Of a DNA stretch of 44,787 nt, positions 1-44,787 are shown in pieces. Below the pieces are notes generated by a model, which searched no databases, was not told the DNA's origin, and was given only the letters and a program-made list of their open reading frames with translations. Each line of letters starts with the position of its first letter. Within the stretch, counting starts at the first letter, position 1. The position numbers and the translations under genes were made by a program. The stretch comes from Candidatus Saccharimonadota bacterium (GTDB lineage: Bacteria > Patescibacteriota > Saccharimonadia > Saccharimonadales > Saccharimonadaceae): assembly GCA_017404515.1 (NCBI GenBank), contig JAFRCG010000017.1:1-44787 (forward strand), in the 5' to 3' direction.

Positions 1-228
1 TATGTATTCTCAGGCTACTACCGCTGGGGTAATGGTAACCTGGACAACCAGGACTCCTACGGGCTCTGGTGGTCTACCACGGCTAACAGTGGTAGTAACG
101 CGTACTACTTGGGCATGGATAGTAGGGATCTCAACCCCCAGAGTAACGCTAGTAAGGCCAACGGGTTTACTCTCCGCTACGAGATTTGGCGGAGAGGAAA
201 TCCGTTGCGTGTATCGTCGTTATACTGA
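1..228 (+). CDS. C-terminal part of a FISUMP-like surface protein (5' partial)
   Basis: The reading frame is open from the window edge to a TGA at 226-228, so only about 75 C-terminal residues are seen. The text is rich in Tyr, Trp, Asn, Ser and Gly, with the segments YVFSGYYRWG, WWSTTANSGSNAYYL and ANGFTLR. This is the layout of the C-terminal end of Fibrobacter-type paralogous (FISUMP) or related C-type-lectin-fold repeats, usually WSSTA...AYYL...NGFSVRCV. That family link is from memory of the pattern and not from a search. After NGFTLR the frame runs another 16 codons through an inverted repeat into sequence antisense to the neighbouring fragment, so the natural end has probably been replaced. 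It would be extracellular. No function can be assigned. Confidence 0.5.
   Translation, partial: YVFSGYYRWGNGNLDNQDSYGLWWSTTANSGSNAYYLGMDSRDLNPQSNASKANGFTLRYEIWRRGNPLRVSSLY
160..206. repeat. Inverted repeat at the junction of the two convergent domain ends
   Basis: Arms 160-177 and 189-206 match at 16 of 18 positions, with an 11-nt loop. The arms are the NGF-x-LR codons of the two opposing domain copies, so the hairpin arises because homologous coding ends face each other. Confidence 0.75.
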
Positions 229-398
229 GGTTGGAGACCATAATTGTTATTTATGAATAGATTGTATGCATGACCATTACCATAGGCCGTGGTAGAATAC
301 CAGTGACTATAGGATCCTTGGTCGTACAGTAAGCCCCCTCCTTCTCCCCACCAGTAGCCACCTGCAAATACATACGAAAGCGGATACCGACGGGCAGA
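177..398 (-). pseudogene. Start-less FISUMP-like domain fragment, convergent with the left-edge gene
   Basis: On the minus strand a 73-residue stretch begins around ARRYPLSYVFAG and runs through WYSTTAYGNGHAYNL and RNGFPLR to QIS and a TAG at 177-179. It matches the same domain plan as the plus-strand piece ([20 protein letters not shown]) but differs in most other residues. Upstream the frame is open but runs into the rplY terminator and has no plausible start or ribosome site, so this looks like a domain remnant or silent cassette. It overlaps the end of the plus-strand gene by 52 bp. It lies just past the rplY terminator on the same strand. Confidence 0.5.
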
Positions 399-416
399 TG
401 TGGAGTTGGATGAGAC

Positions 417-449
417 AAAAAATAACTCCGCTTGGATTGCGGAGTTATT
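417..449 (-). terminator. Rho-independent terminator of rplY
   Basis: An 11-bp perfect stem (421-431 with 439-449) is followed on the minus strand by six T residues. It lies 16 bp past the rplY stop. There is no T tract in the plus direction. Confidence 0.85.
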
Positions 450-464
450 CTTGAGCTATGAGAG

Positions 465-1187
465 CTATTTCTCTTCTGATTTCTCGGCGGATTCGGAAGA
501 TTCTGCAGACTCCTCTGGCTTGCTGCCATTGTCAGATGGAACATCGGCGGCTTCGGTAGTTTCACCGGCAGCGGCGGCTTCTTTGGCGGCAGCCTCTTCA
601 GCTTCACGAGCAGCGGCTTCAGCAGCTGGATCGTACAAGCTGGCGATTACCTGGTCAGAGCTAAGTTCCTTATCAGCCAATTCTACACCAGCTGGAAGAA
701 CGAGGTCAGCAATAGTGAGCTTGTCATCTAGGTCTGCAAGTTTGGAAGCATTAATAGTGAGCTCTTTTGGAAGGTCTGCAGGCTTAGCCTTAACATCAAT
801 CTCCTCAAGGGCCTGTGTATAGACATAGTGCAACTTATTAGCTTCGGAAGAATCAAATCCAACGATAACAATAGGTGTAGTAGCTTCCACTGGTTTGTCG
901 GCAGACACAGCTTGGAATTCCACATTAACAATTTTGCGAGTGACTGGGTCTACTGCGATATTTTTGACGATGACCATGTAAGCTTTGCCGTCTACGGTAA
1001 GATCGATAGTGGAGTGGTAACCGGCTTCGCGGAGAGTTTTTTCGGTCTCATTGTAAGAAGATTGAGCAAGGATAGGCTCTTTTTCTTCTCCGTAAATAAC
1101 GGACGGAATAAAACCTGCAGCACGAATACTAGCAACTTTTTTGCCAGAAACAGTGCGTTTTTCTAGAGACAATTTATTGTCGGACAT
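465..1187 (-). CDS. rplY: 50S ribosomal protein L25, TL5/Ctc form
   Basis: Binds 5S rRNA in the large subunit central protuberance. At 240 aa it is the long form: an N-terminal L25 domain (about residues 5-93; RTVSGKKVASIRAAGFIPSV is the typical start), then a TL5-type beta domain (about 100-185). A tail of some 50 residues rich in Ala, Glu and Ser follows, low-complexity and probably disordered. The tail is longer than in most bacterial homologues. The start is supported by AAGGA 8 nt before the ATG. The gene is monocistronic with its own terminator. Identification is firm from the N-terminal motif; the tail has no assigned role. Confidence 0.93.
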   Translation of the reverse strand: MSDNKLSLEKRTVSGKKVASIRAAGFIPSVIYGEEKEPILAQSSYNETEKTLREAGYHSTIDLTVDGKAYMVIVKNIAVDPVTRKIVNVEFQAVSADKPVEATTPIVIVGFDSSEANKLHYVYTQALEEIDVKAKPADLPKELTINASKLADLDDKLTIADLVLPAGVELADKELSSDQVIASLYDPAAEAAAREAEEAAAKEAAAAGETTEAADVPSDNGSKPEESAESSESAEKSEEK

Positions 1188-1286
1188 ATTTTTTCCTTAA
1201 ATTTATTGATTAACTAACTTTTGTATATTTTACACGATTTTGAGGAAAAATGCAAGGGGTGGTTTGAGGAATGAATTTAGCAGAAG

Positions 1287-4178
1287 CTACAATACAGTTT
1301 TGAGATATTTGCCAGTAGGGGTTTTGGCGGAAGCGGCTAGGTTTTCTGGCGTACCTTCAGCTATTACTGTGCCGCCATTTTGTCCGCCTTCTGGACCCAT
1401 GTCAATAATCCAGTCGGCAGATTTAATGACATGTAAATTGTGCTCAATAATAATCATGGAATTGCCGCCATCAACTAGTTTATCCAAAATAGAAAGCAGT
1501 TTTTTGACATCGGCAGTATGTAAGCCAGTGGTAGGCTCGTCTAAAATATAGAGCGTCTTGCCGGTAGAACGGCGAGAAAGTTCGGTAGCTAATTTGATAC
1601 GTTGAGCCTCACCGCCAGAAAAAGTGGTAGCCGGCTGGCCAAGACGAATATAACCTAGACCTACTTCTTGAATAGTTTTGAGTTTTGGTGCAATAGAAGG
1701 TATGTTCTCGAAAAATTCTACAGCTTCGTCAATTGTCATTTCTAGCACATCGGAAATACTTTTACCTTTGTATTTTACTTCCAAAGCCTCACGATTATAA
1801 CGCTTGCCATGACAGGCTGGACAAGTGACATAGACATCCGGCAAAAAGTGCATTTCTATTTTATTAACGCCATCACCCTGACAAGTTTCACAACGACCAC
1901 CACGAACATTGAAAGAAAAACGACCAGCTTTGTAGCCACGAATTTTGGCTTCCGGCTGCTCGGCAAAAAGTTCACGGATTTGGTTGAATACACCTGTATA
2001 AGTAGCCGGATTAGAACGCGGAGTGCGACCAATTGGTGACTGATCTATGACAATGCATTTATCCAAATATTCTATACCTTCAATGCTATCGTGTTCTCCT
2101 GGCACGGTTTGAGCACGGTGGAGACGAGCAAGTAGCTCGTTAGCTAAAATATCATTGACGAGCGTGGATTTGCCAGAGCCAGAAACGCCAGAAACCACCG
2201 TCATAACACCAAGTGGGAATTTGACATTAATGTTTTTGAGATTGTTTTCCCTGGCGCCAATTACTTCTAAGAATTGGTCTTTTTTGGGTTTGCGGCGTTT
2301 TTTGGGAGTGTCAATTTTGAGTTCTCCAGAAAGATATTTACCAGTAATAGAATCCGGATTTTGCATAATTTCTTGTGGCGTGCCACAGGCCACAACTCTA
2401 CCACCATTAACACCAGCGCCTGGGCCAATATCTACAATATAGTCAGAACTTAACATAGTGTCTTCATCGTGCTCTACTACCAGAACGGTATTTTTGAGGT
2501 CACGCAGGTGTTTCAAAGTAGAAATTAGCTTGTCATTGTCTCGCTGATGGAGGCCGATGGATGGCTCGTCCAAAACATAAAGTACACCCTGAAGGCCAGA
2601 GCCAATCTGCGTAGCCAAGCGAATACGCTGAGCCTCACCACCAGAAAGAGTATTGGCGGCACGGCCAAGTTCTAGATAGCCTAGTCCTACATCTTGCATG
2701 AATTTGACGCGCTCACGAATTTCTTTGAGAATAGGATCGGCGATTTGATGCTCGGCTTCGGAAAACTCCAAATCTTTGTCCAAAACTTCCAAGGTAGCAT
2801 CAACATCTAGATTGCACATATCAATAATATTAAGACCATGAATAGTGACCGCTAAGACTACCGGTTTTAGCCTAGCACCATGGCAGGTTTGACATTCTTT
2901 GAGACGCATAAAACGCTCGATGTCTTTTCTAATAAAATCAGAATCGGTTTCGCGATGGCGGCGTTCCAAAGTAGAAATTACGCCCTCATAAGTAGATTCG
3001 TATGTAGTGCCAGCAGAGAATTTACCAGTGCCGGCAATGCTAACAGTGTATTTTTCTGAGCCAGTGCCATAGAGAATTTTTTGCTTGACTTCGTCTGACA
3101 ATTCACCAATCGGAGTATAAATGGAAAAACCTTGTTTCTTGCCAACAGCATCAAGACGCTTGAGCCACCAAGAATCTTGCGAAACGCGGTTGAATGGACG
3201 GATGCCGCCCTCGGCAATAGTAAGATTATCATTAAAGACAAGGTTTGGATCAATCTCCATGCGCGTGCCAAGACCGGTACAAGTAGGGCAAGCACCTTCT
3301 GGAGCGTTGAAAGAAAAGAGTCTCGGCTCTAATTCTGGAATGAGCTCATCTGGATGATTTGGACAAGCGTAGCGTTGAGAGAAACTAATAACTTCTGTAT
3401 TTTCTGAATTAATACGCTCACCACTACGAGTGCTTTTGTCGCCAAGAGCAGTAGAATTATCAGTGATTTTGAGGAGCTTGATGATTCCCTGGCCAAGATC
3501 CAAAGCTTGTTCAATGGAGCCGGCAATCCGAGATTGCAATTCTGGATTCAGAATAAAACGGTCCACCACAATCTCAATATCATGACGCTCTTGCTTTTCT
3601 AGCTCTGGAAATTCATCCAAAGCATAGACAATACCATCGACTCGCACGCGGGAAAAACCTTTGGCCTGGTACTGTTCTGGAATGTGGGCAAACTCACCTT
3701 TTTTCTGCTGGACGATAGGCGCAAGAAGCATCAATTTAGAACCTAGTGGTAGCTTCATGACTTCGTTTACAATATCTTCTACAGTGCGGCGGGAAACCTC
3801 CGAATGGCAAATTGGGCAATGTGGAACGCCGACCCTAGCAAAAAGCAAACGCAAATAATCAAAAACTTCCGTAACGGTAGCTACAGTAGAACGCGGATTT
3901 CTGCTGGTAGATTTTTGGTCGATGGAAATAGCTGGAGAAAGCCCGGTAATAGTGTCTACATCTGGCTTATCCATCACACCCAAAAACATTCTGGCGTAAG
4001 AGCTAAGGGATTCTACATAGCGGCGCTGACCTTCGGCGTAGATAGTATCAAAGGCCAGACTAGACTTACCAGAGCCAGAAAGCCCAGTTAAAACTACTAG
4101 TTTGTCACGCGGAATATCAACATCAATATTCTTGAGATTGTGTTGTCTAGCACCGCGAATTTTGATAGCATTTTCCAT
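1287..4178 (-). CDS. uvrA: Excinuclease ABC subunit A
   Basis: The damage-recognition ATPase of nucleotide excision repair, loading UvrB on lesions in the cytoplasm. It has 963 aa, slightly longer than usual (about 940). Two ABC modules are complete: Walker [10 protein letters not shown] near residue 33 and GVSGSGKST in the second half, with ABC signatures [14 protein letters not shown] and [14 protein letters not shown]. The zinc pairs CPICH, CPTC and CQTC and the C-terminal RCETCQGDG / CPAC cluster are all present. No uvrB or uvrC lies in the window. A TATAAT lies about 30 bp upstream (near 4207-4212) and there is no clear Shine-Dalgarno. All domains are intact, so it should be functional. 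Confidence 0.97.
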
Positions 4179-4249
4179 AATAATTTTGCAATTAGCGGTT
4201 ATATATTATATATCTTGTGGGTAAAAAAGTCCAGAGTCTAGATATAGGC

Positions 4250-5761
4250 CTAATAATCTTCTGGTTGGAGGCTTTGATACCAAAGTGACAATTCCTCCAA
4301 AATGAATGGATCGATTTTTTGGCCTTTTTCGGTGGTGTCTTTGCCGGCAGAGATGCAAGCCTGGAGTTCTTCCATCTGCTTCTGAAATCCTGGCAGTTGA
4401 CGATTAAGCCGAGCCAGGCGGTATTCCTCCCATTTGGCAGATTCGTCTTTGGAAAGTGCGGAAGGATAATTCTTGGCTTTGTAGTGCAAAAGCAAATCTG
4501 GCAAACGCTCGTCGCTAAACTCTGGATGAAAATCAGCTAAGCGATCAGCATCGGCATTTCTCACTGCATTACAAAGCGTACTGTCTTTTTCGCTGAGGAA
4601 ACCATCGTAGAGTGCAGATTCCATATCGATAGCTTCTGGATATTCTGGGCGGTCTTCATATTGAGTACGCAGGCGCTCGGCAAATTCTGGATGAGCCAGC
4701 AAACTTTCTAAGTTCTTTTTGATAGTTTCTTTGGTCAAACCAATTCTCTCCCAGCCAGTTTTGTCTCCGGACTTAGCATCGAGCACACCAGTAGGAGCCA
4801 CGGCCGGGCATTTGTTCAAAGCTAATTCTTTGACAATCGGGAAGAAAGTCTTGGGCTTTTTTAGCTCTGCTTTTTTGGCGTCGGATTTGATGGTTTCTTT
4901 TAGCAGGTTTTTGGATTCTTCGTTTTCGGCGGCAAGGAGCTCGTCCAAATTGTAACGCAAATCAAATACTAGAATATTGCTATTTCTCCCAGCCGTGAGC
5001 GGGAAGGCAACGGTGGTTTTTTCGAACTCGCTGGAATATCTACCGCTAGCATAAACAAAAGGCTGCTTATGGTCCAAATTCACTAGCTCTGCAACTTTAC
5101 GCTTGTCACGCATGGTGTATAAATAATTAAACAACTTGGGCTGATGCATCTTGATAAGTTTAGTCACTTCTATCAAGGCAAAAACATCGGCTAAAGCATC
5201 GTGAGCGTGGGAATGCTCAATGTCGTTTAGTTTGGTGATAAGCTCTAGGCGGTTGGTGGCAATTTCTACAGTCTTTTTCTCGCCGGTTTCTTTGTCAGTA
5301 ACTTCCGCCGGCTGAGTGGGCCAATTAATTCCCTCTGGACGAAGTGCCCTAGTAAGTCGCACCACATCCAAAAGATCCCAACGGCTGCGACCATTTTTCC
5401 ATTGAAAGGCATATGGATCGTGGAAGTTACGCCAAAAGCAAAAACGCATAAATTCATCATCAAAACGCACAGAATTATAACCAACAATGCAAGTGTCGTC
5501 CGTAAAAAGCTCATCGTCAACATAATTGCAAAATTCCGCCTCAGTGAGACCATCCGCCTGAGTGTTTTGCGGAGTGATCTTGGTAACAAGGATAGCTCCG
5601 GGGCTAGGAAGCGTATCATTGGTAAGTTTTACCAGTAAATTAACTGGCTCGCCAATAGGATTCAAGTCCATATCGGTGCGTTGTCCGGCGAACTGCATAA
5701 TGCGGTCTTCGCGCGGGGAGAGACCGGAAGTTTCCAAATCGTAAAAGAAAAATGATTTCAT
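4250..5761 (-). CDS. sbcB: Exodeoxyribonuclease I (SbcB family)
   Basis: A 3'-5' single-strand DNA exonuclease used in recombination and mismatch repair. It begins FFFYDLETSGLSP, the DEDD exonuclease motif I (Asp and Glu bind metal), with VGYNSVRFDDEF as motif II and HDALADVFA as motif III. The ExoI-specific SH3-like and C-terminal regions follow (LPDLLLHYKAKNYP). About 503 aa from the chosen start. An in-frame start 13 codons upstream exists, but TATAAT at 5768-5773 (complement) is only 6 nt from the ATG at 5761, so the transcript should begin at or next to this ATG and be leaderless. The upstream start would lie inside or before the promoter. Confidence 0.92.
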   Translation of the reverse strand: MKSFFFYDLETSGLSPREDRIMQFAGQRTDMDLNPIGEPVNLLVKLTNDTLPSPGAILVTKITPQNTQADGLTEAEFCNYVDDELFTDDTCIVGYNSVRFDDEFMRFCFWRNFHDPYAFQWKNGRSRWDLLDVVRLTRALRPEGINWPTQPAEVTDKETGEKKTVEIATNRLELITKLNDIEHSHAHDALADVFALIEVTKLIKMHQPKLFNYLYTMRDKRKVAELVNLDHKQPFVYASGRYSSEFEKTTVAFPLTAGRNSNILVFDLRYNLDELLAAENEESKNLLKETIKSDAKKAELKKPKTFFPIVKELALNKCPAVAPTGVLDAKSGDKTGWERIGLTKETIKKNLESLLAHPEFAERLRTQYEDRPEYPEAIDMESALYDGFLSEKDSTLCNAVRNADADRLADFHPEFSDERLPDLLLHYKAKNYPSALSKDESAKWEEYRLARLNRQLPGFQKQMEELQACISAGKDTTEKGQKIDPFILEELSLWYQSLQPEDY

Positions 5762-5802
5762 AAAGATATTATAGCATCTCAAAGTGGTTTTGATACGCAA
5801 AA

Positions 5803-5829
5803 TAAAATCGCCCCACTTGAAGTGGGGCG
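5803..5829 (-). terminator. Rho-independent terminator of the 5843-6391 gene
   Basis: A GC-rich 10-bp stem (CGCCCCACTT with AAGTGGGGCG) is followed on the minus strand by an ATTTTATT tract, 13 bp past the stop. It isolates this gene from the exonuclease I gene downstream. Confidence 0.85.
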
Positions 5830-5842
5830 AAGTTTGGCTTGG

Positions 5843-6391
5843 TTACGATGTTTTTTCAACGGGGAATTTGATGGTTCTGGTTTCCCCCGTTTTCATGTCG
5901 GCGACCATCTCTTCTACGAGATCCGGTCTAGCCTTCATGGCCTGGACGATTTCCGTCATTTGACTGCTGATCCTTTCTGCCTCGGCCTTTTTCTTAGCCG
6001 CCCTGCGGGCACGCCTTTCGCGTTCATACTGGCGGTATGAGTGTGCGAACTTCACCTCCTGTATCGTAATGGACAGGTAGTGAAGCATATAGTAGAAGCA
6101 CACACACCCTATCGTCAATACTATAACGAAGAACACCAGAATTGTGCCACCGGAGAGTGAATACTCCGGTATCACCTTTCTAGCGATATCCGCCAGGGTG
6201 ATCCATAGCTTCTCATCTGTGAGCCAAATAGCAGCATTCGCTATCATACAGATGATGCAAACTGCGTCAAGCAGAATTTGCTTGAACTTGAAGCTCGGCC
6301 TATTAGTCTCGTCAAGGCTAATGTTTAGGGCGGACAGACCGCCGATAGCATAAGCTGTAACCATAAGTGCCATAATTGATAAAGTACTCAT
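5843..6391 (-). CDS. Two- or three-span membrane protein with basic cytoplasmic coiled tail
   Basis: Not recognised. The 182-aa product has three hydrophobic segments (about residues 4-22, 34-52 and 75-100), then a strongly charged stretch (RQYERERRARRAAKKKAEAE) and an amphipathic C-terminus. The start at 6391 is chosen because GGGGGAAG lies 5 nt upstream; a longer frame begins in the leader. Codon choice (TTC/AAG, CGC, CTG) is more GC-leaning than the neighbours, which prefer TTT, AAA and AGA. The gene has its own strong two-box promoter and terminator, so it is a self-contained unit that may have been acquired. No function is proposed. Confidence 0.7.
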   Translation of the reverse strand: MSTLSIMALMVTAYAIGGLSALNISLDETNRPSFKFKQILLDAVCIICMIANAAIWLTDEKLWITLADIARKVIPEYSLSGGTILVFFVIVLTIGCVCFYYMLHYLSITIQEVKFAHSYRQYERERRARRAAKKKAEAERISSQMTEIVQAMKARPDLVEEMVADMKTGETRTIKFPVEKTS

Positions 6392-6452
6392 TTTTCTTCC
6401 CCCTTTTTGGAAAATGCTAGTCTTTGGGCCGCCTATTCGACCCAATACTTAC

Positions 6453-6481
6453 ATTATAGCATACTTTGCCAAAAAAGTCAA
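6453..6481 (-). promoter_or_regulatory. Strong sigma-70 type promoter with extended -10
   Basis: On the minus strand TTGACT (6476-6481) is spaced 17 bp from TATAAT (6453-6458), preceded by TGC. It gives a leader of about 55 nt before the 5843-6391 gene. Confidence 0.75.
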
Positions 6482-6496
6482 TACTATGCTTATGCT

Positions 6497-7225
6497 TTAT
6501 TCGGTAGCATAGGCAGCATCACCAGCGGCACTGGATGAATTACCAGAGGTGCTGTAGTAGGCATTTACTAGCTGAGCGTAGATTTGTTCTAGCTCATTAT
6601 TGAGATTAAATAAAGTCTCATCAGTGATTGGCATAACGATAAATTTGAGTGGAGAGTTGGTAGTGCCACAAATTTCCCTGGATTCGCCGTAAGCTAGCTC
6701 GCCTGGTATGGCAATTTCGCGGACACCACCGATTTTCATGCCAACTACGCCTTCGTTCCAGCCTTCGATGAGGCCCTGGCCAGCGTAAATTGGAGCGGTG
6801 AGTACGGATGGATTACTATAATCATCGAAAGATGAGTCAAAAACGGATTCATCTGGACACCAGCCGATGTAGTAGGCAAAGTAATTGAGGTCTCCGGTGG
6901 TAAGCTCGCGGCCATCGCCTTCTTTCAAATCGGTCTTTTGGACACCAGCAGCATTGACAGCCTCTGCATTGTAGGCCTTGACTCTAGATTGATACCCCTT
7001 GAAAGTGTCAAAATAGACCTTAGAAAGCTCCGTACCACGATTGTTGATCTCTACCTGTTTGGCGGTGTAGTCGTCTTGTAATTTGGACAAATTGGCGTTG
7101 CCAGAATTATTGTTGGACAAAACAATCAAAATATAAGTGGCAAAAGTTGAGCCAAGCAACAAAATAGCAATGATGATAATGATAAGACGCTGTTTCCAGC
7201 TGGTTTTTAGTGCTTTCTGATCCAT
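6497..7225 (-). CDS. Membrane-anchored FKBP-type peptidyl-prolyl isomerase
   Basis: Catalyses cis-trans isomerisation of prolyl bonds and is probably displayed outside the membrane to assist folding of secreted proteins. The 242-aa protein has a basic N-terminus, one transmembrane helix (about 13-36), a coiled linker (about 45-90) and an FKBP domain (about 97-200). In the domain FDSSFDD, the GWNEGVVGMKIGG segment and IPGELAYGE correspond to the conserved FKBP signature. The tail is Ser/Ala rich. GGAGG precedes the ATG. It follows 26 bp upstream of... the pheT stop on the same strand, with pheT transcribed first, so it is probably the last gene of a pheS-pheT-FKBP unit. Confidence 0.88.
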   Translation of the reverse strand: MDQKALKTSWKQRLIIIIIAILLLGSTFATYILIVLSNNNSGNANLSKLQDDYTAKQVEINNRGTELSKVYFDTFKGYQSRVKAYNAEAVNAAGVQKTDLKEGDGRELTTGDLNYFAYYIGWCPDESVFDSSFDDYSNPSVLTAPIYAGQGLIEGWNEGVVGMKIGGVREIAIPGELAYGESREICGTTNSPLKFIVMPITDETLFNLNNELEQIYAQLVNAYYSTSGNSSSAAGDAAYATE

Positions 7226-7251
7226 AAATACCTCCTTAATCAGAATAATTA

Positions 7252-9798
7252 TTAGACAATTTCGGCGCCCACCGCCTCCTTGACGCTCTTTGATACTGTA
7301 TCCATTATAGCAGAAATTTCGGTGTTTTCTAATGTTTTCTTAGGGCTGGCAAAATCCAAGTGGAAGGAAAGATTCTTGGTGGAAGCATCTGGAGTTGGTT
7401 GGTAGATAGATACCGGCGTGATGCTAGTAATGAGCTCGCCAAGATTCTGGCTGGCGGAAGCCTTGGCAAGGCCGGCGCTGATAGCGGACTCGGCGGCGGC
7501 AAACTGGATGTCTGATTTTACTTTGAGAGTGAGATCGCGCTCTACTGATGGGAATTTGGAAAGTTGTGGCATCTTGGCGGCGGAGCTAGGAAGCTCAGGC
7601 AAGAGCTGGTCTAAACTAATCTCAAAGGCAAAGATTGGCTGGTCGATTTTGAGGCGTTTTAGAACGGCGGATTTAATCTCCCCGCAACAGACATGTGGGG
7701 CCTGAATAGTGGCGGAATGGAGTGGCTCAAAATATGGGAAGTGATTATCTGAGGCGCGGAACTGGAGATTCTTGAAGCCAAGAGATTCTAGCATGGCCAC
7801 GAGATTTGCTTTCATCTGGTAAAAATCACCGGTGGTAACAAAAGCCAAATGGGTGTAGAGTACTGGGACATGATCGTCGTCAAAACCGTAGGATTTTTTA
7901 GTGACTTGATTGATCTCATAGAGAGATAAATCGCGGTAGCCAGATTTGAGATTGTCACGAGTCTTTTCGAGAAGCGATGGAATGATGCTCTGACGGAAGC
8001 ACTGGAGCTCTGGCGAGATACTATTGACAATCTCATAAGAATCCACAGGGTTCTCACCGACATTTTCTTGGAGCTTGCGACTAATGAAAGAGTAGGTAAG
8101 AAGCTCGTGTGCGGCAAGTTTGTCAGAAAGAACATTCCTGAGAGTGGATTTTAGATTTAGAAGTGGATCTTTTGAAGTACCGATAAACGGGCGAGTTGGA
8201 AGAGAGAGCGGGATATTGTCGTAGCCAAGCAGACGCCCGACTTCTTCTATGATATCTTCCTTGATGTGGATATCAGTGCGCCAAAGTGGGGCGGTGATAG
8301 AAAGCTCCGAGCCGTCTGTCCCAATGACAAAACCAACATTTTCCAGAGTCTTGATAATTTGATCAGTAGTATATTTAGTGCCTAAGAGATTGTTGATGTT
8401 ATCTGTTGTAATTTTTACAACACTTGGTGTGACTGGGTTAGGGTAAGAATCGGCAAAACCAACAGCTTTGCCACCTAGCATAGAAATAGCCGTCTCTAGA
8501 ACTGGAACCGTCTGGCTAGCAGGCTGGCCCTTGGTAAAGCGCGTAATCGCCTCTGAGAAAATACCGTGAGACATCTGAGTCTTACGCAGATTATAGAGTG
8601 AGAAAGTAGCGGATTCTAGGATAATACGACTGGTGGCGGCATCTATTTCTGTGTTGGCACCACCCATGGCTCCAGCTAGAGCTACTGGGATATCGTTGGA
8701 AGTAATAAGAATATCGTGGGGCAAGCATTTGATGGTTTTACCGTCTAAGAGTTGTAATTCTTCCCCATCTTTGGCAGCACGGACAATGATTTTTGGTGAT
8801 TTGCCACCGCCAACACGCATAAACTTATCGTAATCAAAAGCGTGAAGCGGCTGGCCGGTCATGAGCATGAGGTAATTAGTAACATCGACAATCTTGGAAA
8901 TGCCACGCATGCCAGCTTTGGCCAAAAATATGTCTGCGGTGGTGAGGTATTTGTCGTCAGAGAGTGCATCGGACATCTCGATGACGGCGCAGGAATAGCG
9001 CGGGCAAAGGGTGGTATCGGAGATGGTAATAGAAATTGATTCACCAAACTTCTTCAGCCCCGTTCCTGCCGGCCCATTGTTATGGGCGGCAGTCACTTCG
9101 CTCGGCTCGTAAGCCTCGCGGGACACGGTTCCAGAAGTTTGTGAATAGCAATTTCTATTATCATCAAATTTTACACCGAGGATGCCGGCGACTTCACGCG
9201 CGAAACCGATGAGGCCGAAGGTGTCTGGGCGGTGAGTGAGGGATTTGTTTTCTATGTCCAAGATAATGTCGTTTAGATCAAAGACTTCCGCAAAAGTATC
9301 ACCAGGTTTTACTTCTTGCTCTGTATTGGAGCTGTCAATGTATTTTTGGTGTGGATTAATCTCGACAATGCCAGAGTGGTCATCACCAAGATCTAGCTCG
9401 TCTAAGCCAGCGAGCATGCCATGAGATTCGTAGCCACGGAGTTTTCTGACATCCAGTTTGAAATTTTCTTCGCCAAAAGTCTGTGGAACGATAGCGCCAG
9501 GAGCGAGCCAGACAGCCAACATACCAGTGCGGACATTAGGTGCACCACAAACTACCTGCACTAATTCTTTAGATGCTGGGATATCCCCGGCGTCTATCTG
9601 GCAAAGGTGTAGGTGTGTATCTGGGATAGGCTCGCATTCGACAACTTTGACAATGTAGGCATTCTGATATTTGGCGGACAAATCTATCTTGCCTTCTACC
9701 TCCACCAGGCGTGAACCGATTAATTTGATGAGCTCGTCGGTATCTACCTTGGCGGCAGCTGGAACTAATTTTTTGATTTCGTTTAGGCTAATTCTCAT
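7252..9798 (-). CDS. pheT: Phenylalanine-tRNA ligase beta subunit
   Basis: Beta chain of the (alpha-beta)2 PheRS, which charges tRNA-Phe. The 848 aa contain an EMAP/OB-fold tRNA-binding domain (about 40-155; CEPIPDTHLHLCQIDAG), the B3/4 editing region (about 230-430), B5 (about 455-530, ending IKEDIIEEVGRLLGYDNIP), a synthetase-like core and the C-terminal FDX-ACB domain (KFPSVERDLTLKV near 755). It is slightly longer than the E. coli chain (795). It begins 2 nt after the pheS stop, with its GGAGG inside the pheS end, so the two are translationally coupled. Confidence 0.96.
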   Translation of the reverse strand: MRISLNEIKKLVPAAAKVDTDELIKLIGSRLVEVEGKIDLSAKYQNAYIVKVVECEPIPDTHLHLCQIDAGDIPASKELVQVVCGAPNVRTGMLAVWLAPGAIVPQTFGEENFKLDVRKLRGYESHGMLAGLDELDLGDDHSGIVEINPHQKYIDSSNTEQEVKPGDTFAEVFDLNDIILDIENKSLTHRPDTFGLIGFAREVAGILGVKFDDNRNCYSQTSGTVSREAYEPSEVTAAHNNGPAGTGLKKFGESISITISDTTLCPRYSCAVIEMSDALSDDKYLTTADIFLAKAGMRGISKIVDVTNYLMLMTGQPLHAFDYDKFMRVGGGKSPKIIVRAAKDGEELQLLDGKTIKCLPHDILITSNDIPVALAGAMGGANTEIDAATSRIILESATFSLYNLRKTQMSHGIFSEAITRFTKGQPASQTVPVLETAISMLGGKAVGFADSYPNPVTPSVVKITTDNINNLLGTKYTTDQIIKTLENVGFVIGTDGSELSITAPLWRTDIHIKEDIIEEVGRLLGYDNIPLSLPTRPFIGTSKDPLLNLKSTLRNVLSDKLAAHELLTYSFISRKLQENVGENPVDSYEIVNSISPELQCFRQSIIPSLLEKTRDNLKSGYRDLSLYEINQVTKKSYGFDDDHVPVLYTHLAFVTTGDFYQMKANLVAMLESLGFKNLQFRASDNHFPYFEPLHSATIQAPHVCCGEIKSAVLKRLKIDQPIFAFEISLDQLLPELPSSAAKMPQLSKFPSVERDLTLKVKSDIQFAAAESAISAGLAKASASQNLGELITSITPVSIYQPTPDASTKNLSFHLDFASPKKTLENTEISAIMDTVSKSVKEAVGAEIV

Positions 9799-9800
9799 AA

Positions 9801-10748
9801 TTAAAATTCCTCCAAAAAGTCTAATTTGCCAGATTCAAAATAGCGCACATCGGTGAGACCGTATTTTAGCATAACCAAACGGTCAATGCCGCCACCCCAA
9901 GCAAAGCCCTGATATTTCTCTGGGTCGATACCGGCCATCTTGAGGACATTAGGATGAATCATGCCACAGCCCAACATTTCTAGCCAGCCATCGCCCTTAC
10001 CGCCAAGTGATTTTGGTTTTTCAATCAGTAGCTCTACGGATGGCTCTGTAAATGGGAAATATCCAGGCTGGGTTTTGATATTGAGATTCTGTCCGTAATA
10101 AGCCTCAAAGAAATTTTTGAGGACACCAAGCATTTGGCCCATAGTGGTGCCTTGGCTAACAAAGATGCCCTCACATTGATAAAAAGTGTGCTCGTGCGTA
10201 GCGTCAACATCTTCATTTCTAAAGACGCGCCCAGGAATAACTACGGCGATTTTGCCACCGTTTTCTAAATCTTTTTTGTAGTGTTTCAAGGCGCGGTGCT
10301 GCATGGTAGAAGTGTGGGCTGGAGGAATAAAACCTTCGGCAGTGCGGAAAGTATCATAACCATCTCTGGCAGGATGGCCTTCTGGGAAGTTGAGCGATTC
10401 AAACATATGGAATTCGTCGTCAAGCTGCTGAGCTTCCATAACATTAAATCCCATGTGTGAATAAATATCCAGGACATGGTTTAACTCTGTCATTAGTGGG
10501 TGCTTGCTTCCCTTTTTGATGGTTGGAATCTCGGAATTTGGAGCAGCAGGTGCAGTAATATCAATTGGTGTGACATTTTCTGAATCCGCTGCATCAAGAG
10601 CTTGCTGTAACTCTTGCTGCAATTTTTCTCGTTTTTTATTTAGCTCCTCACCAAAACTTTTGCGCTCGTTTTCTGGAAGAGTTTTGATTTTGGCATATTC
10701 AGCATTTAGTGCCTTTAAGTTTGCCTTGATTTCTTCTACGCTTGACAT
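9801..10748 (-). CDS. pheS: Phenylalanine-tRNA ligase alpha subunit
   Basis: Catalytic alpha chain of PheRS. It has 315 aa: an N-terminal coiled coil (about 1-50), then the class II core. Motif 2 is seen around HTSTMQHRAL to VFRNEDVDATHEHTFYQ, and motif 3 at GFAWGGGIDRLVMLKYG near the end. The start ATG at 10748 has TATAAT exactly 6 nt upstream (10755-10760 complement), so the mRNA is probably leaderless. It is the first gene of the pheS-pheT unit. Confidence 0.96.
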   Translation of the reverse strand: MSSVEEIKANLKALNAEYAKIKTLPENERKSFGEELNKKREKLQQELQQALDAADSENVTPIDITAPAAPNSEIPTIKKGSKHPLMTELNHVLDIYSHMGFNVMEAQQLDDEFHMFESLNFPEGHPARDGYDTFRTAEGFIPPAHTSTMQHRALKHYKKDLENGGKIAVVIPGRVFRNEDVDATHEHTFYQCEGIFVSQGTTMGQMLGVLKNFFEAYYGQNLNIKTQPGYFPFTEPSVELLIEKPKSLGGKGDGWLEMLGCGMIHPNVLKMAGIDPEKYQGFAWGGGIDRLVMLKYGLTDVRYFESGKLDFLEEF

Positions 10749-10789
10749 GGAATAATTATATCATAATCAAGGTAAAATGGCGAAGATTA

Positions 10790-11017
10790 TTAGATAGTGA
10801 CAATAATAATAACGGATGCAATAGCCAGAACGACTAGCACAATCCAAACCCAAGCAAACTTGCTACCTTTTTTGAGATCTTTGGTATAGTCTGAATCTTC
10901 TACGAGATCTGGGTCTTGGCCGCGTTCTTCTGCTTTGGCGCGCTCACGCAAATCTGCTGTAATGCGCTGGTTGAGGCGAGAACGGTCTTCATTGTTTTTT
11001 GATACGATAATTCCCAT
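10790..11017 (-). CDS. Small C-tail-anchored membrane protein
   Basis: Not recognised. The 75-residue product starts MGIIVSKNNEDRSRLNQR, has a charged, Arg/Glu/Asp-rich cytoplasmic part, and ends in one hydrophobic helix (about 55-75, AWVWIVLVVLAIASVIIIVT). The ATG at 11017 is chosen because AAGGAC lies 7 nt upstream; a longer frame of 104 codons would start inside the promoter region. Its promoter overlaps that of the divergent MIP channel gene, so the two may be co-regulated or compete. Confidence 0.65.
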   Translation of the reverse strand: MGIIVSKNNEDRSRLNQRITADLRERAKAEERGQDPDLVEDSDYTKDLKKGSKFAWVWIVLVVLAIASVIIIVTI

Positions 11018-11048
11018 TTCGGATGTCCTTAAACTTAAGTATTTTATT

Positions 11049-11089
11049 ATTATATTTGATATCACAAAATTTGACAAGTGTGCTATAAT
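11049..11089. promoter_or_regulatory. Overlapping divergent promoters
   Basis: Minus strand: TTGTCA (complement of 11072-11077), 17-bp spacer, TATAAT (complement of 11049-11054). Plus strand: an extended -10 TGCTATAAT (11081-11089). The minus -35 box lies inside the plus promoter, so both cannot be occupied at once. Confidence 0.65.
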
Positions 11090-11117
11090 GAACACATATA
11101 CCAATTAAGGAGGAATA

Positions 11118-12032
11118 ATGGCTACAACCAAGTCCAAGAAGACTACCAAGTCTTCAAAGCCAAAGGCCGCCACAGTTAAAACTCACGCTAAGAGAGTTGA
11201 GACGGTCAAGGCAGAAGTTGTCGAACAGGAAGGAAAACCATTCAAGGGTTTCTTTGCACGCAAGTTCGACGCTAACGAAACTATATTAACAATCTTTAAG
11301 AGCCCACGCATCTACGGTGCAATTATTGGCGAAGTTATCGGCACAATGCTACTAACCGCCATTCTTTTGACCCTGGGTGTGTATCAGCCACTTTACATCA
11401 TGTTTGGTGTGATTGCTATCTCTATGGCAATTTTTGCCTTTTCTGGTGCAAATATCAACCCAATCGTTACTGTAGGTATGATGGCTTCTCGCCGGATGTC
11501 TGCTATCCGCGGCGTGGTTTATCTACTTTCACAGGTACTAGGTGCATGGCTAGCATTTTTGCTAGTAAACGCTTTCCGCGGCGCATCTGAGAATGCTGCT
11601 GATATGCCACAAATGGCAGCAGTTGCAGACGGTCAATTCTGGTTAGTTACCATGATTGAGTTTGTCGGCGCTATCATGATTGCGTTCTTCTTTGCACGCG
11701 CACTTTCCTACAAGCGCAGCACTTTCACTTTTGCAGCTATCTATGGCGGCGGTGTTTGTGTTACCTTGCTATTTGTCATTGTAATTTCTTCCACTTTCTC
11801 AGGTTTGCAGAATAACTTCATTCTCAATCCTGCAGCAGCTTTGATGTATCAAATCCTACCTGCTGGTGGTGAGAACTTTGGCGAAATCTTTGGTGCAATT
11901 TGTGGTGCATTACTAACCTATGTCATCTTCCCAATGGTTGGTGGCGTACTAGGTTTCTACCTAGCAGACTTTGGCGCTCGTCTTTCCGGCGAGAAGACCT
12001 GCTGTGGTGATTGCAACAAAATCGCAAAATAA
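11118..12032 (+). CDS. Atypical MIP-family (aquaporin/glycerol facilitator-like) channel
   Basis: A six-helix integral membrane channel. The 304 aa start with about 45 Lys-rich, low-complexity cytoplasmic residues. The channel core has the two half-helix motifs: SGANINPIVTVG (NPI at 114-116 instead of NPA) and FILNPAAAL (NPA at 237-239). The residue after the second NPA is normally Arg of the selectivity filter and is Ala240 here; the His of SGxHxNP is Asn. The pore should therefore be wider and less selective than a classic aquaporin. It ends GEKTCCGDCNK, a Cys cluster. AGGAGG precedes the ATG. Followed by a terminator, so monocistronic. Substrate unknown. Confidence 0.82.
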   Translation: MATTKSKKTTKSSKPKAATVKTHAKRVETVKAEVVEQEGKPFKGFFARKFDANETILTIFKSPRIYGAIIGEVIGTMLLTAILLTLGVYQPLYIMFGVIAISMAIFAFSGANINPIVTVGMMASRRMSAIRGVVYLLSQVLGAWLAFLLVNAFRGASENAADMPQMAAVADGQFWLVTMIEFVGAIMIAFFFARALSYKRSTFTFAAIYGGGVCVTLLFVIVISSTFSGLQNNFILNPAAALMYQILPAGGENFGEIFGAICGALLTYVIFPMVGGVLGFYLADFGARLSGEKTCCGDCNKIAK

Positions 12033-12048
12033 TCCAAGCGTCTAATAC

Positions 12049-12075
12049 AAAAGAGCCTAGAGATAGGCTCTTTTT
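12049..12075 (+). terminator. Rho-independent terminator of the MIP channel gene
   Basis: Stem AAAGAGCCTA with TAGGCTCTTT, loop GAGA, then a T tract, 17 bp past the stop. Confidence 0.85.
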
Positions 12076-12116
12076 GGTACTTTATTTTTGAGCAATAATT
12101 CTATAAAATAGATATT

Positions 12117-13937
12117 ATGATTAAAAACCGCAGAAAGCAGATTTTGATAAAAATATTGATTTTGATGGCTGCGGCGTTCTTTTGCGTATGGCTGCTAGAG
12201 TATCGAGCAAGACAAAATAATGCTGGCGCAGCTTTCTTGTGGGTGGCGAGAAATCCATTCGTATGTATTTGTTCTGCTGGGATCATGTTTTTTGTGATTC
12301 TGCTGTTTTATGGGATTTTTAGAAAACTATTTTTAAGCATTGGAATGGTAACTGCTGGAATTTTGATTATTGGCTACATCAATATTGCAAAACATTCTTT
12401 TAGGGGTGTACCGGTTTTGCCAGAAGATTTTGCGTTGACAGACCAAGCTGGGACGCTTACCAAATTTGTGGATTTTGGCAGCATCGTTAGACTAATCATT
12501 GCAGTATTTTTGACTATTATATTAGCTATAATCCTTGATTCTCTTACCAAAAAATTCTTCCAAAAAGAAAAGGTTGCCAGAAAAGATAGGTGGTGGAGAA
12601 GGTATCTCATGATGTCTAGATTAGCGATTGTGGCAGTGGCTGTAGCGGGGCTTCTAGTGACCACAAAAATTACTAAAATCTGGTTTAGGCAAGATTTTGT
12701 AGCCTGGAGCCAAGTAGTTAATTATGATAAAAATGGTTTTTTGCTGGGATTTGTGAGCAATATTGATAGCGAAAAATATTCTCAGCCAGACGGCTATACT
12801 GAGCAAAAAATTAAAGACATCGCGGACCGATTGGCGCAAAAAGCCAAGGCCGATACCAAAAGAAAGACACTGGGTAGCCTTGATGCAAATATCCTTATTG
12901 TATTAAATGAATCCTTCTATGATCCAGAAATTATTAGAGAATATTATGATTATACAGACACTGATGTAACTCCAAATCTACATAATTTGCAAAAAACTTA
13001 CCCACACGGGACGATGTATTCTCCAGAATATGGTGGTGGCACGGCAAACATAGAATATGCGGTGCTGACTGGCCTGACTAACTATTGGTTGGATTCAATA
13101 CCTTATACTAATTTTATCGTTAACAAAAGCAGTGTGCCGTCAGTAGCATCTTTTGTAAATACAAATAGTCTTGCTACGGCAACAGTACATCCTTTTAGTG
13201 GCAGCATGTACAAAAGAGACAAGGTTCTGCCAATATTAGGATTTGATGATTTTGTTACCGAAGAAGAATTTATACATCGAGAAAAAGATGGAAAAAGCGA
13301 ATACATCAATGATCGCTCGGCATATCAAGAAACTTTAGATAAGCTTACCGAAAGTAGCGAAAAAATGTTAATTTCTTTGATTACAATGCAGAATCACGCG
13401 CCATATTCAGAAAATGAATACAGTGAAAATAAGTTTGAGGTAGGCAATGTAGAAAATACAAAGGAAAAGTCGGCAATTGAAACTTATCTGACGACGGTTA
13501 ACAATGCCGATAAATATTTGGGTGAATTTATAGAAAAGCTAAATTCATTTGATGAAAAAACCGTAGTGCTGTTTTATGGAGATCATAGCGCCGGAGTATT
13601 TCCGGATTTGGTGTCCAATGAAAAGAAAGAAGCTCGAGAGATCACACACAAAACTCCATATTTTATTTATGCAAATTTTGATTTAGATAGTGATACTAAG
13701 GACCTGCCAGAAACCACACCAAATTGTCTATCTAATACCTTATTCAATTTACTAAATGTACAAAAACCAACTGTCTTCTATCTACTAGATGCGGTATGTG
13801 AGGAATCACCAGTTTTGGCTAAAACATATTATGAAGATGGCGGACCTTTTGCATCCACTGCAATATCAGAATATGAACTAATTACCTATGATCTAGTAGT
13901 TGGAAATCAGTGGAGCTTAGATATTCTTAGGAAATAG
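12117..13937 (+). CDS. LtaS-like membrane phosphoglycerol transferase (sulfatase/alkaline phosphatase superfamily)
   Basis: Likely transfers phosphoglycerol-type groups to an envelope glycolipid or polymer outside the membrane. The 606 aa have five or so N-terminal transmembrane helices (to about 185) and an extracellular catalytic domain (about 255-600). Seen residues fit the LtaS metal site: VLNESFYDP (Glu265), GGGTANIEY with the likely nucleophile Thr309, QNHAPYS (His427) and FYGDHSAG (Asp489, His490). A TATAAA/TAAAAT -10 lies 7 nt before the ATG, suggesting a leaderless mRNA. The 3' end overlaps convergent metG by 21 bp. Whether the product is lipoteichoic-acid-like is unknown. Confidence 0.85.
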   Translation: MIKNRRKQILIKILILMAAAFFCVWLLEYRARQNNAGAAFLWVARNPFVCICSAGIMFFVILLFYGIFRKLFLSIGMVTAGILIIGYINIAKHSFRGVPVLPEDFALTDQAGTLTKFVDFGSIVRLIIAVFLTIILAIILDSLTKKFFQKEKVARKDRWWRRYLMMSRLAIVAVAVAGLLVTTKITKIWFRQDFVAWSQVVNYDKNGFLLGFVSNIDSEKYSQPDGYTEQKIKDIADRLAQKAKADTKRKTLGSLDANILIVLNESFYDPEIIREYYDYTDTDVTPNLHNLQKTYPHGTMYSPEYGGGTANIEYAVLTGLTNYWLDSIPYTNFIVNKSSVPSVASFVNTNSLATATVHPFSGSMYKRDKVLPILGFDDFVTEEEFIHREKDGKSEYINDRSAYQETLDKLTESSEKMLISLITMQNHAPYSENEYSENKFEVGNVENTKEKSAIETYLTTVNNADKYLGEFIEKLNSFDEKTVVLFYGDHSAGVFPDLVSNEKKEAREITHKTPYFIYANFDLDSDTKDLPETTPNCLSNTLFNLLNVQKPTVFYLLDAVCEESPVLAKTYYEDGGPFASTAISEYELITYDLVVGNQWSLDILRK

Positions 13938-15380
13938 CGGAGTGGCTGGTGGGGCAATCTCTGCCGCAGTGAAAATCTCAGTGATTTTGGTAGCTGTTTC
14001 CGGCAAGAATGGCTCTAGTAGATAGGAAACATTTAGTAGTTTAGTAGCAAGCGATTCTAAAGTAGATTCAAGCTTTTTGGTGGCAGCGACAGAGCCAGCT
14101 TCATCTCCGGCGGCAGCGGCTTCTCTCAGAACTTTGGCAAGTTCCCAAGGTTTACTATCATCAATTTCTTTGTTGATGGCTTGGACTTTTTCCCAGGCAT
14201 AATCCAGCGCTCTAGAGAAATAAAGTGAGTCCATAAGCGCACGATATTCATTGTCCTGCTCTGGCTGGAAATTTTTAATGCCAGACATTTTTTGTTTTTT
14301 GCAAAGATTGGCAAGGCGCTGCACGAGATTACCAAGGTCGTTAGCAAGTTCGTTATTGTAGGCAGATTCATATTTTTCCCAAGTGAAATCTGAGTCTGCA
14401 AAGGTATCAATGTGACGAAGGAAGAAGTACCGAAAAGCTGGCAAGCCAAAACGATCCAAAACCTCCATTGGATCAACAACATTGCCGATACTTTTGCTCA
14501 TTTTTTGACCATCAGACAAAACATGGCCATGAGAATGAATAGTTTTTGGCAGTGGAAGACCTAATGCCAAAAGCATAGCGGGCCAAATAATGGTGTGAAA
14601 ACGCAAAATATCTTTGCCAACAAACTGGACGCTGGCTGGCCAAAAATCGGAAATATCCTGATCTGGATAGCCTAAAACTGTGATGTAATTAGAAAGTGCA
14701 TCCACCCAGACATACATGACCTGGCTATCATCACCAGGAACTGGCACCCCCCACTGGAGCTGGGAAACTGGGCGCGAGACAGAGACATCTGGCGTATCTT
14801 CCAAGAGTGCCAACATTTCCTTGGCGCGAAACTCTGGCAAAATCAACATGGCTTTGTCTGTAATAGCCTGGCGAATTTGATCTTTGAAATCGGAAACTCT
14901 AAAATAATAGTTTTCTTCGCGAAGCTTAGTATAAGGTTTGTTGTGGTCTGGGCAAACACCGTTGTTGTCATCATACTCTTTTTGAGTAACGAAGCGCTCA
15001 CAACCATCACAATACCAGCCCTCGTAAGAATCTAGGTAGATATGGTCTGCCATTTTTTTCCAGATTTCTTGGCAACGACGCATATGCGTCTCGTCAGTAG
15101 TATGGATAAAATCTGTAGGATCAACACCCAGGGCTTTGATGAAATCGCGGAATTTCTGAGTATTCTCTGCAACATAAGATTCTACAGGCTGGCCGAGTTC
15201 TTCGGCTTTTTTGTAGATTTTATTGCCGTGTTCATCTGTGCCGGCCTGGAAGCGTACTTCGTTGCCAAGGGATTTTTGATAGCGGGCATAAGTATCTGCC
15301 AAAAGATAATCTAAGGCATGACCAATATGGGGTGCGCCGTTAACATAAGGGATGGCGGTAGTAAGATAGACTTTTGACAT
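13917..15380 (-). CDS. metG: Methionine-tRNA ligase
   Basis: Charges tRNA-Met. The 487 aa are the short form without a C-terminal EMAP-like tRNA-binding domain. The class I HIGH motif is at PHIGHALDY (about 17-25) and KMSKS at QKMSKSIGN. The connective insert has a CDGC...CPDH zinc site. The N-terminal start TTAIPYVNGAPHIGHA is typical. TATAAT (15387-15392 complement) is exactly 6 nt before the ATG, so the transcript is probably leaderless, as for pheS. The last 21 bp overlap the convergent LtaS-like gene. Confidence 0.96.
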   Translation of the reverse strand: MSKVYLTTAIPYVNGAPHIGHALDYLLADTYARYQKSLGNEVRFQAGTDEHGNKIYKKAEELGQPVESYVAENTQKFRDFIKALGVDPTDFIHTTDETHMRRCQEIWKKMADHIYLDSYEGWYCDGCERFVTQKEYDDNNGVCPDHNKPYTKLREENYYFRVSDFKDQIRQAITDKAMLILPEFRAKEMLALLEDTPDVSVSRPVSQLQWGVPVPGDDSQVMYVWVDALSNYITVLGYPDQDISDFWPASVQFVGKDILRFHTIIWPAMLLALGLPLPKTIHSHGHVLSDGQKMSKSIGNVVDPMEVLDRFGLPAFRYFFLRHIDTFADSDFTWEKYESAYNNELANDLGNLVQRLANLCKKQKMSGIKNFQPEQDNEYRALMDSLYFSRALDYAWEKVQAINKEIDDSKPWELAKVLREAAAAGDEAGSVAATKKLESTLESLATKLLNVSYLLEPFLPETATKITEIFTAAEIAPPATPLFPKNI

Positions 15381-15394
15381 GGAATAATTATATA

Positions 15395-16846
15395 CTATTT
15401 AACGACACAAGTAAAGCCGTCTTCTTCGTAGGAATCTTGAATAGTGTCAATATCCGTGACGACTTCGCCGCGAACTACAAAGAGGTCTAGCACCTTGGCG
15501 TTAGTAGCATTGATATCAGCGGCATCGGCTTGATGAGTGACAGTAAGAGTATCGCCCATTACCTCGTAGTTACTGATAAATGGGTCAGTAGCGGCTCCCG
15601 TGGCAGAACCATTATTGTAGGCAGATTCATATTTTGCGGAATAAGCGCTACGAGCGAGATCGCGCCCAGTGTTAGCAGCGTCAGCACTAGCGTAGTTTAG
15701 GACCATAGTACTACCAATACTAGAGAGCTCGTCATCGGAATACATTGCAATGGCATCTTCCCTACCAGAAACAACTTCACCGTAAGCTGAGAAAACGGTA
15801 CCATCGCCCTCTAATGTACAAGTTAAACTAGAAACGGTAGGCTGTTTAGTCTGGGACGAGGAAGAACTACTACTAGAGTTAGTAGTGCTCTTCTTGGAGC
15901 CACCGCCCAAGACTATCATCAAGACAACGATTACTATTGCAATTAACACAACTGCTGCACCAATAATAATGATTAGTTTGAGATTGGCTTTGACTTCTTT
16001 CTTCTTTTTGACTTTGGTGACTGGCTCGGCGTGGTTAGGTGCGGATTCAGAATAAACTAGGGCACTACCAATAGAGCCTGGAACTGGATCGGCTGGAACA
16101 ATTGGCTCTTCTTCTTCCGTATCTGATTTGGATTCTGCTGGTTTAGGAGCATCACCGATAAAGCTAGCAGAAGAAGTAGGTTCTGTCTCTTGAGTCCCCG
16201 TAATTCCTGCGTCAGAACTATCTGGTGCTGGGGTGGTTTCCGTAGGTGTATTATCTACGCTGGAAGCGCCAATTGTAGAATCCATTGCTGCACTATCGCC
16301 TAGGCTAGAGTCTGGGGTATCACCTAAGGCGGTTGGCTCTGACGAAAGCGTATCTGCCGGCGTACCCATTGAAGAAGCTTCTGGAGTGGATGTAGCAGCA
16401 AAAGGGGCATCTGCAGTTGATGCTAAATTTGTAGCTGGAGCTTGTCCTGAAGTAGTATCTGCGGCAGGTGCGGCTGGAGCAGCAAGATCTGTAGCTGGAG
16501 GAGTTTCTACAGCTGGTGCCTCTGGAGTGATTGAGGCTTCTGGGGTAGAAGTATCCGGAGTAGGAGTACCAACAGCAGGGGTCTCCGTAGCAGGAGCAAA
16601 GGGAGCCGAGGCTTCTGCTGCGGAAGAATCAACAGAAGGGGCTGGAGTGGTTTCAGCAGGAGATTCTAAAGTGTTGTTATTAGCAGCAGAAGTAAGATCT
16701 GCGGCAACTTGATCTAGGGAAGGGGCCTCTGGAGCGGTAGCTTCTGGAGCAGGAGCGGGAGTAGAATCTGGAGTAGGCGCTGGCCCAGCAACATCTGGAG
16801 AAATGGGCACGCCATTCTGATTATTTTGATTATCTTCCGGATTCAT
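15395..16846 (-). CDS. Mucin-like membrane protein with long disordered cytoplasmic region
   Basis: Not recognised. The 483 aa begin with about 280 residues almost entirely Pro, Ala, Thr, Ser, Glu and Asp, then KVKKKKEVKANLK, a single transmembrane helix (about 289-312), a poly-Ser linker and a C-terminal domain of about 140 residues. That domain has two cysteines near its ends (LTCTLEGDG and FTCVVK) that could form a disulfide. By the positive-inside rule the Pro/Ala-rich part is cytoplasmic and the C-domain external. GGGAGG precedes the ATG and a two-box promoter lies upstream. It ends just before metG, which has its own promoter. Confidence 0.75.
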   Translation of the reverse strand: MNPEDNQNNQNGVPISPDVAGPAPTPDSTPAPAPEATAPEAPSLDQVAADLTSAANNNTLESPAETTPAPSVDSSAAEASAPFAPATETPAVGTPTPDTSTPEASITPEAPAVETPPATDLAAPAAPAADTTSGQAPATNLASTADAPFAATSTPEASSMGTPADTLSSEPTALGDTPDSSLGDSAAMDSTIGASSVDNTPTETTPAPDSSDAGITGTQETEPTSSASFIGDAPKPAESKSDTEEEEPIVPADPVPGSIGSALVYSESAPNHAEPVTKVKKKKEVKANLKLIIIIGAAVVLIAIVIVVLMIVLGGGSKKSTTNSSSSSSSSQTKQPTVSSLTCTLEGDGTVFSAYGEVVSGREDAIAMYSDDELSSIGSTMVLNYASADAANTGRDLARSAYSAKYESAYNNGSATGAATDPFISNYEVMGDTLTVTHQADAADINATNAKVLDLFVVRGEVVTDIDTIQDSYEEDGFTCVVK

Positions 16847-16874
16847 AAAAAACCTCCCTTTTTACTTATGTCTA

Positions 16875-16903
16875 ATTATACAGGTTATGTTTATTTTTGA
16901 CAA
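16875..16903 (-). promoter_or_regulatory. Sigma-70 type promoter
   Basis: On the minus strand TTGTCA (complement of 16898-16903), 17-bp spacer, TATAAT (complement of 16875-16880). It drives the mucin-like protein gene. Confidence 0.7.
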
Positions 16904-16923
16904 GAGTTTTGTGGAGTTAAAAA

Positions 16924-17712
16924 TCAAAGGCTGTCGGCAATAGCCTGCCATTGCTCTAAAGACAGATCTGCTGGCCGCGCATCTCTTGAAACATTAATTT
17001 TGTCGAGAATTGCAAAAAGTTCGTCTTTTTTGATTTGACCTAAATTTTTGACTAGTTTTTTCCTAGGAGCAGAAAATCCACGCTTGATAAGCGGAAAAAC
17101 CGAATCTGGTATCACAGGGGTGCTAAGTGGCTCCAAGATAATTACTCTACTATCTATCTTTGGTGGCGGAGTAAATAATCCTTTTTCTACCACTGGACCA
17201 AGAGAGACCTGGGCACGATTTTGTACAAAAAGAGAGAGAACGGTATGCCTGCCTGGCTTGGCGGCAATGCGGTCTGCTACCTCTTTTTGAATGAGCAAAA
17301 CTATGCGTTCTGGAGCATTTTTGGCCTCTAGGAGCTTGGTAATAATAGGAGATGTAATGTAATAGGGGATGTTTCCTGCAACGATATATGGCTCTCTGAT
17401 AGAGTCTAAATCATATTTTAGGAAGTCTGAGTTGATAACAGATAGATTCTTCCCAGGAAAAGATTGGGGCAGGTTTTCTGCTAATTTTTTGTCGTATTCT
17501 ACCGCTAGAACGCGCGGAAACACCCTTAGGAGACTAGATGTAAGAGTGCCTAGTCCAGGGCCTATTTCTAAGCACAAGCGGCTCTCAGAGGCTTCTAGGG
17601 GGCTTTCTGAGGAATCTGAGTCATCACCATGGGCTAATTCGGCAATTTCGTCCAAAATTTGGCGATCTTTTAACCAGTGCTGCCCTAGTGATTTATTGTT
17701 TTTTAGAGACAT
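16924..17712 (-). CDS. rsmA: 16S rRNA (adenine1518/1519-N6) dimethyltransferase
   Basis: Dimethylates two adenines in the 3' end of 16S rRNA during 30S assembly. The 262 aa show SAM motif I EIGPGLG (49-55), acidic motif EYDKKL, and the catalytic NIPYY (114-118, for the usual NLPYN). A Ser/Asp-rich insertion (about 29-44) separates the helix from motif I and is unusual. The ATG at 17712 is chosen because it follows the upstream gene's TAA by 1 nt and starts with SLKNNKSLGQHWL, the family N-terminus; a longer frame runs into the upstream gene. It ends in TGA. It forms an operon with the G5/transglycosylase gene. Confidence 0.95.
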   Translation of the reverse strand: MSLKNNKSLGQHWLKDRQILDEIAELAHGDDSDSSESPLEASESRLCLEIGPGLGTLTSSLLRVFPRVLAVEYDKKLAENLPQSFPGKNLSVINSDFLKYDLDSIREPYIVAGNIPYYITSPIITKLLEAKNAPERIVLLIQKEVADRIAAKPGRHTVLSLFVQNRAQVSLGPVVEKGLFTPPPKIDSRVIILEPLSTPVIPDSVFPLIKRGFSAPRKKLVKNLGQIKKDELFAILDKINVSRDARPADLSLEQWQAIADSL

Positions 17713-17713
17713 T

Positions 17714-18751
17714 TTAATACCAGTGGTGCTCCCACCAGTAGGACATAGCCTGGCCCCAACCGCCATAACGGCCAGTAACATACTGGGCCATCCATTTAAT
17801 TTGAGTTACAGGGTTAGTTTCCCAGTCTGCGCCAACAGATGACATCTTGCTGCCTGGAAGAGCTTGGGGAATGCCATATGCGCCAGATGAGGAGTTAGTA
17901 GCATTAACGCGGCAACCAGATTCGTGATAGATGAGAGTGAGTGCGCTATAGAGATCGTTCTCTGAGACGCCAGCTTGGCGAGCCCAGTCAGCGCAAGTAT
18001 TCCACTCTGGTGGAACAGATTTCTTGGAGCCAACAGCAGTAATGCGTGGGACTGGTTCTTTGGCGACTTCCTCAGAAATCTGCTCTCTGGAAACCTCCAC
18101 ACCATTTACAAAATTGACTGAATATTTGATAACTTTGCGACCTTCTTCGCCAGCCTGGATAAGTTTGGTCTCTCCCTGAGAAAGCGTACTATCTTCCCTG
18201 GTTTCTTCTGTATAAGGAATAGCAGTCTCAATAGTGGCAGTTTGGCCACCGTTTCTGGTAATTTTATAGGTGGTGGTAATGCCGGTTTCGATAAAATCCG
18301 TGCTAGCGACTAGTTTGATTTCGTCTCCATCATAAACTGGAATATTAGCCCTTTCGGCAATAGTCTTAGGATCATAGCTAGAGGTCATAACCTGTTTTTT
18401 GACTTTACCATCAATGATAACTACTGGTCTGGAGCGATAAACATTGATGTGAAAATTGTCAAAATCAATCAATGTAGTGCGAGAAGGTTCTACAGTATCA
18501 GTATCTAAAATCTCAACACCAGCACGATCCAAGGCTTCGCCAACGGTTACGGCGTTAGTCTTGATGGTAAGTTTTTTACTCTGATCATGGATGGTGACAA
18601 AATGCGGCTCAGCTAGAGTAGCCGACACACCGGTTTCTTCAGCGAAAGTATTGCGAGTGATGGCTTTGGAAACGGATGCAAAAACCATAGCGATAATCAC
18701 TATGCCAAACACCATAAGAGACAGCTTATTTCTTTTGGAATTAAGTCTCAT
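17714..18751 (-). CDS. Secreted G5-domain lytic transglycosylase-like protein (YabE/Rpf-like)
   Basis: Probably cuts peptidoglycan glycan strands outside the cell. The 345 aa have an N-terminal signal/anchor helix (about 9-30), two DUF348-type repeats (about 55-100 and 103-150), a G5 domain (about 160-238) and a C-terminal lysozyme-like domain (about 250-345). The catalytic Glu is likely Glu277 in YHESGC, followed by SSSGAYGIPQALPGSKM and NPVTQIKWMAQYV. Cys253 and Cys280 may form a disulfide. A TGCTATAAT lies 8 nt before the ATG. In B. subtilis yabE also precedes ksgA; the intervening rnmV is absent here. Confidence 0.88.
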   Translation of the reverse strand: MRLNSKRNKLSLMVFGIVIIAMVFASVSKAITRNTFAEETGVSATLAEPHFVTIHDQSKKLTIKTNAVTVGEALDRAGVEILDTDTVEPSRTTLIDFDNFHINVYRSRPVVIIDGKVKKQVMTSSYDPKTIAERANIPVYDGDEIKLVASTDFIETGITTTYKITRNGGQTATIETAIPYTEETREDSTLSQGETKLIQAGEEGRKVIKYSVNFVNGVEVSREQISEEVAKEPVPRITAVGSKKSVPPEWNTCADWARQAGVSENDLYSALTLIYHESGCRVNATNSSSGAYGIPQALPGSKMSSVGADWETNPVTQIKWMAQYVTGRYGGWGQAMSYWWEHHWY

Positions 18752-18808
18752 ACCTAGCTATTATAGCATATATAAACCACTTATGGCAAGCCTGACGGGG
18801 CTACTTGA

Positions 18809-18837
18809 TTGGCGCTCAAGATATTTTGTGGTATAAT
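18809..18837 (+). promoter_or_regulatory. Promoter of tRNA-Leu
   Basis: TTGGCG (18809-18814), 17-bp spacer, TATAAT (18832-18837) with TG extension, 10 bp before the tRNA. Confidence 0.65.
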
Positions 18838-18847
18838 TTTGGTATCA

Positions 18848-18933
18848 CCCCGAGTGGCGGAATTGGTAGACGCGCTAGCTTCAGGTGCTAGTGTCTTTTA
18901 GATGTGCTGGTTCGAGTCCAGTCTCGGGGACCA
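18848..18933 (+). tRNA. tRNA-Leu (anticodon CAG)
   Basis: An 86-nt class II tRNA. The acceptor CCCCGAG pairs with CTCGGGG, followed by A and an encoded CCA. The anticodon stem CTAGC/GCTAG closes loop TTCAGGT, giving CAG, which reads CUG. The long variable arm and the GGTTCGAGTCC T-arm are present. Confidence 0.96.
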
Positions 18934-18965
18934 AAATGAGGCCAGGAATACTCCTGACCTCATTT
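18934..18965. terminator. Bidirectional hairpin terminator
   Basis: A 14-bp stem with one mismatch (18934-18947 with 18952-18965), AT-rich at the base. It sits between the tRNA and the convergent surface-protein gene. The T tracts are short on both strands, so strength is uncertain. Confidence 0.6.
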
Positions 18966-18984
18966 AGATTTGATACTGATCTTA

Positions 18985-19440
18985 CTATTTGCTATTTCTC
19001 TTAGCAAGCATTCTTCTGGTAAAGAGAACAGCTATTGCAGCAGACACAAGGCCAACGGCGATATAGACATATATAGCAGAGGATGAGGTAGCATTAGTGC
19101 TTGGGGTAACTTCTTCTTGGACCTTTGTAATGGTCTGGAAGCCGGTTTCTGGAGTGCCAGCGGTAAGTGTGTCTTCGGTAGATGCACCCACTGTAACCAT
19201 GACGGTTTGGCCGCCGTCATAATCAGCTGCGCTGACAATATAAGTATCGTTAGTGTCAACAGCAATCTCGGCGCTAAAAGTACCGTCTCCGTTAACTGCA
19301 GTGGAATACATCTTGATGATGTTTTGACCGGTTTTGTCATAGACGATAAACTGGACTGCTAGAACGGTAGATTTGGCGGTACCATTAACAGAGATGGTGG
19401 TGCCGCTAATATTTGCATTTAATGATGTAATTTCTTCCAT
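18985..19440 (-). CDS. Surface protein with C-terminal membrane anchor
   Basis: Not recognised as a family. The 151 aa have an Ig-like/carboxypeptidase-regulatory-like beta domain (about 5-85; DGTFSAEIAVDTNDTYIVSA), a TPETGF motif near residue 97, a Thr/Ser spacer, one transmembrane helix (about 122-141) and a basic tail (RRMLAKRNSK). This is the order of a cell-wall-anchored tail, but the PETG is about 25 residues from the helix, further than in a normal LPXTG signal. No signal peptide is visible, which is odd for an external domain. It starts 21 bp after the secreted protein gene, with an AAGGAAAGGG stretch upstream, so it forms a two-gene operon with it. Confidence 0.7.
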   Translation of the reverse strand: MEEITSLNANISGTTISVNGTAKSTVLAVQFIVYDKTGQNIIKMYSTAVNGDGTFSAEIAVDTNDTYIVSAADYDGGQTVMVTVGASTEDTLTAGTPETGFQTITKVQEEVTPSTNATSSSAIYVYIAVGLVSAAIAVLFTRRMLAKRNSK

Positions 19441-19461
19441 TGTTTTACCTATTCCCTTTCC

Positions 19462-20769
19462 TTAAACCCCACTATAAAATCCGTTTATAGCTCTGTTTAG
19501 ATCTGTGTCGGGGTAGTGAAGACCTTTGCCAGATCCAGTAAAGGTGCCGCCGTAAGTATCAGCTACCTGAATGGCGTTTTTGTGGGTAACGGTGAAATCA
19601 AGATTTACAACATCTTTGGTGACCTCCACGGCGAACCAAGCACTCTTGAGGTTTTTGCCGCCGTCCCATTCAACCTTGGTGACCCAGTCGCCGGAGGTAT
19701 TATCGTAATCTCGAAAAGCAGTAGGAGCAGCTGCAACGGTCTTGGTGGAGCCATTGGCGTAGGTTAGCAGAGCTTTGACTTCGTAGTCATTGTAGCTTTT
19801 GGTAGAATCATAGGAGAGAAAGTAGCCAACTTTAAGTTTGGTGGTACTGACTTCCCGGCCATCTGCAAATTTACCAGTAATGCGATTAACTTTGAGGTAG
19901 TAGGTTTTGCCTGCGGTGTCGGTAAATTCAAATGTAACCTCGTTATAATAATTAGAATTAAATTTAATAGTGTAATTATTGCCGGTTTGAGTGATAGTGA
20001 CGGCATCTGGATTAACATCAAGAGCTTTAACAGAAACTATATCTGCAACGCTATTGACGGAATCTTCGGAAAGATAGAGATTAGGCTCGAGCAAGTAAGT
20101 TTCGTACTTGGCTGGATTCGCCTTGGTAGTGCCAGACAAATCTACTGTAGATTCGATGAAAACTGGATCCCAGGAACTTGGGAAATAATGATAGTCAGCC
20201 TCGCTAACGCCAAACTTGATAGCTTGATACTTAGCAGTATCATAGATAGAAGCACGAAATTCACGATTGGCATTAGTATTCAAAGAATTCTTGCCATTTT
20301 TTGCACCCATTGGTTCATAGAAATAATGATGCTCAAGATCCCATTCATCTTCGCCTGGGTTTTCGGCCTTGAGTTCATCGATTAGACCCTGCCACTGTGC
20401 CCAAGTGGTGTAGCCACGAGTTGTAAGTTCATTGATAGTGTCTTGAGGAACCCAAGCATAATTAGACTCGTCCCATTTGCCAGTCTCGGTGAGATAGCTG
20501 GAAAGATTGATTCCGATGGTAGCATCAGTGTCATCCACAATATCAGAGGATTTAATCATATTGAGATAGGCATATTGCTCGCCAGAAGTAGCGGTCTTCA
20601 TTCCTTGAAGATCCGTAAACTTGTGCTGGGCGATATCGCCATTATTATTCCAAATAAAGTACGCTGTGATATTATCTGTTGCTGAAACCTTGGAAGCGGT
20701 AGCAATCAACAGAAAAAGACCTGTAAAAGCTACTACAAAAGCAGCAAACAGGCTAGTCAATTTTTTCAT
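19462..20769 (-). CDS. Secreted beta-rich surface protein
   Basis: Not recognised. The 435 aa begin with a clear Sec signal peptide (about 1-30, cleavage near SKVSA-TD) and have no other membrane segment and no cysteines. The mature part is rich in Tyr, Asn, Asp, Thr and Lys, with beta-sandwich-like stretches (YTIKFNSNYYNEVTFEFTD, TYYLKVNRITG). A short Glu/Trp-rich helix lies near 140. It lacks an anchor of its own. The next gene supplies an anchored partner, so the pair may make a surface complex. TAGGAG precedes the ATG and a TTGACA-16-TACAAT promoter lies upstream. Confidence 0.75.
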   Translation of the reverse strand: MKKLTSLFAAFVVAFTGLFLLIATASKVSATDNITAYFIWNNNGDIAQHKFTDLQGMKTATSGEQYAYLNMIKSSDIVDDTDATIGINLSSYLTETGKWDESNYAWVPQDTINELTTRGYTTWAQWQGLIDELKAENPGEDEWDLEHHYFYEPMGAKNGKNSLNTNANREFRASIYDTAKYQAIKFGVSEADYHYFPSSWDPVFIESTVDLSGTTKANPAKYETYLLEPNLYLSEDSVNSVADIVSVKALDVNPDAVTITQTGNNYTIKFNSNYYNEVTFEFTDTAGKTYYLKVNRITGKFADGREVSTTKLKVGYFLSYDSTKSYNDYEVKALLTYANGSTKTVAAAPTAFRDYDNTSGDWVTKVEWDGGKNLKSAWFAVEVTKDVVNLDFTVTHKNAIQVADTYGGTFTGSGKGLHYPDTDLNRAINGFYSGV

Positions 20770-20795
20770 TTTAGGCTCCTATAGTTACTATCTTT

Positions 20796-20823
20796 ATTGT
20801 ATATCTTTTTAACTTTTTGTCAA
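20796..20823 (-). promoter_or_regulatory. Sigma-70 type promoter of the surface-protein operon
   Basis: On the minus strand consensus TTGACA (complement of 20818-20823), 16-bp spacer, TACAAT (complement of 20796-20801). The leader is about 20 nt with a TAGGAG site. Confidence 0.75.
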
Positions 20824-20892
20824 TAAAAACAGGCGGAAAATGTAGATGTGTTAGCGCGGATTGGCTTAGTCGTTTTATGGTACAATACTTTT

Positions 20893-21594
20893 ATGGAAAA
20901 TTTTGTCCGACTGGTTTTATATTTCTCACTGTTCTCAATAATCGGATATCTTGTCGAGACAGTATTCTGTTTGCTGCAGCAGAGACGGATGCTGAACCGC
21001 GGTTTTTTGTTTGGGCCATATCTACCAATTTATGGGTTTGGAGTTATTTTAATTACTTTCATTGGGCAAAAAATTCAGAATAATGTCATTTTGACTTTCC
21101 TGGTTATTGTGGTGGCTTGCTCGGCACTAGAATATATTACAAGTTATTTCCTGGAAAAACTCTTCAAACTGCGCTGGTGGGATTATTCGAACAAAGAGCT
21201 AAATATAAATGGGCGAGTTTGCGCGCGTGATTCTCTTGCGTTTGGCTTTTACGGTTGTATCTTGATTTATTATATTGTGCCTGGATTTAATAACTTACTA
21301 GATCAGATACCAATTGAATTTGAGGCCGTGCTGGCTATATCTCTTGTAGTGGTATTTTTGTTCGATACGATAGCGTCCATCTATGCAAATAGCAAAGCCG
21401 CAAAATACATCATAGAAAACGCCAAACAAACCGGCGCAAAAATCGTTGGCGACCAAACTCATGAAATCAAAAGCAATGCTAAAAAAGCAATCAAAAAGCC
21501 TTTCACAAAAGAAGAGCGTGCAAAACGCGCCGTAAAAAGGCGGACCAAAAAGCAAGTCAAAAGACAGGCCAGGCAAAATAGGAAGGCTCGCTAA
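20893..21594 (+). CDS. CmpB-type (putative ABC-transporter type IV) membrane protein
   Basis: A multi-span membrane protein of the family named putative ABC-transporter type IV, whose real function is unknown. Seen motifs are SIIGYLVETVFC, NRGFLFGPYLPIYGFG, ALEYITSYFLEKLF, WWDYS and NGRVCARDSLAFG. About five or six helices fill residues 5-165, and the last 60 residues are a Lys/Arg-rich cytoplasmic tail. The ATG at 20893 is chosen over an upstream TTG because TACAAT (20881-20886) is exactly 6 nt before it, implying a leaderless transcript. It converges on the RNase J gene with 1 bp between stops. Confidence 0.82.
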   Translation: MENFVRLVLYFSLFSIIGYLVETVFCLLQQRRMLNRGFLFGPYLPIYGFGVILITFIGQKIQNNVILTFLVIVVACSALEYITSYFLEKLFKLRWWDYSNKELNINGRVCARDSLAFGFYGCILIYYIVPGFNNLLDQIPIEFEAVLAISLVVVFLFDTIASIYANSKAAKYIIENAKQTGAKIVGDQTHEIKSNAKKAIKKPFTKEERAKRAVKRRTKKQVKRQARQNRKAR

Positions 21595-21595
21595 C

Positions 21596-23758
21596 CTAGA
21601 CCTTGTTAATAACTGGGATAACGATTGGTGTGTGGCCAGTGGCATCAAAGAGGATATGAGTAACATCTTCTTTGATTTCCTCTTTCAAGGCTTTCATCTC
21701 GGAATCTGATGAGGTAGAATGCTCGGTTTTTATGCGGAGGTAGTGGCGAATCTTGCCAATGAGTTCCTCGGAGTTATCTAGGTAGATAAAGGCACGCGAA
21801 ACAATGTCTGGAGTCTTGATTAGGTGGCCGGTCTTTTTACTGATGGTTAGTACAATGATAAAAATACCTTCGCGAGAAATATGAATACGGTCTTTGACTA
21901 CGGCTTCGTGGACAGGCTGGTCGGCATCATCATAGAGTTTGTTGCCGGCGTGAACGCGTCCGCATTTTTTGATCTTTTTATCCTTGGTAAATTCAATCAC
22001 ATCACCATCATCAGCAATAATAATACGATCTCTAGGGATACCAATGACATTTTCGGCCATTTCGGCATTGTGCTCTAGCATGTAGAACTCACCGTGATAT
22101 GGCAAATAGTTGGTTGGATTGAGACGCGTAACAAAGTCAACATGATCCTCATAATAAGCGTGTCCAGAAAGGTGAAGCGGGCCGATATTGGTGAGGTGGG
22201 TTTTGCCATTTTGGATCACTTGGGCGCCTTCACGCAAGAGACCGTCAACGGTATTAACAACATGAGGCTCATTACCAGGAATTGGGTTGGAGCTAAAGAT
22301 AATAGTATCGGTGCTTTTAATCTTGATGTATTTGTGCGCACCAGTAACCATGCGATTGAGTACAGCGTTAAGCTCACCCTGGGAACCGGTACAAACAATG
22401 GTGACCTTATCGTCTGGAAGTTTAATGATATCCTCCATTTTCATAATGGTATCTTTGGGCACCTTAATTTCTTTGGCGCGAAGTGCTACTTCTATGTTGT
22501 TAATCATGGAAAAGCCAGCAAAAGCTACTTTGCGGCCGCGCCTAGCGGCTTCTTGTAAGACTAATTCAATACGCGCAATCTGGGAAGAAAAGCAGGAGAT
22601 AATAATGCGACCATTAGCATAATGATCCATGACCATACCAAAGGAATCGCCAACATCATACTCGGAATGAGGGTGATGGCCTGGGCTATCAATATTAGTA
22701 GACTCATTAACCATGAGGTCAATTCCCTCTTTCTTGACAATTTCGTCAATGCGCTCGTAGTCTGCTTGACGACCCATAGGGTTTTCTTCGTGACGCCAGT
22801 CGCCAGAGAAATAGATTAGGCCGTTTGGTGTACGGACAACAATGGCGGTGTTGCCAGGAATAGAGTGAAGCATATGGATAAATTCCACCGAAAAATGCTC
22901 TGACACCTGAAGTTTTTCGTGTTTCAATGGATCTACTACCTGGTAATTAAGATCTGGCTCGTCATCTAGCTCGGACATTTGGCGCTTGATCATGCCAATA
23001 GTAAAATCTGTACCATAAATAGGGGTAAGAGGATTGAATTTTGGCAAGAGATGACGACAAGCGCCAATGTGATCTAGGTGAGCGTGTGTAAAGAGGATGG
23101 CTTTAACCTTGTCTTTATTGTCTTCGAGGAACTTGATATCTGGGACAAGGTAATTTACCCCTGGATAATCAGCACCAGCAAAGAGCACTCCCATATCAAT
23201 AACAATGATTTCTCCCTTGTACTCTAGGATGGTCATGTTTTTGCCGATACCAAACTCGCCGACGCCGCCAATAGGGATAATTTTGACGGAATCTGGATCT
23301 GGGCGAGCGTTTTTGAGCTGAGCGTGAGTAATCTGTGCGCCATTAAAACCATTATAACGAGATTTGTTGACAGGGATACCAATGATGTGCTGGGTAGCCT
23401 GTGCATTGACATCTTGAGAAAGCATCCTCTGATGATGGACCATCTCTCCTTTTCTAGTAGAAACAGAGAGGTTGACCTTGCGCTCAGCGGATTTTGACTG
23501 ATTTTGAGTAGATTTTGAGCCATTTTTGCCCGATTTTGTGCCATTTTTAGCAGATTTTGCAAGCGTTTTTGCGCTATTTTGGCCTTTTTTGGCCTTCTGA
23601 CGGCTATTTGCTACCAAGTGGGCATCCTTCCCACCTGGAGCAAAATTGCTGTTAAAATGACGGCTCTGGGCCTCTTCGAACCGTTCCTTGATGCTCGGCA
23701 AGCGTTTTTTGGCATTTTGCAGCAACTTAGCACGGCGTTCTTGTTCTTGTTGATTCAT
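21596..23758 (-). CDS. rnj: Ribonuclease J
   Basis: A metallo-beta-lactamase/beta-CASP RNase with 5'-3' exo and endo activity in mRNA decay and rRNA maturation. The 720 aa exceed the usual 555 because of a 157-residue N-terminal extension that is basic and repeats short Lys-Ser-x-Lys-Asn units (about 55-95). The core begins at VKIIPIGGVGEFG; the zinc motif HAHLDH is at 225-230, SGDWRHEENP holds the next ligand, and TGSQGELNAVL, FSSNPIPGNE and PYHGEF mark beta-CASP. The start has AAGGAA upstream and a leader with a hairpin at 23791-23812. Confidence 0.95.
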   Translation of the reverse strand: MNQQEQERRAKLLQNAKKRLPSIKERFEEAQSRHFNSNFAPGGKDAHLVANSRQKAKKGQNSAKTLAKSAKNGTKSGKNGSKSTQNQSKSAERKVNLSVSTRKGEMVHHQRMLSQDVNAQATQHIIGIPVNKSRYNGFNGAQITHAQLKNARPDPDSVKIIPIGGVGEFGIGKNMTILEYKGEIIVIDMGVLFAGADYPGVNYLVPDIKFLEDNKDKVKAILFTHAHLDHIGACRHLLPKFNPLTPIYGTDFTIGMIKRQMSELDDEPDLNYQVVDPLKHEKLQVSEHFSVEFIHMLHSIPGNTAIVVRTPNGLIYFSGDWRHEENPMGRQADYERIDEIVKKEGIDLMVNESTNIDSPGHHPHSEYDVGDSFGMVMDHYANGRIIISCFSSQIARIELVLQEAARRGRKVAFAGFSMINNIEVALRAKEIKVPKDTIMKMEDIIKLPDDKVTIVCTGSQGELNAVLNRMVTGAHKYIKIKSTDTIIFSSNPIPGNEPHVVNTVDGLLREGAQVIQNGKTHLTNIGPLHLSGHAYYEDHVDFVTRLNPTNYLPYHGEFYMLEHNAEMAENVIGIPRDRIIIADDGDVIEFTKDKKIKKCGRVHAGNKLYDDADQPVHEAVVKDRIHISREGIFIIVLTISKKTGHLIKTPDIVSRAFIYLDNSEELIGKIRHYLRIKTEHSTSSDSEMKALKEEIKEDVTHILFDATGHTPIVIPVINKV

Positions 23759-23790
23759 GTAAAAAATTCCTTTTAGTTCTTATTTCGTGT

Positions 23791-23812
23791 TCTCTATTAC
23801 CTCAATAGAGAG
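23791..23812 (-). promoter_or_regulatory. Hairpin in the RNase J 5' leader
   Basis: TCTCTATT pairs with AATAGAGA over a short loop. It lies between a TGCTATAAT promoter (around 23839-23847, complement) and the RNase J Shine-Dalgarno, in a leader of about 75 nt. It has no T tract, so it is not a terminator. A role in self-regulation is a guess. Confidence 0.45.
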
Positions 23813-23897
23813 CGATTCAAGTATTATTCAATGAATCTATTATAGCAAAAATTAGACATATACGCAAGCGCAAATTGAGCACCCTCTTGGTTGACAC

Positions 23898-23926
23898 AAA
23901 AAACTTCCAGAAATTCTGGAAGTTTT
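23898..23926 (-). terminator. Rho-independent terminator of ndk
   Basis: A perfect AAAACTTCCAGAA / TTCTGGAAGTTTT stem with a short loop and T tract on the minus strand, 19 bp past the ndk stop. Confidence 0.85.
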
Positions 23927-23944
23927 GCCGATCTAATCTGAGAC

Positions 23945-24469
23945 TTAACGAGTGTATTTTTCGTTCAAATCAGAATAATCGTAGAGTTCGTCATCATTAA
24001 ACCACAGGCTGAGCTCTTTGTTGGCTTCCTCTGGGGTAGCAGAGGCGTGGACAAGATTTGGCACACCTTTTTTCTTGGCGTCAGAATAGCCGTAGCTCAT
24101 GTGGGCGAAATCTCCACGGATAGTACCCATGTCAGCAGACTTCGGCTCGGTAGGACCAACAATCTTGCGAACTAGTGGGACAGCCTCAATACCTTCTAGA
24201 CACATAGCAATCACTGGGCCAGTCATCATGTAGGCAACATTGTAACGGAAAATATCTTCTCCGTGACGAGTAATCATCTGACCAACATCTTCGTAATGCT
24301 TGTAATAGAGATCTTCGCCTGGCATAACCATCTTCATGCCAACAATTTTGAGGCCGACGCGCTCAAAGCGGTGAATGATTTCTCCAACAATGCCACGCTG
24401 GACAGCATCTGGTTTTAATACTACTAAACTGCGTTGAATTAAATCTTTTTCTTCATTCTTTTTTGCCAT
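23945..24469 (-). CDS. ndk: Nucleoside diphosphate kinase, long form
   Basis: Transfers the gamma phosphate between NTPs and NDPs. VVLKPDAVQRGIVGEIIHRFE is the N-terminal signature. The catalytic His is His141 in NLVHAS, where most relatives have NxxHGSDS. At 174 aa it is about 30 longer than usual. The extra residues include HMSYGYSDAKKKGVP just before the active-site loop and a C-terminal YDYSDLNEKYTR. The ATG has AAGGAG 5 nt upstream and a TGTTATAAT promoter further up. It is monocistronic. NDK matters in organisms that scavenge nucleotides, which is likely here. Confidence 0.93.
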   Translation of the reverse strand: MAKKNEEKDLIQRSLVVLKPDAVQRGIVGEIIHRFERVGLKIVGMKMVMPGEDLYYKHYEDVGQMITRHGEDIFRYNVAYMMTGPVIAMCLEGIEAVPLVRKIVGPTEPKSADMGTIRGDFAHMSYGYSDAKKKGVPNLVHASATPEEANKELSLWFNDDELYDYSDLNEKYTR

Positions 24470-24549
24470 AAAACTCCTTTTTTTGATTATAACATTATTT
24501 ATGGTTTTGAGAGTGAATTTCTAAGAAAAATTAGTGTTATAATTGAACC

Positions 24550-25494
24550 ATGAAAGATGCTTATGTGATTGATCTAATACAAGATTTTTTGCAACATGTA
24601 GAGATTGAAATGGGCAGATCAATAAACACTGTGCGAAATTATGAGCTTTATTTAAATAGATTTTATGAGATTTGCTCAGAGTCGCTAAATCACGAAATGT
24701 CGCCAAAAGATATCGACGAGGAGATGTTGAGAAAATATCGTTTGAGACTAAATCGCCTAGAGACAGATGAGCGTCATACTAGACTAACTGCCACGACACA
24801 GGCTTACCATCTGATAGCACTGAGAGGATTTTTGAAATACTTAGCTAGACGAGGTATAAAATCTCTGGATCCATCACTGGTAGATTTGCCAAAGACGCAC
24901 CGACCACAAGTAACATTCTTGCATTTTGACGAAGTCCAGAATTTGCTGGACCAGATAGATCTGGAAACGGAAACTGGGCTAAGAGATAGAGCTATAATTG
25001 AGCTATTATTCTCTGGTGGGCTACGGGTGTCAGAACTTTGCAATTTGAATCGTGATGATATTAATTTGGAGCGTAAAGAATTTGTGGTGCGTGGTAAAGG
25101 CAGCAAAGATAGACCAATTTTTATAGACGAGTCGGCGGCAGGTAGAGTAGCAGATTACTTGGCGGTGCGGCATGATAGTTTGCCAGCGTTGTTCTTAAAT
25201 AATAGTAAAAATGCCGGCGTGGCTGACACTTCCGGAAACTATCGGAGACTAACACCTAGGAGCATTCAGCGCATTATTGAAAAATACACCAAGGCAGCGG
25301 GAATTACTAAGCATGTAACTCCGCACACCCTGAGGCACAGTTTTGCGACTGACCTTTTGATGAACGGCGCAGACCTGAGGTCGGTGCAATCGCTACTGGG
25401 GCATAGCAATATTTCCACCACACAAATTTATACGCATATCACTGATACACACCTAAAGGATGTGCATAAAAAGTTCCATTCGGAAACAAGCTAG
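24550..25494 (+). CDS. xerC: Xer-type tyrosine recombinase
   Basis: A site-specific recombinase; as the only one in the window it is probably the chromosome-dimer resolvase, but a DNA-inversion role is possible. The 314 aa have a SAM-like N-terminal core-binding domain (about 5-105) and a catalytic domain (about 120-305). All catalytic residues are present: Arg159 (GGLRVSELC), Lys183 (GKGSKDR), His259 and Arg262 (HTLRHSFATDLL), His285 (LLGHSNISTTQ) and Tyr294. TATAAT ends exactly 6 nt before the ATG, so the mRNA is probably leaderless. Its TAG shares a CTAG palindrome with the convergent prepilin peptidase stop. XerC versus XerD cannot be told. Confidence 0.9.
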   Translation: MKDAYVIDLIQDFLQHVEIEMGRSINTVRNYELYLNRFYEICSESLNHEMSPKDIDEEMLRKYRLRLNRLETDERHTRLTATTQAYHLIALRGFLKYLARRGIKSLDPSLVDLPKTHRPQVTFLHFDEVQNLLDQIDLETETGLRDRAIIELLFSGGLRVSELCNLNRDDINLERKEFVVRGKGSKDRPIFIDESAAGRVADYLAVRHDSLPALFLNNSKNAGVADTSGNYRRLTPRSIQRIIEKYTKAAGITKHVTPHTLRHSFATDLLMNGADLRSVQSLLGHSNISTTQIYTHITDTHLKDVHKKFHSETS

Positions 25495-26342
25495 AATAAG
25501 CCAACGGCTAATGAAAGTAGCCAATCTTTACAGACATAAACTGCGATAAAGGCGATTACTAGAAATGGGCCAAAGGCAATGGTTTTTTGGTGATTTTTGA
25601 ATTTGGCAAAAACACCAATGATGCTGCCAAGAAAATTAGAGAGAAAGAGAGTGGTCAGAGCCAGCCACCAGCTGCCAAGAATTAGCGAGATGGCAAGCGC
25701 CAAAAGCCAATCTCCGCCACCGACTAATTTTTCTCCAGAAAAACGATAGAGAGAATAGTAAGTTCCGCCTAGCAAGCCAACACTACAAAAAATATCAAGT
25801 AAGGCCTTGCCCAGATGGCCCCATAAATTATGATTGATGGCGGCGTTGGTTAGGTTAAGAATAAGATAAATGGCGGCAAGGATGTTTACCAGGACGAGGA
25901 TTTTGGTAGGCAGTAATTTCCACTTGGCGTCATAGACAAGCAAGATCCACATGGCAACAATGGCCGCCACGAGGATAAGTGCCATGGCGGCATTTAGGAT
26001 GAGTTCGGAGAGATTGAGACTTACAAAAGTGCGAGAAAAGATAAAATACGCCGCAAGGGCTACAAAACTAAGACCTAGGCCGAGCTCGCTAAGAATTTCT
26101 GACGCACCAATCTTGGCACCACATTTTTTGCACTTCCCTTTTTGGATGAGCCAAGAGATGATGGGGATGTTTTCTGAGGCTCCAAGACGCTTGCCGCAAG
26201 AGAGGCAAACAGACCATTTGCCAGGGTTTTTCTTTCCCTGTTCTTTGAGGCGGATACGCCAAGCCTGACAGCAGGCAAAACTGCCGAAGGCAGCGCCAAA
26301 AATGAAGGCTGCGATAAGGATAAAGATTTCTAAGATAGACAT
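25491..26342 (-). CDS. pilD: Type IV prepilin peptidase
   Basis: A membrane aspartyl protease that removes the leader of type IV prepilins, normally also methylating the new N-terminus. The 283 aa start with GAAFGSF, carry the zinc-binding CLSC (46-49) and CKKC (71-74) motifs, and have catalytic Asp138 (VYDAKWKLLP) and Asp211 (GGGDWLLALA). About seven helices follow the cytosolic zinc loop. TACAAT lies exactly 6 nt before the ATG (26349-26354 complement), suggesting a leaderless mRNA. It is divergent from the pilin gene at 26491, its obvious substrate. Confidence 0.94.
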   Translation of the reverse strand: MSILEIFILIAAFIFGAAFGSFACCQAWRIRLKEQGKKNPGKWSVCLSCGKRLGASENIPIISWLIQKGKCKKCGAKIGASEILSELGLGLSFVALAAYFIFSRTFVSLNLSELILNAAMALILVAAIVAMWILLVYDAKWKLLPTKILVLVNILAAIYLILNLTNAAINHNLWGHLGKALLDIFCSVGLLGGTYYSLYRFSGEKLVGGGDWLLALAISLILGSWWLALTTLFLSNFLGSIIGVFAKFKNHQKTIAFGPFLVIAFIAVYVCKDWLLSLAVGLF

Positions 26343-26424
26343 AAATATATTGTAGCATAAAAATTAGGAGCCTTGATATGGGTAATTTTATGATAATTTT
26401 TGCTTGCTTTTTTCTTGCTTATGC

Positions 26425-26430
26425 TATAAT
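26425..26430 (+). promoter_or_regulatory. -10 box of the pilin promoter
   Basis: TATAAT with TGC extension, about 60 bp before the pilin ATG. The leader includes an AAAGGG site 7 nt before the start and a weak GCGT/ACGC pairing. Confidence 0.55.
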
Positions 26431-26490
26431 ATAAAAATAAGCGTAATACGAAGTAATTTTATTTAGCAACGCTAGAGAAAGGGTTATAAT

Positions 26491-27120
26491 ATGCCAAAAA
26501 TATTAGGACAAACTAAGAAAGGGTTTACAATCATTGAAGTCGTATTGGTGCTTGCTATCGCTGGCCTTATCTTCTTGATGGTCTTCCTAGCACTCCCAGC
26601 CTTGCAGAGATCACAGCGTGATACACAGAGACGCGATGACCTAGCAAGATTCCAGACCGCAATTGCAAATTACCAGACGAACAACAGAGGAAAGATTCCA
26701 GGAAACGGCGTAACTGACAATACTGCATCTTTGAGAACGGCTTATTCTCAGTTCTTAATTAATTACCTTTGGGCTGGCGGAGATGAATTTGTAGATCCAG
26801 ATGGTAATGAATATGTTATTGGCACAGTCTGTTCAAACCTCGCAACTAACAAGCCTGACGCAAATGTATGCCAGTCACTAGAAGCACGCACTGCAGCTGC
26901 CAGTGCTAATAATGAAACTATTACATATGATGGCGATGTCCCGACAGTGGAAAATCTTACATCCGTTGATCCTGCTTACGGTGGTGAACTTAACCACAGG
27001 ATTTATGTATTCCAAAATGCACAATGTGAAGGAGAAAGCGTAATCGCTTCTACCGGTGTTCGCAAAATTGCTATTCAATATAAACTAGAAGGTGGTGGTG
27101 TTTACTGCGGTAATAACTAA
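26491..27120 (+). CDS. Type IV pilin
   Basis: A pilin subunit. The class III-like leader MPKILGQTKKG is cut before Phe12; the mature N-terminus FTIIEVVLVLAIAGLIFLM is the classic hydrophobic helix with Glu at mature position 5 (Glu16). The 209-aa precursor has a globular C-domain with four cysteines, two at about 112 and 125 and two near the C-terminus (NAQCEGES, YCGNN), probably paired as disulfides. It is alone in its transcript, with its own promoter and a strong terminator, as expected for an abundant subunit. The prepilin peptidase is the divergent neighbour. Confidence 0.92.
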   Translation: MPKILGQTKKGFTIIEVVLVLAIAGLIFLMVFLALPALQRSQRDTQRRDDLARFQTAIANYQTNNRGKIPGNGVTDNTASLRTAYSQFLINYLWAGGDEFVDPDGNEYVIGTVCSNLATNKPDANVCQSLEARTAAASANNETITYDGDVPTVENLTSVDPAYGGELNHRIYVFQNAQCEGESVIASTGVRKIAIQYKLEGGGVYCGNN

Positions 27121-27180
27121 TACCTTTTCCCGAGGCGTTGCAAAATTGGTTTTTGTTTAAAACAAAAACTGGAAAAATAC

Positions 27181-27210
27181 AAAAATCCCCAGTCCCCTCT
27201 GGGGATTTTT
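27181..27210. terminator. Bidirectional terminator between the pilin and methyltransferase genes
   Basis: AAAAATCCCCAG pairs with CTGGGGATTTTT; loop of 6. T tracts exist on both strands, serving both convergent genes. Confidence 0.88.
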
Positions 27211-27220
27211 GGTGGGAAGA

Positions 27221-28012
27221 TTATTTGTCGCCAGGTTTTTCTAGACGATAATAAATAGATGGAGCAAAACGAATTGGGGCTAGGATTTTTTGGGCACCTT
27301 TTTCCATTCTAACAAGATTCTTGGTGCCAAAGACTTTCTTTAGTCCTTGAGAACGAAAGTTAGAAACGGAAAGAACTTTGGTAATCTTGAAGCCCGTCTC
27401 TCTAAAGAGATTTTCTATATATTTTGGATGGTAGTTGAAGAATCCGTCTTTGTCTACATCGGAAAGATTAGCAACACGCTTGTCAAATGGGCTTTGCTTG
27501 GTCTTCCCTGTCATGTAGCGAGCGATGCGTGGCAAAGTACGCTTGTTGGCAACTTCTATCACGGCAACACCACCTGGACGCAAAATGCGATAAAGCTCTT
27601 TTAGGACTTTGTCCATGTCTTTGAAATGATGCGTGGCACGAATCATCATGAGGGTAGAAAACTCACCATCCTTGAATGGTAGGCTGTAAATATCTCCTTG
27701 TTTGGTATGGAGCTTTTCTCCATACTTTTCTTTGGCTTGAGCAAGCTCTGTCTTGCTGTAATCAAATAGTGTAGCAGATTTAGCACGGGGCAAATACTCA
27801 TCCGCGAGACGGCCATATCCACCTGCGATATCAACAAAATTGTCCATATTGTGTGGGAGAAGTCTGCGAACAGCCATGCGGTCGGCGGCATCTTCATATT
27901 TTCTATCGGCATCTTCCCAAAAGATTTTCTTGTAGTCGTAGCCATTGTAATCAGAAATAGACTTCCTGGTAGCTTGTTTCTTTGACTTGGTAGGTTTTTT
28001 AGCATTTGTCAT
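27221..28012 (-). CDS. Class I SAM-dependent methyltransferase
   Basis: A cytoplasmic methyltransferase with unknown substrate. The 263 aa have a basic N-terminal tail, motif I FVDIAGGYGRLADEYL, motif II TLFDYSKTELAQAKEKY, the acidic GDIYSLPFKDGEFS and the post-motif RILRPGGVAVIEV, all typical of the Methyltransf_11 group. A C-terminal helix-rich extension follows. The ATG at 28012 is chosen over one 3 codons upstream because TATAAT (28020-28025 complement) overlaps the upstream ATG; the chosen start is 7 nt past the -10. It follows murJ with a 22-bp gap but has this promoter of its own. Confidence 0.85.
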   Translation of the reverse strand: MTNAKKPTKSKKQATRKSISDYNGYDYKKIFWEDADRKYEDAADRMAVRRLLPHNMDNFVDIAGGYGRLADEYLPRAKSATLFDYSKTELAQAKEKYGEKLHTKQGDIYSLPFKDGEFSTLMMIRATHHFKDMDKVLKELYRILRPGGVAVIEVANKRTLPRIARYMTGKTKQSPFDKRVANLSDVDKDGFFNYHPKYIENLFRETGFKITKVLSVSNFRSQGLKKVFGTKNLVRMEKGAQKILAPIRFAPSIYYRLEKPGDK

Positions 28013-28033
28013 GCTATACATTATACACCGAAA

Positions 28034-29659
28034 CTAGACATTCCTAAAGAGGAGTTTTTTGATTTTTTGGACGATAGGATCAACTTCTGGCAAATTGAGG
28101 AAATATCCAGCAATGATATAAGCTACAAAACTAGCAAAAGAAATCACGAGGAACTTTGGCAAAGTAGCGAGAATGGATACATCGCTAGAGCGTAATGGCA
28201 AGAACTTGGTCATGGAATAACAAACTGCTCCGGCGATAATGGTAGCAAGCAGCATCTTGGCAGAAGCTTTCCAGAAATTTTTGTTAAGTAGCTTTTTGCG
28301 GCTGGCGCGCTGAAGCAAAGCTATCAAAATGACGATTTCTAGCAAAGCGCCAATAGATTGAGCATAGCCTAAGCCCTCTGGACCAAAACCGGCCATCGTG
28401 AAAAACACTGCTAGGAGCGTAGAAAGACCGACCGCAACAATACTAACAATAAATGGCGTCTTGGTATCTTGGCGGGCATAGAAGCCGCGTGAAGCGATAT
28501 GGAAGACCGAGCGTGCAAAAATAGCGATCACAAGTGTACCAAGGACGGAAGCAATCAGCAGGTCGCCGCCGTTTTTGATGAAAGAAACTACATAGCCGCG
28601 TCCAAAATAGGCAATGGCGGCAATAGGCAAGGAAATCCAAATGATAGTCCTAAGAGCAGCCCGGAAAGTAGCGTAATATTCGTCTTCTTTGCCTTCGCCA
28701 ATATCTTCGGTCATTTTAGGGAAGAAGGCAGTAGAGATAGCAACCCCAATGAGGTTGACTGGCATCTGGTGGAGCGAAGTAGCCTGCTGATATGAACGCA
28801 TAGCACCGGCACCCATGCGAGAAGACAGGTTAGTATTGACGATGGTATTAACATAGTCAATACCCTGGTCAAGAGAGCGGGCTGGGAGGAGCTTTAGGAC
28901 GCTTCTAAAGCCGTGGTTTTTCCAGTAAATTTTGAATTCATAATCCACACCTAGCCCAAAGAGGCCGATGAGCGAGATAATAACTTGCAAAATTGCACCA
29001 AAGACTACACCAATAGCTACACCCATAATGCCGCCCTCAAAGATTTGAACGCCAAAGATATTGATACCATTGGTGAAAAATACGATGCCAATTAAGATAC
29101 CAATATTGTAAACTGCTGGGGCAAGGGCATAAAATACAAAGCGTCCAACAGCTTGCTGAATGCTAGAAAGCACCGTAGCAATAGACATTAGGAATGGATT
29201 GATAGCAATCACACGCATCATGTTGATAGCCAAAATAGTGCCAGGCTCATCTAGACCTGGACCAACAATATAACGGACAAGCGGATCGGCAAAAATCATG
29301 ATGAGGATTGAGGCAATAAGCGTAGCAAGAGCCATGAGGTTGAGCACACTAGAGCTCAAGTGCCAGGCAGACTTTTTATTGCCATTAACTAAGCGCTGAT
29401 TGAATACTGGAATAAAGGAAACTGCTAGAGCGCCAGAAGTCAGAATGAAGAACATGAAATCTGGAATAGTGAAAGCAGCAGTATAGGCATCAATACCGGT
29501 TGGATAAGTGTCCAAATAATATGAGTTTAGTAAGCGATCGCGAAAAATCCCAAGCAAGGCTGAGACAAAAGTAGAACTAGCCAAGATAATAGCTGAGGCC
29601 TTGATAGAAAATCTAGCATTGGCCATAGCTACGATGGATTTAAATTTGGGAGCTTTCAT
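28034..29659 (-). CDS. murJ: Lipid II flippase MurJ (MviN)
   Basis: Flips lipid-linked peptidoglycan precursor across the membrane. The 541 aa have about 14 helices of the MOP superfamily. FVSALLGIFRDRLLNSY in helix 1 carries the central Arg-Asp-Arg, and AFTIPDF, TSLHQMPVNLIGVAISTAFFPKM and FYARQDTKTPF are MurJ signatures. The ATG at 29659 is preferred over a TTG one codon earlier; a TGCTATAAT lies 8 nt upstream of it. Immediately upstream is the unusual hairpin spacer at 29701-30029. Confidence 0.95.
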   Translation of the reverse strand: MKAPKFKSIVAMANARFSIKASAIILASSTFVSALLGIFRDRLLNSYYLDTYPTGIDAYTAAFTIPDFMFFILTSGALAVSFIPVFNQRLVNGNKKSAWHLSSSVLNLMALATLIASILIMIFADPLVRYIVGPGLDEPGTILAINMMRVIAINPFLMSIATVLSSIQQAVGRFVFYALAPAVYNIGILIGIVFFTNGINIFGVQIFEGGIMGVAIGVVFGAILQVIISLIGLFGLGVDYEFKIYWKNHGFRSVLKLLPARSLDQGIDYVNTIVNTNLSSRMGAGAMRSYQQATSLHQMPVNLIGVAISTAFFPKMTEDIGEGKEDEYYATFRAALRTIIWISLPIAAIAYFGRGYVVSFIKNGGDLLIASVLGTLVIAIFARSVFHIASRGFYARQDTKTPFIVSIVAVGLSTLLAVFFTMAGFGPEGLGYAQSIGALLEIVILIALLQRASRKKLLNKNFWKASAKMLLATIIAGAVCYSMTKFLPLRSSDVSILATLPKFLVISFASFVAYIIAGYFLNLPEVDPIVQKIKKLLFRNV

Positions 29660-29700
29660 CAATATTTATTATAGCATAAAGCGGCCAGAGAGTTAAAATT

Positions 29701-29856
29701 AGCTATAACACCAGTTTCTCGTCTTGTCGGTTTTCGTCTAAAATAATTCAAGTGGTAATCTTTGCTGTGCCCAACTAAACGGTACTCGCAAAGTATTACC
29801 ACTTGAATTATTTATAGGAAAACCTCTTTTAAAGACTCGCAACTAGTGTTATATCT
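29701..29856 (+). repeat. Structured hairpin element A (unknown family)
   Basis: A nested hairpin of 156 bp. Outer stem: 29701-29715 with 29842-29856 (13 of 15 pairs). Second stem: GGTTTTC (29729-29735) with GAAAACC (29818-29824). Third stem: a perfect 19 bp, 29741-29759 with 29795-29813. A bulged T at 29794, then a 6-bp stem CTTTGC/GCAAAG, then a 22-nt loop at 29766-29787 containing GCCC and AAACGGTACTC. The right side has CCTCTTTTAAAG at 29823-29834. The same plan recurs, inverted, in element B. I do not recognise it as RNase P RNA, SRP RNA, tmRNA or a known riboswitch. It could be a structured RNA or a DNA hairpin. Confidence 0.8.
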
Positions 29857-29876
29857 AATCTAGCAAAGGCATATTT

Positions 29877-30029
29877 CAAACACGCAATTATTGCAACTTT
29901 AAAAGAGGCTCGCCCTGTAAGTAAATAAACTAGCAATACTTTACGAGTACCGTTTGGTCGGGCGCAGTAAAGATTGCTAGTTTATTTACTTTAGGCGAGA
30001 GCCGACGAGTTGCAATAATTATGTGTTTG
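29877..30029 (-). repeat. Structured hairpin element B (unknown family, inverted relative to A)
   Basis: A 153-bp nested hairpin. Outer stem: 29877-29898 with 30008-30029 (20 of 22 pairs). Second stem: GGCTCGCC (29907-29914) with GGCGAGAGCC (29994-30003), with a 2-nt bulge. Third stem: a perfect 19 bp, 29919-29937 with 29973-29991. Bulged A at 29938, then CTTTAC/GTAAAG, and a 22-nt loop at 29945-29966. Read on the minus strand, the loop is identical to that of element A at 19 of 22 positions, and CCTCTTTTAAAG (complement of 29897-29908) and GTCGG are also shared. The 19-bp stem differs at 6 positions, each compensated. It lies 18 bp past the ftsH stop. Confidence 0.8.
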
Positions 30030-30047
30030 GAAGATGCCGAAATTAAA

Positions 30048-31961
30048 TTAATGCAACTTAGCAGCAGCTGGAAGTACAGTGCCTTCCATCAAAGGCGCAA
30101 TTTCCTCTTCTTCCAAAGTTTCATTTTCTAAGAGTGCCTGAGCAACGCGATCTAGGACCTTGGTATTAGCCTTGAGTACGGCCTCAGCACGATTGGCGGC
30201 CTCATCGGATAGCTTCTTGATTTCTTTATCGATGAGCTCCGCAGTCTTTTCTGAGTATGGTTTGCCAGTGGAAATAGTATAGTATCTAGTGTCGGCAGCT
30301 TCTGGGAAAACTAGGTTGCGAGTATCAGAACCCATGCCTTCTTCTACGATCATTTCTTTGGCTAGTTCGGCAACATTTTTGAGATCGGAAGATGCACCAG
30401 TGGTAATATCGTCATCACCAAAGATAAGTTTCTCAGCAATTCTACCACCCATGGCCCGAGCCAAGACATCTTTTAGCTCGTAGATATTCTTGTAACTGCG
30501 ATCTTCTGGAGGCAAGAACCAAGTAACGCCACCAGTGTGTCCGCGTGGGATAATGGTAATCTTGTGGACTGGGTCAGAATCTGGTAAGACATGGCCAACA
30601 ACAGCGTGTCCTGCTTCGTGATAAGCAGTGAGTTTGCGTTCAAAGTCGTTCATAACTTTGCTCTTTCTCTCTGGGCCAATAGCAACACGCTCAAAAGCCT
30701 CTGTAAGATCAGCATTGGAAATACTCTTGTGTCCAACTCTGGCGGCGGTGATGGCGGCCTCGTTGGCGATATTGGCAAGGTCTGCACCGGAAGAGCCAGC
30801 GGTCTTGGCGGCTAAGGCATCTAGTTTGACATCTTTTTCTATTGGTTTGTTTTTGAAATGAACTTTGAGAATTTCTAGACGGTCTTTTCTCTCTGGCAAA
30901 GTAACATTGACATGGCGGTCAAAGCGGCCAGGGCGAAGCAAGGCTTTGTCTAGCATATCTACACGGTTGGTAGCAGCAATCACGATGACGCCAGAATCGT
31001 TGTCAAAGCCATCCATTTCTACCAAGATTTGGTTGAGAGTCTGCTCGTCTTCTCTGCCGGCTCCACCACGAGCGTCACGCTTGTGCGCTACGGCGTCGAT
31101 TTCGTCAATAAAGATGATGGATGGGGCGTTTTTCTTGGCTTTGCTAAACAGATCACGGACGCGGGAGGCGCCGACACCAACAAACATCTCTGCAAATTCT
31201 GAACCAGAAATGGAAAAGAATGGAACATTGGCTTCGCCGGCTACAGCGCGAGCCATAAGTGTCTTGCCGGTGCCTGGATCGCCAGCGAGCAAAACTCCAC
31301 GAGGAATTTTAGCACCGAGTTTTTCGTATTTTTTAGGATTTTTGAGAAAATCAACGATTTCTGTTAAATCTTGCTTGGCAGATTCGTTGCCAGCAACATC
31401 GGCAAATTTGACTCTCTTTTTGTCTGGGCCGTAGAGTTTGGCTTTGGCTTTGCCAAAGCCCATGGACTGATTGTTCATAGATTGAGCCTGGCGCATCAAG
31501 TAGGCAAAGAGAATAATCATAGCAAGGATAGGACCAACAATCACTGCAACATCTAGGATTGTGCCCCAAATGTTTGAAGCCTCGGCGTATTCTATGACTG
31601 GATATTTTTCCTGGCATTTGGTGAGGTCTTCGCCGTTTTTGCCTTCGCATTTGTTCTGCAAACCTTGATCATAGAGCGTACCGGAAGCGTCTTTACGAGA
31701 AATTTGGGTAGGCTGGTCTTTGTCCTTTAGGGTAATTTTGAGCTCGGAGCCAGTAACGGTGATTTTTTTGATATTGCCGTTTTCGTCGTTGGCGCGAGTA
31801 ATAACATCAGAAAGTGGAACTTCCTCCATGTGGTTCTGAGGGGTGAGAAAAGCAACTAAAGCTAAACAAATTAGAACTAGAATAAACACAAAAGAGATTC
31901 TACGCGCGTTGTTACTGGCGTCTTGTTTCTTCTGTGGACTTTTATTTGTAGAATGTGGCAC
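30048..31961 (-). CDS. ftsH: ATP-dependent zinc metalloprotease FtsH
   Basis: A membrane-anchored AAA+ protease that degrades damaged membrane proteins and regulators. The 637 aa have helix 1 (about 22-40), an external domain with Cys105 and Cys116, helix 2 (about 136-156), AAA+ module with Walker A GDPGTGKT (227-234), Walker [10 protein letters not shown] and the SRH arginines, and the zinc site HEAGH (448-452). The pore motif MFVGVGAS is present. The start is GTG with AAGGAG 9 nt upstream; TATAAT lies in the 36-bp gap after pcrA. Downstream is the hairpin spacer, so the ftsH mRNA would carry element B in sense orientation. Confidence 0.97.
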
Positions 31962-31997
31962 AATAAAAAACTCCTTAATACTTATATTATATCATGT

Positions 31998-34094
31998 TTA
32001 TTCAAAAGTTGGGCCGTCTTCTGGAAATGGATCTTCATCAAAAAGCTCAATATCATCTTGCCACGGATCAAAGGTTTTGTTATTAGAGTGGGTATGCGAG
32101 CCATGCAGAGAATGTCCGCCGGCGCGATAAAGACCGTCTCCTGCGCCAATAGCAAGATTGGAATCTCCATCATCATAATCGTTAGAACCATAGGGGTTAA
32201 AACCGAGCTCTAGCAAAAAGCGTGATGGAGTAGAATAACTTTGCGAGCCAAAGGCAAAGCGCGATTTGGCAAAAGTTAGGAACAATTGTTCCCTGGCGCG
32301 AGTCATACCAACATAAGCCAAGCGGCGCTCTTCTTCTAATGCTTCGGCTGAATCAGAGCGTTCGCTAGGGAAAAGGCCTTCTTCCATGCCAACAATGAAG
32401 ACCACAGGGAATTCTAGGCCCTTAGCGGCGTGCAAGGTCATCAAGGTGACAGAGTGTTTGTCGGACGATTCGTCGGCAGAAGACATCAGTGCGGCATCAG
32501 CTAGAAAATCTGCCAAGGTTTCGTAAGGAACAGCGTTACCGGCTAAGACATTGAGGTTTTCTAAGCGATCTTCCCAACCAGGTGTGCCATCGTTTAGTAA
32601 TTCTTCAAAATTAAAGTAAGCTATGGTTTTTCGGACTAGTTCAGATGGCACTAAATTAGTAGTGCTAGCATGCTTGAGATAGTCTTGGAGAATCTGAATA
32701 GAATTTTTGGCGCGAGCAGAAATCCCATCCAAGAGACTGCCGTTTAGTAACGGATTTTCTTCTGGATGTGCAGCAGAAATAGCATCTAAGCGTTCAACAA
32801 TTTTGTTAAAAGTGACATTGCCAACACCAGACAAAATATTTTTGAAAATACGCTCCAAACTAATTCTGTCGTGTGGGTTGACTATTAGTTTGAGGATAGC
32901 TAGAGCATCTTTTACTTCTTTGCGATCATAGAATCTGACACCACCAATAATTTTGTAGGGGACGCGGGCGGCAATGAAAGCTTTTTCAAAGGCGTAAGAC
33001 TGGGCGTTGGTGCGATAGAGAATGGCAAAGTCTGAATACTCGCGAGACCTAGCAGATTTTTCTTTGATAATTTGGTTGGCCACCCAAGCTGCTTCCATAC
33101 TTTCGTCGGCCAAACCCTCAATCGTAATTGGATCGCCGTCGCCAGATTCAGTGAAAAGTGTTTTATTAGTGCGAACCTTGTTATTATTAATGATTTTCTG
33201 AGAAGCTTTTAGAATGTTGCCAGTGCTACGATAATTTTGCTCAAGTTTGATAACCTTGGCCTTTGGAAAATCGTGAGTAAAATTAAGGATATTAGTAAAA
33301 TCTGCACCACGCCAAGAATAAATTGACTGCCAATCGTCACCAACAACACAGATATTTTGTTCTTTCCCTACTAAAAATTTTACAAGATGATATTGAACGG
33401 AGTTAGTGTCTTGATACTCGTCTATCAAAATATGTTTGAAACGCTCCTGCCATTTTTTTCTAATGTCGGGATTTTGTTCAAAGAGCTTGGCAGTTTTTAA
33501 CAAAAGATCGTCAAAATCTAGAGCATTAGAATTTTGCTTTTCCCTCTCATATTTAGCGTAGACTTCGGCCGTTTGTTTGAGGTTAGGATAGTAGGCCTCT
33601 TTTTCTAAATCGGCTGGGGTTTTGTAATCGTTTTTACATTTACTAATGACGGATTGGACGGCTTTAGGCTTGAGGTTTTTACTGTCATAATGTCCTGCCT
33701 TGATAATACGACGAACTAAGGAGACTTGGTCTTCGGTATCGTAAATGACAAAGTTGGTGTCAAGTCCGGCAGCAAGATGCTCGATGCGAAGAATTTTGAC
33801 ACAAATGCTATGGAAAGTACCCATGTAGGGCATAAAAGAATATGGCGGATCGGAAGGATCTTGTTGATTATTTATTAAATTCCAAAGACGCCGACGCATT
33901 TCACCAGCGGCTTTATTGGTAAAAGTAACTGCCAAGATATTGTGCTCGCTAATTCCGTGAGTAATAAGATTGGCAATGCGATGAGTCAAGGTCTTGGTCT
34001 TACCAGAGCCGGCGCCAGCCAAAATCAAAAGTGGACCCGATAAAGTTTCTACTGCCTCCTTCTGGGCAGGATTAAGACCTTTGATAATATCCAT
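31998..34094 (-). CDS. pcrA: UvrD/PcrA/Rep-family DNA helicase
   Basis: A 3'-5' superfamily 1 helicase for repair and replication restart. The 698 aa carry Walker A GAGSGKT (27-33), motif Ia TFTNKAAGEMRRRL, motif II DEYQDT, motif III GDDWQSIYSWRGAD, motif IV QNYRS, and motifs V/VI (TLMTLHAAKGLEFPVVF, RRLAYVGMTRA). The last 60 residues are an acidic, His/Asp-rich tail. Exactly 6 nt separate TATAAT (34101-34106 complement) from the ATG, so the mRNA is probably leaderless. PcrA versus UvrD cannot be settled by eye. Confidence 0.95.
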   Translation of the reverse strand: MDIIKGLNPAQKEAVETLSGPLLILAGAGSGKTKTLTHRIANLITHGISEHNILAVTFTNKAAGEMRRRLWNLINNQQDPSDPPYSFMPYMGTFHSICVKILRIEHLAAGLDTNFVIYDTEDQVSLVRRIIKAGHYDSKNLKPKAVQSVISKCKNDYKTPADLEKEAYYPNLKQTAEVYAKYEREKQNSNALDFDDLLLKTAKLFEQNPDIRKKWQERFKHILIDEYQDTNSVQYHLVKFLVGKEQNICVVGDDWQSIYSWRGADFTNILNFTHDFPKAKVIKLEQNYRSTGNILKASQKIINNNKVRTNKTLFTESGDGDPITIEGLADESMEAAWVANQIIKEKSARSREYSDFAILYRTNAQSYAFEKAFIAARVPYKIIGGVRFYDRKEVKDALAILKLIVNPHDRISLERIFKNILSGVGNVTFNKIVERLDAISAAHPEENPLLNGSLLDGISARAKNSIQILQDYLKHASTTNLVPSELVRKTIAYFNFEELLNDGTPGWEDRLENLNVLAGNAVPYETLADFLADAALMSSADESSDKHSVTLMTLHAAKGLEFPVVFIVGMEEGLFPSERSDSAEALEEERRLAYVGMTRAREQLFLTFAKSRFAFGSQSYSTPSRFLLELGFNPYGSNDYDDGDSNLAIGAGDGLYRAGGHSLHGSHTHSNNKTFDPWQDDIELFDEDPFPEDGPTFE

Positions 34095-34109
34095 TAGATA
34101 ATTATAGCA

Positions 34110-35669
34110 TTAAATGCCGGTAAGCGGTGCGATATCAGCGCCAAGTTGGCGAAGTCTAGCAGCAAAATCTTGATATCCACGGTCAATAGAATATGTATTA
34201 CGCAAAATGGATGTGCCAGGAGCAGCCAACATAGCAATCAGAATTACCACTGCCGGACGAAGAGCTGGAGGAGAAACTAGCTCTGCTGGTCGCCAATTAG
34301 TAGGACCTTCCACATAAACTCGGTGGGCGTCTAAAAGCTCTACTTTGGCATTTAGTTTTGTAAGGTCCGTAGTATAAACGGCTCGATTTTCAAAAACCCA
34401 ATCATGAATCAAAGTGCGACCACGAGCCGAGGCGGCAATGACAGAAAAGAATGGCAAATTATCAATATTGAGACCTGGGAATGGCATGGGATGGATCTTG
34501 TCGGTAGGAGCTACCAAATCAGTCTTTTTAATAGTTAGATCCACCAGACGAGTATTGCCGTTATTAGCAAGATACTCTGGACTTCTCCTGATGTCTGCGT
34601 TCATGCTTTTTAGGATTTCTAGCTCGATTTCTAGAAATTCTATTGGAGCACGACGAATAGTGATTTCTGAATGAGTAGTGAGTGCTGCAGCGATAAAAGA
34701 CATGGCTTCGATTGGGTCTTCGGATGGAGAATATTCGATGCTAGTATTGATGCGGGATTTTCCAATAACGGTAAGGGTAGTAGTACCAATACCCTCAATC
34801 TTGATGCCAAGTGAACGCAAAAAGAAACAGACATCTTGGACCATATAGTTTGGAGAGGCACCAACAATGGTAGTCTTTCCTGGATAAAGAGCGGCGGCCA
34901 TTAAAACATTTTCGGTGACAGTGTCGCCGCGTTCTGTTAAGACAATGCGCTTTTCTTTCTGAGAACTAAGCAGAGAAGAGGAAACCGTTGCATCATAAAA
35001 ACCACTATTTTTGACGGCGTCAACTTCTAGACCAAAATTTCTAAGTGCACGAAGATGCGGCTCTATGGTACGCACGCCCAGTGAGCATCCACCAGCATAG
35101 GGAAGTCTAAAGTGGCGAAATTTATGCAAAAGTGGCCCCAAAAACATGATAATGGAGCGAGTTTTTCTGGCGGCTTCAACATCGAGATTTTGGATTTTTA
35201 ATTCATGTGGTGGTATAATTTCTAAATCTTGATTGCGATTAATCCAGCGACATTTAATGCCAATAGATTCTAAGACTTCGATGATTCTAAAAACTTCTTC
35301 GATACGAGCAAGATGGCGCAAAGTAGTTTTGCTGGAATTTAGCAAACTAGCACAGAGCAAGGCCACAGCGGCGTTTTTGCTGGTATTGATGGTGATTTCT
35401 CCGCTTAGCTCTTTCCCGCCTTCGATATAAAGGCTCTGAGAAACAGAGGTATTTACAGAGAGAATTGGGCTGCCTAGAGCTTGGGAAAGTTTTTTGATCA
35501 TGTCGAGCGAGACATTCTGCATGCCTTTTTCGATACGATAAATCGCTGGCTGAGAGGTACCAACAAGCTTGGCGAGCTCAGCTTGAGTAAGCCCTCTTTC
35601 TGCACGAAGGTGGGCAACTACTCCACCGATTTCCTGCTGGTAAGTAATTTTCCTCTCTTTTTTTGACAT
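34110..35669 (-). CDS. murA: HTH-MurA fusion: UDP-GlcNAc 1-carboxyvinyltransferase with Xre-type DNA-binding domain
   Basis: MurA makes the first committed peptidoglycan precursor by adding enolpyruvate to UDP-GlcNAc. The 519 aa have an N-terminal Xre-type helix-turn-helix (about 12-70; LRAERGLTQAELAKLVGTSQ then PAIYRIEKG) joined directly to a full MurA domain (about 78-519). Catalytic residues are kept: Lys98-Asn99 (TSKNAAV), Cys195 in the GGCSLGVR loop (the fosfomycin target position) and DPIEAM. The ATG at 35669 is chosen over a TTG two codons earlier because TATAAT (35676-35681 complement) is exactly 6 nt upstream. The fusion suggests the enzyme also binds DNA. Confidence 0.94.
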   Translation of the reverse strand: MSKKERKITYQQEIGGVVAHLRAERGLTQAELAKLVGTSQPAIYRIEKGMQNVSLDMIKKLSQALGSPILSVNTSVSQSLYIEGGKELSGEITINTSKNAAVALLCASLLNSSKTTLRHLARIEEVFRIIEVLESIGIKCRWINRNQDLEIIPPHELKIQNLDVEAARKTRSIIMFLGPLLHKFRHFRLPYAGGCSLGVRTIEPHLRALRNFGLEVDAVKNSGFYDATVSSSLLSSQKEKRIVLTERGDTVTENVLMAAALYPGKTTIVGASPNYMVQDVCFFLRSLGIKIEGIGTTTLTVIGKSRINTSIEYSPSEDPIEAMSFIAAALTTHSEITIRRAPIEFLEIELEILKSMNADIRRSPEYLANNGNTRLVDLTIKKTDLVAPTDKIHPMPFPGLNIDNLPFFSVIAASARGRTLIHDWVFENRAVYTTDLTKLNAKVELLDAHRVYVEGPTNWRPAELVSPPALRPAVVILIAMLAAPGTSILRNTYSIDRGYQDFAARLRQLGADIAPLTGI

Positions 35670-35715
35670 AACCAAATTATATCACAAGATGAATAATTTG
35701 GAAAGTAGAAAAAAG

Positions 35716-36558
35716 CTATTTTGCGCCACAAACGACATTATTGGCATGGACCCAACCGTCTAGTGATCCGCCATCTAGAAATTCTCCTGGATTAGGTGCA
35801 ACGCGTACGATTCCGCCTTTTTTGATAAACGAATCGATTGGGTCGGTCACTAAATATTCTTGATCCTGTGGGCCAAAATCGTGAGTGTTGACATATTCAA
35901 TAATTTCTTGAAGCAAAGCTGGAGACATAATGTATTTACTAACATTAACTAAGTTGGATGGAGCAGATTTTGGATCTGGTTTCTCCACAATATACTCGAG
36001 ACAACCTTTCTCGTCAGCAGATAAAACACCGTATTTAGAAATATCTTCGCCGGAGATTTCGTTGCCCAAAATAGCACAATCTTCTGGAGATTTAACTGCG
36101 GCAAGTAAAGATTCTGCGGCAGATTCGCCATTTGGGTTCCAAATAAAATCATCACCCATAAAGACAAAGACTGGCTCGTTGATATTGTATTCCGTAACAG
36201 CAAGAGCAATTGGCACGGCAGTGCCATATTTGCTAGATGGGTCTTGGGAAATGTAATGGATTTTGACATTGTCAGGAAGTGTCTTGGCTAATTTGAGACG
36301 GTCAGATTTGCCACGCTCTTCTAGGTATTGATTAAGAGCAATATTGTCTTTGTAAAATTCCCGTACTTGGCAAGGTTCAACATTAGAAATGACCATATAA
36401 ATGTCTGTTACACCAGCAGCAATGAGCTCTTGAACGGAATAATCAACTAGCGGACGATTCCCTACCGGCAACATGGATTTTTCGATAATTTTAGTAATTG
36501 GCAACCTTCTAGTGCCCCAACCAGCAACCGGAATGATGGCTTTGGTGATTTGGCTCAT
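35716..36558 (-). CDS. galU: UTP-glucose-1-phosphate uridylyltransferase
   Basis: Makes UDP-glucose from UTP and glucose-1-phosphate for envelope glycans. The 280 aa show the nucleotidyltransferase start AIIPVAGWGTRRLPITK with IEKSMLPVGNRPLVDY, then QDPSSKYGTAVPIALA, FVFMGDDF, YIVEKP and PQDQEYLVTDPI. AAGGAG precedes the ATG. The gene begins inside the ZIP gene: ATGA is shared (36555-36558), so translation is coupled. It has no promoter of its own that I can see. The murA gene follows downstream with a separate promoter. Confidence 0.94.
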   Translation of the reverse strand: MSQITKAIIPVAGWGTRRLPITKIIEKSMLPVGNRPLVDYSVQELIAAGVTDIYMVISNVEPCQVREFYKDNIALNQYLEERGKSDRLKLAKTLPDNVKIHYISQDPSSKYGTAVPIALAVTEYNINEPVFVFMGDDFIWNPNGESAAESLLAAVKSPEDCAILGNEISGEDISKYGVLSADEKGCLEYIVEKPDPKSAPSNLVNVSKYIMSPALLQEIIEYVNTHDFGPQDQEYLVTDPIDSFIKKGGIVRVAPNPGEFLDGGSLDGWVHANNVVCGAK

Positions 36559-37268
36559 TTTATCTCCTTGATTTTTGGTACGCCCTTCTTAGCGCGTTTC
36601 CTTATTATAGTTATAATACTCCAAATTTCGCCAAGTGCAATATAGATAAAGAATCCGGCGATAAGTGCTAGCAAGCTAGGCAGAACAGAAGACAGGGCGT
36701 CGCCCACAAAATAAGCAATAATAGAAAAAGGCACCAAGATAAGCGCGGAGAAAACTTGCAACTTGATAATGGATTTACGAGGCATCTTGGAACGGACCAT
36801 AATGGAAAAATCGCCAATTTCTTGGGGTATCTCGTGGGCGGCGGTGGCAACAGCGGACAAAATGCCAGTGCCAAGACCAGAGGCAAAAGAGGTGCCAATC
36901 ACAATACCATCCATGGCAGTATGTAGGCTGTCAACAATCAGCATAGCATAGGCCTGCTTTTTGTTTTGAAAATCTTTGTGCTCGCCATGTCGATGAAAAT
37001 GGCCAGCCAGAGCGCCAATGATAAAACAGCTAAATATACCTATAGCAACCAGCAAGGCAACCTGCCAGACTGGAAGCTCCCCATCTTCTAAGACCTCTGG
37101 AATGATGTCACCAAAAGCGGCATAGAGTAAGACTGCGGCTGCAAAGATGGTGCTGTATTTTTGGAAGATTTTGGCAGCCTTGGAATCAGTAAGAAGTAGA
37201 AAACCACCGGAAAGTGACAGAATAGCCGTAACGGCGGTAATCAAAATCATGATGATTAATTCAATCAT
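36555..37268 (-). CDS. ZIP-family metal transporter
   Basis: A membrane carrier for divalent metals, probably zinc. The 237 aa have about seven or eight helices. The metal-binding helix pair is clear: DSLHTAMDGIVIGTSF and TAAHEIPQEIGDF, the ZIP HNxxDG and HEIPQE motifs (here with His-Thr). A His-rich cytoplasmic loop GHFHRHGEHKD lies between helices 3 and 4. TATAAT (37275-37280 complement) ends exactly 6 nt before the ATG, suggesting a leaderless mRNA. It ends in TGA, overlapping the galU start by 4 bp, so both are made from one transcript. Confidence 0.92.
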   Translation of the reverse strand: MIELIIMILITAVTAILSLSGGFLLLTDSKAAKIFQKYSTIFAAAVLLYAAFGDIIPEVLEDGELPVWQVALLVAIGIFSCFIIGALAGHFHRHGEHKDFQNKKQAYAMLIVDSLHTAMDGIVIGTSFASGLGTGILSAVATAAHEIPQEIGDFSIMVRSKMPRKSIIKLQVFSALILVPFSIIAYFVGDALSSVLPSLLALIAGFFIYIALGEIWSIITIIRKRAKKGVPKIKEIK

Positions 37269-37290
37269 ATTAGTATTATACTATCTGATT

Positions 37291-38910
37291 TTAGTTTTCG
37301 TCAATTGTAGTAATCAAAGCCGGGCGCCACTCAGTTGGCAAATCTTCTAGGCCCAAGAATTTGGCGATGGTAGCTGCAATATTGCTAAGGCCGGCGTCTT
37401 CTAGTTTAGCAAAATCGTATTTGTCGTGGTTGTCGGTATTGTCGTAGATGACAAAAGGCACTGGGTTGGTGGTATGCGCGGTTTTGGAATTGCCTTCAGC
37501 ATCAGTTAGTTCTTCGGCATTGCCATGATCGGCAGTGATAATAAGCACCCCACCTAGTCTATCTACCTCTTTGGCAATGCGGGCGAGCTGAATGTCTATA
37601 GCTTCGATAGCGGTAATAGTAGGCTCTAGCTCAGCAAAGTGTCCCACCATATCCCCACCTGGGAAATTGAGACGGACAAAGTTGTATTTATCAAGATTAT
37701 CTATGACAGCATCAGCAATTTCTGCAGATTTCATCCATGGGCGGGTATCAAATGGCTGAGTGTCAGACTCAATTTCGATATGCTCTTCGCCAGGAGCTTT
37801 TTGATAGCTATTGCCATTGAAATAATAGGTAATATGGCCAAATTTGACAGTTTCGGAAACTGCAAGTTGGCGAATGCCGTGTTGGCCAAGGAAAGTATTC
37901 AGGGTTTTGTTTATTGTGATAGGATCTACCAAGCGATGCTCTGGAACATGAGTGTCGGAATTGTATTCGGTAAGACCAGCAAAATAGACATCTGGTTTGC
38001 CATGATGTAAAATGTTGTTTTTGTCGTAATAAGTGCGGTCAAAGAATGAGAAATCGTTGTAGGTCATGGCCATTGCAAATTCAATAGCGCGGTCTGCACG
38101 AAAATCATAATAGATAAAGGTATCGCCATCTTCTACTCTGCCAACCGGCTTGCCGTTTTCAACAATTACAAATGGCGGAATGTACTGATCTTGAATGCCT
38201 GGATCCTTTTCACGGAAAGTATTAATGGCAGAAGTAGCCGAAGTAAAACGGTGATAAGCTTCGCCACAAACAATAGCATCCCAGCCAGCTTTAACTATAT
38301 CCCAATTGCTCTCATAGCGATCTGCTACAAAAACCATACGACCACCACCAGAGGCAATGCGATAGTCTGGATGATCAGTAAATGCAGAGATAAATGCCTC
38401 TAATTCTGAGACATACTGAAGTGCAGATTGAGGTGGTGTGTCACGCCCATCCAAGACAACATGAATACGGATGCGCTTGATTCCTTCTGAATGAGCCTGC
38501 TCAATCATGCGCTCAAGATGATAGATGCTACTATGAACATTCCCATCAGAGAAAATACCAGCAAAGTGGAGCGTGGAATTATTCTGCTTGGTACGCTCAA
38601 TGACCTCGGTCCAAGCTTCTGACTGCCAAATTCTACCAGTATTGATTGCTTCGTTAATCTGGGCGACACCTTGTTTGATTATCTGTCCAGCGCCAATAGC
38701 GTTGTGACCGACTTCGGAATTACCCATATCGCCTGGCAAAATACCAACAGCTTCACCGGAAGCAGCAAGGCTGATAGTCTTGTAATTACCGACTGCATAA
38801 TTCAAAAATTCTGTATGGGCTTGTTTGACAGCATTACCAACTAAATCCCGGCGCAAGCCTACACCGTCGAGCACTGCAAGAACTACTGGCCCATTATAAT
38901 CTAATTTCAT
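37291..38910 (-). CDS. gpmI: 2,3-bisphosphoglycerate-independent phosphoglycerate mutase
   Basis: Interconverts 3- and 2-phosphoglycerate in glycolysis, needing manganese. The 539 aa are of the long form. Metal ligand Asp15 is in VLDGVG; the phosphoserine is Ser65 in GNSEVGHNAIGAG; VVLDGRDTPPQSAL, FYDFRADRAIEFA-like YDFRADRAI, LTEYNSD and ITADHGNAEEL are the further active-site segments. AAGGAG lies 12 nt before the ATG; TGTTATAAT lies further upstream. Only 22 bp separate it from the ZIP gene start, which has its own promoter. Confidence 0.96.
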   Translation of the reverse strand: MKLDYNGPVVLAVLDGVGLRRDLVGNAVKQAHTEFLNYAVGNYKTISLAASGEAVGILPGDMGNSEVGHNAIGAGQIIKQGVAQINEAINTGRIWQSEAWTEVIERTKQNNSTLHFAGIFSDGNVHSSIYHLERMIEQAHSEGIKRIRIHVVLDGRDTPPQSALQYVSELEAFISAFTDHPDYRIASGGGRMVFVADRYESNWDIVKAGWDAIVCGEAYHRFTSATSAINTFREKDPGIQDQYIPPFVIVENGKPVGRVEDGDTFIYYDFRADRAIEFAMAMTYNDFSFFDRTYYDKNNILHHGKPDVYFAGLTEYNSDTHVPEHRLVDPITINKTLNTFLGQHGIRQLAVSETVKFGHITYYFNGNSYQKAPGEEHIEIESDTQPFDTRPWMKSAEIADAVIDNLDKYNFVRLNFPGGDMVGHFAELEPTITAIEAIDIQLARIAKEVDRLGGVLIITADHGNAEELTDAEGNSKTAHTTNPVPFVIYDNTDNHDKYDFAKLEDAGLSNIAATIAKFLGLEDLPTEWRPALITTIDEN

Positions 38911-39006
38911 AAGTGTTGCCCACTCCTTTAGTTATTTACTTGTATACATTATAACATAGTTAGAGAAGACGGCGAAGTATTTTCCAGAAATTGTCTAAAG
39001 AAAATA

Positions 39007-40284
39007 CTATGCCGGCCTACCAAGTAGCTGGAACATATTTTGTTTGTAGGTCTCTACCCCTGGTTGGTCGAATGGATTGACGCCACTGATTTTAGCGGAA
39101 ATTGCACAAGATAGCTCAAAGAAATAAATAAGCTCACCAATAGTGCTGGCGGACAAATTTGGAATTTCTATCTCTAGAACTGGGATACCGCCTAGACGAT
39201 GCGCCCTAACGGTAGCTTCTAGAGCCTTTTGGTTGATAGCGTCTAAATTGTTTCCGGCTAAATAGTTGAGACCATCAAGATTTGCTGGATCATTTGGCAC
39301 GACAATGGAGCGTTGAGTTGGCGTTGTAATTTTTACAACGGTTTCAAAGAGGTTACGCCTGCCCTGTTGGATATATTGCCCCATAGAGTGCAAATCTGTA
39401 GTATAGACTACCGAAGCTGGGAAAATGCCTTGGTTTTGTTTGCCTTCTGATTCTCCAAAAAGCTGCTTCCACCACTCGTTAAAAGTGGCTAGGCGTGGAT
39501 CAAAAGTGGCCAGAATTTCTGTTTCCCTGCCCTGTTCGCGATAAAGATTTTGACGGATGATAGCATAGCGGGCAGCCTCTCTGGCGGTGGAAGCTGAGGT
39601 ATCCACCGTAGCGGCGCTCATAGTAGTAGCAAATTCCGTATCTACACCAATGGAAGCCTTGCGCGCACTGTCTAGGAGCTCAGTAATATTAACTCCGGCC
39701 ACTGCCATAGGTAGCAATCCCACAGCGGTCAAGACCGAATAACGACCACCAATATTATTAGGGATGACAAAACGCTGGTAGCCATTCTTGACTGCTTCAT
39801 CATGCAGAGCGCCCTTTTCCGCGTCGGTAGTGACATAGATTCTTTCTTTGGCACCTTTTTCTCCGTATTTGGAAAGTAGTGCCGCCTTTAGGATGCGGAA
39901 AGCGAGTGCCGGCTCTAAAGTGGTTCCAGATTTAGAAATGACATTGATGGAGAAATCGTGATTGCCGATTTCGGCAGAGAGACGGTTGATTTCGGCAGAG
40001 CTGATAGAATTTCCGGCATAGACAACTTTAGTGCGAGAAGTATTGCCTAGCGCATCAATGACGGCTTTGTGCCCAAGATAAGAACCACCGATACCTATGC
40101 AAATAAGATAATCGGAATCACTATTGATTTTGGTAGCTGCTTGGCCAATACGAGTGAACTCGTCTTGATCCACTGGGACTGTAAGCCAGCCAGACATGGG
40201 ATCGGTCTTGATTTCGGCTAATGCCCGTTCTGCAGCGGAAAAATCGGAAACATGCAAAGTGGTATCAGTGAGAAATTTTATCAT
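39007..40284 (-). CDS. pgi: Glucose-6-phosphate isomerase
   Basis: Interconverts glucose-6-phosphate and fructose-6-phosphate. The 425 aa are the short bacterial type. Seen motifs: GIGGSYLGHKAVIDAL, VISKSGTTLEPALAF, NIGGRYSVLTAVGLLP and GNNLDAINQKALEA, with the FGESEGKQNQGIFPASVVYTTDLHS segment split around the active site. GGAGG precedes the ATG; two TATAAT boxes lie upstream. A 9-bp stem at 38976-39008 overlaps the stop and has no T tract, so it is not a clear terminator. Confidence 0.95.
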   Translation of the reverse strand: MIKFLTDTTLHVSDFSAAERALAEIKTDPMSGWLTVPVDQDEFTRIGQAATKINSDSDYLICIGIGGSYLGHKAVIDALGNTSRTKVVYAGNSISSAEINRLSAEIGNHDFSINVISKSGTTLEPALAFRILKAALLSKYGEKGAKERIYVTTDAEKGALHDEAVKNGYQRFVIPNNIGGRYSVLTAVGLLPMAVAGVNITELLDSARKASIGVDTEFATTMSAATVDTSASTAREAARYAIIRQNLYREQGRETEILATFDPRLATFNEWWKQLFGESEGKQNQGIFPASVVYTTDLHSMGQYIQQGRRNLFETVVKITTPTQRSIVVPNDPANLDGLNYLAGNNLDAINQKALEATVRAHRLGGIPVLEIEIPNLSASTIGELIYFFELSCAISAKISGVNPFDQPGVETYKQNMFQLLGRPA

Positions 40285-40309
40285 TTTACCTCCAGAATTA
40301 TACTATATA

Positions 40310-41023
40310 TTATATACCAATTGCGGGCTCTGTTGGGCATTTTTCTAAAATACCATAAATGGCATCGTGCTCAGCTTGCGTCACCCAAAGATGATACTTA
40401 TATTTGACGGAAACTTGGCGGGCTACATATTGGCAGCGAAAAAGTTTGTTTGGCGGAAGCCAGGTGGCGGCATCACCATCAGACTTTTGTTGGTTAGCGG
40501 AGCTATCAACGGCGATAAGGTTAAGTGGATCAGTAGCAAGCTGGTAGCGCTCTTCCTTAGACTGATACTGAGCGCCTTTTTGCCAGGCATCAGAAAGAGC
40601 CACAATATGATCAATCTGAATCTTAGAACTAAAATCTGATTTTTGATAGAAAGTCATAGTGTTTCCGGTATAAGACTCTGTAAAAGTGCCAGAGACTACA
40701 TTACAATTATCATCTAGCACCGCAGAATCTCCCACCTCGCGCTTGATGATGATTTGACGAAGGCTACAGCCATCAATGTTTGGCCAGCTACTATAAAATT
40801 CCGTACGAGCATAGCCAGTTTTAGGAGCGCGACCTTTGATGTCTAATTTTTCTAAAACGGCCAGCGCGGAGTTTTCCGCTGGAGTTTCCGAAGTGACACC
40901 AAGCGGCTCTACACTGGTAATTTCTGTTTCGTAGCTGCTGGAATTAATAATTATCCAGCCAAGCACAGCGACAACAAAAGCAATGATGGAAATAAGCCGA
41001 CGAGAACGATGCGAAACTTTCAT
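40310..41023 (-). CDS. Membrane-anchored extracellular HNH nuclease (DUF1524/GmrSD-like)
   Basis: Probably cuts DNA outside the cell. The 237 aa have a basic N-terminus and one membrane helix (about 9-28), a linker, then an HNH domain (about 60-230). The catalytic pattern is IDHIVALSDAWQKG (Asp138, His139), DPLNLIAVDSSANQQKSDGDAATWLPPNK (Asn168, Asn177, Lys180, Asp182) and four cysteines that may form disulfides (86, 107, 197, 229). Secretion and this motif are typical of nucleases that feed on or process environmental DNA. The start is the first Met and has no Shine-Dalgarno; a GATAAT sits 2 nt upstream. Confidence 0.85.
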   Translation of the reverse strand: MKVSHRSRRLISIIAFVVAVLGWIIINSSSYETEITSVEPLGVTSETPAENSALAVLEKLDIKGRAPKTGYARTEFYSSWPNIDGCSLRQIIIKREVGDSAVLDDNCNVVSGTFTESYTGNTMTFYQKSDFSSKIQIDHIVALSDAWQKGAQYQSKEERYQLATDPLNLIAVDSSANQQKSDGDAATWLPPNKLFRCQYVARQVSVKYKYHLWVTQAEHDAIYGILEKCPTEPAIGI

Positions 41024-41079
41024 AGATTATCCCATTAGTAGCACATCTTGCTAACCTATCCAAGCACTAGCTCGATAAA

Positions 41080-42183
41080 TTATTTATCGTCTAGAGAATC
41101 AAGACCTGGCAGAGCTTCTCCACAGAGGAGTTCTAGTGCGGCACCACCACCGGTAGAAATGAGACCATACTCTAGGCTAGAATCAGTTTTTTGGAGACCC
41201 TCAACAAAGCCGGTGGTATCTCCGCCACAAATAACCGAATAGATTTCTGGGTGGTGACCAAGGTATTCGGCTAGAGCCGTAGAACCTTTGGCGTAATCTG
41301 GATTTTCTACTAAGCCTAGAGTACCATTCCAAAGCACAGTTTTGGCAGAAGACAGCAAATCCAATATTTCTTTGATGGAAGCATCAGCCACATCTAGCTT
41401 GGCGCCAGATTCATCCGTAACAAAATCTGAGGCAATGTAAATTTTGTCTGTATTTCCTACCGTCTTGGTTAGATCTTCTACTTGGTGGTCTGCGATATCA
41501 GCGGCAATTTTGCCACCAACGATGATTTTGTCTGCTAATGGAAGTAGCTTTTTGATTAGCGGCTCTTTGTCTTCTACTTTGGCTCCACCAATAATGACAA
41601 TGAATGGGTGGGTAGGATTGGTGATTAACTTAGAAAGAGATGTCACTTCTTTTTCTAGGAGTGGGCCAGCAATAGAGGCTAGCTCTGAGGTGATAGCAGA
41701 AGTGGAAGCGTGTGCGCGGTGAATGACGGCAAATCCATCTTGGACAAAGATGTCTGCGTGGGTGGATTCAGCGATTTCTCTAGCAAATTCTGAGGAATTA
41801 GACTCTTCGCCAGCAAAGAAACGGAGGTTTTCTAAAAGTAAAATTCCACCAACTGGCAGCTTTTCTACGGCGTCTTCTACATCTGGGCCGGAAACATCAT
41901 TAACAAAGAAAACTTTGCGTTCTGGCAAGAGGTCTTTGAGACGCTCGGCAACTGGAGCTAGGGATAAATCTGGCTTTTTCTCTCCTTTAGGGCGTCCTAA
42001 GTGAGATATTAAAATAATGCGGCGAGCACCTTTTTTCTCTAATAACTCTAGAGTAGGGATAGTTTCGCGGATGCGTAAATCATCTGTGATTTGACCATCT
42101 TTGATTGGTACATTGTAATCTACGCGTACCAAAACGGTTTGCCCACGAACATTAGCGTCTTTTAGACTCTGCTTATTAAACAT
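41080..42183 (-). CDS. pgk: Phosphoglycerate kinase
   Basis: Makes ATP from 1,3-bisphosphoglycerate. The 367 aa are shorter than the usual 390-415. VLVRVDYNVPIKDG, ISHLGRPKGEKKPDLSL and RAHASTSAI are the substrate-binding segments, GGAKVEDK the nucleotide-binding one, and the C-terminal GGGDTTGFVEGL followed by ISTGGGAALELL is the phosphate loop. The usual DAFGTAHR is DGFAVIHR. The deletion lies in the helical part of the N-domain as judged by eye. GGAGG precedes the ATG. It is followed upstream by pyk with a 26-bp gap. Confidence 0.95.
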   Translation of the reverse strand: MFNKQSLKDANVRGQTVLVRVDYNVPIKDGQITDDLRIRETIPTLELLEKKGARRIILISHLGRPKGEKKPDLSLAPVAERLKDLLPERKVFFVNDVSGPDVEDAVEKLPVGGILLLENLRFFAGEESNSSEFAREIAESTHADIFVQDGFAVIHRAHASTSAITSELASIAGPLLEKEVTSLSKLITNPTHPFIVIIGGAKVEDKEPLIKKLLPLADKIIVGGKIAADIADHQVEDLTKTVGNTDKIYIASDFVTDESGAKLDVADASIKEILDLLSSAKTVLWNGTLGLVENPDYAKGSTALAEYLGHHPEIYSVICGGDTTGFVEGLQKTDSSLEYGLISTGGGAALELLCGEALPGLDSLDDK

Positions 42184-42209
42184 AATACCTCCATAAAATA
42201 TATTATATA

Positions 42210-43643
42210 CTAGATGCGCACAATTTTGATAGTGTCTGTGCCACCAGCGATATCTTTATGCCCAGAAATAATAACTGCCAAAATATCTTGCTTGTCTTCT
42301 CTAATTTGCAGATAGCCGGAATCTTTGAGCTCTTGCGCTAGCTCTAGACCGTATCGTTCGGAATATGGACGGACAAAGGCGGAATTAGCATAAGTAAGCG
42401 CAAGCTGACCTGCTACCCTGGCGTTACTGGTAACTGTGACGATTGGCAAAGTAGGCCGTTGGGAAGCAATGGCAGCAGCGGTAGCACCTGTAGCAGTCTG
42501 ACAAACGATGACATCAGCATCGATTTTTTCGGCCAAGCGCACTACGCCATCAGCGATAGCATCGTAATTTTTGCGAGCACCAGTAACTTCATTGTTGATT
42601 GGCGAAACATGGGAGTGATTCTGAGTGTAGAGAATTACCTTTTTCATGGCCTTGACGGCTTCTACGGGATATTTGCCATTGGCGGTTTCGTCTGAGAGCA
42701 TCACAGCATCAGCTCCCTGAATAACAGCGTTAGCTACATCGGAGACCTCGGCACGGGTTGGCTCTGGATTTTCCACCATAGAGCCCATCATCTGAGTAGC
42801 TACGATGCAGAGCTTGGAATGCTCGCGACACATAGCAATAAGTTTTCGCTGGACAATAGGCACAACTTCTGCACCGGCTTCTACAGCCATATCGCCACGA
42901 GCGACCATTATACCATCGGTAGCCCTGACAATAGCTTCCATAGTTTCGTCGGACTCGATGGCCTTTTTGGTTTCTATCTTAGCAATGATCTGAGCGGTGG
43001 AACCGTGAGACAATAAGATCTGACGGAGTTTTTCAATATCTTCGGCAGATTGGACAAAAGAAAGGGCAACATAATCAAAATCACGAGATGCGCCAAATTC
43101 AATATCTGCCATGTCTTTTTCGGTGATAATGTCACCACCGAAATCAGTATCTGGAAGATTGAGACCTTTGTGGCTCATAATGAAGCCGTCATTTTCTACC
43201 TTAACTTTGATGGCGGTGTCAGAGACAATTGCTGTAACATGGGCTTTGATTTTGCCGTCAAACATCGAAATCGGCTCATCAACTTTGACTTTTTCGGCAA
43301 GGTTGTATTGAACTGGAATAATATTGCTGCCATCGTGCTCGGTGATACCATGATCTAAGATTAGCTCATCGCCGGTATGGACATCCATGTGGTTTCCTTT
43401 GATGTCACCAAGGCGAATCTTAGGCCCTTGGAGATCCTGCAAGATAGCAACAGAACGGCCTTTTTTGGCGGCAGCTTTTCTGATCCATTCGATTTGCTGA
43501 TCGCGTTCAGTGTATTCGCCGTGAGAAAAATTTAGGCGACAACCATTAACGCCAGCCATAATTAATTCTTCGATCTTCTCTTCTGAGAAAGTAGCAGGGC
43601 CAACAGTGGCAAGGATTTTAGTGCGTTTAAACAATTTACTCAT
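42210..43643 (-). CDS. pyk: Pyruvate kinase
   Basis: Converts phosphoenolpyruvate and ADP to pyruvate and ATP. The 477 aa have the N-terminal TKILATVGPATFSEEKIEELI, the catalytic barrel with RLNFSHGEYTE, QDLQGPKIRLGD, IAKIETKKAIES and the GIMVARGDMAVEAG signature, QMMGSMVENPEPTRAEVSDVANAVIQG, and a C-terminal domain ending near KIVRI. A TAAAAT box lies 7 nt before the ATG, suggesting a leaderless mRNA. It lies upstream of pgk on the same strand. Confidence 0.96.
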   Translation of the reverse strand: MSKLFKRTKILATVGPATFSEEKIEELIMAGVNGCRLNFSHGEYTERDQQIEWIRKAAAKKGRSVAILQDLQGPKIRLGDIKGNHMDVHTGDELILDHGITEHDGSNIIPVQYNLAEKVKVDEPISMFDGKIKAHVTAIVSDTAIKVKVENDGFIMSHKGLNLPDTDFGGDIITEKDMADIEFGASRDFDYVALSFVQSAEDIEKLRQILLSHGSTAQIIAKIETKKAIESDETMEAIVRATDGIMVARGDMAVEAGAEVVPIVQRKLIAMCREHSKLCIVATQMMGSMVENPEPTRAEVSDVANAVIQGADAVMLSDETANGKYPVEAVKAMKKVILYTQNHSHVSPINNEVTGARKNYDAIADGVVRLAEKIDADVIVCQTATGATAAAIASQRPTLPIVTVTSNARVAGQLALTYANSAFVRPYSERYGLELAQELKDSGYLQIREDKQDILAVIISGHKDIAGGTDTIKIVRI

Positions 43644-43712
43644 ATCTATTATTTTATCATAAAAAGTTTAATTCTAAAGTTTTTATGGTAAAATAGAGAC
43701 AGTAAAGAATTT

Positions 43713-44216
43713 ATGGCAAAGAAGAGAAAGAATCAGCTAAAGAGATACTACTCGTATCCAGAAAAACCGGAGCCGTTGAATTTTCCGATTGAACCAATCG
43801 CTCACAAGTTTGCAGTGGGGGTGATTTGCTTGTGCTTGGTGCTAGTGCTGGGAAATATGATTGCGCATTTCATCTTTGATCCAGAGCGCGCAGCCAAGCG
43901 TGAGATGGAAAGTTTGGCCAAAGATTACTATGAGAACTATTATTATGATAATTTTACCGCCAACATACCTGAGGATGAACTAGAGATTGCCTTTATGACT
44001 TATGCAGATTATGGTTTTCCACCAGTTTATCTGAGACAACTTTTACTTTTTGACGATGAACGACATGCGGATTCCAGAAGCTATTTTACGGGGCAATATT
44101 TCTGTAATACCAATCATACCGCGGTGACTTTTGTACCACATGCGCCATACGGCAAGACGGATTATACCGCCAAATACGAATACGAGTGTGAGTGGGATAC
44201 TACACATAGAAAGTAG
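43713..44216 (+). CDS. Small single-span membrane protein
   Basis: Not recognised. The 167 aa begin with a basic patch (MAKKRKNQLKRYYSYPEKP), have one membrane helix (about 31-53) and a Tyr/Glu/Asp-rich external domain with two cysteines (about 130 and 160) that could pair. A TGGTAAAAT box lies about 18 nt before the ATG; no good ribosome site is visible. It is divergent from pyk, and the next gene on its strand is tRNA-Glu. Confidence 0.7.
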   Translation: MAKKRKNQLKRYYSYPEKPEPLNFPIEPIAHKFAVGVICLCLVLVLGNMIAHFIFDPERAAKREMESLAKDYYENYYYDNFTANIPEDELEIAFMTYADYGFPPVYLRQLLLFDDERHADSRSYFTGQYFCNTNHTAVTFVPHAPYGKTDYTAKYEYECEWDTTHRK

Positions 44217-44217
44217 C

Positions 44218-44246
44218 TTGCTAAAAACACATAAATCTGATAAAAT
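44218..44246 (+). promoter_or_regulatory. Promoter of tRNA-Glu
   Basis: TTGCTA (44218-44223), 17-bp spacer, TAAAAT (44241-44246), 8 bp before the tRNA. Confidence 0.65.
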
Positions 44247-44254
44247 AAATGCAA

Positions 44255-44329
44255 GGTCTCGTAGTATAACGGTTAGTACAACGGGTTTTCATCCCGTCAA
44301 TAGGAGTTCGACTCTCCTCGAGATCACCA
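44255..44329 (+). tRNA. tRNA-Glu (anticodon TTC)
   Basis: 75 nt. Acceptor GGTCTCG pairs with CGAGATC (one G-T pair), followed by A and an encoded CCA. Anticodon stem ACGGG/CCCGT closes loop TTTTCAT, giving TTC. The D-arm and the GAGTTCGACTC T-arm are present. Confidence 0.96.
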
Positions 44330-44333
44330 AGTA

Positions 44334-44362
44334 TTGACATTTTCCGTAAAGTGTGATATAAT
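44334..44362 (+). promoter_or_regulatory. Perfect consensus sigma-70 promoter
   Basis: TTGACA (44334-44339), 17-bp spacer, TATAAT (44357-44362). Transcription would start near 44369, at the foot of a terminator hairpin, so no gene follows. Confidence 0.75.
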
Positions 44363-44370
44363 AAAAAATA

Positions 44371-44391
44371 GAGCCATTTGGCTCCTTTTTT
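44371..44391. terminator. Bidirectional hairpin terminator
   Basis: GAGCC pairs with GGCTC over ATTT, with a T run on the plus strand and a TATTTTTT run on the minus strand. It serves as a second terminator for the pyrophosphatase gene and ends any plus-strand transcript from the promoter beside it. Confidence 0.8.
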
Positions 44392-44395
44392 ATGC

Positions 44396-44425
44396 AAAAA
44401 AATACCCCCGGAATAAACCGGGGGC
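44396..44425 (-). terminator. Rho-independent terminator of the pyrophosphatase gene
   Basis: CCCCCGG (44405-44411) pairs with CCGGGGG (44418-44424), followed on the minus strand by seven T residues. It lies 23 bp past the stop. Confidence 0.88.
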
Positions 44426-44447
44426 TTTCTAAGGAGTATTTATTTGG

Positions 44448-44787
44448 TTAGAATAGACTATACGCAGCAAAGAGTGGCGCAAGTGTATTCGATTCGGTGG
44501 ACATAATCTTGATGAAGATGTCTAGGGCTACACCAATAACATCTTTCCTAGTATCACCCATTGTGTCACATGCAACGGCCGCCCTGTAAGCCTCAGCGTT
44601 TTCTGAATCGTGCCGACTAAGGACAATAGCGTTTCCATTCGCATCACGAACTGGCTCGCCATCTTCTCCAAGTTGCACAACCATGTCTGCTTCCCACATT
44701 TTCTTGGCATTATCCCATGCTCCGCCAGAATTGCCCATAAAGAGCGCTTCTTTAATCGCAGCGACGATAGCTCCGCCGAGTATGCCA
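44448..44787 (-). CDS. hppA: Membrane-bound pyrophosphatase, C-terminal part (5' partial)
   Basis: A proton- or sodium-pumping pyrophosphatase that couples pyrophosphate hydrolysis to ion transport. About 112 C-terminal residues are inside the window; the frame is open to the right edge, so the true start lies outside. The segment GGAWDNAKK is the family hallmark, and DTMGDTRKDVIGVALDIFIKIMS corresponds to the conserved GDTVGDPxKDTxGPxxN block, here with several changes (Thr for Pro, Val for Thr and Pro, Asp for Asn). About 30 residues, including VRDANGNAIVLSRHDSE, lie between the two motifs, longer than usual. No full-length check was possible. Confidence 0.78.
   Translation of the reverse strand, partial: GILGGAIVAAIKEALFMGNSGGAWDNAKKMWEADMVVQLGEDGEPVRDANGNAIVLSRHDSENAEAYRAAVACDTMGDTRKDVIGVALDIFIKIMSTESNTLAPLFAAYSLF

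Follow-up and report, generated by a model that had tools for sequence, protein, structure and literature searches.

Two palindromes between ftsH and murJ of a gut Saccharibacteria genome are probably mobile elements set within inverted copies of their target

In the window, the whole 44,787-nucleotide stretch of a Candidatus Saccharimonadota genome that we analyzed, an ftsH-like gene upstream (positions 30048 to 31961, minus strand) and a murJ-like gene downstream (28034 to 29662, minus strand) are separated by two hairpin elements, A and B, that lie in opposite orientation. Are these elements genes for a structured RNA, as their compensated stems suggested to the initial annotation, or DNA hairpins that belong to a mobile system, which it also considered? 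Gene names rest on motifs and homology (a HEAGH motif together with the initial annotation for ftsH, the initial annotation for murJ) rather than on a Pfam scan. Both elements were found where they had first been placed, with the nested plan first described, although the outer stems proved longer: judged by fold, element A (plus strand) runs from about 29698 to 29859 and element B (minus strand) from about 29868 to 30038. The only other long inverted repeat within the window lies at its far left end. Folded separately as RNA, A (z = -13.0) and B (z = -12.0) were each more stable than all of 200 shuffles.

The two elements agree in an inner block only. In A this putative mobile block (29723 to 29834, plus strand) comprises a first loop, an inner 19-bp stem, a bulged T, a 6-bp stem, an apical loop, and CCTCTTTTAAAG; in B it occupies 29897 to 30009 on the minus strand, and the two blocks have 113 columns in common at 77% identity between unrelated flanks. 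Direct comparison bore out the details first reported for this block: the 22-nt apical loops (TGTGCCCAACTAAACGGTACTC at 29766 to 29787, plus strand, in A; TGCGCCCGACCAAACGGTACTC at 29945 to 29966, minus strand, in B) are identical at 19 positions, and all seven differences in the stems (six in the 19-bp stem and one in the 6-bp stem) are compensated on the other arm. The A loop is present in relatives and forms conserved columns in alignments A2 and A3; the B loop is likewise conserved in family alignments. The outer stems, as also first noticed, have no sequence in common, yet each pairs with itself. The 5′ outer arm of A (29698 to 29716, plus strand) is complementary at 17 of 19 positions to its 3′ arm (29841 to 29859), and the 5′ outer arm of B (30010 to 30038, minus strand), which ends ~10 nt away from the stop codon of ftsH, is complementary at 25 of 29 positions to its 3′ arm (29868 to 29896).

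A and B are insertions into a formerly short gap, since the same gap is empty in close relatives. It measures 388 nt here versus 20 to 50 nt in four other genomes (G126, G311, G304, and G310), where it holds no inverted repeat and usually retains a TATAAT-like box before murJ. Both elements sit between the ftsH stop codon and this box (TGCTATAAT at 29668 to 29676, minus strand), a −10-like sequence 5′ of murJ that is kept in several relatives with an empty gap. In genome G228, the ftsH-murJ gap is occupied by an unrelated palindrome whose outer stem pairs perfectly over 24 nt.

A and B are two members of one family of palindromic insertions, here called W, from one genus of gut Saccharibacteria. 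A third copy, a half element with most of its left arm missing, was found on contig 14 of the same genome (G000; 763,366 bases in 29 contigs), and a first model detected the element in two more genomes of the genus, one of them Candidatus Saccharibacteria isolate RGIG2339 from goat gut. A model that included the outer stems (R1) was too specific; a core model built from eight copies without them (R2) was effective and detected W in 24 of 147 genomes of the genus, so that the covariance search of relatives suggested at the outset did yield further copies. Among 393 genomes drawn to represent 156 genera of the order, none from the 155 other genera matched. The family has moved among loci, and in two genomes (G241 and G244) W itself lies inside valS. 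Its wider consensus, TGYGC...GTRCTC, flanks a variable tip, a bulge (3′-side T or 5′-side GG) sits 6 bp below the tip, and the inner stem is separated from the outer one by a second internal loop, while stem sequences vary and pairing stays. Covariation persisted once 48 copies had been aligned: 87% of cells were paired, and two-sided changes occupied 324 cells versus 92 in shuffles and 71 to 83 in slid controls. A search of viral contigs with the loop pattern gave no match, and exact loop matches in Kerfeldbacteria, Phenylobacterium, Cryobacterium, and Chloroflexi lacked the hairpin and were at chance level. Our literature search found no paper on palindromic elements in Saccharibacteria.

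Palindromes are frequent in this genome beyond W. A count of inverted repeats whose arms reach 18 nt or more gave 28 sites, compared with 0 to 1 in five Markov-1 random genomes, and most were members of a few sequence families (W, a W subfamily, X, Y, and Z); overall, ~25 palindrome sites of several families were recognized. When copies of one family within one genome are compared, the inner block alone is common, while the flanks of each copy are inverted repeats of one another. Two X copies, in mnmA (contig 4) and obg (contig 7), have 70 nt in common at 99% identity between unrelated arms that pair at 24 of 25 and 23 of 23 positions, and two W copies in genome G274 have 109 nt in common at 88% between unrelated outer stems that pair with themselves at 29 of 32 and 26 of 29 positions, as A and B do. 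The outer stem is therefore a property of the site and not of the element, and outer stems differ between copies because they are made of local target sequence.

Which arm is native is clear in obg only. The empty form, an uninterrupted 48-nt GTVVYRDGKVLADL, occurs in at least 15 relatives. In six carriers, one arm consists of native (K/R)(V/I)L.AD codons and the other is an inverted copy of it, although the mirrored stretch is merely 9 to 11 nt in some of them. The native arm is the one adjoining ADL and encodes NKVLLAD in G000, RKVLLAD in G269, RILLADL in G308, RILCAD in G300, KVLIAD in G244, and ILLADL in G175. By eye, the third bases chosen for Ala and Asp (GCT GAT or GCC GAC) also appear mirrored in the other arm of the similar obg inserts of G222, G308, and G300. 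In the Obg tree, G000 pairs with the empty G126 (support 100/98), apart from G269, so the X inserts of G000 and G269 in obg are independent. In the G300 insert (L194), a conserved Leu codon is now Cys (RILCADL) and is matched by the opposite arm; possibly, template switching has here rewritten a conserved residue of the protein. In typA, the third gene with an X insert, and in mnmA, the native side was ambiguous on inspection, and both were dropped as proof of it.

For W itself, the native side is inconsistent: it seems to be the left arm at two loci (L047 and L030) and the right arm at a third (L084), so that a rule placing the native arm on a constant side, with two cases agreeing and one contradicting, was rejected. 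Spacer flips are possibly the cause. Read from the sequences, the outer arms are the same at two loci of genome G324 (L026 and L048), with the tip reversed between them, and at the ppa-glyS junction the element has opposite orientations in G126 and G332.

Taken together, we consider it probable (roughly 0.66) that A and B are short, non-autonomous mobile palindromes that resemble Rickettsia palindromic elements (RPE), and whose insertion is accompanied by inverted copying of the target. The mobile unit would be the inner hairpin block of ~110 nt. Its conserved loops suggest recognition by a protein acting in trans, probably on a hairpin or cruciform form. At insertion, ~20 to 30 nt of target from one side would be copied in inverted orientation onto the other side, and each copy would therefore end up as the tip of a long palindrome peculiar to it. 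We picture three steps. The element, in hairpin form and either single-stranded or cruciform, would be joined to a 3′ end of the target; the hairpin would then fold back, so that synthesis could start from its own 3′ end and copy 20 to 30 nt of the adjacent target strand; and resealing would leave target, element, and inverted target in a row. Afterwards, template switching during replication may keep the arms complementary and sometimes flip the spacer. Template switching is known to homogenize the arms of inverted repeats and invert their spacers (PMC8604942) and to create perfect hairpins (PMC8794818). Acting alone, it would erase internal loops and bulges; these persist, so the hairpin form must be under some selection. 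The arms could also have been made by template switching after, rather than during, insertion; the near-identical (99%) X inserts already have complete arms, in a set of mostly draft genomes, one per species, in which very recent events are not datable.

If the arms arose later by template switching, a known type of single-stranded DNA hairpin transposase (IS200/IS605 or REP/RAYT-like) might suffice to move the palindromes. The hairpin with its conserved loop and bulges fits such an enzyme, and template switching does extend and homogenize inverted repeats (PMC8604942, PMC3820800). We nevertheless regard this as unlikely. The young, 99%-identical inserts already have full, near-perfect arms, and no Y1 transposase (PF01797) was detected in the G000 genome by a search that was positive in 10 of 14 control genomes. 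Regular expressions alone identified no reverse-transcriptase motif and one Xer-like recombinase there, and these searches together revealed no mobilizing enzyme in the genome.

Less probable still is that the elements are regulatory or catalytic RNAs selected for their fold, with the copies as paralogous RNA genes, even though the conservation of the apical loop, the strong covariation around bulges and internal loops, and the very stable folds of A and B are what such RNAs would show. In a selected folded RNA, G.U pairs would be tolerated on the RNA strand and A.C mismatches would not. When the arms of 46 copies were aligned against each other with no bonus for G.U, 76 G.U and 87 A.C mismatches were counted (P = 0.43), beside 2,721 matches and 228 transversion mismatches. 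In contrast, 44 tRNAs of the same genome, scored at fixed positions of the acceptor and T stems because ARAGORN brackets mark standard pairs only, gave 38 G.U versus 3 A.C. The mismatches are thus strand-symmetric, unlike those of tRNA, and the pairing of the element stems is maintained at the DNA level. Copies also occur in both orientations and within genes, their outer stems are target sequence, and neither A nor B matched an Rfam family at the gathering score, in keeping with the initial impression of an unrecognized family; subthreshold matches were of miRNA and plastid type and were attributed to chance. The first reading came close in proposing a hairpin used by a mobile system, while its step from compensation to selection on a folded RNA is not supported. 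Its premise that compensation would not be seen in a simple duplicated repeat overlooked template switching, which makes perfect stems and compensatory changes at the DNA level (PMC8794818, PMC8604942). For RNA discovery, this serves as a warning that strong covariation is possible without RNA selection, and the count of G.U versus A.C offers a discriminator between RNA selection and DNA-level pairing.

We give very little credence to the idea that the elements enter palindromes already present at the site, for instance intrinsic terminators, in the manner of group IIC introns or some IS: 14 of 48 copies do lie between convergent genes, and empty ppa-glyS junctions hold a short terminator of their own, but the empty obg and ftsH-murJ sites contain no palindrome, which at obg excludes a pre-existing one, copies occur within coding sequence, and the arms are long and often A+T-rich. 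The remaining copies were placed in tandem (23; 10 sense and 13 antisense), between divergent genes (4), within genes (3), or in unknown contexts (4), and unlike intrinsic terminators they have no fixed orientation or position 3′ of a gene. Termination between convergent genes was accordingly rejected as a general function, since orientations are mixed and a short terminator is already present at empty junctions.

Folded, attC-like recombination sites for cassette exchange can hardly account for the elements either. Their attraction lies in the W subfamily, ~10 near-identical hairpins in G000 (contig:position C2:83, C2:6752, C5:10, C5:10548, C16:4223, C16:48032, C20:20481, C22:22474, C28:17136, and C16:43458), of which the four with an assembled 3′ side all lie directly 5′ of a FISUMP-like cassette. 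However, the repeat includes the outer stem and therefore resembles one insertion amplified with its cassette, and FISUMP motifs are absent within 1.5 kb of A, B, and almost every W copy elsewhere, so that cassette recombination was also rejected as a general function. Integron attC sites have conserved R/L core boxes at the hairpin base; the outer stem of W is not conserved between copies, and regular expressions found the single Xer-like recombinase. Several subfamily copies lie at contig ends and thus broke the assembly; the copy at C16:43458 has lost its tip.

Palindromes within coding sequence were first reported from Rickettsia and Wolbachia. To our knowledge, how they move has been unknown for ~25 years, and we know of no described mobile element whose insertion is marked by a 20- to 30-base mirror-image frame. 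Compared by description only, RPE (Ogata 2000, 2002; reviews PMC10969869, PMC2229807) and the Wolbachia palindromes are the closest known kind. As the reviews describe them, RPE are likewise palindromes of 100 to 150 bp, with several families per genome, in gaps as well as in frame within essential genes, and with no encoded transposase; here, in-frame palindromic inserts occur in obg, mnmA, typA, and valS. Unlike in the RPE so described, the inner block alone is conserved in the present elements, the 20- to 30-bp outer stem being site-specific and of target sequence, and the host belongs to a different phylum. For RPE, target duplication is listed as unknown (PMC2229807) and so is the mode of movement (PMC10969869), and we found no mention of site-specific inverted arms in these reviews (PMC10969869, PMC2229807). 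The present elements would be of this known kind, possibly with a new insertion mechanism.

Other known systems share some of these features. Bacterial MITEs (Correia, RUP, and ERIC) are likewise short, non-autonomous, multicopy, and hairpin-capable but have conserved ends and direct target duplications (PMC2229807). In contrast to their conserved terminal inverted repeats, the terminal arms here are unrelated between copies, and the target is duplicated inverted; by eye, no direct target-site duplication was seen at obg or ftsH-murJ, where an inverted copy was seen instead. REP and BIME with RAYT, relatives of IS200/IS605, resemble our elements in their hairpins with unpaired features and in paired inverted copies like A and B. 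However, REPs are 20 to 40 bp with a GTAG or CGTC tag (PMC3733652), and G000 lacks the Y1 transposase. The double-hairpin elements, or GC clusters, of mitochondria are also mobile palindromes spreading in a small genome; they differ in having short direct repeats (AG, ACT) at their ends, and no inverted target copy is described for them (PMC4478555). Hairpins made by template switching (PMC8794818, PMC8604942) show the same inverted copying of adjacent DNA, compensatory changes, and spacer inversion but have no conserved mobile spacer.

More tentatively, and with somewhat more doubt than confidence, we propose a general mode of transposition in which a small hairpin, once attached to a target end, primes synthesis back over the neighboring strand, each insertion would carry an inverted target duplication, and several unrelated families of one genus would share the route. 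If true, this would be a new transposition mode, with the target duplicated in inverted rather than direct orientation, and the inverted copy is a structural mark that points to a testable mechanism. The genus adds to Rickettsia and Wolbachia an unrelated second lineage of small-genome bacteria in which palindromes of several families have inserted many times, also into coding sequence, and in which empty sites can be compared. Among the coding targets, the ValS loop between VDE and NMGEDW (L303 to L322) carries in-frame inserts in about half of 118 genomes of the genus, many of them palindromic and from several families, and the Obg, MnmA, and TypA loops are similar; essential proteins such as these four are undergoing remodeling by palindromic inserts.

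Several smaller observations accompany these. Family Y (GGCCTTCGTCCG...CTGGGACTCCGGGATA) is common to two species of the genus, lying in gaps in G000 (C9:28733 and C24:9839) and inside valS in G338 (L306). Family Z (GATTTAGAAAAGAAA...) has three copies in G000 (C10:808, C20:14452, and C29:7794) with differing outer arms. FISUMP-like C-terminal cassettes, recognized by the motif RYPLSYV...YGF.LRC, form arrays on both strands, in units of ~219 nt whose borders are conserved (L089:4113-5860, L087:90-726, L070, and L067), and one such cassette lies at the left end of the window (about 66 to 389); judged by their sequences, the arrays look like silent cassettes for surface-protein variation. Finally, 3′ of ppa in G126 (L213), the 3′ side of the hairpin is partly repeated behind it in direct orientation (GACGTGA...ATTCAGTTTTCGCTATATTACT), perhaps a nested or decayed insertion.
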